A DNA stretch of 64,000 nucleotides from Streptomyces sp. SID14478 (GTDB lineage: Bacteria; Actinomycetota; Actinomycetes; Streptomycetales; Streptomycetaceae), in NCBI RefSeq assembly GCF_010548525.1, contig NZ_JAAGMG010001065.1, positions 1 to 64,000 on the forward strand, read 5' to 3'. The position numbers and the translations under genes are program-made. Below the pieces are notes generated by a model, which worked only from the letters and a program-made list of their open reading frames with translations, did no database searches and was not told the DNA's origin. Below are positions 1-64,000 of the stretch, piece by piece; the first letter of the stretch is position 1, and each line of letters begins with the position of its first letter.

Positions 1-4078
<4,078 letters not shown>

Positions 4079-4084
4079 GCCCCC

Positions 4085-4107
4085 ATCCTGCACCCCACCA
4101 CTGACAA
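4085..4107 (-). promoter_or_regulatory. RecA-NDp-like (PafBC-type) promoter of lhr
   Basis: On the minus strand TTGTCAGTG (4107-4099), an 8-nt spacer and CAGGAT (4090-4085) match the RecA-NDp layout tTGTCRgtg-N8-TAnnnT, except for C in place of T at the first -10 base. The start codon follows after 6 nt. The motif definition comes from mycobacterial and actinobacterial recA promoters; its use here is inferred. Confidence 0.6.
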
Positions 4108-4147
4108 TGGCCTTGACCTGCGGAAACGACTGGTTCACCGGAGTGAC

Positions 4148-5185
4148 ATGACGCAGAATGGGCGTATGGCGGGAAAGGGCGAATGGGCGCGGCACTGGCG
4201 GTACGAGCGGCTGCCCGGGCTCGATCTGCTGCAGGCCCGCTACCTTCGGCACACCTTTCCGCGCCACAGCCACGACGGATATGTGTTCGGCGCGGTCACG
4301 CGCGGCGTGGAGGAGGTCGGCCTGCCCGACGCCACCGTGCATGCGGGGCCCGGCAGCGTCGTCATGATCAACCCTGAGGTCGCCCACACCGCACGGGCGG
4401 GCGGGCCCGACGGCTGGTCGTACTTCACGCTCTATCCGTCGGCGGACGTCGTCGCCGAGATCGCCGCGGAGACGGTGACGGTCCGGGGCACCGCGGGCTT
4501 CGGCGAGACCATCGTCACCGACCCGCAGGCCGCGCAGCTGATCGTGGAGGTGCACCGGGCCGCCGAACAGGGCAACGCGCTGGCGGCCGACAGCCTGCTG
4601 CGGATCGTCCTCGCCCGGCTGCTGCGTGAGCACGGCACGGCGCTCGCCCACCGGCCGCGCCGCTCCGCCGGGGCCAGGGCCGCCTCACGCGCACGCGAGC
4701 TGCTCGAAGGGAACATGACCGATCCGCCGTCCCTGGAGATCCTCGCCGCCGATCTCGGCACCAGCCCGTTCGCACTCCTGCGCGCCTTTCGTGACGCCTA
4801 CGGAATGCCGCCGCACGCCTGGCTCACCAACGCGCGGGTACGTGCCGCACGCGGCCTCCTGGAGAGGGGAACCGCCCCGGCCGAGGCCGCCGTGGCCGTC
4901 GGCTTCACCGACCAACCGCACCTGAACAGGCACTTCACCCGGATAGTCGGGGTGCCCCCTGGCGCGTACCAGCAAGGGCGCAAGAACGTACAAGACCCTG
5001 ACGCGACGCTCCTCGTACCGTCGGGGACGTGGCAGCAGAACAGACAGCAACCGCAGACATACGAACAGCCGACGGCCCCCGACCCGAGCACGACGGAGCG
5101 CTCACCAAGCCCGACGCCGCCGTCGTCCGTGACGCGCTCGGCGTCGGCATCGCCGTCGGACTCTCCGGATTCGCCTTCGGAGTGA
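4148..5185 (+). CDS. AraC-family transcriptional regulator with N-terminal cupin
   Basis: A 345-residue one-component regulator. The N-terminal half is an AraC-type sugar/ligand-binding cupin (LRHTFPRHSHDGYVFGAV, about residues 27-44, with GPGSVVMINPEVAHTA behind it). The C-terminal half has two helix-turn-helix units, ending in the diagnostic VGFTDQPHLNRHFTRIVGVPPG near residue 265. The start chosen is ATG 4148, with GGAG 4 nt upstream; ATG 4166 is an alternative that would sit 6 nt after CAGAAT as a leaderless start. The last 50 or so residues are a Pro/Ser-rich tail that lies on top of the start of azlC in another frame, which is odd for this family. It directly precedes azlC-azlD and probably controls them. 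Confidence 0.85.
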   Translation: MTQNGRMAGKGEWARHWRYERLPGLDLLQARYLRHTFPRHSHDGYVFGAVTRGVEEVGLPDATVHAGPGSVVMINPEVAHTARAGGPDGWSYFTLYPSADVVAEIAAETVTVRGTAGFGETIVTDPQAAQLIVEVHRAAEQGNALAADSLLRIVLARLLREHGTALAHRPRRSAGARAASRARELLEGNMTDPPSLEILAADLGTSPFALLRAFRDAYGMPPHAWLTNARVRAARGLLERGTAPAEAAVAVGFTDQPHLNRHFTRIVGVPPGAYQQGRKNVQDPDATLLVPSGTWQQNRQQPQTYEQPTAPDPSTTERSPSPTPPSSVTRSASASPSDSPDSPSE

Positions 5186-5811
5186 CCTCGGCGGGCAGCG
5201 GCCTCAGCGTGCTGCAGACCTGCGCGCTCAGCCTTCTTGTCTTCACCGGGGCGTCCCAGTTCGCGCTCGTCGGCGCGCTCGCGGCCGGCGGCAATCCCTT
5301 CACCGCTGCGGCGGGCGCGTTCTTCCTCGGGGTGCGCAACGCGTTCTACGGGCTGCGCCTCTCGCAGTTGCTGGCCCTCCCGCGCGCGGTGCGGCCGCTC
5401 GCCGCGCACTGGGTGATCGACGAGACGTCGGCCGTCGCGCTGGCCCAGCCGACGCGCCGCAGCGTGCGCATGGGCTTCACCGTGACCGGGGTGAGCCTGT
5501 ACGTCCTGTGGAACCTGACGACGTTCGTCGGCGCCCTCGGGGCCCGGGCCATCGGGGACACCGACGCGTGGGGGATCGACGCGGCCGGTCCCGCGGTCTT
5601 CCTCGCGCTGCTCGCGCCGATGCTGAAGACCACCAGGGAACGTGCTGCCGCGGGCCTCGCCGTCGTGCTGATGCTCGGGCTGCTACCTGTGCTGCCCGCC
5701 GGAGTTCCCGTTCTGGCGGCCGCGCTCGCCGCGCCGGCCGTGCTCTACGTAGAGGGGCGCCGCCGGGGTGCGGCCTCCGACTCCGATGCCGTACAAGGAG
5801 GGGGCCGATGA
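5029..5811 (+). CDS. azlC: AzlC-family branched-chain amino acid export permease subunit
   Basis: A 260-residue integral membrane protein of the AzlC family, the large subunit of a two-component exporter for branched-chain amino acids (AzlCD in Bacillus, BrnFE in Corynebacterium). The family block begins at about residue 35 with DALGVGIAVGLSGFAFGV, then LLVFTGASQFALVGALAAGG and FFLGVRNAFYGLRLS, with six or more hydrophobic segments. The GTG at 5029 is the only in-frame start ahead of the first membrane segment, so this reading frame overlaps the annotated 3' end of the AraC gene by 157 nt. The stop overlaps the azlD start (ATGA), which implies translational coupling and complex formation. Confidence 0.88.
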   Translation: MAAEQTATADIRTADGPRPEHDGALTKPDAAVVRDALGVGIAVGLSGFAFGVTSAGSGLSVLQTCALSLLVFTGASQFALVGALAAGGNPFTAAAGAFFLGVRNAFYGLRLSQLLALPRAVRPLAAHWVIDETSAVALAQPTRRSVRMGFTVTGVSLYVLWNLTTFVGALGARAIGDTDAWGIDAAGPAVFLALLAPMLKTTRERAAAGLAVVLMLGLLPVLPAGVPVLAAALAAPAVLYVEGRRRGAASDSDAVQGGGR

Positions 5812-6116
5812 ACATCTGGATCGCCATCGCTGTCACCGCGGTGGGCTGCTATGCCGTCAAGCTGATCGGTCTCCTTGTGCCCGCCGGCGCTCTGGAGCGG
5901 CCTGTGGTCAAGCGGCTCGCGGCGCTGTTGCCGGTCGCCCTGCTCGCCGCGCTCACGGCCCAGCAGACGTTCGCGGACGGGCGCACCTTGATCCTCGACG
6001 CCAAGGCCGTGGGGCTCGCCGCGGCAGCCGTGGCGCTGGTGCTGCGTGCGCCGTTCCTCGTGGTCATCGCCGTCGCCGTCGTGGTCACGGCAGGAGTGCG
6101 GGCCCTGACCGGGTGA
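5808..6116 (+). CDS. azlD: AzlD-family branched-chain amino acid export subunit
   Basis: A 102-residue hydrophobic protein with three to four membrane segments, the small partner of AzlC. It starts with IWIAIAVTAVGCYAVKLIG and contains PVALLAALTAQQTF and a final hydrophobic stretch, VVIAVAVVVTAG. ATG 5808 overlaps the azlC stop by 4 nt; a GGAGGGGGC ribosome-binding site lies in the end of azlC. Length and position match AzlD/BrnE. A bidirectional hairpin terminator follows. Confidence 0.87.
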   Translation: MNIWIAIAVTAVGCYAVKLIGLLVPAGALERPVVKRLAALLPVALLAALTAQQTFADGRTLILDAKAVGLAAAAVALVLRAPFLVVIAVAVVVTAGVRALTG

Positions 6117-6134
6117 CGTGAACCGCACAGCGCG

Positions 6135-6181
6135 ACATGTAGGGCCCGACTTGCTGTGGTGAAGTGCGGGCCTCTACATGT
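6135..6181. terminator. Hairpin between convergent azlD and MFS gene
   Basis: The arm ACATGTAGGGCCCGACTT pairs with AAGTGCGGGCCTCTACATGT apart from two single-base bulges, leaving a 9-nt loop. It lies between two convergent stops, so it probably serves both strands. Confidence 0.6.
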
Positions 6182-6194
6182 CACTTGAGGACCT

Positions 6195-7484
6195 TCAGTG
6201 CGCTACAGGGGCAGCTGGCGCAGTGCTCGCGGTCTCCGGGACACCCAGTTGTCGTGCTGTGCGTTCCGGGCGGAGGAAGAGGGTCGCGAGAACACCGCCG
6301 GCCACCAGGAGCCCCGCGGTCAGCAGCCAGCCGTGTTCGTAGCCCACGGAGACGGTGGCGGCGCTGTCCACCATGCCGCCCAGTACGAGGGGCGAAAGGA
6401 TGCCTCCGAGCGCGTACACGAAGGTCAGCGCGCCCAGGACGACGCCTCGTTGTGCGGGCGGCGTGATGCGGGCACACGTGGTCGACGCGGCGGTGAGCAT
6501 CACCATGGCGAGCGCCATCGGGCCCAACATCATGATCACCCTCACCGCCATGGACCCCGTCGTTCCGTAGACGGCCGTGGCGCAGCCCGCGAGTGCGACA
6601 AGGATGCCCGCACCGGCACCTACGGGGAGGCGTGGTGGCGTCCCGCGCAGCGCCGAGCGCCGCGCGAGCAGGCCGTGCACCAGAAGCACGGCACCGTTGG
6701 CGAGGGCTCCTATGCCGACCATGGTGCCGGCCTGGTGCAGGTCCCAGCCGACGACGCTCTCCAAGTAGTCAGGCGCCCAGGTGAGCAGCGTGCTCATCGA
6801 CCAGTAGGCGGCGAACGAACCGAAAGCCGCGGTCAGGAAGGTGGGCGACAGCAGGATCCGGCGCAGCGGCACGTCGGGGGTGTCCTGCACGGTCTGTGCC
6901 ACCTCCTTGCGGGCTTTCGGGGCCAACGGGCCTTCCGCGCCCCACAGCCGCCACACCGACGCCCACACGAGGCCCGTCAGACCCACCACACCGAACGACC
7001 AGCGCCATCCCCAGTGCGTGATCACCCAGCTCAGGGCCGGCGAGGCCACGGCGACACCGGCCGCCGCGCCCACGAGCAGGATCGCCGTCGGCAGGGCCCG
7101 CTCGCGGTGCGGGAACCAGCCGTGCACGTGATGCATCGCGACCGGGGCCGCAGGCCCCTCAGCGGCACCGAGAAGGATCCGCGTGGCCACGAGTGCGCCG
7201 AACCCGGCCGCGCCCGCCAGCATCGGCAGCTGTGCCGCCGACCACAGCAGAGCGAGGATCAGGAGCAGCGTCGTCGTACGGACGCGTCTGGTGAGGGCCG
7301 ACACCCCGAGAGCCGCGATCGAGAACAGCGCGAAGAACGCCGATTGCGCGATCCCGAACTCCTGGCGGCTGATGCCGAGGTCCGCCCTGATCTCCGGCCC
7401 CGCGAGACCCAGCACTGCTTTGTCGGCGAAGTTCACGACCATGAAGGCGAGCAGCAGCCACGTCGTGCGCCACGCCCCGCGCAT
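6195..7484 (-). CDS. MFS transporter (12-TM), partner of the MBL hydrolase
   Basis: A 429-residue major facilitator superfamily permease. The first segment, WLLLAFMVVNFADKAVLG, carries the N-terminal D typical of anion/organic-acid type (ACS-like) MFS members; LGISRQEFGIAQSAFFALFS follows. Motif-A-like RRVR comes after the second segment, and RILLGAAEGPAAPVAMHHV is the fourth-segment signature of the ACS family. ATG 7484 shares one base with the stop of the upstream hydrolase (TGATG), giving translational coupling; GTG 7493 is an alternative start. The operon suggests import of the substrate or export of the product of the hydrolase. The substrate is not known. Confidence 0.85.
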   Translation of the reverse strand: MRGAWRTTWLLLAFMVVNFADKAVLGLAGPEIRADLGISRQEFGIAQSAFFALFSIAALGVSALTRRVRTTTLLLILALLWSAAQLPMLAGAAGFGALVATRILLGAAEGPAAPVAMHHVHGWFPHRERALPTAILLVGAAAGVAVASPALSWVITHWGWRWSFGVVGLTGLVWASVWRLWGAEGPLAPKARKEVAQTVQDTPDVPLRRILLSPTFLTAAFGSFAAYWSMSTLLTWAPDYLESVVGWDLHQAGTMVGIGALANGAVLLVHGLLARRSALRGTPPRLPVGAGAGILVALAGCATAVYGTTGSMAVRVIMMLGPMALAMVMLTAASTTCARITPPAQRGVVLGALTFVYALGGILSPLVLGGMVDSAATVSVGYEHGWLLTAGLLVAGGVLATLFLRPERTARQLGVPETASTAPAAPVAH

Positions 7485-8875
7485 CAGCAGCACCGGTCCT
7501 CGTCGTCGACCACGCCGACGCTGATCATGCCTCCGGCGCGCTTGCGGCCTTCTGGGGAGCGCGTCAGCTCCGTGGCCACGTCCGTGCCTTCGACCACCGC
7601 GGCGGACTCGGCGGCGGCCCAGTTGAAGACACCGCGCGCCATCGTGGAGGTCTCCTCCAGGGCCCGCTGCGCGTACACCTCCGCACGCGCGCGTGCCACC
7701 TCGACATCAGTGGGTGCGGCCAGCGCCGCCGTCTCCGCCAGATGGGAGGCGAGGCGCAGGTCCCCCTCGGCGAGGAGTTCCCGGGCCCGTCGGGCCAGCG
7801 TCAGGGCGCCACCGGCGGCGCGCGCGTACTCGGCCGCGACGGCCGCCTCCGGGGCCGGCTTGAGGTGCGCCGGGTTCTGGTCGTACCAGCCGCCCCACAG
7901 CCGCCACAGGTTCCGTACGACGAACTCGGGCTCGTCGTAGGCCGGGTGGAGGTACGGCCGGGACAGCAGCTCCTCGGGAACCTCCACGCCGTGGATCACC
8001 GCGTCGAGCCGGTGGCCGGCATTCATCAGCTCACGGGTCTGCTCGCACAGCGACTCCAGGAGGCGCGCGGTGTCGTCCAGCGCCCGGTTCACGCGCTCCG
8101 CCCCCATGATGGGCACCCCGTGACCGGGCAGCAGCAGCTCGGCCCCCAGCTCCTGCATCGCGCGCAGGGCCCGCGCCCAGTCCTCCGGGTAACGCTGCAC
8201 CTTCTGGGGGTTGCCCGCGTTCGGCGTGTTCCAGATGAACAGGTCGCCCGTGCACAGGGTCTTCAGTTCCGGCACCCATACGTACGTGTGGTCGTCGGTC
8301 TCCCCGCGCGCGTGCACCAGCTCGAACGTCAACTCCCCGCGACGGAGGGACAGCCGGTCCTGGTAAACGGTGTCCGGGTAGCGGTACGTGGTGGGCCACT
8401 CCAGGGAGGGCACGCCGAACTGCCTGCGGTTGATCCAGGAGTTGTAGCCGGCCGTCCGTATGTAGCGATCGAAACGGGCCGCCACGGCCTCGTGTGCGAC
8501 CACCTCAGGGCGAGCGGAACGCGCATCCTCCGCCTCCTTGTCGAAGGGCGACACCCCGAAGACGTGGTCCACATGCCCGTGCGTGTACACCACGGAACGC
8601 ACCGGACCGGCCCCGAACGCCTTCACCGCCGTGTGCAGTTGGGCCGCAGTACGGAAGTCACCCGAGTCGACGAGCACCACACCGTCACCGGTGTCGAAGG
8701 CGGCGACGTTGGCGAACGCGGGGAAGAACCCCACGCGAGGGCGCAGCCGCACCAGCTCGTCCCCGGTGTACGCACCCGACAAGTGCGGCAGAAGCGTCTC
8801 CGAGCCCTGCCAGACCTGGTCCGCATAGGTGGCGTAGTCGGCCCGATCCTTCTCGGCTTCGTTGTGCTCTGTCAT
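7484..8875 (-). CDS. MBL-fold hydrolase with alkyl-sulfatase dimerisation region
   Basis: A 463-residue metallo-beta-lactamase-fold enzyme resembling the Zn-dependent alkyl sulfatase group. It has the metal motif THGHVDH near residue 110, an aspartate in CTGDLFIWNTPN near residue 210 and LLPGHG near residue 248. A helical region follows (NLWRLWGGWYDQNPAHLKPAP), as in the alkyl-sulfatase dimerisation domain. The C-terminal SCP2-like domain of full BDS1/SdsA1 sulfatases seems to be absent or reduced, so the substrate may differ. The start is ATG 8875 with GGAGGAG upstream; an upstream in-frame extension has no ribosome-binding site. It is the first gene of an operon with the MFS gene and is divergent from a PucR regulator. 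Confidence 0.8.
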   Translation of the reverse strand: MTEHNEAEKDRADYATYADQVWQGSETLLPHLSGAYTGDELVRLRPRVGFFPAFANVAAFDTGDGVVLVDSGDFRTAAQLHTAVKAFGAGPVRSVVYTHGHVDHVFGVSPFDKEAEDARSARPEVVAHEAVAARFDRYIRTAGYNSWINRRQFGVPSLEWPTTYRYPDTVYQDRLSLRRGELTFELVHARGETDDHTYVWVPELKTLCTGDLFIWNTPNAGNPQKVQRYPEDWARALRAMQELGAELLLPGHGVPIMGAERVNRALDDTARLLESLCEQTRELMNAGHRLDAVIHGVEVPEELLSRPYLHPAYDEPEFVVRNLWRLWGGWYDQNPAHLKPAPEAAVAAEYARAAGGALTLARRARELLAEGDLRLASHLAETAALAAPTDVEVARARAEVYAQRALEETSTMARGVFNWAAAESAAVVEGTDVATELTRSPEGRKRAGGMISVGVVDDEDRCC

Positions 8876-8959
8876 GTGTGCGGCTCCTCCATGTGCGGGT
8901 GGTCCGGCGGCGGGGCGAGGCCGTCGCCCCGCCGGTCGCACACGAGTTAAGGCGGCATC

Positions 8960-9020
8960 TGTGACATGGAACACCGCCCCGCGTCACACGTTGATCCCGT
9001 GGGTAATGTGACGCGTCACA
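8960..9020. promoter_or_regulatory. Cluster of TGTGAC/GTCACA half-sites, likely operators
   Basis: The divergent intergenic region has TGTGAC at 8960-8965 facing GTCACA at 8983-8988, then a perfect 14-bp palindrome TGTGACGCGTCACA at 9007-9020. GCGTCACA at 8981-8988 is the mirror of the palindrome's TGTGACGC. Repetition and placement suggest binding sites for the adjacent regulator or a CRP/FNR-type protein. Confidence 0.5.
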
Positions 9021-9055
9021 ACAAGCCGCCAGGTGCGCAGCCGAGGGAGGAACCC

Positions 9056-10234
9056 GTGCCTCTGTCGCCCGAAGCGCGCTCCCTCGCCGCACGCTGCGAG
9101 CCGCGTGTCAACGAGCTGGCGCGCCGCATGGCCCGTGAATCGTTCGAGGAACTTCCGGGGTACGCGGATCTGCCCGACGACGTGAAGGACCTGGAGATCG
9201 CGGCGACCGCCCGGCACGGCGTACGGCTGTTCCTGCGCCGCGTCAGCGACCCCGACCTGGACCGGCCCGGCAGCAACCGGCTGTTCCGCGAGAGGGCCGC
9301 ACAGCGTGCCGAGGAGGGCATGCCGCTGCACCTCCTGCTGCGCACTCACACGCTCGGCGTCTACGTCCTGTGGCAGGCGCTGCGCGACGTGGCCCGGCCC
9401 GGTGAGGAGTCCGCCCTCATCGAACTGGTCGACATCCTGCTGCAGAGCCATCCCACCATCGTGGGCGCGGTCACCGAGACGTACCTGGACGAACGCTCCG
9501 CCCTGGAGGCCGAACAGCGGGCGCAGCAACGGTCGTTGGTGCGAGGGCTGTTGGACGGCATGGTCCCGCCCGGCCACGTGCTGCTCGACCAGCTCCGGCT
9601 CGAGGGTCCGGCGCTCGTCCTCGCGCTGGGCCTGGACTCGCCGCCGCTCGAAGGCCCGGTGGCGGTGCGGCGCCGGCTGCGGCGCGTTCAGACCGTTCTG
9701 GACCGCGCGTTCGGCGCGGGCGTGCTGGCGCTCCTGGACGGCGACGGCGGCCGCGTCATCGTCCCCGAGGACTGTGCCCCGCCCGACGACCTGCCGCAGC
9801 GCCTGAGCAAGGCCGGCGGGCTGCACGTGCGCGTCGCGGCGGTGCGGGCGGACGGGCCCGAGCACATCACCGACGCCGCCCGCACCGCGACCGAGATCCT
9901 GCGCATCACGCGCGCGTGCGGCCTGCCACCCGGTCTGCACCGGCTCGACGACGTCCTGCTGGAGTACCACCTCTCGCGGCGCAACGAGAGCAGCCACCGC
10001 ATCGCCGCGCTCCTCGACCCCGTCGCCGAGCGGCCCGCGCTCCTGGAGACGCTGCGCACGCACCTGGCCCACCAGCAGGACCGCAGATCCACCGCCGCCG
10101 CCCTCGCACTGCACCCGAACACCGTCGACAACCGGCTGGCGAAGATCGCCGAGCAGACGGGCATCGACCTCTCGTCGCCGCGCGGAACGGCCCTTGCGAT
10201 CGCGGCACTGCTGCTGCGCGACTCCGAGCTCTGA
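9056..10234 (+). CDS. PucR/CdaR-type transcriptional regulator
   Basis: A 392-residue regulator. The N-terminal part (RVNELARRMARESFEELPGY, then RLFRERAAQRAEEGMPLHLL) resembles the RsbRD/PucR N-terminal helical domain. A degenerate GGDEF-like middle follows (VLDRAFGAGVLALLDGDGGRVIV). The C-terminus has the PucR helix-turn-helix, LLETLRTHLAHQQDRRSTAA then LALHPNTVDNRLAKIAEQTG (about residues 340-380). The start is GTG 9056 because GGGAGG sits 5 nt upstream; an in-frame ATG at 8966 has no such site and would cover the TGTGAC elements. It probably controls the divergent hydrolase-MFS operon. Confidence 0.82.
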   Translation: MPLSPEARSLAARCEPRVNELARRMARESFEELPGYADLPDDVKDLEIAATARHGVRLFLRRVSDPDLDRPGSNRLFRERAAQRAEEGMPLHLLLRTHTLGVYVLWQALRDVARPGEESALIELVDILLQSHPTIVGAVTETYLDERSALEAEQRAQQRSLVRGLLDGMVPPGHVLLDQLRLEGPALVLALGLDSPPLEGPVAVRRRLRRVQTVLDRAFGAGVLALLDGDGGRVIVPEDCAPPDDLPQRLSKAGGLHVRVAAVRADGPEHITDAARTATEILRITRACGLPPGLHRLDDVLLEYHLSRRNESSHRIAALLDPVAERPALLETLRTHLAHQQDRRSTAAALALHPNTVDNRLAKIAEQTGIDLSSPRGTALAIAALLLRDSEL

Positions 10235-10235
10235 C

Positions 10236-10258
10236 CCTGTAGGACGCCGTCCTACAGG
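10236..10258. terminator. Perfect 10-bp hairpin between convergent genes
   Basis: CCTGTAGGAC pairs exactly with GTCCTACAGG across a 3-nt loop. The stop codon of the convergent minus-strand gene lies in the right arm, so this short element ends both transcripts. Confidence 0.6.
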
Positions 10259-11202
10259 AGGCGTCCGTAGGCGCGCAGGGTGCGCAACGCCTCGATCGTC
10301 ACCATGGGGCGGGCCTCCAGAGCGGCGCTCGGCGCCCACTGGCGCCAGTTGACGGGCCACCCGCCGTCCTCCTGCTGCGCGCCCTCCAAGTGGTCGAGCG
10401 CCCGCACGATCTCCTCGTCGGTGAACCAGGTGCGGGCCAGCGACTCGGGCGCCTTCGCGTAGTCGTACGGGAAGTGGTGCTCCCCCGGTGCGTAGCCGGG
10501 CGCGACCGGGTAGGCGTCCCTTTGCCCCGGATCGAGCACGGCGAGGCGGTGCTCGCGCACGAGACGGCCGAGCCGGTCGGCGGCCACGCGTGCGCGCGAG
10601 CGGTCCGGCACGCCGTCCAGGAAGGCGACCGCGGCTTCGATCTCGTAGGGATGCGACGTCTTCAGGGACTCGACGGCGGACCAGCAGAAGTCCGTGGCCC
10701 GGAAGAGCCAGGCGTGCCACACCTCGTTGCGGTGCAGCAGACCGACGACCGGGCCGGTGGCCAGCAGCTCGCTCGGCGGGTCGTCCACCACGGGCACGAA
10801 CGGCGCGTGCGGGTAGCCACGTTGGCTGGGATGCACTGCCGGAAGGGCGCCTTCCGGGGTGGAGACGTCGGTCAGATAGCGGCACACCCGATCCACACGC
10901 CGGCCCGAGCAGCGCCCGATCGCGTCCAGGACGCGCAGTGCGTGACCGGTGTGCAGGGGCTGGCTGACCGGGCCGCGCAGATCGGGTTCGAGACCGTGCC
11001 CGTAACCGTCGTCCTCGTTGCGGTAGGCGGCCAGAGCGGTCTCCACCGCATCCGCCGCGGCGGGCGAGCCGTCCAGGAAGTGGTACGCGAAGCGACGCTG
11101 TTCCAGGACGCGCGCGGTCAACCAGATGAACGGTTCGGCACGGGAGAGCGGGGAGCGTGCCGACGGCGATGAGGGGAGTGGGGAAGCTCCGGATTCGGCC
11201 AT
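10252..11202 (-). CDS. Alpha-toroid (prenyltransferase/squalene cyclase-like) protein of unknown function
   Basis: A 316-residue soluble protein. Repeated motifs such as LAAYRNEDDGYGHGLEPDL near residue 60, DVSTPEGALPAVHPS near residue 115 and the closing AQQEDGGWPVNWRQW near residue 285 resemble the QW/toroid repeats of terpenoid cyclases and protein prenyltransferases. No DxDD or DDxxD catalytic motif is seen, so it is probably not a cyclase. The start is ATG 11202; a TTG 48 nt upstream is less likely. It is divergent from the DUF3046 gene, and the spacer holds the latter's leaderless promoter. Function unknown. Confidence 0.75.
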   Translation of the reverse strand: MAESGASPLPSSPSARSPLSRAEPFIWLTARVLEQRRFAYHFLDGSPAAADAVETALAAYRNEDDGYGHGLEPDLRGPVSQPLHTGHALRVLDAIGRCSGRRVDRVCRYLTDVSTPEGALPAVHPSQRGYPHAPFVPVVDDPPSELLATGPVVGLLHRNEVWHAWLFRATDFCWSAVESLKTSHPYEIEAAVAFLDGVPDRSRARVAADRLGRLVREHRLAVLDPGQRDAYPVAPGYAPGEHHFPYDYAKAPESLARTWFTDEEIVRALDHLEGAQQEDGGWPVNWRQWAPSAALEARPMVTIEALRTLRAYGRLL

Positions 11203-11282
11203 GCACCGCACCGTAGGGCGGAAAGCGTTCTCGGAAAGCCTCCCCGGCAAGGCTGCACTCTCAGGGGCGGGATACTGGAGGC

Positions 11283-11477
11283 ATGCGGTTGACGGTCTTC
11301 TGGCAGCGAATGGCGGATCACTTCGGGTCCGGGTACGCCGACACGTTCGCGCGCGACCACGTGATGGCGGGTCTCGGCGGGCTCACGGTCAACGAGGCGC
11401 TCGACGCCGGCTGGGAGGCGAAGGACGTCTGGCGGGTGGTGTGCACCACCATGGACGTGCCCGCCGAGCAACGGTGA
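11283..11477 (+). CDS. DUF3046 small protein
   Basis: A 64-residue protein matching the actinobacterial DUF3046 family (MRLTVFWQRMADHFG at the N-terminus, VNEALDAGWEAKDVWRVVC at the C-terminus). Its function is unknown; it is usually found just upstream of recA in Streptomyces. The ATG lies 6 nt after the -10-like GATACT (11271-11276), so a leaderless transcript is likely, although GGAG overlaps this gap. No membrane or signal segment. Confidence 0.85.
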   Translation: MRLTVFWQRMADHFGSGYADTFARDHVMAGLGGLTVNEALDAGWEAKDVWRVVCTTMDVPAEQR

Positions 11478-11507
11478 CCGGGACGCCCGGCCGGGGGCGG
11501 CCACCGA

Positions 11508-11530
11508 TTGTCGGTGACGTGGGCGAGACT
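11508..11530 (+). promoter_or_regulatory. RecA-NDp-like promoter of the AI-2E family gene
   Basis: TTGTCGGTG (11508-11516), an 8-nt spacer and GAGACT (11525-11530) fit tTGTCRgtg-N8-TAnnnT except for the first base of the -10. The GTG start follows 6 nt later, the same geometry as lhr. Confidence 0.45.
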
Positions 11531-11536
11531 GGCCCC

Positions 11537-12775
11537 GTGGCAGCGACAGACGAGACCCTTCAGGTGACGGCCGACGCCGCACCGCCCGGCACGACGCCCC
11601 CCGAGCACCCGGCGGGCCCGGCGCCGACTCCGCGTGCGCGCATGCCGCGCTGGCTGCCGCGTGCCATGGTGCTCGCCCTGGCGCTCATCGCCTGCTTCCA
11701 GTTGGGAAGTTGGGCCTTTCATCAGGTCACCGGGCTGCTGATCAACGTGCTGATCGCGTTCTTCATGGCGCTCGCGGTGGAGCCCGCCGTGAGCTGGATG
11801 GCAGCGCGTGGCCTGCGCCGCGGTCTGGCCACGTTCCTCGTCTTCCTCGGGGTGCTGATCGCGGGCGCGGGCTTCGTCGTGCTGATGGGGTCGATGCTCG
11901 CGGGTCAGATCGTGGACATGGTCGAGGACTTCCCGAAGTACCTCGACCAGGTCATCAACTGGATCAACGAGACGTTCCACACGGAGCTCAACCGCGTCGA
12001 GGTCCAGGACAGCCTGCTGCACTCGGACTGGCTCCAGAAGTACGTCCAGAACAGCGCGAGCGGTGTCCTGGACGTCTCCGGACAGGTGCTCGGCGGGCTG
12101 TTCCAGCTCCTGACGATCACCTTGTTCTCGTTCTACTTCGCCGCCGACGGGCCGCGGCTGCGGCGCGCGCTGTGCTCGGTGCTGCCGCCCGCCAAGCAGG
12201 CCGAGGTGCTGCGCGCCTGGGAGATCGCCGTCGACAAGACGGGCGGCTATCTGTACTCGCGCGGTCTGATGGCGCTCATCTCGGGGATCGCGCACTACAT
12301 CCTGCTGCAGGCGCTCGGTGTGCCGTACGCGCCGGTGCTCGCCGTGTGGGTGGGGCTTGTGTCGCAGTTCATCCCGACCATCGGCACCTACTTGGCGGGC
12401 GCGCTGCCCATGCTGATCGCCTTCACTGTGGACCCCTGGTACGCGCTGTGGGTGCTCATCTTCGTAGTCGTGTACCAGCAGTTCGAGAACTACATGCTGC
12501 AGCCGAAGCTGACGGCGAAAACCGTGGACATCCACCCCGCGGTCGCCTTCGGATCGGTCATCGCGGGCACGGCACTGCTCGGCGCCGTGGGCGCGCTGAT
12601 CGCGATCCCCGCCGTCGCGACGCTGCAGGCGTTCCTGGGGGCGTACGTGAAGCGGTACGACGTCACGGACGACCCGCGCGTCCATGGACACCGCAAGCGC
12701 AGCGGCGCGTCGATCCTCGCTCGGGCGCGGCGCGCCCTGAGAGGGCCGAACCAGCCGCACTCGGAGGAGCAGTAG
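11537..12775 (+). CDS. AI-2E family transporter (PerM/YdiK-type membrane protein)
   Basis: A 412-residue polytopic membrane protein of the AI-2E exporter-like family. After a Pro/Thr-rich cytosolic N-terminus, hydrophobic pairs begin near residue 40 (AMVLALALIACFQLGSWAF, then LLINVLIAFFMALAVEPAV). A long extracytoplasmic segment with charged helices follows, then the conserved SQFIPTIGTYLAGALP block near residue 275 and YQQFENYMLQPKL near residue 315. GTG 11537 is preferred because it lies 6 nt after a -10-like GAGACT (leaderless); GTG 11519 is possible. The substrate is not established. The upstream motif hints at DNA-damage control. Confidence 0.82.
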   Translation: MAATDETLQVTADAAPPGTTPPEHPAGPAPTPRARMPRWLPRAMVLALALIACFQLGSWAFHQVTGLLINVLIAFFMALAVEPAVSWMAARGLRRGLATFLVFLGVLIAGAGFVVLMGSMLAGQIVDMVEDFPKYLDQVINWINETFHTELNRVEVQDSLLHSDWLQKYVQNSASGVLDVSGQVLGGLFQLLTITLFSFYFAADGPRLRRALCSVLPPAKQAEVLRAWEIAVDKTGGYLYSRGLMALISGIAHYILLQALGVPYAPVLAVWVGLVSQFIPTIGTYLAGALPMLIAFTVDPWYALWVLIFVVVYQQFENYMLQPKLTAKTVDIHPAVAFGSVIAGTALLGAVGALIAIPAVATLQAFLGAYVKRYDVTDDPRVHGHRKRSGASILARARRALRGPNQPHSEEQ

Positions 12776-12796
12776 GCCGGTGGGCGTGATTCCCGG

Positions 12797-13558
12797 TTAG
12801 TAGGTGACCGCAGCCCAGACCCCGGCGGTGAGAACTGCCGCCACGTAGCAGCCGACCGCCGCATACATGACGCGCTCCTTGGTGCGTTCGCCCCACGCCG
12901 TACGGGACATGAACCAGGCCAGGACCGGAAGCACGAGCACGGCGTGCAGGCTCACGCCGTGCAACGGCTTCAAGGCGGCTGTCGAGTGGTACGCCGCCTC
13001 CTGGTGACCCGTTCTCGTGAGGACGACGCCGCGCGCGATCATCGCCGCGCCGGACGCGAGCGCGACCAGAAGGGCGGCGAAACCCGCCCGTACGGCGAGG
13101 GACATCCCTGTAGGACCGCTCGGACGGTTCCTGAAGGAGGCGACGGCGAAGGCCGTCAGGAGTACCACCAGGATGCCGCCGCCCACGGCGAGGGACATGG
13201 AGACCACGGTGTTGAAGGCGCTCTCCATGTTGAGATGCGAGGGGACCTTGCGCCATGCCTGGAGCGTGATGCCACCGACCTCAAGCACACAGTCCGCCGC
13301 GAACACGACGAGCAGGACGGTACGCACCCGGGCACGCACTTGTAGATACGAGGTCACCCAGGTCAGAGCCATCAGCGTCAGCCCGAAGGAGAGCCCGAAG
13401 GTGAACGGCTTTCGCCAGGAGACAGGGCCGTCCCACGGGCCGCCGTCGATCCCGAGGACGGCGAGATGAACGAGCCCGGACGCGACCAGGGCGACACCGG
13501 TCGCGTAACACAGGCGCTCGGCGGGGCGAGCGGTGTGCCCGACCATCAGGATCTCCAT
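12797..13558 (-). CDS. Conserved membrane protein of unknown function (7-TM)
   Basis: A 253-residue protein with about seven hydrophobic segments: LCYATGVALVASGLVHLAVL, then a loop containing GPWDGPVSWRKPFTFGLSFG, AVGGGILVVLLTAFAV, AGFAALLVALASGAAMIARG, SLHAVLVLPVLAWFM and a last segment, AAVGCYVAAVLTAGVW. A histidine in HSTAALKPLHGVSLHA could bind metal or haem, but no family is recognised. ATG 13558 has GGAGG 8 nt upstream. It is convergent with the AI-2E gene, with only 21 nt between the stops. Confidence 0.75.
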   Translation of the reverse strand: MEILMVGHTARPAERLCYATGVALVASGLVHLAVLGIDGGPWDGPVSWRKPFTFGLSFGLTLMALTWVTSYLQVRARVRTVLLVVFAADCVLEVGGITLQAWRKVPSHLNMESAFNTVVSMSLAVGGGILVVLLTAFAVASFRNRPSGPTGMSLAVRAGFAALLVALASGAAMIARGVVLTRTGHQEAAYHSTAALKPLHGVSLHAVLVLPVLAWFMSRTAWGERTKERVMYAAVGCYVAAVLTAGVWAAVTY

Positions 13559-13653
13559 GCCTCGAGCCTCCCCGGGCCGGACCGCGCCGTCGTCGTCCGG
13601 CCGAAGACACCCTGTGTACGGCGAGGGGAGTACGGCCCCGCGCGCCCTCGACC

Positions 13654-13685
13654 TTGACCTTGACGTACGGGTCAGGGGTTAGCGT
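13654..13685 (+). promoter_or_regulatory. MerR-type promoter-operator with 20-bp spacer
   Basis: The -35 TTGACC (13654-13659) and -10 TAGCGT (13680-13685) are separated by 20 bp, the long spacing used by MerR activators. Inside the spacer, CCTTGAC (13658-13664) and GTCAGGG (13671-13677) form an inverted repeat with one mismatch. A MerR gene lies downstream in the same transcription direction. Confidence 0.55.
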
Positions 13686-13744
13686 CACCGCACTCCGGCG
13701 GCGACGGGCCGCCGGACCCGTCCGCGTCCGACCGGAGGCCGACC

Positions 13745-14810
13745 ATGACCGCACCTCTGCCCGCGACCGCCCGCCAGATCCGGCTCGCCGCCGTTCCCCA
13801 GGGGCTGCCCGCGCCGGAACACTTCAGCGTCGTCGAGGAGCCGCTCGCGACACCCGGAGGGGGCCAGGTCCTGGTCAGGAACCGGCACTTCCTGGTCTTC
13901 CCCGGACTGCGCACCCTGATAGGCGGGGAGACGAACGAGGTGCCGATGCCCCAACTGCACCGCGGGGACGCACTGTTCGGCCCCGCGGTCGGCGAGGTGG
14001 TGGCCGCGCCCGCGGACGGACCGCTGCGCACCGGCGACCTGGTGACCCACATGCTCGGCTGGCGCGAGTACGCCTCGGTGGACGCCGCCGCGTGCGTTCC
14101 GCTGGACGGCGCGCTGCCCGACCCGATCGCTTCCCTCTCCCCGGGGTCGGCCGCCTACGGGGCGCTGACCCGTCTCGCCGGCGTAGGCCCGGGCGACGTC
14201 GTGCTGGTCACCGGAGCGGCGGGAGCAGTGGGGTCCCTCGCGGGGCAGATCGCCCGACTGCTGGGCGCCCAGAAGGTCATCGGCAGCACCGGGTCGCGGG
14301 CGAAGGCGGAGCGGCTGGTCGCCGAACTCGGCTACGACGCGGTCGTGCTGCGGGGCGCGGGACCGTTCGCCGACCAGCTCGCCGAGGCGGCGCCCGAAGG
14401 AATCGACGTCCTGGTGGACAACGTCGCGGGGGAACAGCTCGCGGCGGCGCTCGGCGCGGCCCGGCAGGGTGCGCGGTTCGCGCTGATCGGCGCGCTGTCG
14501 GGGCAGCTGGCGGCCGACCGGGCCGGTGGCAGCGCCCCCGTGGAGATCGACGCCTACCGCCTCGTGGTCAAGAGCATCTCGCTGCGCGGGTACAACGGCG
14601 TGGACCATCCCGAGGTCGAGAAGGAGTGGCACGGCCGGTTCGGGGACTGGCTGCGCTCGGGTGGGATCGTCTTCCCCCACGAGCGGATCGCGGGGATCGA
14701 CCGCGCACCGCAGGCGTTGCGGGACGATCGCGGGGATCGACCGCGCACCGCAGGCGTTGCGGGACATGATGGAAGGCAGGTACTTCGGGGCTGTCGTCGT
14801 GGACGTCTAG
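13745..14810 (+). pseudogene. CurA-type NADP-dependent oxidoreductase, frameshifted by 40-nt duplication
   Basis: Medium-chain dehydrogenase/reductase lacking zinc, of the curcumin/prostaglandin reductase type. The Rossmann motif VLVTGAAGAVGSLAGQIARL is near residue 157, with SISLRGYNGVDHPE near residue 278. An exact 40-nt tandem duplication (14686-14725 and 14726-14765) shifts the frame. Removing one copy restores a 341-residue protein ending MMEGRYFGAVVVDV at 14810, the normal family length. As printed, the open frame instead runs to 15175 with unrelated residues across the merR gene (476 residues in all). It may be a real mutation, a reversible slip or a sequencing/assembly error. It has GAGG before ATG 13745, a MerR-type promoter upstream and the merR gene 41 nt downstream. 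Confidence 0.85.
14686..14765 (+). repeat. Exact 40-nt tandem duplication, two copies
   Basis: Bases 14686-14725 are repeated without mismatch at 14726-14765, beginning GATCGCGGGGATCGACCGCG. Because 40 is not a multiple of three, the duplication breaks the reading frame of the oxidoreductase. Confidence 0.97.
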
Positions 14811-14850
14811 CCGTCACGTCCAACCGTCACGGCAGGGGGAGTGGAGCGGT

Positions 14851-15222
14851 ATGCGGATCGGCGAGGCGGCCGCTGCGGCCGGGACCACTCCTCGGGCGCT
14901 GCGGTTCTACGAGCAGCGCGGACTGTTGCCCCCGCCCGTGCGCACCGCCTCCGGCCAGCGCGAGTACGGCTCCGCTGAGATCGCTCAGGTCCGCGTCATC
15001 CGTGATCTGCTGGCCCTGGGACTCACCGTCGAGGACCTGCGCGGCAGCGCGGACCGGCTGCCGCTGCTCGCCCAGGAGTCGCCGCCACGGTGTGCCGCCT
15101 TCGAGCGCGACGCCGGTAGTTCCTCGGTCGTCGGCCGCCGGCTCGCCGCTCTCGACGCCGAGATCGACCGGCTGATCGGGCTGCGAGAGAGCCTCGCCCG
15201 ACGGGCCCGCGGGGACGGGTGA
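14851..15222 (+). CDS. MerR-family transcriptional regulator
   Basis: A 123-residue regulator. The winged helix-turn-helix is at the N-terminus (MRIGEAAAAAGTTPRALRFY, then EQRGLLPPPVRT), followed by the YGSAEIAQVRVIRDLLALGL segment and a C-terminal dimer helix (VVGRRLAALDAEIDRLIGLR). A lone cysteine (RCAAFERD) is present, but there is no metal-binding cysteine cluster. ATG 14851 has GGGGGAGTGGAG upstream. It probably forms an operon with the preceding reductase and acts at the dyad in the 20-bp spacer at 13654-13685. Confidence 0.88.
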   Translation: MRIGEAAAAAGTTPRALRFYEQRGLLPPPVRTASGQREYGSAEIAQVRVIRDLLALGLTVEDLRGSADRLPLLAQESPPRCAAFERDAGSSSVVGRRLAALDAEIDRLIGLRESLARRARGDG

Positions 15223-15251
15223 CCGCGGGTACTCCGTTCCGCGTGGTGCGC

Positions 15252-15280
15252 TTGACACCAAAATCGAACATCCATTCTTA
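15252..15280 (+). promoter_or_regulatory. recA SOS promoter with LexA box
   Basis: A TTGACA -35 (15252-15257) is followed 17 nt later by TTCTTA (15275-15280). The SOS box TCGAACATCCATTC (15264-15277) fills the spacer, so LexA bound there would block polymerase. The box matches the actinobacterial TCGAAC-N4-GTTCGA type in its left half and partly in its right half. Confidence 0.8.
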
Positions 15281-15384
15281 TGGGATGTCCAGGGGCGCTT
15301 TTCCCAGGAATCCCAAGGGATCCATGAAGAGTGACCGGGCGAAGAGCCTCGAGTTATCCACAGGCGGACGGGCGTCGAGGCCGA

Positions 15385-15407
15385 TTGTCAGTGGCAGGCG
15401 TTAGCGT
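15385..15407 (+). promoter_or_regulatory. recA RecA-NDp (PafBC-type) promoter
   Basis: TTGTCAGTG (15385-15393), an 8-nt spacer and TAGCGT (15402-15407) match tTGTCRgtg-N8-TAnnnT in full. In mycobacteria this LexA-independent promoter drives most recA induction through PafBC. It is the second recA promoter, 44 nt before the ATG. Confidence 0.8.
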
Positions 15408-15450
15408 CTTTGACGTGAAGCGATCGACTCAAGCAAATCGGGTGGAACCC

Positions 15451-16575
15451 ATGGCAGGAACCGACCGCGAGAAGGCGCTCGACGCCGCGCTCGCACAGAT
15501 TGAACGGCAATTCGGCAAGGGCGCGGTCATGCGCATGGGAGAGCGGCCGAACGAACCCATCGAGGTGATCTCCACCGGGTCGACCGCGCTCGACGTCGCG
15601 CTCGGCGTCGGCGGCATCCCGCGCGGCCGCGTGGTGGAGGTCTACGGCCCGGAGTCCTCCGGTAAGACGACCCTGACCCTGCACGCAGTGGCCAACGCAC
15701 AGCGGGCCGGCGGTTCGGTGGCGTTCATCGACGCCGAGCACGCCCTCGACCCCGAGTACGCCAAGAAGCTCGGCGTCGACATCGACAACCTGATCCTGTC
15801 GCAGCCGGACAACGGCGAGCAGGCTCTCGAGATCGTCGACATGCTGGTCCGCTCCGGCGCCCTCGACCTGATCGTCATCGACTCCGTCGCCGCGCTCGTG
15901 CCGCGTGCGGAGATCGAGGGCGAGATGGGTGACTCGCACGTGGGTCTGCAGGCCCGCCTGATGAGCCAGGCCCTGCGGAAGATCACCAGCGCGCTCAACC
16001 AGTCCAAGACCACCGCGATCTTCATCAACCAGCTCCGCGAGAAGATCGGCGTGATGTTCGGCTCGCCGGAGACCACGACCGGTGGCCGCGCGCTGAAGTT
16101 CTACGCCTCCGTGCGCATGGACATCCGCCGCATCGAGACCCTGAAGGACGGCACGGACGCGGTGGGCAACCGCACCCGCGTCAAGGTCGTCAAGAACAAG
16201 GTCGCGCCGCCCTTCAAGCAGGCCGAGTTCGACATCCTCTACGGGCAGGGCATCTCCCGCGAGGGCGGCCTGATCGACATGGGCGTGGAGCACGGCTTCG
16301 TCCGCAAGGCCGGCGCCTGGTACACGTACGAGGGCGACCAGCTCGGCCAGGGCAAGGAGAACGCGCGTAACTTCCTGAAGGACAACCCCGACCTGGCCAA
16401 CGAGATCGAGAAGAAGATCAAGGAGAAGCTGGGCGTCGGTGTCCGTCCGGCGGAGGAGCCGGCCGCCGAGCCGACCGTGGACGCGGCGGCTGCCGTTGCC
16501 CCCGTCGAGGACGCGGCCAAGACGGTACCCGCACCCAAGGCGGCCAAGTCCAAGGCCACGGCGGCCAAGAGCTAG
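15451..16575 (+). CDS. recA: Recombinase RecA
   Basis: A 374-residue RecA, the DNA strand-exchange ATPase that also stimulates LexA self-cleavage. Walker A GPESSGKT is at residues 66-73, Walker [21 protein letters not shown] near residue 145, the L1/L2 region includes [20 protein letters not shown] near residue 195, and [19 protein letters not shown] follows. The C-terminal tail is Ala/Lys-rich, as is usual in Streptomyces RecA. ATG 15451 has GGTGGAA upstream. Two promoters (SOS and RecA-NDp type) precede it. recX follows 3 nt after the stop, so the two are co-transcribed. Confidence 0.98.
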
Positions 16576-16578
16576 TCC

Positions 16579-17364
16579 GTGACACGACGAACCGACTGGG
16601 CCGAGTACGACGCCGGCCCCGCAGTCCCTGAGGGCCGGGGGCGCGGGGGCGACGAGGCGTACGACGATGCCGCCGTGCACGGGGAGACCGGGCACGACGG
16701 CACAGCGGGGGACAGCACGGTGGGCCGGCCGCGACGTGGGGGACGCGCGCGAAGCGGGACCGGGCAGCGCGGGCGCCGGCGCAAGGGCGGGTTCGGGGAC
16801 CCGTCCGGCGCCGCACAGGACGACGGCCCCCCTGACTCGTCGAGGGCCGAGCGAGGGGAACCGTCAGGGGACCCGGCGGAGCGGGCGCGGAACATCTGTC
16901 TGCGCCTGCTCACCGGGACCCCGCGCACCCGCAAGCAACTGGCCGATGCCCTGCGCAAGCGGGAGATCCCGGACGAGGTGGCGCAGGAGGTGCTGTCCCG
17001 GTTCGAGGAGGTCGGACTGATCAACGACAGTGCCTTCGCGGATGCCTGGGTGGAGTCCCGGCACCACGGGCGGGGCCTGGCCCGTCGGGCGCTCGCCCGG
17101 GAACTGCGCACCAAGGGCGTGGATTCCACGGTGATCGACGAGGCGGTCGGGCAGCTCGACGCCGAGCGGGAGGAGGAGACCGCGCGCGAACTCGTCGCCC
17201 GCAAGCTCCGTTCCACGCGCGGCCTCGACCGTGACAAGCGGCTGCGCCGGCTCGCGGGGATGCTCGCCCGCAAGGGCTACTCCGAGGGCATGGCCCTGCG
17301 CCTGGTGCGCCAGGCGTTGGAGGAAGAGGGGGAGGAGACCGAGGACTTGGGGTTCGAGGAGTAG
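16579..17364 (+). CDS. recX: Regulatory protein RecX
   Basis: RecX, which caps and limits RecA filaments. 261 residues, longer than the usual 150-200. The first 95 or so residues are Gly/Arg/Asp-rich and look disordered; the RecX repeats begin at ARNICLRLLTGTPRTRKQLA near residue 96. FEEVGLINDSAFADAWVESR and LRRLAGMLARKGYSEGMALR are conserved helices. GTG 16579 is 3 nt after the recA stop, so translation is coupled and the long N-terminus is a feature of this gene rather than a misplaced start. A hairpin terminator candidate follows. Confidence 0.95.
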   Translation: MTRRTDWAEYDAGPAVPEGRGRGGDEAYDDAAVHGETGHDGTAGDSTVGRPRRGGRARSGTGQRGRRRKGGFGDPSGAAQDDGPPDSSRAERGEPSGDPAERARNICLRLLTGTPRTRKQLADALRKREIPDEVAQEVLSRFEEVGLINDSAFADAWVESRHHGRGLARRALARELRTKGVDSTVIDEAVGQLDAEREEETARELVARKLRSTRGLDRDKRLRRLAGMLARKGYSEGMALRLVRQALEEEGEETEDLGFEE

Positions 17365-17370
17365 GAACAG

Positions 17371-17405
17371 GCGGTGGTGACGCGACGTGCAGGCGTCGCT
17401 CACCG
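17371..17405 (+). terminator. Possible recX terminator hairpin
   Basis: GCGGTG plus GCGACG on the left pair with CGTCGC plus CACCGC on the right, with a 5-nt internal bulge. It begins 7 nt after the recX stop. There is no T-run, as is usual in Streptomyces. Confidence 0.4.
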
Positions 17406-17593
17406 CAAGACGGGAGCGCCAAGGCCGCACGGTGGACGGAGTGCGCGCTCCTCCGAGTACCTCGGCCCGCCCGAGATCCTCGGGCACGCGCCCTGGTGGG
17501 GTTTACCCCCGCCTGAAGACGCCTGACCGCCGCAGTGTCAGGGGCAGGGGGTGCGGGCGATCGTAAGCGCATGATGAAGAACTGCGGAACGTC

Positions 17594-20134
17594 ATGATGC
17601 TGCGCTACGCCCTCGCGTCCGTTCGGGACCGCAAGGGTGGATTCGTCGGCGCCTTTCTCGCTCTGGTGTGTGCGGCCGCCCTCGTCGCGGCCTGCGGCAC
17701 CCTGCTCGAGACGGGTCTGCGCGGCACCGTCCGCACCGAGCGGTACGCGGCGGCCCCTGTCCTCGTCTCCGCCGACCAGGACGTCCATCAGACGGTCGTC
17801 AAGCACAAGAAGGGCAAGACGAAGGTCAAGCACAAGGCCAAGCCGCTCGCCGAGCGGGCCTGGTTGTCGGCGGACGTCGCCCGGACGGTCCGGAAGGTGT
17901 CCGGGGTGCGGCGGGTGGTGCCCGAACTGACCTTCCCCGCGCAGCCGTTGGCCCCGGGGGCGGCCGACGCCGGTCGGCCCGCGTACGGGCACGCCTGGGA
18001 CTCCGCCGCCCTCACGCCGTACGCGCTGGCCTCGGGCGCCGCTCCCCGCACCGCGGGCGAGGTCGTGATCGATCGTGACCTCGCGCGCCGCGCCCATCTC
18101 GCACCGGGCGACCGACTTGCCGTGCAATCGACACAGGACCCCCGGACCTACCGGGTCACGGGCATCGCCGCTCCCGGCGCGGGCGCCACGGTCACCCACC
18201 AGACGTCGCTGTTCTTCTCCACCGGCGAGGCCGAACGGCTGGCCGCACACCCCGGCAAGGTCACGGCCGTCGGCATCGTCCCCGAACAGGGCCAGGACGT
18301 CGGGGAGTTGAAGGCGGCCGTTGCGCGGGCGCTCGAAGGAACGGCCGCGCGCGTCACCACCGGGGACGCCCGCGGCCCGGTCGAGTTCCTCGACGCCTCG
18401 GCCGCCCGCGTGAAGCTCATCAGCATGGGCGGGGCCATGGGGGGCACGTCCCTGCTCGTCGCCGTCCTCGTGGTCGTCGGCACCTTCGCCCTTTCCGTGC
18501 AGCAGCGGTACCGCGAACTCGCCCTGCTGCGCGCCATCGCTGCCACGCCCCGGCAGATCCGTGCGCTGCTCGGGCGTGAGGCCCTGCTCGTCGGTGCTGC
18601 CGCCGGAGCCGTGGGGGCTCTCCTGGGACTGCCCCTCGGCGGATGGCTGTACCGCCGATTCGTCTACCTGGGCGCCGTACCGGCCACATTGGAGCGCACC
18701 GTCAGCCTCTTCCCGGTGGCCGCCGCGCTCGGTGCCACCCTGCTCGGCGCCTGGGCGGCCGCCCGGGTGGCGGCTCGCCGCGTTGCCCGCATCCGGCCCG
18801 CGGAGGCGCTCTCCGAAGCGAGCGCCGAGCCGAAGAGGCCGGCCGTCGCCCGGATCGTCGCCGGCCTCCTGGCCCTCGCCGGTGGCACCGTACTCGTCGT
18901 CGTACTCGGCGGGCTGCGCACCGAGGCGGCGTCAACTCCCGTGACGTTCCTGACCGTTGTCGTCCTCGCCGTCGCCGTGTCCCTTCTCGGCCCCCTCCTC
19001 GTCAAGGCGGTCATGGCCGTCCTGGGGCTGCCGCTGCGGTGGGCCGGACCCGGGTCCCGGCTCGCCGCCGCCAACCTCCGGGGCAACGCGGGCCGCATGG
19101 CCGCCGTCGTCACCCCGCTCACCCTGCTCGTCGGTATGGCCTGCACCGTCCTGTTCTGCCAGCCGACCCTCGGCAACGCCGCCCGCGCCCAGGTGCGCGA
19201 CGGCGTCCGCGCCGACTGGGTGCTCGCGGCCCGGGGGCCGGGTGTTCCCGGAGCCGCCGTGCGCGCCCTGCGTGCGGAGCCGGGGACCACGGCCACCGAG
19301 ATCGTCCGCTCCACCGTCCGGGTCGGCCTCGACAAGTACGCGACGCAGGGCGTCACCGCGGCGGGGCTCACCCGCACCTGGGACCCGCACGTCACCGCGG
19401 GGTCCCTCGACGGCTTCGGGGCGCACTCGGTCGCCGTCAGTGAACTCGCCGCCGATCAGCAGCACTTGAGGCCCGGCAGTCGGCTGAAGTTGACCCTCGG
19501 TGACGGCACGCGCACCACTCTCACCGTCGCCGCCGTCTACGCCAGGGGTCTCGGCTTCGGCGATCTGACCGTCGCCCACGCTCTGCTCTCGCGCCACATC
19601 GACAATCCGCTCGCCTCCTCCGTGCTCGTCTCCACCAGCCGTGCACAGGGACAACTCGCAACTACGCTCCGTGAGTTCCCGAACGTGCGGATTCTTTCCC
19701 CGGACGCGGCCGACGGATTGCAGGAGGCCAGGCAGCAGGCCAACGCCGAGGTCAATCTCCTCGCCATGGCGCTCGTCCTCGCGTTCACCGCCATCGCCGT
19801 CGTGAACACCCTTGCGATGTCGGTCTCCGAGCGGATCCGCGAGTTCGCGCTGCTCCGGCTCGCCGGCGCCACCCGGCGTCAGGTCCTGCGGATGCTCCGG
19901 GTCGAGGCACTGACCGTGGTCCTCATGGGAGTGGTGCTGGGCAGCGGGATCGCGCTGGCCGTGCTCACCGCGTTCAGCCTGGGCATGACCGGCGCCGCGG
20001 CACCGGCCGTGCTGCCTCTCGTGTACGCGACCGTGGTCGCGGCTGCCGCTCTGCTCGCCCTCACCGCGACCCAGCTGCCCGGACGGGCGGCCCTGCGGGT
20101 CCGGCCCGTCACCGTCGCCACCGCCAAGGAGTGA
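17594..20134 (+). CDS. FtsX-like ABC transporter permease (MacB/LolC superfamily), ATPase not adjacent
   Basis: An 846-residue permease with two FtsX domains. N-terminal membrane segment GGFVGAFLALVCAAALVAAC (about residues 15-34), a large extracytoplasmic domain, then three segments beginning SLLVAVLVVVGTFALSVQQR near residue 287, with the coupling sequence YRELALLRAIAATPRQIRAL. The pattern repeats near residue 720 (LLAMALVLAFTAIAVVNTLA, then REFALLRLAGATRRQVLRML). A Lys-rich stretch, KHKKGKTKVKHKAK, at about 70-84 in the extracytoplasmic part is unusual. Such permeases nearly always have an ATP-binding gene next door; none is present within 230 nt upstream or downstream. ATG 17594 lacks a strong ribosome-binding site. 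Confidence 0.85.
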   Translation: MMLRYALASVRDRKGGFVGAFLALVCAAALVAACGTLLETGLRGTVRTERYAAAPVLVSADQDVHQTVVKHKKGKTKVKHKAKPLAERAWLSADVARTVRKVSGVRRVVPELTFPAQPLAPGAADAGRPAYGHAWDSAALTPYALASGAAPRTAGEVVIDRDLARRAHLAPGDRLAVQSTQDPRTYRVTGIAAPGAGATVTHQTSLFFSTGEAERLAAHPGKVTAVGIVPEQGQDVGELKAAVARALEGTAARVTTGDARGPVEFLDASAARVKLISMGGAMGGTSLLVAVLVVVGTFALSVQQRYRELALLRAIAATPRQIRALLGREALLVGAAAGAVGALLGLPLGGWLYRRFVYLGAVPATLERTVSLFPVAAALGATLLGAWAAARVAARRVARIRPAEALSEASAEPKRPAVARIVAGLLALAGGTVLVVVLGGLRTEAASTPVTFLTVVVLAVAVSLLGPLLVKAVMAVLGLPLRWAGPGSRLAAANLRGNAGRMAAVVTPLTLLVGMACTVLFCQPTLGNAARAQVRDGVRADWVLAARGPGVPGAAVRALRAEPGTTATEIVRSTVRVGLDKYATQGVTAAGLTRTWDPHVTAGSLDGFGAHSVAVSELAADQQHLRPGSRLKLTLGDGTRTTLTVAAVYARGLGFGDLTVAHALLSRHIDNPLASSVLVSTSRAQGQLATTLREFPNVRILSPDAADGLQEARQQANAEVNLLAMALVLAFTAIAVVNTLAMSVSERIREFALLRLAGATRRQVLRMLRVEALTVVLMGVVLGSGIALAVLTAFSLGMTGAAAPAVLPLVYATVVAAAALLALTATQLPGRAALRVRPVTVATAKE

Positions 20135-20185
20135 CCAGCAAGGCGCGGCCACTCGGAACTGACCCACTATGAAGTGGCCCACTGA

Positions 20186-20325
20186 GAAGTGACCGGCAAG
20201 GTGCGGCCCCCATGACGTGATCAGCGCGCTGGGGCCGTCATGACGTGATCGGCGCGCTGTGGCGCCACCAAGAAGTGACCGGCGAGGTGGGTCCACCAGC
20301 AGTGGCCACCAAGAGGTAATTGCCA
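20186..20325. repeat. Degenerate tandem repeats after the permease gene
   Basis: Imperfect 25-31-nt units begin with GAAGTGACCGGC or GACGTGATC, at about 20186, 20213, 20241, 20271 and 20300. The best-conserved pair reads CATGACGTGATC, A/GGCGCGCTG, then GGCC or GGCGCC. No gene is visible in 20135-20360; the array ends just before the rhodanese hairpin. Confidence 0.5.
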
Positions 20326-20330
20326 CCAGG

Positions 20331-20363
20331 TAAGGGGCGGTTCGCTATGGCGGGCGCCCCTTA
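20331..20363. terminator. Hairpin shared by permease and rhodanese ends
   Basis: TAAGGGGCG pairs exactly with CGCCCCTTA around a 15-nt loop; the right arm contains the rhodanese stop codon. It lies between convergent transcripts. Confidence 0.5.
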
Positions 20364-20762
20364 CGCCTCGTCGATCGGCAGTCCCTCCGCCCGCCACGCC
20401 TGGAACCCGCCCACCAGGTCCGTCGCCCGGTGCAGCCCCAACTGCCGTAGGGACGCGGCCGCGAGGCTGGAGGCGTAGCCCTCGTTGCACAGGACCACGA
20501 CGCGCAGGTCGTGGCTCGTCGCCTCGGGGGCCCGATGGCTGCCCTGGGGGTCGAGGCGCCACTCCAGTTCGTTGCGCTCGACCACCAGCGCGCCGGGGAT
20601 CAGCCCGTCGCGCTCGCGCAGTGCCGCGTACCGGATGTCGACCAGGAGCGCCTCGCCCGACGCCGCCGCCTCGAAGGCCTGCCGGGCCTCCACCCGGTCG
20701 AGCCCTGAGCGCACCTGTTCCAGCAGTTCATCGATGCCGACCGGTGAAGGGGGAGTGCTCAC
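20361..20762 (-). CDS. Rhodanese-like sulfurtransferase
   Basis: A 133-residue single rhodanese domain, transferring sulfane sulfur through an active-site cysteine. ALLVDIRYAALRERDGLIPG near residue 38 is the CH2A-type entry. VVVLCNEGYASSLAAASLRQ carries the catalytic Cys92 in a six-residue loop (CNEGYA), and DLVGGFQAWRAEGLPI closes the fold. The GTG start at 20762 overlaps the cysteine dioxygenase stop by 4 nt (GTGA), so the two enzymes are made together. This fits a pathway in which sulfur released from cysteine oxidation or persulfides is handled. Confidence 0.9.
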   Translation of the reverse strand: MSTPPSPVGIDELLEQVRSGLDRVEARQAFEAAASGEALLVDIRYAALRERDGLIPGALVVERNELEWRLDPQGSHRAPEATSHDLRVVVLCNEGYASSLAAASLRQLGLHRATDLVGGFQAWRAEGLPIDEA

Positions 20763-21337
20763 TGCCAGTCCTCCGGGCGCTCCACCGACTCGAGCCGCAG
20801 GACCTGACCACTACGGCTGTAGCGGCGGATCTGCGGCAGCGGCGGGTAGTAGGCGTGCACCGAGACGGCGTGCTCGGTGAGGGACTCGTTCAGGACCTCG
20901 TGCACATGATGGCGGCCGAAGGCGCGGCCTTGGCCTGCCGTCAACTGCCGCTCCCTGTCGATCTTTTCGGACAGCTCCAGGGTCTTCCAGCCGTCGGCGG
21001 GCAGCCGGGCAGCGAGGGAGTTCTCCTTCAGCTCGCCCGAAGCGGTGAGGAATGCGCCGACGGACTCGGCGTGGTCGTGCCAGCCGGTGCCGGTGCCCGG
21101 CGGCCAGCCGATGAGCCAGGCCTCGCTGCCGCCGGGACCTTCGAGCCGCACCCAGGTACGGCCTTGTGGATCCAGCGGCAGGGAGGCGATGAGGTCGGTG
21201 TCCGCGGCGGTGCGGCGGACGAAGTCGAGCAGTTCGGCCTGGTTGGGCGCGGCCACGGCAGCGGGCCGCGGGCTCGCGGCGGCCGTGGGCGCAGGGGAAG
21301 CCGTCGTGGGCGCAGAGGAAGACGTCGGCAGTGACAT
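20759..21337 (-). CDS. Cysteine dioxygenase
   Basis: A 192-residue cupin enzyme of the type I cysteine dioxygenase family, oxidising cysteine to cysteine sulfinate with non-haem Fe(II). Metal ligands: His87 and His89 in GTGWHDHAES, and His146 in GRHHVHEVLNE. SVHAYYPPLPQIRRY near residue 166 provides the conserved Tyr. The first 30 residues are Ala/Pro/Ser-rich and probably disordered. ATG 21337 is used; the open frame extends upstream but crosses the leader region. A cysteine-rich leader peptide and a hairpin precede it. It is coupled to the rhodanese gene. Confidence 0.92.
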   Translation of the reverse strand: MSLPTSSSAPTTASPAPTAAASPRPAAVAAPNQAELLDFVRRTAADTDLIASLPLDPQGRTWVRLEGPGGSEAWLIGWPPGTGTGWHDHAESVGAFLTASGELKENSLAARLPADGWKTLELSEKIDRERQLTAGQGRAFGRHHVHEVLNESLTEHAVSVHAYYPPLPQIRRYSRSGQVLRLESVERPEDWQ

Positions 21338-21376
21338 GGGTACCGTCCTGAGATTTCGCGGAGGACGCGCGCAGCG

Positions 21377-21400
21377 GGTGCCGACCGACGGGACGGCACC
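21377..21400 (-). promoter_or_regulatory. Hairpin between Cys leader peptide and cysteine dioxygenase
   Basis: On the minus strand GGTGCCG pairs with CGGCACC around a 10-nt loop, 34 nt after the leader stop and about 40 nt before the dioxygenase start. It could be the switch of a translation-dependent attenuator. Confidence 0.4.
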
Positions 21401-21434
21401 ACGGAACAGGCGCGCGGAAGGGAGGAGAGCGAAT

Positions 21435-21482
21435 TCAGCAGGACGGGCGACAGACGCAGCCCGCGTAGCGGACGAGGTCCAT
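21435..21482 (-). CDS. Cysteine-rich leader peptide (15 aa)
   Basis: A 15-codon reading frame encoding MDLVRYAGCVCRPSC, with three cysteines in the last seven residues. The ATG at 21482 has GGAGG 6 nt upstream, a better site than that of the dioxygenase itself. It lies on the same strand, 97 nt upstream of the cysteine dioxygenase start. Short Cys-rich leaders before sulfur genes are known in actinobacteria and act by ribosome stalling when cysteinyl-tRNA is low; for a cysteine-degrading operon this would switch expression off when cysteine is scarce. That the peptide is translated is inferred from its ribosome-binding site and composition. Confidence 0.75.
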   Translation of the reverse strand: MDLVRYAGCVCRPSC

Positions 21483-21556
21483 ATGGACCCTCCGCCACAG
21501 GCGTACATCGGTGTCGATCGTCACGGTCCGGAGTACACCACGGTGGTGGACCCCGG

Positions 21557-23176
21557 TCAACTCACGTCGGTGGAGGCCCCCTCGAGCGCGGGTGCGGACC
21601 CGCCCAGCGCCGTCTGCGCCGCCTCGTACAGCTCAGCGGGGCGCACTCCGCTCAGTGCGGTCACCAGATGGCCGTCGGGACGGATCAGCAGCACCGTGTG
21701 GGCGGCGGCCCCGGGGTAACTCTCCGTGACGAGGAGTTCGGCCTCGTGCGGGAGCGCCGTGACGGCGGCCGCGAGGCGCGGCATCAGCCCCGCCGACATC
21801 CAGTGCTTGCGCTCCCACACACCGGTGCCGGGCGCCACGAGGACGACGAGCAGCTGTCCGAGGCCGAGCCGGTCCCGCAGCTGTACGAAGGAGCCGTCGG
21901 GAGCCGTCACCCGCACGTCGGCGACCGGAGCGCCCGGCGCCGTGTCCGTCTCCGTCTGCGACTCGGCGGGCGCGGGCGCGAGGGGCGAATCGGCGTACGT
22001 ACCGGGGGCGCCCAGCGGGCCCAGCCCGAGGTGGCCGTCCGTGAGCAGGGTGTCGTGACCGCGCGCGGCCCCGGGAACGTACGACCGAAGTCCCCTGCCG
22101 CCGCGCAGTATCGGCAGCGCCTGGTCGGCGGCGCGCAGTCGGCCCGCGACGACGGCGCGGCGCTCGGCCTGATAGCTGTCGAGCAGCGCGTCCTGGGCCG
22201 GGCGCGGTCCGTCGTGCCAGACGAGGGCGAGCTTCCACGCGAGGTTGTCCGCGTCGCGCAGCCCCTCGTCCAGGCCCTGGGTGCCGAGCGCGCCCAGTAG
22301 GTGGGCGGCGTCCCCGGCGAGGAAGGCGCGGCCCACGCGCCAGCGGCGGGCGAGGCGGTGGTGAACCGTGTGGACGCCCGTGTCGAGGAGCTCGTACGGC
22401 GGGGTGGAGCCCCCGCACCAGCCCGCGAGCGTCTCCCGGATGCGCGCCACCAGCACGTCCGGAGTGATCAGGTCGCTGCGAGGCGGCAGCAGCCAGTCCA
22501 GGCGCCAGACGCCGTCGGCGAGGGAACGGCCGACGATCTCCGCGCCCGAGGTCCGCCACGGAGGACTCCGATGGAGCAACGCTTCGCCGGGCCACGGAAG
22601 TTCCGTGCGCAGTGCGGCGACCGCGTGTCGTTCGACGGAGGTGCGGCCGGGGAAGCGGATGTCGAGGAGCTTGCGGACGGTGGAGCGCGGGCCGTCGCAG
22701 CCCGCGAGATAACTGCCGCGCCACCACGTGCCCTTGGGGCCGCGGGTGTGTGCGGTGAGGCCGGACCTGTCCTCCTCGATCGCGTCGAGCCGGCTGTCGA
22801 CCGCGAGCTTGATGAGCCGTTCCCGTGCGGCGGCCTCGCGCAGCGCCCCGGTCAGTTCGTGCTGGGCGATGTGCAGGGGAGCCGACAGTGACTCTCCTGT
22901 GTCACCTTGCTCACCGAAGGTGAGCGTTCGCATCTCCTGCTTGCGGCGCAGCGAGCGCCAGCCGGTCCAGCGGGCACCGGGCGCGTCGAACGACGTACCG
23001 GTCAGACGTTCGGCGAGGGCCGCGGTGTCCTCGCGCAGCACCACGGTGCGGGCGGGGCGTTGCTCGTCCTTGCCGGGACCCTCGTCGAGCACCACGGACG
23101 GCACGCCGTGGCGGGCGAGGGCGAGGGACAGCGTGAGCCCGACGGGGCCCGCGCCGACGACGATCACCGGATCCAC
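21557..23176 (-). CDS. FAD-dependent aromatic monooxygenase (PheA/TfdB type)
   Basis: A 539-residue class A flavoprotein monooxygenase. The N-terminal FAD motif DPVIVVGAGPVGLTLSLALA (GxGxxG) starts at residue 2, CDGPRSTVRKLLDIRFPG is near residue 168 (the DG motif) and RAFLAGDAAHLLGALGTQGL near residue 283 is the GD motif. The C-terminal thioredoxin-like domain (about 400-530) matches the phenol hydroxylase/MhpA group. The GTG start at 23176 has GGAGGAG upstream. It is a single gene between the sulfur operon and gluABCD; the substrate cannot be told from context. Confidence 0.88.
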   Translation of the reverse strand: MDPVIVVGAGPVGLTLSLALARHGVPSVVLDEGPGKDEQRPARTVVLREDTAALAERLTGTSFDAPGARWTGWRSLRRKQEMRTLTFGEQGDTGESLSAPLHIAQHELTGALREAAARERLIKLAVDSRLDAIEEDRSGLTAHTRGPKGTWWRGSYLAGCDGPRSTVRKLLDIRFPGRTSVERHAVAALRTELPWPGEALLHRSPPWRTSGAEIVGRSLADGVWRLDWLLPPRSDLITPDVLVARIRETLAGWCGGSTPPYELLDTGVHTVHHRLARRWRVGRAFLAGDAAHLLGALGTQGLDEGLRDADNLAWKLALVWHDGPRPAQDALLDSYQAERRAVVAGRLRAADQALPILRGGRGLRSYVPGAARGHDTLLTDGHLGLGPLGAPGTYADSPLAPAPAESQTETDTAPGAPVADVRVTAPDGSFVQLRDRLGLGQLLVVLVAPGTGVWERKHWMSAGLMPRLAAAVTALPHEAELLVTESYPGAAAHTVLLIRPDGHLVTALSGVRPAELYEAAQTALGGSAPALEGASTDVS

Positions 23177-23292
23177 GGCGCGGCTCCTCCTGCCCCGTGG
23201 ACCCCGCCGAGGAGCGCCCCGTGCGGGGGCGTGGGCGGTGTACTGGTCGTACAAGGACGGGCAGTTGGAGCGGGGTGCGCGTTCACAGAGCG

Positions 23293-23322
23293 TATGCAAC
23301 CCATTGCCGGTGCTTGCGTCAA
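23293..23322 (-). promoter_or_regulatory. Possible promoter of the FAD monooxygenase
   Basis: On the minus strand TTGACG (23322-23317) and TGCATA (23298-23293) are 18 bp apart, about 117 nt before the GTG. The match is moderate. Confidence 0.3.
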
Positions 23323-23326
23323 GTGA

Positions 23327-23358
23327 CGGAGGCAGTGGCGATCACGCCACTGCCTCCG
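23327..23358. terminator. Strong terminator of gluABCD
   Basis: CGGAGGCAGTGGCG and CGCCACTGCCTCCG form a perfect 14-bp stem with a 4-nt loop, 50 nt beyond the gluD stop on the minus strand. Confidence 0.85.
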
Positions 23359-23410
23359 TGGTGCCGGGACGCTCGACCGACAGTAGGACGACCCGTCAAA
23401 TGCTGGTGCC

Positions 23411-24301
23411 TTACCCGGCGCCACCGGCTCCGGTGGACTCCGCACCGCCGACGGACGCCGCCGGCAGCACCGCGCCGGTCGACTTCTTCCCGCGGCGCAG
23501 CCGCCCCTCCAGCCAGGAGGCGAAGGTCGTGAGCGAGAAGTTGATGGCCACGAAGATGACCGCGACGATCGTGAAGCACGCGATCGTGTTCGCTCCGTAC
23601 GCGGCGCTCATCGGGCGGACGGACGCGAGGAGTTCGCCGAACGTGAGCATGGCGCCGCCCAGCGCGGTGTCCTTCACGATGACGACCAACTGGCTGACGA
23701 TGGCCGGGAGCATCGCCGTCACCGACTGCGGGAGCAGGATCGAGCGCATGGTCTGGCCCTTGCGCAGACCGATGGCGTACGCGGCCTCGGACTGCCCCTT
23801 GGGGAGGGCCAGGATGCCCGCGCGGACGACCTCGGCGAGTACGGACGCGTTGTAGAGCACGAGGCCCGTGACGACCGCGTAGAGCGGGCGGTCGTCCGTG
23901 GGGATGTCCGTGTACTCGGCGAACGCGGCGTTCGCGAAGACCATCAGGATGAGGACCGGGATCGCGCGGAAGAACTCGACGACCGCGCCCGACGGCATGC
24001 GCACCGCCAGGTGGTCGGAGAGGCGCGAGATGCCGAAGAGGGCGCCGAGCGGCAGTGCGATGACCATCGCCAGTCCGGCCGCCTTCAAGGTGTTCTCAAG
24101 GCCCGGCCATATGTAGGTCTCCCACGGGCGGTGGTCCGTGAAGAAGGGCTTCCACTTCTCCCAGTCGAGCTGGTGCTTGTCGTTCAGCTGGACGACGACC
24201 CACCAGATCACGGCGGCGAAGGCGATCAGGAAGACGATCGAGTAGAGGATGTTGCGCCGCTTGGCCCGGGGGCCCGGGGCGTCGTAGAGGACCGACGTCA
24301 T
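23411..24301 (-). CDS. gluD: Glutamate ABC transporter permease GluD
   Basis: A 296-residue membrane component of a polar amino acid ABC importer. One extra N-terminal segment (NILYSIVFLIAFAAVIWWVV), then the His/Glu/Gln/Arg permease core starting at WPGLENTLKAAGLAMVIALP. The EAA loop is GQSEAAYAIGLRKGQTMRSI, contacting the ATPase. Its start overlaps the gluC stop by 4 nt (ATGA). The Corynebacterium/Streptomyces GluABCD order supports glutamate uptake. It is the last gene of the operon, ended by a strong hairpin. Confidence 0.93.
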   Translation of the reverse strand: MTSVLYDAPGPRAKRRNILYSIVFLIAFAAVIWWVVVQLNDKHQLDWEKWKPFFTDHRPWETYIWPGLENTLKAAGLAMVIALPLGALFGISRLSDHLAVRMPSGAVVEFFRAIPVLILMVFANAAFAEYTDIPTDDRPLYAVVTGLVLYNASVLAEVVRAGILALPKGQSEAAYAIGLRKGQTMRSILLPQSVTAMLPAIVSQLVVIVKDTALGGAMLTFGELLASVRPMSAAYGANTIACFTIVAVIFVAINFSLTTFASWLEGRLRRGKKSTGAVLPAASVGGAESTGAGGAG

Positions 24302-24963
24302 CGCTTCACCGCCACCTTCTTGCTCAGCCAGCCGAAGAACAGGCCGGTCGGCATCGTCAGGACGATGAAGCCGAAGGCGAAGACGGCGGCGATCAGGATG
24401 AGCTGGGCCTCGTTCTCGATCATTTCCTTCATCAGCAGCGCGGCCTCGGCGACACCGATGGCGGCGGCCACCGTGGTGTTCTTGGTCAGCGCGATCAGCA
24501 CGTTGGCCAGCGGGCCCACGACCGAGCGGAAGGCCTGGGGCAGGATCACGATGCCGAGCACCTGGTTGAAGCTGAGGCCGAGCGCGCGCGCCGCCTCCGC
24601 CTGGCCGACGGGAACCGTGTTGATGCCCGACCGCAAGGCTTCGCAGACGAATGCCGACGTGTAGGCGATCAGGCCGAGCACCGCCAGACGGAAGTTGACC
24701 GTGTCGAAGTTGTCGGACCCGAACGTGACGCCCAGCGTCTGGTTCAGGCCGAGCGACGTGAACACGATGATGATCGTCAGCGGAATGTTCCGCACGATGT
24801 TGACGTACGCGGTGCCGAAGCCGCGCATCAAAGGCACCGGGCCGACGCGCATGCCGGCCAGCAGAGTTCCCCATATGAGGGAGCCGACGGCTGAGAGAGC
24901 GGTGAGTTTCACCGTCACCCAGAACGCTCCCAGCAGGTCGTAACCTTCAAGAAAGTCGAACAC
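24298..24963 (-). CDS. gluC: Glutamate ABC transporter permease GluC
   Basis: A 221-residue permease of the His/Glu/Gln/Arg type with five membrane segments (LGAFWVTVKLTALSAVGSLI first). The EAA loop is GQAEAARALGLSFNQVLGIV near residue 136. It pairs with GluD to form the channel. ATG 24963. A long hairpin separates it from gluB, so it may be expressed at a lower level than the binding protein. Confidence 0.93.
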   Translation of the reverse strand: MFDFLEGYDLLGAFWVTVKLTALSAVGSLIWGTLLAGMRVGPVPLMRGFGTAYVNIVRNIPLTIIIVFTSLGLNQTLGVTFGSDNFDTVNFRLAVLGLIAYTSAFVCEALRSGINTVPVGQAEAARALGLSFNQVLGIVILPQAFRSVVGPLANVLIALTKNTTVAAAIGVAEAALLMKEMIENEAQLILIAAVFAFGFIVLTMPTGLFFGWLSKKVAVKR

Positions 24964-25007
24964 GATCTCCCGCGCTTCCGCGTGTGTGGAGGGCTGCCGG
25001 ATGTGCT

Positions 25008-25051
25008 CAGGGCGCGGCGGTCCGCCCAGTGGTACGGACCGCCGCGCCCTG
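25008..25051 (-). promoter_or_regulatory. 17-bp hairpin between gluB and gluC
   Basis: CAGGGCGCGGCGGTCCG pairs perfectly with CGGACCGCCGCGCCCTG around a 10-nt loop, 11 nt after the gluB stop. Position inside the operon suggests a partial terminator or mRNA-stabilising stem that raises GluB over the permeases, as known for other ABC importer operons. Confidence 0.75.
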
Positions 25052-25061
25052 CGTCACCACG

Positions 25062-25898
25062 TCACTTGACGATGTTGCCGATCTTCGGCGCGGGCTCGTT
25101 CTTGTAGTTCGCCGGGCCGAAGTTGGCCTTCACGGCCTTCTCCCAGGAACCGTCCGAGACCATCTTCTCCAGGGCCTTGTTGATCTTGGCCTTGAGGTCG
25201 CTGCCCTTCTTGACGCCGATGCCGTAGTTCTCGTTGGTCATCTTGAAGCCGCCCAGCTTGAACTTGCCCTTGAACTGGGACTGCGCGGCGTAACCGGCGA
25301 GGATCGAGTCATCGGTGGTGAGGGCGTCGAGCGCGTTGTTCTCCACGCCCGTCAGGCACTCCGAGTAGCCGCCGTAGTTCTGGAGCTGCGCCTTGGGGGC
25401 GAGCTTGTCCTTGATGTTCTGCGCGGACGTCGAACCCGTCACCGAACACAGCTTCTTGCTGTTCAGGTCCTTGGGGGCCTTGATCGAGTTGTCGTCCGCA
25501 CGGATCAGGACGTCCTGATGGGCCAGGAGGTAGGGGCCGGCGAAGTCGACCTTGGCCGCGCGCTCGTCGTTGATCGAGTAGGAGGCGGCGATGAAGTCCA
25601 CGTCACCGCGCTGCAGCATCGTCTCGCGGTCGGCGCTCTTGGCTTCCTTCCACTGGATGTCGCCGGCGTCGTGGCCGAGCTCCTTGGCGACATACGTGGC
25701 GACGTCGACGTCGAAGCCCTCGTACTTGCCGTCCGGGGTCTTCTGGCCGATGCCGGGCTGGTCGAACTTGATACCGATGCTGATCTTGTCGCCACCGCCC
25801 GACGAACCCTTGTCGTCGTCACTGCCGCCGCACGCGGTGGCGGTGACAGCGAGGGCGAGGGCGGCGGACGTCGCCGCGGTGACCTTGCGGAGCTTCAT
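25062..25898 (-). CDS. gluB: Glutamate-binding lipoprotein GluB
   Basis: A 278-residue substrate-binding protein (SBP family 3). A lipoprotein signal ends at Cys23 (ALAVTATAC). GKISIGIKFDQPGIGQKTPD-type entry, then GFDVDVATYVAKELGHD, the family signature, near residue 65. AAKVDFAGPYLLAHQDVLIR near residue 118 lines the ligand site. It is anchored outside the membrane and delivers glutamate to GluC/GluD. ATG 25898 with GGAAG upstream. It lies between gluA and the gluB-gluC hairpin. Confidence 0.93.
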   Translation of the reverse strand: MKLRKVTAATSAALALAVTATACGGSDDDKGSSGGGDKISIGIKFDQPGIGQKTPDGKYEGFDVDVATYVAKELGHDAGDIQWKEAKSADRETMLQRGDVDFIAASYSINDERAAKVDFAGPYLLAHQDVLIRADDNSIKAPKDLNSKKLCSVTGSTSAQNIKDKLAPKAQLQNYGGYSECLTGVENNALDALTTDDSILAGYAAQSQFKGKFKLGGFKMTNENYGIGVKKGSDLKAKINKALEKMVSDGSWEKAVKANFGPANYKNEPAPKIGNIVK

Positions 25899-25991
25899 GG
25901 GGAACTTCCTTCGTGTCGGCAGATTCGGCAGGAGGAAAAACTCAACACGCGCGCGCGGGACGCATCTTGGCGGCGTACGCGCACGCGCGCG

Positions 25992-26771
25992 TCAGTGGTG
26001 CAGGATCTTCGACAGGAAGTCCTTGGCCCGATCGCTGCGCGGGTTGCTGAAGAACTGGTCGGGGGTGGCCTCTTCGACGATCCGGCCGTCCGCCATGAAG
26101 ACGACGCGGTTGGCCGCGGAGCGGGCGAAGCCCATCTCGTGCGTGACCACCACCATCGTCATCCCGTCCCGGGCGAGCTGCTGCATCACCTCGAGGACCT
26201 CGTTGATCATCTCCGGGTCGAGCGCCGAGGTCGGCTCGTCGAAGAGCATCACCTTCGGGTCCATCGCCAATGCCCGTGCGATGGCGACGCGTTGCTGCTG
26301 GCCGCCGGAGAGCTGGGCGGGGTACTTGTCCGCCTGCGCGCCGACGCCGACGCGGTCGAGGAGGGCGCGAGCCTTCTGCTCGGCCTGCTTCTTGTCCGTC
26401 TTGCGGACCTTGACCTGGCCCAGCGTCACGTTCTCGAGCACCGTCTTGTGCGCGAAGAGGTTGAAGGACTGGAAGACCATGCCCACGTCCGCGCGCAGTC
26501 GGGCGAGTTCCTTGCCTTCCTGGGGCAGCGGCTTGCCATCGATCGTGATGCTGCCGTCGTCGATGGTCTCCAGGCGGTTGATCGTGCGGCAGAGCGTCGA
26601 CTTGCCGGAACCCGACGGCCCGATGACGACGACGACCTCGCCCGGCGCGATGGCCAGGTCGATGTCCTGGAGCACGTGCAGCGCACCGAAGTGCTTGTTG
26701 ACTCCGCTCAGCGCGACCAGCGCGTCGCCCGCAGGGGGAGTCGCGTCCTTGGTCACCGAAACTTCGGTCAT
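25992..26771 (-). CDS. gluA: Glutamate ABC transporter ATP-binding protein GluA
   Basis: A 259-residue ABC ATPase of the polar amino acid type. Walker [10 protein letters not shown] is at residues 51-59, the Q-loop [11 protein letters not shown] near residue 96, the signature [16 protein letters not shown] near residue 155, Walker [15 protein letters not shown] and the H-loop [13 protein letters not shown] 26771 has GGAG 10 nt upstream; the open frame upstream belongs to the promoter region. It is the first gene of gluABCD, divergent from the two-component regulator genes. Confidence 0.95.
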
Positions 26772-26854
26772 CGGGGTCTTGCTCCATCCTCCTCGGTTGG
26801 GAGGACAGTAGTAACGCCGTACGACCAGCGTCATTACATCTGAGGGGAAATTGA

Positions 26855-26925
26855 GCATAACGATCCGGCCGCAACCGGACACTATGCGTGAAGGGGGCGC
26901 GGCCCCGCGTACCGGCTGCATAACG
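26855..26925. promoter_or_regulatory. Divergent gluA/gluR control region with repeated GCATAACG
   Basis: The 253-nt spacer holds two exact copies of GCATAACG (26855-26862 and 26918-26925), 63 bp apart. On the gluA strand they read CGTTATGC. They are candidates for the response-regulator site; nothing else in the spacer repeats exactly. Confidence 0.35.
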
Positions 26926-27024
26926 GAACACGGACGTAACCAGTAGGGCCTTGACGACATCCTTGTGGATCGGCGTGGATGCCTTGGTGAACCTGAAGAG
27001 GCCGGGACATGAGAGGGGGCCGGA

Positions 27025-27711
27025 ATGAGACTGCTGCTCGTCGAGGACGACGACCACGTCGCCGCGGCCCTGTCCGCCGTGCTGTCCCGGCACGGCTTCG
27101 CGGTGCAGCACGCCCGCAACGGGGAGGAGGCGCTGCAGGCGCTCGTCCCCGAGCCCGACGCCTTCGGGGTGGTCCTGCTCGATCTGGGACTGCCCGATCA
27201 GGACGGCTACGAGGTGTGCGGCAAGATCCGCAAGCGCACCGCGACGCCCGTCATCATGGTGACCGCGCGCGCGGACGTACGTTCCCGCATCCATGGGCTC
27301 AATCTCGGCGCGGACGACTACGTAGTGAAGCCTTACGACACAGGGGAGTTGCTCGCCCGTATTCATGCCGTCAGTCGGCGCAGCGCGGGCGGCGAGAGTG
27401 CCCCCGCGGCCGAGAACGGACTGCGGCTCGGCGGCGTGCACATCGAACTGCCCACGCGACAGGTCACGGTGGACGGGGCCGCCGTCCAGCTCACCCGCAA
27501 GGAGTTCGACCTGCTGGCGCTGCTCGCGCAGCGGCCGGGTGTCGTCTTCCGTCGGGAGCAGATCATCTCCGAGGTGTGGCGCACGAGTTGGGAGGGCACC
27601 GGACGCACCCTGGAGGTGCACGTCGCCTCCCTGCGCTCCAAGCTGCGGATGCCCGCACTCATCGAGACCGTGCGCGGCGTCGGGTACCGGCTCGTCGCCC
27701 CGGCCGCGTAG
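27025..27711 (+). CDS. gluR: OmpR-family response regulator, GluR-type
   Basis: A 228-residue response regulator. The receiver has Asp7-Asp10 acidic residues (LVEDDD), the phospho-acceptor Asp53 in [12 protein letters not shown] in IMVTARAD and Lys in [12 protein letters not shown]. The C-terminal winged helix ([20 protein letters not shown], then [14 protein letters not shown] and [10 protein letters not shown]) is OmpR-type. ATG 27025 with GCCGGA upstream. It is divergent from gluABCD. A GluR-GluK system controlling glutamate uptake is described at this position in S. coelicolor, and the symbol is based on that. Confidence 0.9.
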
Positions 27712-27732
27712 CGGAAGCCGTAGAGTCCCCGG

Positions 27733-29184
27733 GTGCGCGCCCGTCTGCTTCCGCTGCTCATCGTCCTCATGGCGGGCGTGCTGCTCGCGCTGGGCTTCCC
27801 GCTCGCGGTGAGCGTGGCCTCCGCGCAGCAGCAGAAGGTCGTGGTCGACCGGATCGATGACACCGCCCGGTTCGCGTCGCTCGCGCAGTTCGTCACGACA
27901 CGTCCGGACGAGGGCGAACCGCACATGACGGACGAGCGGCAGCAGACGCTGCAGAACGAACTCGCCCGCTACCACGACGTGTACGGCATAAGGGCCGGTG
28001 TCTTCTACCGGGACTTCGAGCCGATGGGCCGGGCACCGGGAGACTTCCGGGTGCCCGCGGGCGGGGCCGTGCGCGCCGCCTACGACGAGGCACTGTACTC
28101 GCGCGGCAGCCACGACCCGTCGCAGGTGTGGCCGTGGCAGCGGGGCCGGCTCGTGGTCGCCTCGCCGGTCATCCGCGACGGCGATGTCGTCGCGGTCGTC
28201 GTCACGGACTCGCCCACCGGCGCGATGCGGGCCGCGACGTTGCGCGGCTGGCTCGTCATCGCGGCGGGCGAGGTGGCCGCGATGCTGCTCGCGATGGGCG
28301 CGGCGCTGCGGCTGACCGGCTGGGTGCTGCGTCCCGTGCGGGTGCTGGACGCGACCACCCACGACATCGCCACCGGGCGCCTGAAGTCGCGGGTCGCGGC
28401 GGCCGGCGGCCCTCCGGAACTTCGGCGCCTGGCCCGGTCGTTCAACGAGATGGCGGACAACGTCGAGGACGTGCTGGAGCAGCAGCGCGCCTTCGTCGCC
28501 GACGCCTCGCACCAGCTGCGCAATCCGCTCGCCGCCCTGATGTTGCGCATCGAAGTCCTGTCGTACGAACTACCGGAGGGGAACGAGGAGATCGCGTCCG
28601 TACGGGCCGAGGGCAAGCGCCTGGCCCGGGTCCTCGACGACCTGCTCGACCTGGCCCTGGCCGAGCACGCCGCCGCGGACCTGCAGCTGACCGACATCGG
28701 TGAGCTGGCCGCCGAGCGCGTCGAGGCCTGGCGCCTGAGCGCCGAGGAGAAGGGCGTGCGGCTGGTCGCCGACTGCCCCGCCGCGACCGGCTGGGCCGAT
28801 CCGATCGCACTGTCCAGCGCCCTGGACGCGGTGGTCGACAACGCCCTGAAGTTCACGCCGGTGGGCGAGCAGGTCACCGTCAAGGTCGCGGCGAACGGGG
28901 ACACCTGCTCCATCGAGGTCGCCGACCGCGGCCCCGGCCTGCGCGAGGAGGAGCTCGCGCGGATCGGCGACCGGTTCTGGCGCAGCGGACAGCACCAGAA
29001 CATCAAGGGCTCGGGCCTCGGCCTGTCCATCTCCCGGGCGCTGTTGGCCGCGGGGGGCGGCTCTCTCACGTACGCGCATCACGAGCCGCACGGACTGAAG
29101 GTGACGGTGCGCGTGCCCAGGACCGCGCCGGTGCCGCAGGCGCGGGACGCCCTCTCAGGCGCTCAGGGCTTGACGGAGCGGTAG
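27733..29184 (+). CDS. gluK: Sensor histidine kinase, GluK-type
   Basis: A 483-residue HK. N-terminal segment LLPLLIVLMAGVLLALGFPL, an extracytoplasmic sensor of about 140 residues, a second segment near 172-195 (LVIAAGEVAAMLLAMGAALR), HAMP (LRPVRVLDATTHDIATGRLK), the H-box FVADASHQLRNPLAAL with His260, the N-box DNALKFTP, and G-boxes DRGPGL and GSGLGLSISRAL. The GTG start at 27733 is preceded 6 nt upstream by the -10-like TAGAGT, so besides read-through from gluR it may have its own leaderless promoter. The 3' end overlaps the convergent TAXI gene by 22 nt. Confidence 0.92.
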   Translation: MRARLLPLLIVLMAGVLLALGFPLAVSVASAQQQKVVVDRIDDTARFASLAQFVTTRPDEGEPHMTDERQQTLQNELARYHDVYGIRAGVFYRDFEPMGRAPGDFRVPAGGAVRAAYDEALYSRGSHDPSQVWPWQRGRLVVASPVIRDGDVVAVVVTDSPTGAMRAATLRGWLVIAAGEVAAMLLAMGAALRLTGWVLRPVRVLDATTHDIATGRLKSRVAAAGGPPELRRLARSFNEMADNVEDVLEQQRAFVADASHQLRNPLAALMLRIEVLSYELPEGNEEIASVRAEGKRLARVLDDLLDLALAEHAAADLQLTDIGELAAERVEAWRLSAEEKGVRLVADCPAATGWADPIALSSALDAVVDNALKFTPVGEQVTVKVAANGDTCSIEVADRGPGLREEELARIGDRFWRSGQHQNIKGSGLGLSISRALLAAGGGSLTYAHHEPHGLKVTVRVPRTAPVPQARDALSGAQGLTER

Positions 29185-30158
29185 TAGCGGCGGGCGCCCT
29201 CGTGCAGCGCGAGCGGGTCCGTGTACACGGCCGTTCTGAGGTCGACGAGCTGCGCCGCGTGCACCTGTGTGCCGATGTGGTCGCGGCTGTCGATGACCGT
29301 ACGTGTCATCGCCTCGGTCAGTCCCGGGTCCGTGCGGTCGGTGGTCACCAGCAGGTTCGCGACGGCCAGCGTGCTGACGGCCTTGCCCTGCTGGGCGTAC
29401 GGGTAGGCGTCGGCGGGCATCACGGCGGCCCGGTAGTAGCGCGACTCGCCGCCCTGGTCGTGGAGCTTGTCGACCAGGCTGCCGAGTTCGACCAGACGGA
29501 TCGGGTACGCCTTCGACAGTTCGCGGACGTGGTTGGTGGGCAGACCGCCGGACCAGAAGAACGCATCGATCTTCTGCGACTTGAGGGCGGTCGGCATGGT
29601 GTCTATGCCGATGCCCACCGGTGTGACGTCCTTGTCGATGTCCAGACCGGCCGCCTTGAGCACCCGCTCCGCGATCAGCCGCACGCCGGACCGTTCCCCG
29701 CCGACGGCGACCTTCTTGCCCCGCAGGTCCGCGACCGACTTCACGGACGAGGAGCGGGGCACGACGAGCTGCATGTAGTCGTCGTAGAGCCGGGCGCAGC
29801 CGCGCAGGCTGGCCGCCCCCGGCAGCTTCTCGCGCTGGTACTTGGCGACCGCGTCCGCCGCGGTGATGGTGAAGTCGGCCTTGCCGGTGGCCACCCGCTC
29901 GACGTTGTCCCACGAGCCCTCGCTGCCGGTGAGGGTCACGCCGAGGTCGGGGAGGTCGCGGGCCAGCGCCTTCTTCAGCAGCTTTCCGTAGGTCTCGTAG
30001 ACGCCGGTGGAGGCGCCGGTGCTGATGGTGACCCGTCCCTTCTGGGTGGTCTCGCCCAGCGGAAGCAGCCACCACAGCAGCAGTCCGAACGCGACGAGCC
30101 CGGCCGTGGCGCCGGTGAGCGCACGGCGGCGGGTGATGCGGGCGAACGGCTGGGGCAT
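29163..30158 (-). CDS. TAXI-family TRAP transporter solute-binding protein
   Basis: A 331-residue extracytoplasmic receptor of the TAXI family. An N-terminal anchor/signal (ALTGATAGLVAFGLLLWWLL) is followed by VTISTGASTGVYETYGKLLK, the family hallmark, and by ERVATGKADFTITAADAVAK. DLRGKKVAVGGERSGVRLIA follows near residue 150, and IDAFFWSGGLPTNHVRELSK near 210. TAXI receptors often bind glutamate or glutamine-like ligands, so it may serve GluK or the transporter. No TRAP membrane (DctM-type) gene is in the window. ATG 30158 with AGGA upstream. Confidence 0.87.
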   Translation of the reverse strand: MPQPFARITRRRALTGATAGLVAFGLLLWWLLPLGETTQKGRVTISTGASTGVYETYGKLLKKALARDLPDLGVTLTGSEGSWDNVERVATGKADFTITAADAVAKYQREKLPGAASLRGCARLYDDYMQLVVPRSSSVKSVADLRGKKVAVGGERSGVRLIAERVLKAAGLDIDKDVTPVGIGIDTMPTALKSQKIDAFFWSGGLPTNHVRELSKAYPIRLVELGSLVDKLHDQGGESRYYRAAVMPADAYPYAQQGKAVSTLAVANLLVTTDRTDPGLTEAMTRTVIDSRDHIGTQVHAAQLVDLRTAVYTDPLALHEGARRYYRSVKP

Positions 30159-30213
30159 GCGCGCGATCCTGCCAGTTCGCACCGCGCGCTGACCAGGCCT
30201 TGCGGTTCTCCTC

Positions 30214-30243
30214 GGAGCCGCACCTCGGTGGCGGTGCGGCTCC
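30214..30243. terminator. Terminator after the TIGR01777 gene
   Basis: GGAGCCGCACC and GGTGCGGCTCC pair perfectly around an 8-nt loop, 30 nt beyond the stop of the minus-strand epimerase gene. Confidence 0.8.
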
Positions 30244-30272
30244 TGGTTCCGGCGGTGTACGAGGCCAGGTGT

Positions 30273-31202
30273 TCAGCGGCGTACGAGATCGCGTGCGGCG
30301 CTCTCCCAGTCGTCGTACGCGAAGGAGAACCCCGCGTCCAGGAGCCGGCCAGGCACCACCCGGCGGCTCTTGAGGAGCAGCTCCGTGTCCGAGCGCAGGG
30401 CGAAGGCGCCGAGCCCGGCCATCCACCGGGTGGCGGGCAGGCCGAGCGGGATCCGCCGCGCGCGGCGCAGGACGCGCATGAACTCGCGCTGGGGGAGCGG
30501 GTGCGGCGCGGCGAGGTTCACCGGCCCCCGGAGGTCCTCCCGGGCGATCAGGAACTCGACCGCGCGCACGAAGTCCTGGCCGTGGATCCAGGACATGTAC
30601 TGGCGGCCGCCCGCGACCGGGCCGCCGAGGCCGAGCCGTGTCAGCCACGACAGCACGTCGAAGACGCCTCCGCGGTCGGGGCTCATCACCATCGCGGCGC
30701 GCAGGGCGACCTTGCGGGTGTCCGGGGTGTCCGCCTCCTCCTGTGCGCGCTCCCACTGCCGGGCGATGTGCACGCTGTACGCCCAGTAGTCGGGGACACC
30801 GGGTTCGGTGCCGCCGAGGACGCCGTTCGCCTCGTCGTGGGCAGCACCGAAAGTGTGGGCGTAGAGGGTTGCCGTGCTCATCTGCAGCCAGAGCGCCGGC
30901 GGGCGGCCCGCCGCCCGGATGGCCTCGCCCACGGCGCGGGCGGAGTCGACGCGCGAGTCCAGCATGGCCTTGAGGTTCTCGGGTGTGTAGCGGCAACTCA
31001 CGCTGCGCCCGGCCAGGTTGATGACGACGTCGCTGCCGTCGATCTCCTTGTACCAGGCCCCGGCGCTCCGGCCGTCCCACGCCACCTCGCCCGCGCGCGT
31101 GGGAGCTCTGCTCAGTACGACGACCTCGTGTCCGGCAGCGGTCAGTGCGCGGCGCAGAACACTCCCGACCTGTCCGGTCCCGCCTGGAATCACGATCTTC
31201 AT
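30273..31202 (-). CDS. TIGR01777-family NAD(P)-binding epimerase-like protein
   Basis: A 309-residue extended short-chain dehydrogenase-like protein (YfcH/SulA-type) with a C-terminal DUF1731 part. The Rossmann motif IVIPGGTGQVGSVLRRAL is at the N-terminus, DVVINLAGRSVSCRYTPENL near residue 57 and QMSTATLYAHTF near 107. The DUF1731 helix set (RIPLGLPATRWMAGLGAFAL) is near 248. The reaction is unknown. ATG 31202 follows GGGGGG by 4 nt. A weak AT-rich patch (TTCAAAATACC) upstream may be its promoter. Confidence 0.88.
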   Translation of the reverse strand: MKIVIPGGTGQVGSVLRRALTAAGHEVVVLSRAPTRAGEVAWDGRSAGAWYKEIDGSDVVINLAGRSVSCRYTPENLKAMLDSRVDSARAVGEAIRAAGRPPALWLQMSTATLYAHTFGAAHDEANGVLGGTEPGVPDYWAYSVHIARQWERAQEEADTPDTRKVALRAAMVMSPDRGGVFDVLSWLTRLGLGGPVAGGRQYMSWIHGQDFVRAVEFLIAREDLRGPVNLAAPHPLPQREFMRVLRRARRIPLGLPATRWMAGLGAFALRSDTELLLKSRRVVPGRLLDAGFSFAYDDWESAARDLVRR

Positions 31203-31407
31203 GACGCCCCCCTACGGTGAGTTGAACGTGTTCAAAATACCGTAGGCGACAAGAAGGCGAGAATCCGGGGCGGTCCTTGCCCGTCCGTTCCGTCCGCAAG
31301 CTCAGTCGTCGCTCCGACCTGGAGCGAAGTGAGGGGTGATTGGTGGTGGAGCACCCCGGAACCAGGCGGGAGAAAGGGTCCTCCCGGGACCGCATACCCT
31401 GGAGACC

Positions 31408-32931
31408 ATGACCCGTAGCGACCGGAGCCAGGCAGTGGACGTCCAGAACCCCAAGACATACGAAGTGCTGACCTACGGGTGCCAGATGAACGTCCACGAC
31501 TCCGAGCGCTTGTCGGGCCTCCTTGAGGACGCGGGTTACGTCCGGGCGCCCGAGGGCTCCGACGGCGACGCCGACGTCGTCGTCTTCAATACCTGCGCGG
31601 TCCGCGAGAACGCGGACAACAAGCTCTACGGCAACCTGGGCCGGCTCGCTCCCCGTAAGACCACGCGTCCGGGGATGCAGATCGCCGTCGGCGGCTGCCT
31701 CGCGCAGAAGGACCGCGACACCATCGTGAAGAAGGCGCCCTGGGTGGACGTCGTCTTCGGCACGCACAACATCGGCAAGCTGCCCGTCCTCCTGGAGCGC
31801 GCCCGCATCCAGGAGGAGGCGCAGGTCGAGATCGCCGAGTCGCTCGAGGCCTTCCCGTCCACGCTGCCGACCCGCCGCGAGAGCGCGTACGCGGCCTGGG
31901 TCTCCATCTCGGTCGGCTGCAACAACACCTGCACCTTCTGCATCGTCCCCGCCCTGCGCGGCAAGGAGAAGGACCGCAGGACCGGCGACATCCTCGCCGA
32001 GATCGAGGCACTGGTCGCCGAGGGCGTCTCCGAGATCACGCTGCTCGGCCAGAACGTCAACGCCTACGGCAGCGACATCGGCGACCGCGAGGCCTTCAGC
32101 AAGCTGCTGCGCGCCTGCGGGAAGATCGAGGGCCTGGAGCGCGTGCGCTTCACGTCCCCGCACCCGCGCGACTTCACGGACGACGTGATCGCCGCCATGG
32201 CCGAGACGCCGAACGTGATGCCGCAGCTCCACATGCCGATGCAGTCCGGCTCGGACACGGTCCTCAAGGCGATGCGCCGCTCGTACCGCCAGGAGCGCTT
32301 CCTGGGGATCATCGACAAGGTCCGCGCCGCCATCCCGTACGCGGCCATCACCACCGACATCATCGTGGGATTCCCCGGCGAGACCGAGGAGGACTTCGAG
32401 CAGACGATGCACGCCGTGCGCGAGGCCCGCTTCTCCGCGGCCTTCACCTTCCAGTACTCCAAGCGCCCCGGAACGCCGGCGGCGACCATGGAGAACCAGG
32501 TCCCCAAGGAGGTCGTGCAGGCACGCTACGAGCGTCTGGTCGCCCTTCAGGAGGAGATCTCCTGGGAGGAGAACAAGAAGCAGGTCGGCCGCACCCTGGA
32601 CCTCATGGTCGCCGAAGGAGAGGGCCGCAAGGACGGTGCGACGCACCGCCTGTCCGGCCGCGCCCCCGACAACCGCCTGGTCCACTTCACCAAGCCGGAC
32701 ACCGAGGTCCGTCCCGGCGACGTGGTCACGGTCGAGATCACCTACGCCGCCCCGCACCACCTCCTCGCCGAGGGCCCCGTCCTGAACGTGCGCCCCACGC
32801 GCGCGGGCGACGCCTGGGAGAAGCGCAACAAGGAAGCGCAGGACAAGCAGCAGGGCGTCATGCTGGGCCTGCCCCAGGTGGGCGTCCCGGAGCCGCTGCC
32901 GGTGGTCACCGGAGGCTGCGCCGTCGACTGA
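31408..32931 (+). CDS. miaB: tRNA-2-methylthio-N6-dimethylallyladenosine synthase MiaB
   Basis: A 507-residue radical-SAM methylthiotransferase that modifies i6A37 of tRNA made by MiaA. The UPF0004 domain has Cys25, Cys63 and Cys97 for the second Fe-S cluster. The radical SAM motif CNNTCTFC has Cys171, Cys175 and Cys178. The TRAM domain follows near residue 385. ATG 31408 lies 7 nt after the -10-like TACCCT; GGAG also sits at 31401. miaA is 1.8 kb downstream. Confidence 0.97.
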
Positions 32932-33058
32932 CCGGCTGTGACGGGGGAGCGGACCACGGCCCACCGCGTCGATCACTGCGGAGCACGGCAAGGGCGACCA
33001 CGTGCAGAGCATGGGGCGCCCTGACCACGTACTGCCTGCCGTACAGCCTCGCGGAGCC

Positions 33059-33088
33059 GGTCCGGAGCGATCCGGAGCGGTCCGGAGC
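33059..33088 (+). repeat. Three 10-nt repeats
   Basis: G[G/A]TCCGGAGC is repeated three times without gaps in the 256-nt spacer between miaB and the next gene. No gene is visible in that spacer. Confidence 0.6.
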
Positions 33089-33187
33089 ACCGGGCGGCCC
33101 GCCCCGGCCGCCACACGACGGGGTCGGCCGATCCCCGGTACGCGGTCCCTCCCTGTCGGCGTTCCCCCGAGCAGTAGGCTGCTGATC

Positions 33188-33904
33188 ATGCTCGTAGCCG
33201 CCGCCGTCTGCCCCTGCCCGCCTCTCCTCGTCCCCGAGGTTGCCGCGGGGGCCGCTCCCGAGCTGGACGCCGCCCGGGCGGCGTCCGAGGAGGCGCTCGG
33301 TGCGGTGCTCGCCGCCGCGCCGGACGTGCTGTGGGTGATCGGCGCGGGGCCGCGTCAGGGAGTCCACCAGCCGGGCTCCAGGGGCACCTTCCGCCCCTTC
33401 GGTGTCGACCTCGACGTGCACCTCGGGGCACCGGCCGCCGAGCCCGCCGCGGCCACTCTGCCGCCGTCCCTCTCCGTAGGGGCGTGGCTGATCGCGCGCG
33501 CGGGCTGGACGGGCGAGGTGCGGGGCTACGAGGTCAGCGGTGACGGCTCGTCGTTCGCCCACGCGGACGGCGCCTGGCGTCTCGCGGAGGGCCGCACGGG
33601 GCAGGAACGCGTGGGCTTCCTGGTCGTGGGCGACGGCACCGCCTGCCGCACCGTGAAGGCGCCCGGCTACCTCGACGAGCGCGCCGAAGGCGTGGACGCC
33701 CGGATCGCCGAGGCCCTGCGCACCCTGGATCACGACAACTACCTGGCCCAGCTGGACGCCACTCTCGCCGACGAGCTGAAGATCTCCGGACGCGCGCCGT
33801 GGCAGATCCTGACGGGGGCGTGGGAAAAGGCCGACGGGACGGCCCGCCTCCTGTACGAGGACGCGCCCTACGGAGTCGGCTATTTCGTGGCTTCCTGGAC
33901 GTGA
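33188..33904 (+). CDS. Class III extradiol dioxygenase-like protein
   Basis: A 238-residue protein resembling the LigB-type/AmmeMemoRadiSam B-like extradiol dioxygenase family common in actinobacteria. It opens with LVAAAVCPCPPLLVPEV, where the usual metal-binding His of the family is replaced by Cys/Pro-rich sequence. TLDHDNYLAQLDATLADELK and RAPWQILTGAWEK lie near the C-terminus. Catalysis is doubtful. The ATG at 33188 lies 7 nt after TAGGCT, consistent with a leaderless mRNA. A very strong bidirectional terminator follows. Confidence 0.7.
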   Translation: MLVAAAVCPCPPLLVPEVAAGAAPELDAARAASEEALGAVLAAAPDVLWVIGAGPRQGVHQPGSRGTFRPFGVDLDVHLGAPAAEPAAATLPPSLSVGAWLIARAGWTGEVRGYEVSGDGSSFAHADGAWRLAEGRTGQERVGFLVVGDGTACRTVKAPGYLDERAEGVDARIAEALRTLDHDNYLAQLDATLADELKISGRAPWQILTGAWEKADGTARLLYEDAPYGVGYFVASWT

Positions 33905-33926
33905 GCAGCAGCCGGCTGTGAACGGC

Positions 33927-33960
33927 GACGGCCGCGAAGCCCTCGGGCTTCGCGGCCGTC
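33927..33960. terminator. Very stable bidirectional terminator
   Basis: GACGGCCGCGAAGCCC pairs perfectly with GGGCTTCGCGGCCGTC with only a 2-nt tip, between the convergent dioxygenase-like and antitoxin-like genes. Confidence 0.85.
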
Positions 33961-33984
33961 CGCCGTCTGCGACGCGCGCTGCGT

Positions 33985-34239
33985 TCAGGACGCCGCGGGC
34001 GGAGACGGCGGGGTACCACCGTCCTTGCTGTCCGGACCGGAGAGCTTGTCCAGGGCGTCCTTCGCCTTCTCCGAGCCCTGCTGGATCTTGTCGCTGTACT
34101 TGCCCTTGGTCTTGTCGTCGACCACCTTGGCCGCCTTGTCCAGGCCCTGGTCGATCTTGTCCCCGTGCTGTTGCGCGAGGTCGGAGACCTTGTCCTTGGC
34201 AGGGCTGAGCTTGGCCTTCAAGTTGTCCAGGAAGCCCAT
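33985..34239 (-). CDS. Rv0909/MT0933-type antitoxin-like small protein
   Basis: An 84-residue Lys/Asp-rich helical protein of the MT0933 (PF14013-like) family. It begins MGFLDNLKAKLSPAKDKVSD and continues with repeating amphipathic KIDQGLDKAAK and KIQQGSEKAKDALDKL units, then a disordered Pro/Ser tail. Family members are named antitoxins in mycobacteria, but no toxin gene is adjacent here, so the label is by similarity only. ATG 34239 has GGGAAGG upstream. It may share a transcript with the acidic protein 22 nt upstream. Confidence 0.75.
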   Translation of the reverse strand: MGFLDNLKAKLSPAKDKVSDLAQQHGDKIDQGLDKAAKVVDDKTKGKYSDKIQQGSEKAKDALDKLSGPDSKDGGTPPSPPAAS

Positions 34240-34261
34240 GGATTCACCTTCCCTCGCGGAA

Positions 34262-34555
34262 CTACTTGCGGACGCTCTCGCCGGCCTCGTTGTCGGCGGC
34301 CTGTTCCGCGGACTGCTGCTTCGGAATCTCCACGTTCTCCGCGGTGTCCGCAGCGGCGGCCTCGGCAGTCTCACCGGCCTCCGTCTCCTCGGCCTTCTGC
34401 TCGGCCTCGGCGGCTTCGACGGCCTCGGACGCGGACTCGGTGCCCTGGTCGGCGTCCGAGGCGGGCTCGGCCGTCACAGCGGCGGCCTGAGCCTCGGACG
34501 GAGACACCGCGTCGTTGTCCTTGGCCTTGCGGCGAAACATGGCAAAAACGCCCAT
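34262..34555 (-). CDS. Small acidic Ala/Glu-rich protein of unknown function
   Basis: A 97-residue protein. A short basic N-terminus (MFRRKAKDND) is followed by a long Ala/Glu/Ser/Thr-rich acidic region (about residues 18-85) predicted to be disordered or a weak coiled coil. No domain is recognised. ATG 34555 has GGAG 5 nt upstream; upstream in-frame extension is not supported. It is on the same strand as and 22 nt ahead of the antitoxin-like gene. Confidence 0.7.
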   Translation of the reverse strand: MGVFAMFRRKAKDNDAVSPSEAQAAAVTAEPASDADQGTESASEAVEAAEAEQKAEETEAGETAEAAAADTAENVEIPKQQSAEQAADNEAGESVRK

Positions 34556-34737
34556 TTCAACTCCATACGTTACTCGTGTGGGCGAAATCCCGCCCTGCCC
34601 GGTGCGTCCCATTGCGTCGCCCGGGTCACCGGCCCTCGAAACCGGCGGCTGGAACCTCGCAACAGGCAACGACCCCGGATCCGTGCCGTCACGTAGCTCG
34701 TTCGAGAAGAGGCCCCCGGGTTTGCGAGACTGGGGCA

Positions 34738-35676
34738 GTGAGTAGCGCAGCTCCCGCCCCGCGGGTCATCGCCGTCGTCGGTCCCACCGCGGCGGGAAAG
34801 TCAGATCTCGGTGTCTTCCTCGCCAAGGAACTCGGCGGCGAAGTCGTCAACGCCGACTCCATGCAGCTGTACCGGGGGATGGACATCGGCACCGCCAAGC
34901 TGACGCCCGAGGAGCGCGCCGGAGTGCCGCACCACCTCCTGGACATCTGGGACGTCACGGTGACCGCGAGCGTCGCCGAGTACCAGAAGCTCGCCCGCGC
35001 CGAGATCGACCGCCTCCTTGCCGAAGGCCGCTGGCCCGTCCTCGTAGGCGGATCGGGGCTCTACGTAAGAGGGGCCGTCGACAAGATGGAGTTCCCCGGC
35101 ACCGACCCCGAGGTCCGCGCCCGCCTGGAGGAGGAACTCGTGCAGCGCGGTTCCGGCGCCCTGCACGCCCGCCTCGCCGCCGCCGACCCGGAGGCCGCCG
35201 CCGCGATCCTGCCGAGCAACGGCCGGCGCATCGTGCGGGCCCTCGAAGTCATCGAGATCACCGGAAAGCCGTTCACGGCCAACCTCCCCGGACACGACTC
35301 CGTCTACGACACCGTCCAGATCGGCGTCGACGTCGCCCGCCCCGAACTCGACGAACGCATCGCCACGCGCGTGGACCGCATGTGGGAGGAGGGCCTCGTC
35401 GACGAGGTGCGATCCCTGGAGGCCGAGGGCCTGCGCGAAGGGCGTACGGCGTCGCGCGCGCTCGGCTACCAGCAGGTCCTCGCCGCCCTCGCGGGGGAGT
35501 GCACCGAACAGGAGGCGCGCTCGGAGACGATCCGTGCCACCAAACGCTTCGCGCGCCGCCAGGACTCATGGTTCAGGCGGGACCCGCGGGTGCACTGGCT
35601 CAGTGGGGCGCTCGCCGAACGCGGGGAACTCCCGGACCGGGCAATGGCGTTGGTCGAACGACCGGTTACAGCCTGA
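34738..35676 (+). CDS. miaA: tRNA dimethylallyltransferase MiaA
   Basis: A 312-residue enzyme adding a dimethylallyl group to A37 of tRNAs reading U-starting codons, the substrate of MiaB. P-loop GPTAAGKS at residues 15-22, NADSMQLYRGMDIGTAK near 39 (catalytic Asp), PVLVGGSGLYVRG near 99, RTASRALGYQQVL near 240. The GTG start at 34738 follows the -10-like GAGACT by 6 nt and is probably leaderless. The small membrane-protein gene and dapF follow in the same direction. Confidence 0.96.
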   Translation: MSSAAPAPRVIAVVGPTAAGKSDLGVFLAKELGGEVVNADSMQLYRGMDIGTAKLTPEERAGVPHHLLDIWDVTVTASVAEYQKLARAEIDRLLAEGRWPVLVGGSGLYVRGAVDKMEFPGTDPEVRARLEEELVQRGSGALHARLAAADPEAAAAILPSNGRRIVRALEVIEITGKPFTANLPGHDSVYDTVQIGVDVARPELDERIATRVDRMWEEGLVDEVRSLEAEGLREGRTASRALGYQQVLAALAGECTEQEARSETIRATKRFARRQDSWFRRDPRVHWLSGALAERGELPDRAMALVERPVTA

Positions 35677-35783
35677 TCACGTGATGGCATCGGGACGCTC
35701 GGGCGGTCATCGCGGCCTCTTGGAGCGTGCCATCATCGACCATCGATCGACCAGTGGAGTCCGAAGTGGGAGGGCGCGTGGCG

Positions 35784-36251
35784 ATGGAGGCCGGCCCTCG
35801 TGACACCGCACCGGGCGGGGAACAGTTGAGCCCCGACGGTCCTCAGGCGATCCCCGACGGCGTGGTCGCCGACGGTCCGACCGCCGACGAGATCACGGCA
35901 CAGACCGGCGCCGCCGAGGTCGAGGTCGAGCTGCGCCCGCAGCGCAGGCTCCGCATCTGGCAGCTCGCCCCCATCGTGATCCTGGCCACCATCGGCTCCC
36001 TGATGTTCGCGTTCCCGCTGTTCTTCGAGTTCGGCGACGGCGGCGCGGTCGTCGCCATGCTCGGCCTGCTGATCAGTTCGTGCGCGGCCGGCTGGGGCAT
36101 GATGGCGGCCCGCCGGGTGGGCTACACACTGCCCGGTTTCCCGCCGCGCGGCTCGGGCAGATGGCCGGACTGGCGCGTGGTGAGTGCCTACGTGGTCGTG
36201 GTGGCGGCAGTGGCGGTGCTGGCCGTCTGGCGCGTGGCCCGGCTCCGCTGA
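35784..36251 (+). CDS. Small membrane protein of unknown function
   Basis: A 155-residue protein with an acidic disordered N-terminus (to about 65) and three hydrophobic segments: LAPIVILATIGSLMFAFPLF, AVVAMLGLLISSCAAGWGMM and VVSAYVVVVAAVAVLAVWRV. No recognised family. The start is ATG 35784, with GGGAGGG 9 nt upstream; GTG 35778 and 35727 are alternatives. It lies between miaA and dapF in many Streptomyces, from memory. Confidence 0.7.
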   Translation: MEAGPRDTAPGGEQLSPDGPQAIPDGVVADGPTADEITAQTGAAEVEVELRPQRRLRIWQLAPIVILATIGSLMFAFPLFFEFGDGGAVVAMLGLLISSCAAGWGMMAARRVGYTLPGFPPRGSGRWPDWRVVSAYVVVVAAVAVLAVWRVARLR

Positions 36252-36285
36252 ACCGGTTGTCGGACCCATCTCGTACGATCGAGAA

Positions 36286-37209
36286 ATGACCGCTCACCCG
36301 GCGCCCACCGCCACCCCCGGCCGAGGTGCTTCAAGCCGCCCCGTCCCGTTCCTCAAGGGCCACGGGACGCAGAACGACTTCGTGATCTTCCCTGACCCGG
36401 AGAACGCGAGGGTGCTCTCCGCGTCCGTAGTGGCCTCGGTGTGCGACCGCCGCGCCGGGATCGGCGCGGACGGCGTCCTCCACGTCGTGCGCTCCGCCGC
36501 CCACCCCGAGGCGCGGGACATGGCCTCCGAGGCCGAGTGGTTCATGGACTACCGCAACGGGGACGGCTCGATCGCCGAGATGTGCGGCAACGGCGTGCGG
36601 GTCTTCGCCCGCTACCTCCAGTACGCCGGACACATCACCGAGGGCGACGTCGCCGTGGCCACCCGAGGTGGCGTCAAGACGGTCCACGTCGACAAGGAAG
36701 GCCTGATCACGGTCGGCATGGGCAAGGCGGAGCTCCCCACGGGCGAGGTCACCGTCTCCGTCGACGACCGCACCTGGCCCGCGACGAACGTGAACATGGG
36801 CAATCCGCACGCCGTCGCCTTCGTCGACGACCTCGCCCACGCCGGCCCGCTCTACGACCCGCCTCCCTTCGCGCCGGCGAGCGCCTACCCGCAGGGCGTG
36901 AACGTCGAGTTCGTCGTCGACCGGGGCCCCCGGCACGTCGCCATGCGCGTGCACGAGCGCGGCTCCGGCGAGACCCGCTCCTGCGGCACCGGCGCCTGCG
37001 CGGTCGCCGTCGCCACGGCCCGCAGAGACGGCCTCGACCCGGCCCTGACCGGCGCTCCGGTCACGTACGACATCGATCTGCCCGGCGGTCGGCTGACCAT
37101 CACCGAGCGGCCCGACGGCGAGATCGAGATGATCGGCCCGGCCGCGATCGTCGCCGAGGGCACCATCGACGCGGACTGGTTCGCGGCGATCGAAACCGTA
37201 AACCCGTGA
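36286..37209 (+). CDS. dapF: Diaminopimelate epimerase
   Basis: A 307-residue PLP-independent epimerase converting LL- to meso-diaminopimelate for lysine (Streptomyces peptidoglycan uses the LL form). Catalytic pair: Cys100 in EMCGNGVR and Cys233 in SCGTGACA. GHGTQNDFVIF near 25 and DYRNGDGS near 88 are conserved; NVNMGNPHAV near 168. The ATG lies 6 nt after TACGAT; TTGTCGGAC lies 8 nt before that, a weak RecA-NDp-like element. The RSH gene follows. Confidence 0.96.
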   Translation: MTAHPAPTATPGRGASSRPVPFLKGHGTQNDFVIFPDPENARVLSASVVASVCDRRAGIGADGVLHVVRSAAHPEARDMASEAEWFMDYRNGDGSIAEMCGNGVRVFARYLQYAGHITEGDVAVATRGGVKTVHVDKEGLITVGMGKAELPTGEVTVSVDDRTWPATNVNMGNPHAVAFVDDLAHAGPLYDPPPFAPASAYPQGVNVEFVVDRGPRHVAMRVHERGSGETRSCGTGACAVAVATARRDGLDPALTGAPVTYDIDLPGGRLTITERPDGEIEMIGPAAIVAEGTIDADWFAAIETVNP

Positions 37210-37348
37210 GGTGTCGCTCGAATGGGTGATCCGTTTCACGCTGGGCGAGAGCTGGACTGCACCACGTGATGGGCTCGGTAGCATCAAGCACCGGTCCGGA
37301 CGGGTGCCCCCGCCAGCCCGCCACCGGTCGACAAAGCCGGAGGTGCTC

Positions 37349-39475
37349 ATGAGTGCGGAGGCGACCAACCCCGCCAGTCCCGGGCCGATCACGCCCGGAG
37401 CACACCGCAGGCGCGGCCGTCCCCGGATCGACCTGCGCCGACTGGGCCGCGCCGCGCTCCTCGGCCCCACCGCCCGCGGCCGTCTCCCCGACGCCATCGG
37501 CCACGTGGTCGAGGCACACCGCGCCCACTACCCGGACGCCGACCTCGACCCGCTGCGCCGCGCCTACGTCCTGGCCGAGTCCTCGCACCGCGGCCAGATG
37601 CGCAAGAGCGGTGAGCCGTACATCACCCACCCGCTCGCGGTGACGCTGATCCTGGCCGAACTGGGCGCGGAGACCACGACGTTGACCGCCTCCCTGCTCC
37701 ACGACACGGTCGAGGACACGGACGTGACGCTCGACCAGGTGCGCACGGAGTTCGGCGAGGAGGTCGCCTATCTCGTCGACGGCGTCACCAAGCTCGAGAA
37801 GGTCGACTACGGCGCCGCGGCCGAACCCGAGACCTTCCGCAAGATGCTCGTGGCCACCGGGAACGACGTGCGCGTCATGTCGATCAAACTCGCCGACCGC
37901 CTGCACAACATGCGCACCCTCGGCGTCATGCGCCAGGAGAAGCAGGAGCGCATCGCCAAGGTCACCCGCGACGTCCTCATCCCGCTCGCCGAGCGCCTCG
38001 GCGTCCAGGCGCTGAAGACCGAGCTGGAGGACCTCGTCTTCGCGATCCTGCACCCGGAGGAGTACGCGCAGACGCGCGCGCTCATGGTGACCAACGCGGA
38101 GCGCGCCGACGACCCGCTCGCGGCGATCGCCGAAGAGGTGCGCGGCGTACTGCGCGAGGCGGGTCTGAGCGCCGAAGTCCTCATCCGGCCACGGCACTTC
38201 GTATCGGTGCACCGGGTGCGGCGCAAGCGCGGCGAACTGCGCGGCGCCGACTTCGGCCGTCTCCTCGTCCTCGTCGCCGAGGACGCCGACTGCTACGGCG
38301 TCCTCGGCGAGTTGCACACGTGCTTCACGCCGGTGGTCTCGGAGTTCAAGGACTTCATCGCCGTACCGAAGTTCAACCTGTACCAATCGCTGCATACTGC
38401 CGTCGCCCGCGGCGACGGCGAGGTCGCCGAAGTCCTCATCCGTACGCACCAGATGCACAAGGTGGCGGAGGCGGGTGTCGTCGCCCTCGGCAACCCGTAC
38501 ATGCCGTCCGGCGAGGAACACCTCGACACCGTCGGCGAGCGCGCCGACCCCACGCGCCCCGGCTGGCTCTCCCGGCTCCTCGACTGGCAGCAGTCCGCGC
38601 CCGACGCCGACATGTTCTGGTCGACGCTGCGCGAGGACCTCGCCCAGGACCGCGAGATCACCGTGTTCCGGCCGGACGGCGGCACCATCGGGCTGCCCGC
38701 GGGCGCCAGTTGCGTGGACGCCGCCTACGCCCAGTACGGCGAGGACGCCCACGCCTGCATCGGCGCGCGGGTCAACGGCCGCCTGGCGACGCTCGGCACA
38801 GTCCTCAGCGACGGAGACACCGTGCAGCTGCTGATGGACGGGATGGACGGCGCCGCGACCTCCGAGCCGTCCCGCGACTGGCTCGACCACGCCCGTACGC
38901 CCGCCGCACGCATCGCCATCCGGCGCTGGCTGACCGCCCATCCGGAGGGCCCGAGCGCCACCGAGGCGGCGCCCCGCGCCCCCTACAGCGGCCCCTCCGT
39001 GCGGCCCGTCGCCGCGAACACCGTCGTCGACCAGCCGGGTGCCACCGTCCGCCTCGCCGGCTGTTGTACGCCCGTCCCGCCCGACGAGGTCACCGCCTTC
39101 GCCGTCCGCGGCGGCGTCGTCACCGTGCACCGCGTCGCATGTCCCGGGGCGACGCGCATGAAGAGCGCGGGACGCCCCGAGGTGGGCGTGCGGTGGGCCG
39201 ACGCCGAGGAGCGGGCCGAGTACCGGGTGACGCTCATGGCCGAGTCGTTCAGCCGCCCGCACCTGCTCGCGGACCTCACGGAAGCCATAGCGCTGGAGGG
39301 CGTCGCCATCATCTCGGCGACCGTCGAGCCGCCCGCCCAGGGCCGCGTCCGGCACACGTACACGCTCCAACTCCCGGACGCCGGCCACCTCCAGGGGCTC
39401 ATGCGGGCGATGCGGAACGTGCCGGGGGTGTACGACGTGGGGCGCGCCCAGCACGCGGCGGCCGGAGCACTCTGA
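37349..39475 (+). CDS. RelA/SpoT homologue (RSH) of the RshA type
   Basis: A 708-residue RSH protein. HD hydrolase: HRGQMRKSGEPYITHPLAV and LLHDTVEDT near residues 80-120, ADRLHNMRTL near 180. The synthetase region keeps FKDFIAVPKFNLYQSLHTAV near 335, but the upstream motifs are altered: RPRHFVSVHRVRRKRG in place of RPKHxYSIYxKM, and DFGRLLVLV in place of DLxGVRVLV. TGS (ITVFRPDGGTIGLPAGASCV near 436) and ACT (near 625-700) domains follow. S. coelicolor has a second RSH, RshA, besides RelA; this fits it. ATG 37349 has GGAGG 5 nt upstream. Confidence 0.9.
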   Translation: MSAEATNPASPGPITPGAHRRRGRPRIDLRRLGRAALLGPTARGRLPDAIGHVVEAHRAHYPDADLDPLRRAYVLAESSHRGQMRKSGEPYITHPLAVTLILAELGAETTTLTASLLHDTVEDTDVTLDQVRTEFGEEVAYLVDGVTKLEKVDYGAAAEPETFRKMLVATGNDVRVMSIKLADRLHNMRTLGVMRQEKQERIAKVTRDVLIPLAERLGVQALKTELEDLVFAILHPEEYAQTRALMVTNAERADDPLAAIAEEVRGVLREAGLSAEVLIRPRHFVSVHRVRRKRGELRGADFGRLLVLVAEDADCYGVLGELHTCFTPVVSEFKDFIAVPKFNLYQSLHTAVARGDGEVAEVLIRTHQMHKVAEAGVVALGNPYMPSGEEHLDTVGERADPTRPGWLSRLLDWQQSAPDADMFWSTLREDLAQDREITVFRPDGGTIGLPAGASCVDAAYAQYGEDAHACIGARVNGRLATLGTVLSDGDTVQLLMDGMDGAATSEPSRDWLDHARTPAARIAIRRWLTAHPEGPSATEAAPRAPYSGPSVRPVAANTVVDQPGATVRLAGCCTPVPPDEVTAFAVRGGVVTVHRVACPGATRMKSAGRPEVGVRWADAEERAEYRVTLMAESFSRPHLLADLTEAIALEGVAIISATVEPPAQGRVRHTYTLQLPDAGHLQGLMRAMRNVPGVYDVGRAQHAAAGAL

Positions 39476-39553
39476 GGCCCGGGTAGGTCTCGTTCGGGTG
39501 GGTGCGGCGTGTGCCGCCCCCTGCGCGGGGCGGTGCGCTGGTAGCCGTAGTTC

Positions 39554-41023
39554 ATGCTGCTCACTCCCCGCCTTCGGCCACGAACGTCCCGTACCGCCGC
39601 TCTGGTCGCCGCCTGCGCCTCCGTCGCGCTCCTCGCCGCGGCCGCACCCCAGCCGGCCACTCCGCTGGGCATCGGCGACCGGCTCTTCCCGCACCTGGGC
39701 AACCCCGGCTACGACGTGCAGTCGTACGACATCGCCTTCACGTACAAGGGCGACAACCGCAAGCCCCTCGACGCGGTCACCAAGATCGATGCCCGTGCCA
39801 CGTCCCGGCTCGACCGGGTGAACCTCGACTTCTCGCACGGAACGGTCCGTTCCGTCGAGGTGAACGGTGCCCCCGCGCGTTTCGCGACCAGTGACGAGGA
39901 CCTGATCGTCACGCCCGCCCGGCCCGTCGTGCCCGGTCAGCCGCTGCACGTCGTCGTGCGGCACACCAGTAACCCCGTCCCCGGCAAGGAGGAGGTCGGC
40001 TGGGTCCGCACCAAGGACGGGCTCGCCATGGCCAACCAGGCGGACGCCGCGCACCGGGTGTTCCCGTGCAACGACCACCCCGCGGACAAGGCCTACTTCA
40101 CCTTCCACGTGAGCGCACCCAAGGGGTACACGGCCGTCGCCAACGGCCTTCCCCTCGGGAAAATGCGACAAGGAGGCGCCACGAACTGGGCCTACCGCAC
40201 CCTCCACCCCATGGCCACCGAACTCGCGCAGGTCTCCATCGGCCACTCGGCGGTGATCCACCAGAAGGGCCCGCACGGTCTGCCCGTACGCGACGTCGTA
40301 CCGGCCAAGGACGCCAAGGCGCTGGCTCCGTGGCTGAAGAAGACACCCGGGCAGCTCGCCTGGATGGAGAGCAAGGTCGGGCGCTACCCCTTCGAGAACT
40401 ACGGGGTGCTCGTTGCCGAGGCCTCCACCGGCTTCGAACTCGAGACGCAAACGCTCTCTCTCTTCGAGAGAGAGCTCTTCATGCGTCCCGAGTACCCCAA
40501 GTGGTACGTCGACTCGATCCTGGTCCACGAGATGGCGCACCAGTGGTTCGGCGACAGCGTCAGCCCGCGCACCTGGTCCGACCTGTGGCTCAACGAAGGC
40601 CACGCCACCTGGTACGAGGCCCTGTACGCGCAGGAGAAGGCGCACCAGTCCATGCAGACGCGGATGCGGAACGCCTACCGCGACTCCGACGGCTGGCGTG
40701 CCGCCGGAGGGCCGCCCGCGGCTCCCAAGGGGCCCGCGGCCGGCGAGAAGATCAGCATCTTCCGGCCCGTCGTCTACGACGGCAGCGCCCTGGTCCTGTA
40801 CGCCCTGCGCCAGGAGATCGGCACGGACCGCTTCGAACGCCTTGAGCGCATCTGGGTGCGCACGCACCGTGACTCCACCGCCACCACCGCGGACTTCACT
40901 GCGCTCGCGTCCAGGATCGCGGGGCGCGACCTGACCGGCTTCTTCGACGGCTGGCTCTACGGAGCGAAGACGCCGCCGATGCCGGGACATCCGGACTGGA
41001 AGTCGCAGCCGGCACAGAAATAG
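39554..41023 (+). CDS. Secreted M1-family metallopeptidase
   Basis: A 489-residue M1 (aminopeptidase N-like) zinc peptidase. The signal peptide (RTAALVAACASVALLAAAAP) suggests export. Zinc motif: HEMAH at 325-329 with Glu348 in WLNEGHATW, the HEXXH-18-E spacing. It lacks a standard GAMEN exopeptidase box; FELETQTLS near 294 takes that position, as in secreted Streptomyces M1 members. It is short because the C-terminal helical domain of PepN is missing. ATG 39554. Confidence 0.92.
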   Translation: MLLTPRLRPRTSRTAALVAACASVALLAAAAPQPATPLGIGDRLFPHLGNPGYDVQSYDIAFTYKGDNRKPLDAVTKIDARATSRLDRVNLDFSHGTVRSVEVNGAPARFATSDEDLIVTPARPVVPGQPLHVVVRHTSNPVPGKEEVGWVRTKDGLAMANQADAAHRVFPCNDHPADKAYFTFHVSAPKGYTAVANGLPLGKMRQGGATNWAYRTLHPMATELAQVSIGHSAVIHQKGPHGLPVRDVVPAKDAKALAPWLKKTPGQLAWMESKVGRYPFENYGVLVAEASTGFELETQTLSLFERELFMRPEYPKWYVDSILVHEMAHQWFGDSVSPRTWSDLWLNEGHATWYEALYAQEKAHQSMQTRMRNAYRDSDGWRAAGGPPAAPKGPAAGEKISIFRPVVYDGSALVLYALRQEIGTDRFERLERIWVRTHRDSTATTADFTALASRIAGRDLTGFFDGWLYGAKTPPMPGHPDWKSQPAQK

Positions 41024-41032
41024 CCCGGGATC

Positions 41033-41048
41033 ACGGGCTTCGGCCCGT
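41033..41048 (+). terminator. UUCG-type hairpin after the M1 gene
   Basis: ACGGGC-TTCG-GCCCGT, a 6-bp stem with the very stable UUCG tetraloop, 10 nt after the stop. Confidence 0.5.
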
Positions 41049-41253
41049 CGGCAGCGGGAAATAATGCGGGTGACGAGACGGCCCGTTCCGTGCGACGATC
41101 CTCGGGTCGACGGCGCGGGCCATCGGATCTCCGATCGATTTCGATCGGTTCTGATGGGCTTCCCCGGGAATCCGGGGGACGGGCCGTGCGTTGTGCATGA
41201 TGACGGGCGAGACGTCCGTCACCTTCTTCGAATCCCAGCGACGTAAGGATCCA

Positions 41254-42750
41254 ATGACCTCCTCTTCTTCCCCTTCCCAGGAAGCGCAGAGCCTCGCGCA
41301 GCAGCACACCGAAGGTCTTCGGGCCGATGCCCTGATGGAAGAGGACGTCGCCTGGAGCCACGAGATCGACACAGCGCGGGACGGCGATCAGTTCGACCGC
41401 TCCGAGCGCGCGGCGCTGCGCCGCGTGGCGGGACTGTCCACCGAGCTCGAGGACGTCACCGAGGTCGAGTACCGACAGCTCCGTCTGGAGCGTGTGGTGC
41501 TCGTCGGTGTGTGGACCTCCGGCACCGTGGACGACGCGGAGAACTCCCTCGCGGAGCTGGCCGCCCTCGCCGAGACCGCAGGCGCGATGGTGCTCGACGG
41601 CGTCATCCAGCGCCGCGACAAGCCCGACGCGGCGACGTACATCGGATCGGGCAAGGCTCTGGAGCTGCGCGACATCGTGCTCGAGACCGGAGCCGACACC
41701 GTCGTGTGCGACGGTGAGCTCAGCCCCGGCCAGCTCATCCACCTGGAAGACGTCGTCAAGGTCAAGGTGGTCGACCGGACCGCGCTGATCCTCGACATCT
41801 TCGCCCAGCACGCCAAGTCCCGAGAGGGCAAGGCGCAGGTCGCGCTCGCGCAGATGCAGTACATGCTGCCGCGGCTGCGCGGCTGGGGTCAGTCGCTCTC
41901 CCGGCAGATGGGTGGCGGCGGCGGTGGCGGCATGGCCACGCGTGGTCCCGGTGAGACCAAGATCGAGACTGACCGGCGCCGGATCCGCGAGAAGATGGCG
42001 AAGATGCGCCGGGAAATCGCGGAGATGAAGACGGGCCGCGAGATCAAGCGCCAGGAGCGCCGGCGGAACAAGGTGCCTTCGGTCGCCATCGCCGGCTACA
42101 CGAACGCGGGCAAGTCGTCCCTGCTCAACCGCCTCACGGGCGCGGGCGTCCTGGTGGAGAACGCGCTGTTCGCCACCCTCGACCCGACCGTGCGCCGGGC
42201 CGAGACCCCGAGCGGGCGGCTGTACACGCTGGCCGACACGGTCGGGTTCGTACGCCACCTGCCGCACCACCTCGTCGAGGCGTTCCGCTCCACGATGGAG
42301 GAGGTCGGCGACTCCGACCTGATCCTGCACGTGGTCGACGGTTCGCACCCGGCGCCGGAGGAGCAGCTCGCCGCGGTGCGCGAGGTCATCCGCGACGTCG
42401 GTGCCACGAAGGTGCCGGAGATCGTCGTGGTGAACAAGGCGGACGCGGCGGACCCGTTGGTCCTCCAGCGGCTGCTGCGCGTCGAGAAGCACGCGATCGC
42501 CGTCTCGGCCCGCACCGGCGCCGGTATCGAGGAGCTGCTCGCACTCATCGACGCCGAACTGCCGCGTCCCGAGGTCGAGATCGAGGCCCTCGTGCCGTAC
42601 ACGCACGGCAATCTGGTCGCTCGGGCGCACACCGACGGCGAGGTGATCTCCGAGGAGCACACTCCGGAGGGCACGATGCTGAAGGCCCGCGTCCACGAGG
42701 AGTTGGCGGCGGATCTCGCGCCGTACGTCCCGGCGGCGACCGGGAGCTGA
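41254..42750 (+). CDS. hflX: GTPase HflX
   Basis: A 498-residue ribosome-associated GTPase that rescues or splits stalled ribosomes. The N-terminal HflX domain (VLVGVWTSGTVDDAENSLAE, then DAATYIGSGKALELRDIV) precedes a Gly-rich linker, MGGGGGGGM, near residue 212 and RGPGETKIETDRRRI. G1 is GYTNAGKSS near 275, G3 DTVGFVRHLP, G4 NKAD. ATG 41254 has AAGGA upstream. It is followed by a perfect 20-bp terminator stem. Nothing else codes in 41049-41253. Confidence 0.96.
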   Translation: MTSSSSPSQEAQSLAQQHTEGLRADALMEEDVAWSHEIDTARDGDQFDRSERAALRRVAGLSTELEDVTEVEYRQLRLERVVLVGVWTSGTVDDAENSLAELAALAETAGAMVLDGVIQRRDKPDAATYIGSGKALELRDIVLETGADTVVCDGELSPGQLIHLEDVVKVKVVDRTALILDIFAQHAKSREGKAQVALAQMQYMLPRLRGWGQSLSRQMGGGGGGGMATRGPGETKIETDRRRIREKMAKMRREIAEMKTGREIKRQERRRNKVPSVAIAGYTNAGKSSLLNRLTGAGVLVENALFATLDPTVRRAETPSGRLYTLADTVGFVRHLPHHLVEAFRSTMEEVGDSDLILHVVDGSHPAPEEQLAAVREVIRDVGATKVPEIVVVNKADAADPLVLQRLLRVEKHAIAVSARTGAGIEELLALIDAELPRPEVEIEALVPYTHGNLVARAHTDGEVISEEHTPEGTMLKARVHEELAADLAPYVPAATGS

Positions 42751-42760
42751 TGTCCGCGTA

Positions 42761-42804
42761 GTGAAGGAGCCCCGGCCGGGACGACCCGGCCGGGGCTCCT
42801 TCAC
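42761..42804. terminator. Perfect 20-bp bidirectional terminator
   Basis: The left arm 42761-42780 (GTGAAGGAGCCCCGGCCGGG) is exactly complementary to 42785-42804 around the loop ACGA, between convergent hflX and the first protease gene. Confidence 0.92.
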
Positions 42805-42817
42805 GTGCACGACCGCC

Positions 42818-44014
42818 TTACCGGTTGCCGTACTTCTCGCTCATGTTGTCGAAGACCTGCTGGGCTTCCTTGCCCAACTGCGGTCCGGCGAGCCAGGTGT
42901 TGGTGGCCGGGCCGATCGAGGTGTTCGACACCAGGACGTTCTTGCCGTCGCGGACACGGAACCAGCCGCCGCCCGACGAGCCGCCCGTCATCGTGCAGCC
43001 GATGCGGTACATCGTCGGCTGCTCGGGGCTCAGCGAGAGCCGGCCGGGCCGGTCGATGCACTTGTTCATCAGCAGACCGTCGAAGGGCGGAGCGGCCGGG
43101 TAGCCCCATGCGCCCATCGAGCCGATGGACTGCACGGCCGGTGCGGAGAAGTCCACCTCCAGCGCGTTCCCGACCGTCTCCTCCAGGGACTTGGTGCCCT
43201 GCTCCGGCTTCACGTGCAGTACCGAGAAGTCGTACGGCGCGCCCGCCCCGCCCGACTCGGCGCCCTGGCTGATCCACTCGTTGGACGTCGACACCCAGTC
43301 CGCCCAGTACGTGCCGTACGGCGCGACCTGGGACTGCGTCGCGTTGCGCAGCGCGTTCGCCTTCAGGCCCTGGTCGTTGTAGGAGGGCACGAACGCGATG
43401 TTGCGGTACCAGCCGCCTGCCGCGCCCGCGTGCACACAGTGGCCCGCGGTCCACACGAGGTTGGACTTCCCGGGGTTGCGCGGGTCCTTCACGACGGTGC
43501 CGGAGCAGACCATCGAACCCTCGGGGGAGTCGAAGAAGACCTTGCCGACCGGGGCCGCGTGCTCGTGGTATGGCGTCTTCTCGGCCTGCGCCTCGACAGG
43601 CTCGGGCTCCGGGTCGGTGACACCCTGGTCGTTCGCGAAGTCCTTCGCCGCGACCGTCTTGTTCGGATCCTTGGCGGACTTCATGCGCTCGGGCTTCCAC
43701 AGCCCGTCGATCACCGGGTTGACGAAGTCCTTGGCCTCACGCAGCCAGGTGTCCTTGTCCCAGTTCTTCCACGCCCCGTTCTTCCACTTGTCGGGGTCGA
43801 TGCCGTGCTTCTTCAGCTGGTCGGAGAGGTTGCCGGGCAGCTGTGTGTCACCGTCGGACGCTGCCGACGTGGTGGCGGCGGGCTTGTCGCCGGCCGTGTC
43901 CTTGCCGTCGTTGCAGGCGGTGGCGGTGAGTGCCAGGGCTGCGGCGAGTCCGGTCGCGGCCAAGGCGGTGCGCCGCCCTCGACCGCGCGTGGCGGACGGA
44001 CGTATGGAACGCAT
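42818..44014 (-). CDS. Secreted trypsin-like serine protease, lipoprotein (paralogue 1)
   Basis: A 398-residue S1-type peptidase. Lipoprotein signal ends at Cys34 (LALTATAC). Catalytic residues: His192 in WTAGHCVHA, Asp262 in APYDFSVLHV, Ser347 in TGGSSGGGW. The propeptide-like region carries HGIDPDKWKNGAWKNWDKD. It is about half identical by eye to the next gene, so the two arose by duplication. ATG 44014. A 29-nt promoter-like block at 44153-44181 is shared with the paralogue. Confidence 0.87.
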   Translation of the reverse strand: MRSIRPSATRGRGRRTALAATGLAAALALTATACNDGKDTAGDKPAATTSAASDGDTQLPGNLSDQLKKHGIDPDKWKNGAWKNWDKDTWLREAKDFVNPVIDGLWKPERMKSAKDPNKTVAAKDFANDQGVTDPEPEPVEAQAEKTPYHEHAAPVGKVFFDSPEGSMVCSGTVVKDPRNPGKSNLVWTAGHCVHAGAAGGWYRNIAFVPSYNDQGLKANALRNATQSQVAPYGTYWADWVSTSNEWISQGAESGGAGAPYDFSVLHVKPEQGTKSLEETVGNALEVDFSAPAVQSIGSMGAWGYPAAPPFDGLLMNKCIDRPGRLSLSPEQPTMYRIGCTMTGGSSGGGWFRVRDGKNVLVSNTSIGPATNTWLAGPQLGKEAQQVFDNMSEKYGNR

Positions 44015-44152
44015 GGTGCGGATACCCCCGAAGATCAAGCGATGCGCGGCTCGCCCCGCGGCGCGGTGGCCGGGAGGTCGAGGCGCAATGTCTGTCATGA
44101 GCGTGTCATGCGTGGGCGGGAAGTCGTCCTCGCCCGCTGTGACACAGCACCC

Positions 44153-44181
44153 CACTATGCCTGTGAGGTGAAGGACGAACG
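44153..44181 (-). promoter_or_regulatory. Conserved promoter block of protease 1
   Basis: On the minus strand, TCGTCC followed 12 nt later by GGCATAGTG. The same two elements in the same spacing occur before paralogue 2 (45633-45605); CATAGT is a plausible -10. Confidence 0.5.
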
Positions 44182-44287
44182 ACGGCGGGGTGGTGAAGAT
44201 TTCTGCACCCCGCGCCCCTTCGCCCGGTCCAAGTCGGCGGCCGGAACGGGCAGCTGACGCTCCCGCCCGCTCCGGCCGCCCGCGCTG

Positions 44288-45514
44288 CTACTGCCCGGCG
44301 AACTTCTTGCTCACCGAGTCGTAGATCCCCTTGGCTTCCTTGCCCAGTCGCGGTCCCGCGAGCCAACCCGCCGTCACCGGGCCGATCGCGGTGTTCGACA
44401 CGAGTGCCGGCTTGCCGTCCGATCCCTGCGCGATCCAACCGCCACCGGACGAACCGCCGGTCATCGTGCAGCCGATCCGGTACATCGTCGGGTCCGTCGA
44501 GTTCAGCGACAGGCGACCCGGCTTGTCCGCGCACTGGAACAGCTTCTGGCCGTCGAACGGCGGCGCCGCCGGATAGCCCTTCGCCGTCAGCTGCGACACC
44601 TTCGGCACCGCGGGCGCGTTGAAGTTCACCGGGAGCGACGAACCGACCGTCTCCTCAAGGGACTTGCCCGTACTGCCCTTCTCCGGCGTCACGTGGATGA
44701 CGGCGAAGTCGTACGGCGCACCCTGGCCACCGGTCGGTCCGCCCTGCTCGATCCACTGGTCGGACGTCTGCGCCCAGTCGCCCCACCAGACGCCGAACGG
44801 GGCGACCTCGTCCTTGGGTGCCCCCTGCAGTTCCTCGGCGGACTTGCCGCTGTCGTTGTACGAGGGGACGAACGCGATGTTGCGGTACCAGCCGCCGCTC
44901 TTGCCCGCGTGCACGCAGTGACCGGCAGTCCAGATCATGTTCGACTTACCGGGGTGAGCGGGGTCGGACACCACGGTGGCCGAGCAGACCATCGACCCCT
45001 CGGGGCCGTCGAAGAACAACTTGCCCGCGTACGGGGCGCTGCCGTGATACGGGTTGGCCACGGCCGCTGCCTTCACCGGCTGCGGCGTCGGGTCCGTCAC
45101 GCCCTGGTCGCCGGAGATGTCGTTGTCGTCGACCTCACCGCCCGGGTTCTTGTCGGCGTCGCGCATCCGGTCCGAGTCCCACAGACCGTCGATGATGGGG
45201 TTGACGAAGTCCTGCGCCTCACGCAGCCACTTGTCCCTGTCCCAGTTCTTCCACTCGCCGTTCTTCCACTTGTCCGGGTCGATCCCGTGCTCTTTGAGCT
45301 TGTCCTTGATGTTGTCCGGGATCCTGATCGTGTCGTTGCTGCCCGCCGTCGCGGACGAGGACTGCTTGTCGCTCGCGTCGTCCTCGCTCGGACCGCAGGC
45401 GGTGGCGGTCAGGGCGAGGACGGCGCCGAGCACAACTGCCGCTGCCACGGGGGATTTTCTGCCGTGCGCGCTCCCTGCGCGGCGAGCGGCGAGCGGCGAG
45501 CGTATGGGTCGCAT
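44288..45514 (-). CDS. Secreted trypsin-like serine protease, lipoprotein (paralogue 2)
   Basis: A 408-residue S1-type peptidase, paralogue of the gene at 42818-44014. A lipoprotein signal ends in LALTATACG near residue 41. HGIDPDKWKNGEWKNWDRDK is shared with paralogue 1. Catalytic triad: His in WTAGHCVHA, Asp in APYDFAVIHV, Ser in TGGSSGGGW. ATG 45514; GGGGG upstream. A much longer open frame to 48298 runs antisense to the siderophore genes and is not coding. Confidence 0.87.
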   Translation of the reverse strand: MRPIRSPLAARRAGSAHGRKSPVAAAVVLGAVLALTATACGPSEDDASDKQSSSATAGSNDTIRIPDNIKDKLKEHGIDPDKWKNGEWKNWDRDKWLREAQDFVNPIIDGLWDSDRMRDADKNPGGEVDDNDISGDQGVTDPTPQPVKAAAVANPYHGSAPYAGKLFFDGPEGSMVCSATVVSDPAHPGKSNMIWTAGHCVHAGKSGGWYRNIAFVPSYNDSGKSAEELQGAPKDEVAPFGVWWGDWAQTSDQWIEQGGPTGGQGAPYDFAVIHVTPEKGSTGKSLEETVGSSLPVNFNAPAVPKVSQLTAKGYPAAPPFDGQKLFQCADKPGRLSLNSTDPTMYRIGCTMTGGSSGGGWIAQGSDGKPALVSNTAIGPVTAGWLAGPRLGKEAKGIYDSVSKKFAGQ

Positions 45515-45604
45515 GTCGTGAATCCCCCTGGGCTTCGAGATCGTTGCACTGCTGAACCGGTGCGGTGGACGGACGACATGGCCCCTCCCCCGAACGGCAT
45601 CCCA

Positions 45605-45633
45605 CACTATGCCGGTGCCGTCGGGGACGACCG
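45605..45633 (-). promoter_or_regulatory. Conserved promoter block of protease 2
   Basis: Same layout as 44153-44181: TCGTCC-N12-GGCATAGTG on the minus strand, 91 nt before the protease 2 start. Of the 29 positions about 20 agree, well above the surrounding spacer. Confidence 0.5.
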
Positions 45634-45675
45634 ACGGAACCGCAACGGTTCCGTCACGGAGGGATCTTGGCCCCA

Positions 45676-45738
45676 GGTACGCCAGGTGCGCCGGGCACAC
45701 CAGGTATGCCGGGCACGTCGGGCATACCCGGCCCGTCC
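45676..45738 (+). repeat. Seven 9-nt repeats, collagen-like in one frame
   Basis: Seven units of GG[T/C]NNNNC[C/G]-type 9-mers (GGTACGCCA, GGTGCGCCG, GGCACACCA, GGTATGCCG, GGCACGTCG and so on). In the plus frame they read GTPGAPGTPGMPGTSGIPG, a Gly-X-Y pattern, but the containing frame (45565-45753) has no ribosome-binding site, so no gene is called. The rest of 45634-45991 holds no other gene. Confidence 0.7.
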
Positions 45739-45883
45739 GTGTGCGGAGCGTGAGGCGCCGCGCGTCGGCGGTGGACTGTGGCGCAGGTCTCGCCACGAGT
45801 CCCGGACCGACCCGTGATTGTCCCGCCCCCTCGTCGTTAGTGCGTACGGGGGATCCGCAGTCGGCGTTCAGTCCTCGGGCCGT

Positions 45884-45963
45884 CCTGGCGTGCTGCCAGG
45901 GCGGTTCTTCGGTGCTCGGTATGCCAACGCGCCTCGCCCACCGGTGAGTCGACGCCCGTCGAC
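45884..45963 (+). promoter_or_regulatory. Leader hairpin and inverted repeat before the siderophore genes
   Basis: CCTGGC-GTGCT-GCCAGG (45884-45900) and GTCGACG-CC-CGTCGAC (45948-45963) lie in the last 110 nt before the GTG at 45992. The second is a perfect 7-bp inverted repeat and a candidate operator. No TTAGGTTAGG-type iron box is visible. Confidence 0.4.
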
Positions 45964-45991
45964 CGTGTTTCCAGCGGGAGGACCAGCAGCA

Positions 45992-47446
45992 GTGGCCGTG
46001 ACCGATCCTGCATCCGTGGCGGTGCCTGCCCCGTACAAGGGAGAGGCACTCGGGACAGCCGCACACGAAGGTGCCGTGCACGAAGGGATCCTGCGCCGTC
46101 AGGCCGCGCGGGAGTCGGCGGCACGCACCTACGCGCGCGCCCTGCCGATCGTGCCGGTACGGGCCCGCGGCCTGACGATCGAAGGAGCCGACGGCCGCCG
46201 CTACCTGGACTGCCTCTCGGGCGCGGGCACCCTCGCCCTCGGCCATAACCACCCCGTGGTGCTCGAAGCGATCCGCAAGGTACTCGACTCCGGCGCGCCG
46301 CTCCACGTCCTCGATCTGGCCACGCCGGTCAAGGACGCCTTCACCACGGAACTCTTCCGCACGCTGCCGCGCGGGCTCGCCGACCGGGCGCGGATCCAGT
46401 TCTGCGGACCGGCCGGGACCGACGCCGTCGAGGCGGCCCTGAAGCTGGTCCGCACCGCCACCGGCCGTACCGGCCTCCTCGCCTTCACCGGGGCGTATCA
46501 CGGCATGACCGCAGGCGCGCTCGAAGCGTCGGGCGGTGCGCAGGACGGCCGCGTCACACGGCTGCCCTATCCGCAGGACTACCGCTGTCCGTTCGGAATC
46601 GGCGGGCCGCGCGGGGCCGAACTCGCCGCCCGCTGGACCGAGTCGCTCCTCGACGACACGAAGTCGGGCGTGCCGCGGCCGGCCGGGATGATCCTGGAGC
46701 CCGTACAGGGGGAAGGCGGTGTCCTTCCCGCCGCCGACGCCTGGCTGCGCCGCATGCGGGCGCTCACCGAGGAGCGCTCGATCCCGCTGATCGCCGACGA
46801 GGTGCAGACAGGGGTCGGCAGGACCGGTGCCTTCTGGGCGGTGGACCACAGCGGTGTCGTACCGGATGTGATGGTCCTGTCCAAGGCGATCGGCGGCAGC
46901 CTCCCGCTCGCCGTGCTCGTCTACCGCGACGACCTCGACGTCTGGCCTCCCGGGGCGCACGCCGGCACCTTCCGCGGCAACCAACTGGCCATGGCCGCCG
47001 GAGCCGCGACGCTGGCCCACGTGCGCGAGAACCGGCTCGCGGAGCGCGCCGCGGAGCTGGGAGCCCGCATGATCGGCCAACTCAGGTCTCTGGCCGCGGA
47101 GTTCCCTTGTATCGGTGAGGTCCGGGGCCGGGGGCTGATGATCGGTGTGGAACTGGTCGACCCGGAGGCCGCACCTGTGCCGCCCACCGGCGCGGACGCA
47201 CTGGACCTGACGGCCGACCCGCTCCTGGGCGGCCCGGGGCCGACGCCGATGCCCGCGGCCCCGGCACTGGCCGCGGCCGTTCGTGACGCCTGTCTCGACC
47301 GGGGTCTGATCGTCGAGCTCGGCGGTCGCCATTCCAGCGTCGTACGCCTCCTGCCTCCGCTGACCATCACCGACGAGCAGGCCGCGGCCGTGATCGACCG
47401 ACTCGCGGACGCCCTGGCCGCCGTGGCCCGGACCCAGCACGCGTAG
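45992..47446 (+). CDS. Diaminobutyrate-2-oxoglutarate-type aminotransferase
   Basis: A 484-residue class III PLP aminotransferase of the RhbA/EctB/Dat type, expected to make L-2,4-diaminobutyrate from aspartate semialdehyde and glutamate. CLSGAGTLALGHNHPVVLEA near 72, FTGAYHGMTAGALEASGG near 168, Walker-like IADEVQTGVGRTGAFW near 268 (PLP Asp) and the lysine in VMVLSKAIGGSLPL near 296. The GTG start at 45992 has GGAGG 11 nt upstream. It is the first gene of a four-gene siderophore operon and would supply the diamine unit. Confidence 0.88.
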   Translation: MAVTDPASVAVPAPYKGEALGTAAHEGAVHEGILRRQAARESAARTYARALPIVPVRARGLTIEGADGRRYLDCLSGAGTLALGHNHPVVLEAIRKVLDSGAPLHVLDLATPVKDAFTTELFRTLPRGLADRARIQFCGPAGTDAVEAALKLVRTATGRTGLLAFTGAYHGMTAGALEASGGAQDGRVTRLPYPQDYRCPFGIGGPRGAELAARWTESLLDDTKSGVPRPAGMILEPVQGEGGVLPAADAWLRRMRALTEERSIPLIADEVQTGVGRTGAFWAVDHSGVVPDVMVLSKAIGGSLPLAVLVYRDDLDVWPPGAHAGTFRGNQLAMAAGAATLAHVRENRLAERAAELGARMIGQLRSLAAEFPCIGEVRGRGLMIGVELVDPEAAPVPPTGADALDLTADPLLGGPGPTPMPAAPALAAAVRDACLDRGLIVELGGRHSSVVRLLPPLTITDEQAAAVIDRLADALAAVARTQHA

Positions 47447-47542
47447 CCGCACCAGTACCCGGCGGCACGCCCTGCACCAGCGACAGCCGCGGCAAGCGGA
47501 CCACCGCCTCACGGAGCCCACCACCCACGCAAGGAAGCACTC

Positions 47543-49612
47543 TTGAACGCCACTCCCGCACCCGACGGCCGTTCCCGCCCTCTTGCCGGCGGAGCCTGCG
47601 ACACGCAGTCCCCGCGTGAGCCGGAGCGCGACACGGTTCCCCGGCAGAAGGGCGGCGGCCAAGATGCCGGACGTCTGCAGACGTCCACCGTCGACCTCCT
47701 CGAACACCCCGACCCCGCAACTGCCGCCCAGGCCGCGGCAGTCGAGAACCTGCTGCGCTGCTGGGTGCGCGAGAACAACATCGCTCCTCCTTCTCTGGGT
47801 GCCCTCCGCGTCCCGCTGGCCGCGAGCGGCACCGCTCTCCTCGTCCCGATCCACTACTGGTCGGCGACCGGCTGGCATCGCTTCGGCCTGCCCTACCTGG
47901 AGGACGGACCGCACGGCGCCCCGTGCGTCGACGCGGTGACCCTCGCCGCCCTCCTGAGCCGCGAATCGGCCCGGGGCGACGCGGCTTCGACCGCCACCGC
48001 CCCCACCTGGGCGGACGGCGGCGCCGGCGCAGAGCAGCGACCGGCAGCGGAGGGCCACGCCGCCCCGGCCACCTGGGACGTCGGCACCCCCGAGCAGGCC
48101 GCGTCGGGGCCCGACGCCCCCGCTCGAACCGTCAGACCCCCCGTCCCCTCCGGCGACGGCGGTGATCTCGTCGGCCGCGTCGCCGATTCGGTGCGCCGCA
48201 CGACCGAGTTCATCGCCGATCGCCGTCGCCGACGCGCCGACGACCCCGACCGCTTCCTCGCCGCGGAGCAGGCACTCCTCCTCGGCCACCCGCTGCACCC
48301 GACCCCGAAGAGCCGCGAGGGACTCTCCGAGGCCGAATCCCGCCGCTACTCACCGGAACTGCGCGGCTCCTTCCCCCTGCACTGGATCGCTGTCGCACCG
48401 GCCGCCCTCGCCCATGACTCGGCCTGGACCGAACGTGGCCGCGCCGTCACCGCCACGCACCTCACCTCCCAACTGGCCGGCCCCGGACTCCCGTTGCCCG
48501 ACGGCCACGCCGCTCTGCCCCTGCACCCCTGGCAGATCCGCGAACTCACCCACCGCCCCGACACCGCCGCCCTCCTGGACGCCGGCCTCCTGCGCGATCT
48601 GGGCCCCTACGGCGAGCCCTGGTTCCCCACCTCCTCCGTCCGCACGCTGTACCGGCCCGGCGCACCCGCGATGCTGAAGCTGTCCCTCGGCCTGCGGATC
48701 ACCAACTCCCGCCGGGAGAACCTCCGCAAGGAACTCCACCGGGGCGTCGAGGTCCACCGACTCCTACGGGGCGGCCTCGCCGAGCAGTGGCACGCCGCGC
48801 ATCCGGGCTTCGACATCGTCCGCGACCCGGCCTGGCTCGCCGTCGACGGCCCGAACGGCGACCCCGTCCCCGGCCTCGACGTCATGATTCGCAACAACCC
48901 CTTCGGCCCCGACGACGACGCCGCCTGCGTCGCCGGGTTCGTCTCCCCCCGCCCGCCGCGCGACGCCGCGGGCGCGACGGACCGGACGCCCATGGGCTCA
49001 CAGCTCGCCGACACCGTCACCCACCTCGCGGCGCACACCGGTCGCCCCCGCCAAGCCGTGGCCACCGAGTGGTTCCTCCGCTACCTCGAGCACGTGGTGC
49101 GCCCCGTGCTCTGGCTCGACAGCGAGGCCGGTATCGCCCTCGAAGCCCACCAGCAGAACACCCTCCTCCTGCTCGACGCCGACGGATGGCCCACCGGTGG
49201 CCGCTACCGCGACAACCAGGGCTACTACTTCCGTGAGTCCCGGCGCGACGAGCTCGACCGCAGGCTCCCCGGCATCGGCGCGCAGAGCGACACCTTCGTC
49301 CCCGACGACGTCACCGACGAGCGGTTCGCCTACTACCTCGCGATCAACAACGTCCTCGGCCTCATCGGGGCCTTCGGCTCCCAACAGCTCGCCGACGAAC
49401 AACTGTTGATCTCCGCCTTCCGCCGTTTTCTCGGTGAAGCAGCCGCTGGGCCCCGCCGTCTGCGCAGCCCGCTGCCCCACCACCTCCTCGACTCGCCCAC
49501 GCTGCGCTGCAAGGCGAACCTGCTCACCCGGCTGCACGGACTCGACGAGCTCGTCGGCCCCGTCGACACCCAATCCGTCTACGTCACCATCGCCAACCCC
49601 CTTCATTCCTGA
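47543..49612 (+). CDS. IucA/IucC-family NIS siderophore synthetase (first)
   Basis: A 689-residue NIS synthetase, condensing a carboxylic acid such as citrate with an amine through an adenylate. Conserved IucA/IucC blocks: LLLGHPLHPTPKSREGLS near 250, LPLHPWQIRELTH near 328, SVRTLYRPGAPAMLKLSLGL near 366, RITNSRRENLRKELHRG, EAHQQNTLLLLDADG near 535 and a FhuF-like C-terminal end. An insertion at about 140-210 is low-complexity Ala/Gly/Asp. Start TTG 47543, with AAGGA 7 nt upstream. It is 96 nt after the aminotransferase. Confidence 0.9.
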   Translation: MNATPAPDGRSRPLAGGACDTQSPREPERDTVPRQKGGGQDAGRLQTSTVDLLEHPDPATAAQAAAVENLLRCWVRENNIAPPSLGALRVPLAASGTALLVPIHYWSATGWHRFGLPYLEDGPHGAPCVDAVTLAALLSRESARGDAASTATAPTWADGGAGAEQRPAAEGHAAPATWDVGTPEQAASGPDAPARTVRPPVPSGDGGDLVGRVADSVRRTTEFIADRRRRRADDPDRFLAAEQALLLGHPLHPTPKSREGLSEAESRRYSPELRGSFPLHWIAVAPAALAHDSAWTERGRAVTATHLTSQLAGPGLPLPDGHAALPLHPWQIRELTHRPDTAALLDAGLLRDLGPYGEPWFPTSSVRTLYRPGAPAMLKLSLGLRITNSRRENLRKELHRGVEVHRLLRGGLAEQWHAAHPGFDIVRDPAWLAVDGPNGDPVPGLDVMIRNNPFGPDDDAACVAGFVSPRPPRDAAGATDRTPMGSQLADTVTHLAAHTGRPRQAVATEWFLRYLEHVVRPVLWLDSEAGIALEAHQQNTLLLLDADGWPTGGRYRDNQGYYFRESRRDELDRRLPGIGAQSDTFVPDDVTDERFAYYLAINNVLGLIGAFGSQQLADEQLLISAFRRFLGEAAAGPRRLRSPLPHHLLDSPTLRCKANLLTRLHGLDELVGPVDTQSVYVTIANPLHS

Positions 49613-49664
49613 GGCCCCGCGAACCCGAGAACCCCACTCCGCACCACTTCCTGAGAGGAGCGTC

Positions 49665-50456
49665 GTGCCCCCCACCGATGCGAGCACCGACGCCGACACC
49701 ACCCCCGTCGCCGACCCGGGCGAAGCGCAGGACCGGGTGGAGAACACGGACGGCCAGGACACCCTTGACCTACGCCTGCCCGACGAACTGATCGCGCTCA
49801 TCGGCGAACAGGACAGGACGGGACCCGCGCCGGGGACGGACAACCCGTACCGGAGCACCCTCACCGTGACGGGCGCGGCCGAGCACGACCTGCTCGACAG
49901 CGTGGGGGAGTGGGGACCGGTCACCACTCCCGCAGGCGTGTTCCAACTCGTCCCGGCTCGCGTCGAGCGCGATCTGACGCTCATCAGCCGCTGGATGAAC
50001 GACCCTGCCGTGGCAGCCTTCTGGGAACTTGCGGGCTCCGAAAACGTCACGGCGCAACACCTGCGCCCCCAACTCGACGGCGACGGGCGCAGCGTGCCCT
50101 GCCTCGGCGTCCTCGACGGCACACCGATGAGCTACTGGGAGGTCTACCGGGCCGACCTCGACCCGCTGGCCCGTCATTACGCCGCCCGCCCGCACGACAC
50201 CGGAATCCACCTCCTCATCGGTGGCGTCGCCAACCGGGGGCGAGGGCTCGGCACCACGCTGCTCAAAGCCGTCGCCGACCTCGTACTCGACCATCGTCCG
50301 CAATGCGCACGTGTCGTGGCAGAACCAGACCTGCGCAACACCCCCTCCGTCTCCGCATTCCTGAGCGCTGGATTCCGCTTTTTCGCCGAGGTGGATCTCC
50401 CCGACAAGAGGGCCGCGCTCATGGTCCGTGACCGAGCCCTGCGCACCGTGTTGTGA
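49665..50456 (+). CDS. IucB/RhbD-type GNAT acyltransferase
   Basis: A 263-residue protein with a 60-residue acidic N-terminal extension and a GNAT domain of the siderophore acetyltransferase class. RDLTLISRWMNDPAVAAFWE near 104 matches the IucB/RhbD/MbtK opening. IGGVANRGRGLGTTLLKAV (acyl-CoA loop) is near 185 and AFLSAGFRFFAEVDLPDKRA near 229. In known pathways it acylates an N-hydroxylated amine; no hydroxylase is present here. GTG 49665 with GAGAGGAG upstream; 52 nt after the first synthetase. Confidence 0.88.
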   Translation: MPPTDASTDADTTPVADPGEAQDRVENTDGQDTLDLRLPDELIALIGEQDRTGPAPGTDNPYRSTLTVTGAAEHDLLDSVGEWGPVTTPAGVFQLVPARVERDLTLISRWMNDPAVAAFWELAGSENVTAQHLRPQLDGDGRSVPCLGVLDGTPMSYWEVYRADLDPLARHYAARPHDTGIHLLIGGVANRGRGLGTTLLKAVADLVLDHRPQCARVVAEPDLRNTPSVSAFLSAGFRFFAEVDLPDKRAALMVRDRALRTVL

Positions 50457-50513
50457 GCCGGTCACTCTTAGTACACCGCTCGACCCGATCCGGTTCCCTC
50501 ACGAGGAGTCCCC

Positions 50514-52373
50514 GTGCCGAATCCGCCCGTCGTCCCGAGTTCCGCAGAGCCGCCCGTGCTGTACGCCCCGCCCGAGCTCACACGGGAGAACTGGGACAGG
50601 GCGGGAGGGCGCCTGCTGGCCAAGCTGATCGGCGAATTCGCCTATGAGGAGATCCTCCGGCCGGTCCCCATCGGCCGCGAGACGACCTCTGCGCCGGGCC
50701 GTCACCCCTATGTCCTCCCCGTCCCGGGCCAGGGGGAGTCGGACGGCGGACTCGTGGGGTTCCAGGCCCGCCGCGGCGCGTACGGCAGTTGGCAGGTGGA
50801 CGCCGACAGCATCGAGTGGACGGCCCAGCAGGGTGAGCCGGAGCCGCTGAGGGACCCGCTCGCCTTCCTCCTGCGCACCAAGCACCTCCTCGGTCTGGAC
50901 GGCACCACGCTGGGCCACCTCATCCGCGAGCTCTCCGTCACGCTCGCCGCCGACGCCCGGCTCGATCACACCGCCCTCACCGCGGCCCAGCTCGCCGACC
51001 TCGGGTACGCCGAACTCGAGGGACACCAGACCGGCCACCCCTGGCTCGTCCTCAACAAGGGGCGCCTCGGCTTCTCGGCGACCGACTCGTCCCGCTGGGC
51101 CCCCGAGTCCCGCCGCCCCACCCGACTTCCCTGGATCGCCGTCCGCATCGGCCTCGCCACCTATCGCGGCGTCGCCGGCCTGGAATCCGCCGACACTCTC
51201 TACTCCAGAGAACTGGACGCCCCGACCCGGGCGTTGTTCGCCGAGACTCTGCGCGCACGGGGTCTGGATCCGGGTGCGTACCTGTATCTGCCGGTGCACC
51301 CCTGGCAGTGGGACGACATCGTGCTCCCGCTGTTCGCATCCTCCGTCGCTTCGGACGAGATCATTCCGCTCCCCGCCGACGGTGATCTACGGCTGCCGCA
51401 GCAGTCCATCCGGACGTTCCTGAACACCACCCACCCGCAACGCCACACCGTCAAACTGCCCCTGTCCATTCTCAACACCCTTGTCTGGCGCGGGCTGCCG
51501 ACGGAGCGCACCATGGCCGCGCCCGCCGTGACCACCTGGATGCTCGGGCTGCGCGACGCCGATTCCTTCCTGACGGACGAGTGCGGGGTGATCCTGCTCG
51601 GTGAGGTCGCTTCGGTAGCGGTGCAGCATCCCTTGTACGACGGACTCGACGAAGTCCCGTACCAGTACAAGGAACTGCTCGGAGCCATCTGGCGCGAGCC
51701 CGTGGCGCGACACCTCGCATCCGGAGAGCGCGCCCGCACGCTCGCCTCCTTGTTGCACGTAGATCCCCAAGGAGTCGCCTTCACCGCAGCGCTGGTCGCC
51801 CGCTCGGGACTGAGCCCACGATCCTGGTTGCGCAGGTTGTTCGCGGCCCTGCTCCCGCCTCTGCTGCGTTTCCTGTACCGGTACGGAACAGTCTTCTCGC
51901 CGCACGGAGAGAACGCCATCGTCGTCTTCGACGACCACGACGTGCCCGTGCGGCTCGCGGTCAAGGACTTCGTGGACGACGTGAATGTCAGCGCACAGCC
52001 GCTCCCGGAGCACGACTCCATGCCCAAGGACGTACGCGACGTACTGCTCACGGAGAGTCCCGGATTCCTGACGCAGTTCATCCACTCCGGTCTCTTCGTC
52101 GGCGTCTTCCGGTACCTGGCCCCGCTGTGCGAAGAACAACTCGGAGTCCCCGAGTCGGAGTTCTGGTCCTTGGTGCGCGCCGAGATCCTGCGCCACCACG
52201 CCCGCTTCCCTGAGCTGAAGGAGCGGTACGAGATGTTCGACCTGCTCACCCCCCGGATCGAGCGGCTGTGCCTCAACCGCAACAGGCTCCACCTCGACGG
52301 CTACCGCGACCGCGCCCACCGCCCGCACGCCGCCGTGCACGGCACCGTCGCCAACCCCCTCCATCAGCCGTGA
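50514..52373 (+). CDS. IucA/IucC-family NIS siderophore synthetase (second)
   Basis: A 619-residue NIS synthetase of a different subtype from the first. GHQTGHPWLVLNKGRLGFSA near 180, LYLPVHPWQWDDIVLPLF near 262, SIRTFLNTTHPQRHTVKLPL near 302, GTVFSPHGENAIVVFDDHD near 461 and VKDFVDDVNV follow. Two NIS synthetases in one operon fit stepwise addition of two amines to a citrate-type core. The start is GTG 50514 with GAGGAG upstream. dinG follows after 40 nt under its own promoter. Confidence 0.9.
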   Translation: MPNPPVVPSSAEPPVLYAPPELTRENWDRAGGRLLAKLIGEFAYEEILRPVPIGRETTSAPGRHPYVLPVPGQGESDGGLVGFQARRGAYGSWQVDADSIEWTAQQGEPEPLRDPLAFLLRTKHLLGLDGTTLGHLIRELSVTLAADARLDHTALTAAQLADLGYAELEGHQTGHPWLVLNKGRLGFSATDSSRWAPESRRPTRLPWIAVRIGLATYRGVAGLESADTLYSRELDAPTRALFAETLRARGLDPGAYLYLPVHPWQWDDIVLPLFASSVASDEIIPLPADGDLRLPQQSIRTFLNTTHPQRHTVKLPLSILNTLVWRGLPTERTMAAPAVTTWMLGLRDADSFLTDECGVILLGEVASVAVQHPLYDGLDEVPYQYKELLGAIWREPVARHLASGERARTLASLLHVDPQGVAFTAALVARSGLSPRSWLRRLFAALLPPLLRFLYRYGTVFSPHGENAIVVFDDHDVPVRLAVKDFVDDVNVSAQPLPEHDSMPKDVRDVLLTESPGFLTQFIHSGLFVGVFRYLAPLCEEQLGVPESEFWSLVRAEILRHHARFPELKERYEMFDLLTPRIERLCLNRNRLHLDGYRDRAHRPHAAVHGTVANPLHQP

Positions 52374-52381
52374 TCGCGGGA

Positions 52382-52404
52382 TTGTCAGTGGGGCCCTTTA
52401 GGGT
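52382..52404 (+). promoter_or_regulatory. RecA-NDp (PafBC-type) promoter of dinG
   Basis: TTGTCAGTG (52382-52390), 8 nt, TAGGGT (52399-52404): a full match to tTGTCRgtg-N8-TAnnnT. The dinG ATG is 9 nt further, so the mRNA is probably leaderless. Confidence 0.75.
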
Positions 52405-52413
52405 GGTCGAGCT

Positions 52414-54411
52414 ATGACGAAGCCCTCACTCCCCGAGCTCCTGCACGCCGCCGTCACTGCCGTCGGCGGCACGGAGCGCCCTGGCCAGGTGACCATGGCC
52501 GAGTCCGTCGCCGAGGCGATCGACGACGGTGCCCACCTCCTCGTCCAGGCCGGCACCGGCACCGGAAAGTCCCTCGGATACCTGGTGCCCGCCCTGGCCC
52601 ACGGGGAGCGGGTCGTGGTGGCGACCGCCACCCTGGCCCTCCAGCGCCAGCTCGTCGAGCGGGACCTCCCGCGCACGGTGGACGCGCTGCATCCACTGCT
52701 GCGCCGCCGCCCCGAATTCGCGATGCTCAAGGGCCGGTCGAACTACTTGTGCCTGCACCGGCTCCACGAAGGCGTCCCGCAGGACGAGGAGGAAGGCCTC
52801 TTCGACCAGTTCGAGGCCGCCGCACCGACCAGCAAGCTCGGGCAGGACCTGCTGCGCATGCGGGACTGGGCGGACGAGACGGAGACGGGCGACCGGGACG
52901 ATCTCACGCCGGGCGTCTCCGACCGGGCCTGGTCCCAGGTCTCGGTGTCGTCGCGGGAGTGTCTGGGCGCGACGAAATGCGCGTACGGGCAGGAGTGCTT
53001 CGCCGAGATGTCCCGTGAGCGGGCGAAGCTCGCCGACGTCATCGTCACCAACCACGCGCTGCTCGCGATCGACGCCATCGAGGGTGCACCGGTACTGCCG
53101 CAGCACGAGGTCCTCATCGTGGACGAGGCCCATGAGCTGGTGTCACGTGTGACCGGAGTGGCGACCGGCGAGCTCACCCCGGGGCAGGTCAATCGCGCGG
53201 TGCGCCGTGCCGCGAAGCTGGTGAACGAGAAGGCGGCCGACCAGCTCCAGACCGCCGCCGAGGGCTTCGAGCGGCTGATGGAGCTGGCCCTGCCCGGCCG
53301 CCTCGAAGAAATCCCGGAGGACCTCGGCTATGCGCTGATGGCGCTCCGGGACGCCGCACGGACGGTCATCACCGCCCTCGGTTCCACGCGGGACAAGTCC
53401 GTCCAGGACGAGGACGCCGTACGCAAACAGGCACTCGCCTCCGTGGAGACGATCCACGACGTCGCGGAGAGGATCACGAACGGGTCGGAGTGGGATGTCG
53501 TCTGGTACGAGCGCCACGAGCCTCGCAGCGGATCGACATATCGACAAAGTGGAGCATCCTTGCGGGTGGCGCCCATGTCCGTCTCGGGCCTGCTCCGGGA
53601 GAAACTCTTCTCCGACCGTTCCGTGACCCTCACCTCGGCGACGCTGAAGCTCGGCGGAGACTTCAACGGCGTGGGAGCGTCCCTGGGCCTGGCCCCCGAG
53701 GGCACGCAGGGCGAGGACCTGCCGGTCTGGAAGGGCGTCGACGTCGGCTCGCCCTTCGACTATCCGAAGCAGGGCATCCTCTACGTCGCCAAGCACCTGG
53801 CGCGCCCCGCCCGCGAAGGCACACGGACCGACATGACGGACGAGTTGGCCGAGCTGCTGCAGGCGGCCGGCGGTCGCACCCTCGGCCTCTTCTCCTCGAT
53901 GCGCGCGGCACAGGCGGCGGCTGAGGAACTGCGCACGCGCATCCCGGAGTTCCCGATCCTGCTGCAGGGCGAGGACACGCTCGGCGAGCTGATCAAGAAC
54001 TTCGCGGCGGATCCGACGACCTGCCTGTTCGGAACCCTGTCGCTGTGGCAGGGCGTCGACGTCCCCGGACCCAGCTGTCAGCTGGTGGTCATGGACAAGA
54101 TCCCGTTCCCCAGGCCCGACGACCCGCTGATGAGCGCACGCCAGAAGGCGGTCGAGGACGCGGGCGGCAATGGCTTCATGGCCGTGGCGGCGACACATTC
54201 AGCGCTTCTGATGGCGCAGGGCGCGGGTCGTCTCGTACGGGCGATGGGAGACAAGGGCGTCGTCGCGGTTCTCGACCCCCGCTTGGCGACGGCCCGCTAT
54301 GGCAGTTACCTACGGGCTTCCATGCCGGACTTCTGGTACACCACGGACCGGAATCAGGTGCGGCGCTCCCTCGCGGCGATCGACACGATGGCGAAGGCGG
54401 ACGGGAAGTAG
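52414..54411 (+). CDS. dinG: DinG/XPD-like ATP-dependent DNA helicase
   Basis: A 665-residue superfamily 2 Fe-S helicase. Walker A QAGTGTGKS at 45-53, motif Ia VVATATLALQRQL, Walker B IVDEAHEL near 235. Four cysteines (YLCLHR, SSRECLGATKCAYGQECF) sit in the Fe-S domain position. Motif VI region AQGAGRLVRAMGDKGVVAVL near 606. It unwinds damaged or R-loop DNA. It starts with ATG 52414 under a damage-type promoter and is convergent with lexA. Confidence 0.92.
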   Translation: MTKPSLPELLHAAVTAVGGTERPGQVTMAESVAEAIDDGAHLLVQAGTGTGKSLGYLVPALAHGERVVVATATLALQRQLVERDLPRTVDALHPLLRRRPEFAMLKGRSNYLCLHRLHEGVPQDEEEGLFDQFEAAAPTSKLGQDLLRMRDWADETETGDRDDLTPGVSDRAWSQVSVSSRECLGATKCAYGQECFAEMSRERAKLADVIVTNHALLAIDAIEGAPVLPQHEVLIVDEAHELVSRVTGVATGELTPGQVNRAVRRAAKLVNEKAADQLQTAAEGFERLMELALPGRLEEIPEDLGYALMALRDAARTVITALGSTRDKSVQDEDAVRKQALASVETIHDVAERITNGSEWDVVWYERHEPRSGSTYRQSGASLRVAPMSVSGLLREKLFSDRSVTLTSATLKLGGDFNGVGASLGLAPEGTQGEDLPVWKGVDVGSPFDYPKQGILYVAKHLARPAREGTRTDMTDELAELLQAAGGRTLGLFSSMRAAQAAAEELRTRIPEFPILLQGEDTLGELIKNFAADPTTCLFGTLSLWQGVDVPGPSCQLVVMDKIPFPRPDDPLMSARQKAVEDAGGNGFMAVAATHSALLMAQGAGRLVRAMGDKGVVAVLDPRLATARYGSYLRASMPDFWYTTDRNQVRRSLAAIDTMAKADGK

Positions 54412-54443
54412 CGCCTGGTGTCGGGCCCGGCGCGGACAGCGCT

Positions 54444-54478
54444 GGGCCCCGGAACCGGCGCAGTTGGTCCCGGGGCCC
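54444..54478. terminator. Terminator between dinG and lexA
   Basis: GGGCCCCGG (54444-54452) pairs with CCGGGGCCC (54470-54478); the convergent stops flank it. Confidence 0.6.
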
Positions 54479-54491
54479 GGTCAGGGAGGAG

Positions 54492-55277
54492 TCACACCCG
54501 GCGCAGAACCGCCACCACCTTGCCGAGGATCGTCGCCTCGTCACCGGGGATCGGCTGGTACGCGGAGTTGTGGGGGAGGAGCCATACATGGCCGTCCTCG
54601 CGCTTGAAGCGCTTGACGGTGGCCTCGCCGTCGAGCATCGCCGCGACGATGTCACCGTTCTCCGCGACGGGCTGACGACGGACCGTGACCCAGTCGCCGT
54701 CACAGATCGCGGCCTCGATCATAGAGTCGCCGACGACCTTCAGGACGAAGAGCTCACCGTCGCCGACCAGCTGGCGGGGGAGGGGGAAGACGTCCTCGAC
54801 CGACTCCTCGGCGAGGATCGGGCCACCGGCGGCGATGCGACCGACCAGCGGCACGTACGAGGCGGCCGGCTTGCCCGTCGTGTCCGTGGGCTGGGCGCTG
54901 GTCTGGTCCGAGCCGCGGACCTCGTACGCGCGGGGCCGGTGCGGGTCGCGGCGCAGGAAACCCTTGCGCTCGAGAGCCATCAGCTGGTGAGCGACCGACG
55001 ACGTGCTGGACAGGCCCACCGCCTGGCCGATCTCCCGCATCGACGGGGGGTACCCACGGCGCTGCACCGAGTCCCGGATGACCTCGATCACGCGGCGCTG
55101 GCGGTCGGTGAGACCCGAACTGTCTGCACGGATCCCCGGAGGTCGGCCGGGCAGGGAGCGCCCGGGCTTGGGGCCCTCCTGGCTCATGGCTGCGTCATTC
55201 ATGGCATGCACCGGCTCGAGTCGGCCCTGGGCGCGGCCCTGGGCAGTGATGGTGGCACTGTCTGCGGTGGTGGTCAC
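54492..55277 (-). CDS. lexA: SOS repressor LexA
   Basis: A 261-residue LexA. The winged helix ([20 protein letters not shown], then [16 protein letters not shown]) is at 56-105. The auto-cleavage bond is Ala150-Gly151 in [11 protein letters not shown], the nucleophile Ser185 in VVGDSMIE and the general base Lys222 in GEATVKRF. The N-terminal 50 residues are extra relative to E. coli. GTG 55277 with GAGAGGGG upstream. The SOS box at 55344-55359 gives autoregulation. Confidence 0.96.
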
Positions 55278-55343
55278 GTCGTTAGGCCCCTCTCGAGAAT
55301 GTCTCCCTAGCTAGCCAACGGTAGTTCCTTTCGAAAGGTTGCG

Positions 55344-55359
55344 CCAAACACACGTTCGA
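55344..55359 (-). promoter_or_regulatory. LexA (SOS) box of lexA
   Basis: On the minus strand TCGAACGTGTGTTTGG, matching TCGAAC-N4-GTTCGA in the left half and GTTtGg on the right, 67 nt before the lexA start. A palindrome CCTTTCGAAAGG at 55328-55339 is nearby. The remainder of the 517-nt lexA-nrdR spacer shows no gene. Confidence 0.75.
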
Positions 55360-55637
55360 GTGAAAAACCGTAGATTGCTTGTCGTGATCATGTGCCTGGG
55401 TGTATGGCTCGCCCTCGACCGGAGTAGCAATTCGGCTGAATCCGGTACGCTTCACCGCCGGGGCCGAGGCCCACTCTGAGGGCTCGCCCAGTCTGCCACC
55501 CGCCGCCTCGTCAACGGGGCACCGCCCCCTCCTTGCGTGCGTCGCGTCCGCCCCGGAGGTGTGGCCTGTAGGGATGTCGCGCACGGCGCGGGCAACTCTG
55601 GCTCCGCGACACGCGATGGGGCCCAAAAAGCAGCCGA

Positions 55638-55684
55638 ACCCCAGATGTAGTGGTTGGATTGCAACAGCAGCCCAGAAGTTGTGG
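55638..55684 (+). promoter_or_regulatory. Two tandem NrdR boxes before nrdR-nrdJ
   Basis: ACCCCAGATGTAGTGG (55638-55653) and AGCCCAGAAGTTGTGG (55669-55684) share 13 of 16 bases. Each resembles the NrdR box acaCwAtATaTwGtgt, and they start 31 bp apart (three helical turns), the usual arrangement for NrdR. This implies ATP/dATP-dependent feedback on nrdR-nrdJ. Confidence 0.75.
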
Positions 55685-55794
55685 TCCCCGGTCCTTCGCG
55701 GCCGCAGCCATCGCCTATGCTGGGGGCTGCTTCGAGGGGCGGAACCAGCCTCTCGGGGCTATCGAGTCGTGCCGTGAGGGAGGGTTGGGAGTTC

Positions 55795-56340
55795 ATGCAC
55801 TGCCCCTTCTGCAGGCATCCCGACAGCCGTGTCGTCGACAGCCGCACCACCGACGACGGCACGTCGATCCGCCGGCGCCGTCAGTGCCCGGACTGCTCCC
55901 GCCGTTTCACGACGGTGGAGACGTGTTCGCTGATGGTCGTCAAGCGGAGCGGGGTGACCGAGCCCTTCAGCCGGACCAAGGTCATCAACGGCGTACGCAA
56001 GGCGTGCCAGGGGCGGCCGGTCACGGAGGACGCCCTCGCCCTGCTCGGCCAACGGGTCGAGGAAGCGGTGCGTGCCACCGGCAGTGCCGAACTGACCACC
56101 CATGACGTGGGCCTGGCCATACTCGGCCCGCTTCAGGAGCTGGATCTCGTCGCCTACCTGCGCTTCGCGTCCGTGTACCGGGCGTTCGACTCGCTGGAGG
56201 ATTTCGAGTCCGCGATCGTGGAACTGAGGGAACAGGCGCCCGGCGCGGAGGCGGACGGCGCGGGCGCAGAGCGCGTAGAGAGCGAATGCGGGCCCGGAGG
56301 GACTGGAGAAGTCCCCGTGCCCGCGCACGCCGCCGACTGA
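55795..56340 (+). CDS. nrdR: Transcriptional repressor NrdR
   Basis: A 181-residue repressor of ribonucleotide reductase genes. The zinc ribbon has Cys3, Cys6, Cys31 and Cys34. The ATP-cone follows ([20 protein letters not shown] near 47, [20 protein letters not shown] near 120). The last 35 residues are an acidic Gly/Glu-rich tail that seems to be an extension. ATG 55795 with GGGAGGG upstream. It is followed by nrdJ, 139 nt later, in the classical nrdRJ order. Confidence 0.96.
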
Positions 56341-56479
56341 CCGGCCAGGGGCCGGGCGGCGGCGATCCACAGACCTGTTGCGGGGCGGCGAAGGCGGCGG
56401 CCGCAACACAAGACACACATCGTGCCTCGGGAAGAACGTGGCACTTTAGGGCGTTTTAGCCCAGTAAATGGGAGGCGGC

Positions 56480-59392
<2,913 letters not shown>

Positions 59393-59412
59393 TCGGGCTG
59401 ATCGCCTGACCT

Positions 59413-59449
59413 GAAGGGCGGCGGGACCACTACGGTTCCGCCGCCCTTC
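59413..59449. terminator. Terminator of nrdJ and terD-type gene
   Basis: GAAGGGCGGCGGGACC pairs with GGTTCCGCCGCCCTTC (one G-T pair) around a 5-nt loop between the convergent stops. Confidence 0.8.
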
Positions 59450-59460
59450 GGCGTGTGCGC

Positions 59461-59997
59461 CTACAAGGTGCCCATGGCCGCGGCGAAGGTCTGCAGGTCG
59501 CCTTCGAAGCCGCGTATCACCTCATGGAACGACCACTCGCCGTCCGTATCCCGTCTGAACTCGCCGATCATCGCCGCGGAACTCTCGTGCACCGTGGAGA
59601 GATCGTGCTGCGACAGATCGGTGTACCCCTCCCGTATGCGGACAGCGGTGTTCGCGACATCTGCGAACACCGTGCCCCGCTCGGAGGGTTGATCGCTCTG
59701 CTGGATGGCCACGCCCACGACCACGCGCGCGTACTGCGTCCCGAGCCGCTCCAGTTCGAGCGTCATCACCTCGTCGAAGCCGAAGCCCTGACCGGTCCTG
59801 CTGTCCCGGTTGAGGGTGATGGTTCCGTCGGGGGAGCGGCTGTCGAAGTGGACGAGATACGCAGGGCGGCCGTGGGGGTCGTCCCTCGTGTACGTGGCGG
59901 CGACGAGGTCCAGGTCGTGGGGCGGCGAACCCAGCGGGCTCGGATCCCATTTCAGACCGACCTCGACCTTCTCGAGCCCCTTGCGGAGACTGCTCAC
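59461..59997 (-). CDS. TerD-family stress protein
   Basis: A 178-residue TerD-like protein (calcium-binding, tellurite and DNA-damage resistance family). It has VGLKWDPS and LDLVAATYT at the N-terminus (acidic Asp residues of the family), VHFDSRSPDGTITLNRDSRT near 52, RVVVGVAIQQSD near 88 and the closing FHEVIRGFEGDLQTFAAAMG. The GTG start at 59997 has GGGGGAG 4 nt upstream. A RecA-NDp-like promoter (60038-60060) points to induction by DNA damage. Confidence 0.85.
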   Translation of the reverse strand: MSSLRKGLEKVEVGLKWDPSPLGSPPHDLDLVAATYTRDDPHGRPAYLVHFDSRSPDGTITLNRDSRTGQGFGFDEVMTLELERLGTQYARVVVGVAIQQSDQPSERGTVFADVANTAVRIREGYTDLSQHDLSTVHESSAAMIGEFRRDTDGEWSFHEVIRGFEGDLQTFAAAMGTL

Positions 59998-60037
59998 CGA
60001 ACTCCCCCTTCTCGGTGCGACGTTGAGTGCTGGTGAC

Positions 60038-60060
60038 ACGCTACGTCGTCCCACTGACAC
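60038..60060 (-). promoter_or_regulatory. RecA-NDp (PafBC-type) promoter of the TerD gene
   Basis: On the minus strand GTGTCAGTG (60060-60052), 8 nt, TAGCGT (60043-60038). It differs from the consensus only at the weak first base, and the -10 is identical to that of recA. Confidence 0.6.
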
Positions 60061-60153
60061 GGGGTGGCCGTCCGGCTCGGTCGGCCACCGGTCCGCGTGC
60101 ACTGCAACCGGAGAGTGACCCCGCGTCACGCACCGCGCCCGTACGATGGCGCG

Positions 60154-60759
60154 GTGCTGGTCAAGTGGATTCGCTGCACTGTGGTGGACCGTCGGGGGTT
60201 CGAGCGGGGACAGCGGAAATGGGCGGGGCTCCTAGGCGAGCCGGGGTTCCGGGGTCAGGGCGGGGGATGGAGCAGGAAACGTCCCGATGTGGCCCATGTC
60301 TTCGCCTTCTGGGAGAGCCGTGCCTTCTACGACTCCTTCATGGCGCGGTCCCACGACCGGCTCGCTGCCGGACAGTCGGGGACGTACAAGGGCATCCAGG
60401 CGAAGCTCTTCGACCACCTCTTCGATGTGAAGACGGGGTTCGAGCCGAGGTTCACGGATGCGGATGTCGTCCGGATCGCCCTGTGCCGGGTGCACGCGGA
60501 GCGGGCGGAGCACTTCACGCTGATGCAGCAGAAGGTCTGGAACCCGGCCATGGCCGGGTCGCCGGGGATGGTGCGCGGCCTGTACGGGGAGGCGCCGGGC
60601 GACGAGTTCCTGGTCCTGTCGATGTGGCGGTCGGCCGCGGAGCACGGCAAGTACCAGGCGGACCGGGTGGAACGGCTGTCGGTGCGAGCCCAGACCGAGA
60701 CCGACATCGTGGACGTCACCGGCGACATCGTGCAGTTGGAGCCGACCTGGACCGTGTGA
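60154..60759 (+). CDS. DUF4937-type protein (YdbC-like)
   Basis: A 201-residue protein with two ferredoxin-like/ABM-type halves. The first has VKWIRCTVVDRRGFERGQRK, FRGQGGGWSRKRPDVAHVFA and FWESRAFYDSFM, the second HAERAEHFTLMQQKVWNPAM near 118 and LVLSMWRSAAEHGKYQADR near 155. The family has no proven function. The GTG at 60154 follows the -10-like TACGAT (60142-60147) by 6 nt, a leaderless arrangement. It is divergent from the TerD gene. Confidence 0.72.
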   Translation: MLVKWIRCTVVDRRGFERGQRKWAGLLGEPGFRGQGGGWSRKRPDVAHVFAFWESRAFYDSFMARSHDRLAAGQSGTYKGIQAKLFDHLFDVKTGFEPRFTDADVVRIALCRVHAERAEHFTLMQQKVWNPAMAGSPGMVRGLYGEAPGDEFLVLSMWRSAAEHGKYQADRVERLSVRAQTETDIVDVTGDIVQLEPTWTV

Positions 60760-60851
60760 AGCGGGCGGCCACGCGCGCGTGGCGTGTGATCTACGCCGGA
60801 TGGAGCCCGCACGGGTGCTCGAACACGGCCGGATCGATCTAGGGTCGATGC

Positions 60852-61505
60852 ATGGCACGACCGCAGCGCATCGTTCTGGTCCGACACGGTGAGTCCGAGG
60901 GCAACGCCGACGACACCGTGTACGAGCGCGAACCCGACCATGCCCTGGCGCTCACCGAGAAGGGATGGCGCCAGGCCGAGGAGACCGGCACCCAGTTGCG
61001 GGAGCTGTTCGGCCGCGAGCGGGTGAGCGTCTACGTCTCGCCGTACCGGCGCACCCATGAGACGCTCCGGGCCTTTCGGCTCGATCCCGACCTGGTCCGC
61101 GTACGCGAGGAGCCCCGCCTGCGGGAGCAGGACTGGGGGAACTGGCAGGACCGCGACGACGTACGGCTGCAGAAGGCCTATCGCGACGCCTACGGGCACT
61201 TCTTCTACCGATTCGCGCAGGGCGAGTCCGGGGCGGACGTCTACGACCGGGTCGGGTCCTTCCTGGAGAGTCTTTACCGCAGCTTCGAGGAGCCGGACCA
61301 CCCGCGGAACGTGCTGCTCGTGACCCACGGGCTGACGATGCGACTCTTCTGCATGCGGTGGTTCCACTGGACCGTCCAGGATTTCGAGTCGCTGTCGAAT
61401 CCCGGGAACGCCGAGACCCGGACGCTCGTTCTCGGGGACAACGGCAAATACACCCTGGACCGGCCGTTCGATCGCTGGTGCGAGCCCCGGCCGTGGGGGC
61501 TCTAG
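60852..61505 (+). CDS. Histidine phosphatase (phosphoglycerate mutase-like)
   Basis: A 217-residue branch-1 histidine phosphatase. The phospho-His motif is LVRHGES near residue 9, the Arg in SPYRRTHET near 62, the acid Glu in VREEPRLREQDWGNWQ near 84, and the second His in VLLVTHGLTMRL near 155. Not the full dPGM length or loop set, so a general phosphatase is more likely. ATG 60852 follows TAGGGT by 6 nt. Confidence 0.88.
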   Translation: MARPQRIVLVRHGESEGNADDTVYEREPDHALALTEKGWRQAEETGTQLRELFGRERVSVYVSPYRRTHETLRAFRLDPDLVRVREEPRLREQDWGNWQDRDDVRLQKAYRDAYGHFFYRFAQGESGADVYDRVGSFLESLYRSFEEPDHPRNVLLVTHGLTMRLFCMRWFHWTVQDFESLSNPGNAETRTLVLGDNGKYTLDRPFDRWCEPRPWGL

Positions 61506-61593
61506 ACCCGCTGCTGCCCCTGTGGTGTGTCCCGCAAGGAGTTCCTTGGATGTGTGCAGGAGACATGTGTGCAGAAGGCAGTGGGGCAGGCCG

Positions 61594-61617
61594 CCGGTTC
61601 GCATGCATGCGAACCGG
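61594..61617. promoter_or_regulatory. Perfect 24-bp palindrome upstream of the ADP-ribosylglycohydrolase
   Basis: CCGGTTCGCATG followed by its exact complement CATGCGAACCGG. The -10-like TAGAGT (61638-61643) lies 20 nt downstream, so the palindrome would cover or adjoin the -35 region. Inverted repeat CAAGGA-GT-TCCTTG (61535-61548) and a duplicated ATGTGTGCAG (61550, 61565) are in the same spacer. Candidate operator. Confidence 0.6.
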
Positions 61618-61652
61618 ATCTCCGTGCGGTCTCCGGATAGAGTGGTAATGCG

Positions 61653-62564
61653 ATGAACACTGCTGATTCCTCCCCCGCGGGGCGCCTGGACCGTGCCCTC
61701 TCCAGCCTGCGCGGACTGTCCGTGGGCGATGCGCTGGGATCGCAGTTCTTCGTTCCCGCGAATTATCCGCTGCTCAAGGACCGTGAGGTCCCCGGTGGGA
61801 CGTGGCAGTGGACGGACGACACCGAGATGGCGTGCTCCGTGGTCGCCGTCCTGGCCGGTCACGAGCGCATCGACCAGGACGACCTGGCGCGGTCGTTCGC
61901 CGAGCACCACAACTTCGACCGTGGATACGGTCCCGCGGTGAACCGGCTGCTGCGGCAGGTCCGGGAGGGTGGCGACTGGCGGACGCTCGCGTCCGCGCTG
62001 TTCAAGGGACAGGGGTCCTGGGGCAACGGGGCGGCTATGCGGATCGCGCCGCTCGGCGCCTACTACGCCGACGACCCGGAGCAGGCCACGCACCAGGCCG
62101 AGATCTCCGCGTACCCCACGCACCAACACCGTGAGGCCGTCGTCGGCGCGATGGCGGTGGCCGCCGCCGCGGCGCTCGTCGCCGATCCCGCCGGGCCGCC
62201 GGCGCCGCAGGAGCTGTTGGACGGTGTGATCGCGCTCGTGCCGCGCAGCGCCGTAGGCGCGGGCCTGCGCCGGGCCAGGGACATGCTCGACTACGGCGAC
62301 CCGTCCACGGTGGCCGCCGTGCTCGGGTGCGGGCGCCGGACGACCGCCCACGACACCGTGCCGTTCGCCCTGTGGTCCGCCGCGCGCGGACTGGGCGACT
62401 TCGAGCGGGCATTTTGGAGCACCGCCCAGGTGGGCGGCGACATGGACACGACCTGCGCGATCGTGGGCGGCGTCGTCGCTTCGGGCCCGGGCGGAGGACC
62501 GCCGGCCGCGTGGCTGGAGTGCACCGAGGCGCTTCCCGCGTGGGTTGCGACAGCGTCGGTCTGA
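61653..62564 (+). CDS. ADP-ribosylglycohydrolase family protein
   Basis: A 303-residue protein of the DraG/ARH family that removes ADP-ribose from proteins or small molecules, using two magnesium ions. GDALGSQFF near 25, TWQWTDDTEMACSVVAVL near 50 and GNGAAMRIAPLG near 123 supply conserved acidic and glycine motifs; QVGGDMDTTCAIVGGVVA near 269 holds the second Asp pair. ATG 61653 follows TAGAGT by 9 nt. The window shows no partner ADP-ribosyltransferase. Confidence 0.9.
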   Translation: MNTADSSPAGRLDRALSSLRGLSVGDALGSQFFVPANYPLLKDREVPGGTWQWTDDTEMACSVVAVLAGHERIDQDDLARSFAEHHNFDRGYGPAVNRLLRQVREGGDWRTLASALFKGQGSWGNGAAMRIAPLGAYYADDPEQATHQAEISAYPTHQHREAVVGAMAVAAAAALVADPAGPPAPQELLDGVIALVPRSAVGAGLRRARDMLDYGDPSTVAAVLGCGRRTTAHDTVPFALWSAARGLGDFERAFWSTAQVGGDMDTTCAIVGGVVASGPGGGPPAAWLECTEALPAWVATASV

Positions 62565-62700
62565 CGCCGCCCGTCGTCTCGCCGCCCACCCCCTTGCTTC
62601 GCCACACTCCGTACAGCAGTCGCCCGGGGCCGGGGGACCTGCGGGAGGCAGGATTCTCCGGACCCGGGCGTCGTGGCGCCGGGGGACAGGCGGGATCGCC

Positions 62701-64000
62701 CTACAGGACGGGAGCGCCGCCCCCTGTGCCGCCGAGGGCGTCCAGGTCGCTCTTGCGGACCCGAATGACGACGGTGGCGACGACGAGGGCGAGGACGCCC
62801 ATGGCGGCGGCCGGGATGAAGGCCGTCGAGATGCCGTGGGAGAGCACTTCGTGACTCCATGGCGCGGGCAGTTGGTGGGACTTGGCGAAGGCGGCCTTCT
62901 GCTCCGGTGTGGCTTTGGCCATGAACGACGCGACCTGCTTGGTCGCCTCGTCGCGGCTGGCCGAGCCGAAGACGGTGGTCAGGATGGAGAGCCCGAGCGA
63001 ACCACCCACCTGCTGGGTGGTGTTGAGCAGGGCGGAGGCCGCGCCCGCATCGTGCGGGGCGACGCCGGCGACGGCGGTGACGGTGAGGGTGACGAAGTTG
63101 AGTCCCATGCCGAAGCCGAAGATCAGCATCGGGCCCAGCACTCCGCCGGCGTACGAACTGCCGACGTCGACCATCGATTGCCAGACCAGACCGATGGTGA
63201 CGAAGGCCGCGCCGGATATCAGGAAGGGCTTGGGACCGAGCACGGGCAGCAGGCGCTGTGAGATTCCCGCCCCGAGCGCGATCACGACGGTGACCGGAAG
63301 GAAGGCGAGACCGGCCTTGGTCGGCGAGTAGCTCAGCACGTTCTGCACGAAGAGCACGATGTAGAAGAACATGCCGAACATCGCCGCAGCGAGGCTGATC
63401 ATGATCACGTACGTGCCTGAACGGTTGCGGTTGGTGAACATCCGCAGAGGCGTGATCGGCTCCTTCGCGCGGCTCTCGACGAGCATGAAGGCCGCGAGCA
63501 GCACCACGGCCGCCCCGAACGCGCCGAGCGTGAGCGAGTCCCGCCAGCCGTCGGACGCCGCCCGGATGAATCCGTAGACCAGAGCGACCATGCCGAGTGT
63601 CGAGGTGGCCGCTCCGGTGAGGTCGAAGCGGCCGGGGTGGCGCTCCGATTCGCTGATGTAGCGCGGTGCGAGCGCTGCGATGAGGATGCCGATGGGTACG
63701 TTCACGAAGAGCACCCAGCGCCAGTCGAGCAGGTCGGTCAGGACGCCACCCGCAAGGAGCCCGATGGCGCCTCCGCCCGCGGAGACGGCCGCGAAGATGC
63801 CGAACGCCCTGTTGCGTTCGGGGCCTTCGGGGAACGTCGTGGTGATGAGCGCGAGCGAGGTGGGTGAGGCGATCGCGCCTCCGGCCCCTTGGAGCACTCG
63901 CGCGGCCAGCAACTGCCAGGGTTCCTGGGCGAGTCCGCCGAGCAGGGACGCGAAGGTGAAGAGCAGGATGCCGGTGATGAAGACCCGACGGCGGCCGAGG
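62701..64000 (-). CDS. EmrB/QacA-type (DHA2) MFS transporter, N-terminus cut by window edge
   Basis: At least 433 codons of a 14-TM drug:proton antiporter; the reading frame enters from base 64000 (LGRRRVFITGILLF) without a start. Motif A-like LGRRR and motif C-like GAIGLLAGGVLTDLLDWRWV, with LFVNVPIGI. It ends with the helix pair VLALVVATVVIRVRKSDLDA. The stop TAG is at 62701. The spacer 62565-62700 shows no gene. The substrate cannot be deduced. Confidence 0.9.
   Translation of the reverse strand, partial: LGRRRVFITGILLFTFASLLGGLAQEPWQLLAARVLQGAGGAIASPTSLALITTTFPEGPERNRAFGIFAAVSAGGGAIGLLAGGVLTDLLDWRWVLFVNVPIGILIAALAPRYISESERHPGRFDLTGAATSTLGMVALVYGFIRAASDGWRDSLTLGAFGAAVVLLAAFMLVESRAKEPITPLRMFTNRNRSGTYVIMISLAAAMFGMFFYIVLFVQNVLSYSPTKAGLAFLPVTVVIALGAGISQRLLPVLGPKPFLISGAAFVTIGLVWQSMVDVGSSYAGGVLGPMLIFGFGMGLNFVTLTVTAVAGVAPHDAGAASALLNTTQQVGGSLGLSILTTVFGSASRDEATKQVASFMAKATPEQKAAFAKSHQLPAPWSHEVLSHGISTAFIPAAAMGVLALVVATVVIRVRKSDLDALGGTGGGAPVL

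Follow-up and report, generated by a model that had tools for sequence, protein, structure and literature searches.

An exact 40-nt tandem duplication breaks the reading frame of a CurA-type reductase gene next to merR in a Streptomyces draft assembly

We have found that the curA gene of Streptomyces sp. SID14478, as assembled, is interrupted by an exact 40-nt tandem duplication. Most likely this is an ordinary recent knockout or a slip in the assembly, and not an evolved on/off switch; the gene affected encodes the enzyme of an accessory operon. A loss-of-function allele of curA that is recent and private to the strain is the reading to which we give slightly better than even weight. The features on which the analysis rests are listed below; positions are those of the window, that is, the whole 64,000-nt stretch of DNA that was analysed.

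13653–13686, plus strand: MerR-type promoter/operator consisting of TTGACC, a 20-nt spacer with a dyad, and TAGCGT (conserved across loci)
13745–14725, plus strand: curA codons 1–327, in frame (Pfam ADH_N_2 and ADH_zinc_N; CurA the best NCBIfam profile but below its cut-off; dN/dS)
14686–14725, plus strand: copy 1 of the 40-nt unit (sequence)
14726–14765, plus strand: copy 2, identical to copy 1 and shifting the frame (sequence)
14726–15175, plus strand: shifted frame of 149 codons and a stop, ending within merR (ORF 13745–15175)
14766–14810, plus strand: former 3' end of curA including the stop codon, displaced to a different frame (ORF 14526–14810, ending in ...MMEGRYFGAVVVDV; resembles the C-termini of relatives)
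14851–15222, plus strand: merR, an intact MerR-family regulator of 123 residues (Pfam MerR_1, 3.3e-19)

The duplication and the curA reading frame

Inspection of the window confirmed the two identical, adjacent 40-mers at 14686–14725 and 14726–14765 that a preliminary description of this DNA had reported. The run of matches is exactly 40 bases long, with GAGCG preceding the first copy, ATGATGG trailing the second and no extension on either side, so that no microhomology is left at the borders of the duplication. The 64-kb window has no other exact tandem duplication with a period of 15–999, and the length of this one rules out a chance repeat. No match was returned by an exact search with the 40-mer in a genome contig collection that may omit the window's own genome, and a protein search of the same collection returned only three loci.

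Since 40 is not a multiple of three, the curA frame shifts past codon 327. The open frame with the duplication runs from the ATG at 13745 to a stop at 15173–15175 (476 codons), and an unrelated tail that ends inside merR takes the place of the 14 C-terminal residues. The original terminus, MMEGRYFGAVVVDV, persists with its stop at 14810 in another frame. The gene thus lacks a complete open frame for a CurA, and the earlier claim that its reading frame is destroyed holds. The same description had the frame reading on through merR, which is slightly overstated: the frame does enter merR, but it stops inside that gene, which extends to 15222. With a single copy of the unit, curA would by arithmetic encode 341 residues, as had been proposed, and this is the length of the intact CurA of the relative G098.

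The assignment to the CurA type was borne out by Pfam domains, the best NCBIfam profile and solved relatives. Residues 1–327 contain ADH_N_2 followed by ADH_zinc_N, scoring 69.1 and 64.2 bits against cut-offs of 31 and 31.8, respectively. The best NCBIfam match of the same residues is the CurA profile NF058644 at 163.7 bits; as its cut-off is 440, we name the gene CurA-type only and do not transfer a substrate. Solved structures related to the product include 7e4d, 4b7c, 5zxu and 5zxn.

A 476-residue protein that is still active, with the longer frame coupling translation of curA to that of merR, could be imagined, as residues 1–327 are unchanged, the replacement affects no more than the final 14 and the shifted frame spans the merR start at 14851. 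Against this, the replaced C-terminus is conserved in relatives (GRHFGAVVVEL-like among the loci listed), the tail has no predicted structure and the duplication that creates it is missing from the 42 relatives readable at this place (below). The AlphaFold models, with mean pLDDT values of 55.6 and 45.4, are too poor to serve as evidence on the lost C-terminus, and the absence of structure in the tail is read from the poorer of the two (45.4). We regard an active fusion as extremely improbable.

CurA in related genomes

A search of 392 genomes of the genus with the whole region gave 95, the strain's own included, that match at E 1e-30 or better. We compared 44 relatives (43 from the same genus and one Actinomadura), taken mostly as best matches first and not as a random sample, using the intact CurA of one of them, G098 (341 residues), as reference. 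In 39 of them a single unbroken curA match reaches residue 339–341. The 40-nt duplication is absent from all 42 relatives that can be read at that site. The closest relatives found have 74–75% DNA identity over the region, and no strain of the same species is therefore part of the comparison.

In the other five relatives curA is broken by different lesions: the first part is missing and a stop is present in G012 (L131), the frame shifts at a run of seven G in G059 (L018) and at a seven-base unit in about three copies in G260 (L148), an in-frame stop is found in G149 (L016), and just a fragment lies in the examined DNA of G005 (L019). G260 has also lost the 3' end of the gene, replaced (L148 2570–3100) by sequence that, judged by eye, resembles an IS200/IS605-type TnpB gene. 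Some of these five lesions may be sequence errors. Breakage in 5 of 44 relatives makes curA look dispensable, and merR remains open despite the broken curA in G012, G059 and G149.

The merR gene, its promoter and the position of the operon

The product of merR has an N-terminal MerR helix-turn-helix (PF13411, 69.2 bits against a cut-off of 21.6). All 15 of the NCBIfam MerR-subfamily models listed, among them ZntR, CueR and NmlR, fall below their own cut-offs, the best being ZntR at 53.5 bits (cut-off 167.95), with NmlR at 34.6 (cut-off 175). A single Cys in the C-terminal part, read by eye, is common to 36 of the 37 aligned MerR proteins.

Upstream of curA lies a 34-base element, CTTGACCTTGACGTACGGGTCAGGGGTTAGCGTC (13653–13686), in which inspection identifies a predicted MerR-type site at 13654–13685 with a dyad and 20 nt between TTGACC and TAGCGT. 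A spacer of 19–20 bp is typical of MerR promoters according to the available part of a review (PMC9909328). Allowing up to two mismatches, 39 of 41 loci have the element; the consensus used was itself derived from the loci in which it was counted. The two loci that lack it (G017 and G086) have no merR visible in the examined DNA either; G102 and G260 have the promoter and no merR in the examined DNA, and in G176 merR is cut by a contig end. In the strain's own genome the element occurs once even when three mismatches are allowed (reversed control, zero). When no more than one mismatch is allowed, 22 of 150 genomes of the genus (the 150 include the strain's own) have a single site each (reversed control, none). 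Comparison of coordinates places a CurA match directly downstream of 21 of the 22. At the remaining one, G033:C23:247566–247595, the element has no listed CurA match nearby.

By these occurrences MerR seems to have one target promoter only, and the curA–merR operon has the look of a self-contained unit made up of a regulator, a promoter and a reductase, one of each. From the type of enzyme and the single Cys we infer that the operon may respond to an electrophile. Among the titles and beginnings of abstracts listed for this gene pair, none names a curA–merR operon.

In the stretch 12797–15451 of the window the pair lies between a minus-strand gene (12797–13558) and recA. G213 has the same minus-strand gene about 800 bases from recA without the pair between them, and the pair is likewise missing from 80 kb around recA in both G098 and G359 and from the 4-kb recA contig of G028. 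Each of these genomes carries the pair elsewhere, which shows it to be accessory in position and to have moved. As a by-product of modest value the analysis describes a compact MerR/promoter/reductase operon whose enzyme gene several relatives have lost; it offers an uncomplicated setting in which to ask which signal the regulator detects and why cells can do without the enzyme.

Age of the lesion

The identity of the two copies bounds the age of the duplication only weakly; by our own arithmetic, zero differences in 40 sites permits up to ~ 7% divergence between copies at 95%. For the six sequences listed of the eleven given, dN/dS of curA is 0.24–0.31 between the window and five intact relatives and 0.20–0.28 among those relatives, so that constraint in the window is similar to, or slightly weaker than, that among intact genes. 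The promoter of the window is identical to that of G028 in 34 of 34 bases. An intact promoter is no proof of an intact gene, as two of the broken relatives, G059 and G260, have an unaltered −10 region and zero mismatches to the consensus; the −10 region is altered in G012 and G149.

Promoter, merR and codons 1–327 all look functional, indicating that the lesion is either recent or artefactual, in agreement with the preliminary description. We conclude that it postdates the split from G028 (dS about 0.49), or is not real.

Real allele or assembly artefact

The duplication could have been created in the assembly if two ends overlapping by 40 nt were joined with the overlap kept twice, in which case the true curA would be single-copy and intact. 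The assembly is a draft of 1499 contigs, and the repeat has exactly two units with neither overhang nor microhomology, as an unmerged overlap would produce. A gene that otherwise looks functional and a repeat missing from all 42 readable relatives are also what such an error would give.

We scanned ~ 0.99 Mb of the strain's own assembly for tandem repeats (the 64-kb window with stretches of 478 and 446 kb, ~ 11% of the genome). Exact duplications with a period of at least 30 number two, the one in curA and another with a 38-nt unit in 2.4 copies, and a general habit of the assembler of doubling overlaps is not supported. The non-masked stretches of the assembly that were examined contain no runs of N. 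In 364 kb from relatives there are four exact duplications: three with units of 63, 35 and 36 nt, and in G012 (L174) a match of 39 nt inside an array of 13-nt repeats. The 35-nt duplication in G213 likewise has no overhang and occurs in a record of two contigs, a point against an artefact.

The duplications of 38, 63, 35 and 36 nt are located at L104 9838–9929, L161 15182–15322, L162 3640–3709 and L168 8195–8279, respectively. Checked for their surroundings, these four lie outside coding-like ORFs, and in a sample as small as this one a duplication inside a gene is therefore unusual. Three stretches around broken relatives (L177–L179) were scanned for repeats only.

A generally low sequence quality of the window is not supported: comparison with three relatives, covering 37, 47 and 43 kb, gave seven candidate frame switches, none of them convincing and all, in our reading, antisense or shadow frames or gene borders. 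The comparable parts showed no further recognisable broken gene.

The points that we weighed against a real allele are the 1499-contig draft, the lack of microhomology, the location within a gene and the slightly higher dN/dS. With the evidence on both sides, an assembly artefact is a serious candidate that we nevertheless place clearly below an even chance. A real allele of any kind, whether ordinary, a switch or a functional fusion, is rather probable, a judgement and not a computed value.

Reversibility and proposed mechanism

The preliminary description had suggested that the gene could switch off and on. In a contingency switch of this kind, slippage between one and two copies would toggle curA at a useful frequency. 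An exact tandem duplication can revert precisely, and the window shares with tandem-duplication phase variation an exact duplication that shifts the frame, here known in one state from one draft assembly. Precedents exist in pneumococcal capsule genes and in promoter repeats of Mycobacterium tuberculosis (PMC4022640 and PMC12817950, in the available parts of both papers). However, the unit is single in all 42 readable relatives, no flanking microhomology favours recurrence, and curA is an accessory gene of the detoxification type and does not encode a surface structure. Nor is there special folding at the site: the DNA fold z-score at 14660–14800 is −0.27, and no inverted repeat is present in 14600–14860. 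A hairpin-driven hotspot is likewise not supported by these values. What is left of the suggestion is a general property of exact tandem duplications, and on/off switching of curA is possible but unsupported; we consider an evolved contingency switch very unlikely.

A more elaborate form would make the duplication a reversible off-state of the whole operon, in which the enzyme is lost, ribosomes cross the merR start and lower the level of the regulator, and a return to one copy restores both. To this we attach an even smaller probability than to the simple switch.

We therefore return to the ordinary recent knockout as the preferred reading for a real allele. The 40-nt duplication would have arisen by replication slippage or end joining, and the altered protein would be inactive or unstable. 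MerR would govern the curA–merR promoter only, perhaps triggered by a reactive, electrophilic compound that would be the substrate of CurA. The duplication could be lost in the same way as it arose, as could any exact tandem duplication, with no evolved switch involved. No special function has to be invoked for the allele, given an accessory operon and the loss of its enzyme gene in several relatives. The finding matters mainly for annotation, which should flag the gene as frameshifted or doubtful in place of listing a 476-residue protein.

Comparison with known systems

The protein has the same two domains as the CurA-type NADPH-dependent double-bond reductases and aligns across residues 8–325 of 7e4d, but it differs from the reductases described by NF058644 in having lost its last 14 residues.

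Tandem duplications within pneumococcal capsule genes are reported to cause phase variation (Waite et al. 2001, 2003, as cited in the available part of PMC4022640). The shared feature is a spontaneous tandem duplication within an ORF that inactivates the gene and is revertible in principle. In the capsule genes, according to the same partial source, switching was observed in culture, whereas the window gives one state in one draft assembly, in the reductase of an accessory operon. A second system is that of M. tuberculosis Erdman, likewise an actinobacterium with repeat units of similar size, in which the copy number of promoter tandem repeats varies within populations (a 57-bp unit at dop; PMC12817950, available part). 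Those repeats act in promoters, whereas the one in the window breaks a coding frame and is known from one assembly.

As for the regulator, the MerR of the window scores below the NmlR cut-off and has its conserved Cys in the C-terminal part, but it shares with the NmlR/AdhR-like regulators of carbonyl stress, as far as the available part of the review describes them (PMC9909328), the MerR helix-turn-helix, a location near an oxidoreductase gene and a dyad in a 20-nt spacer.
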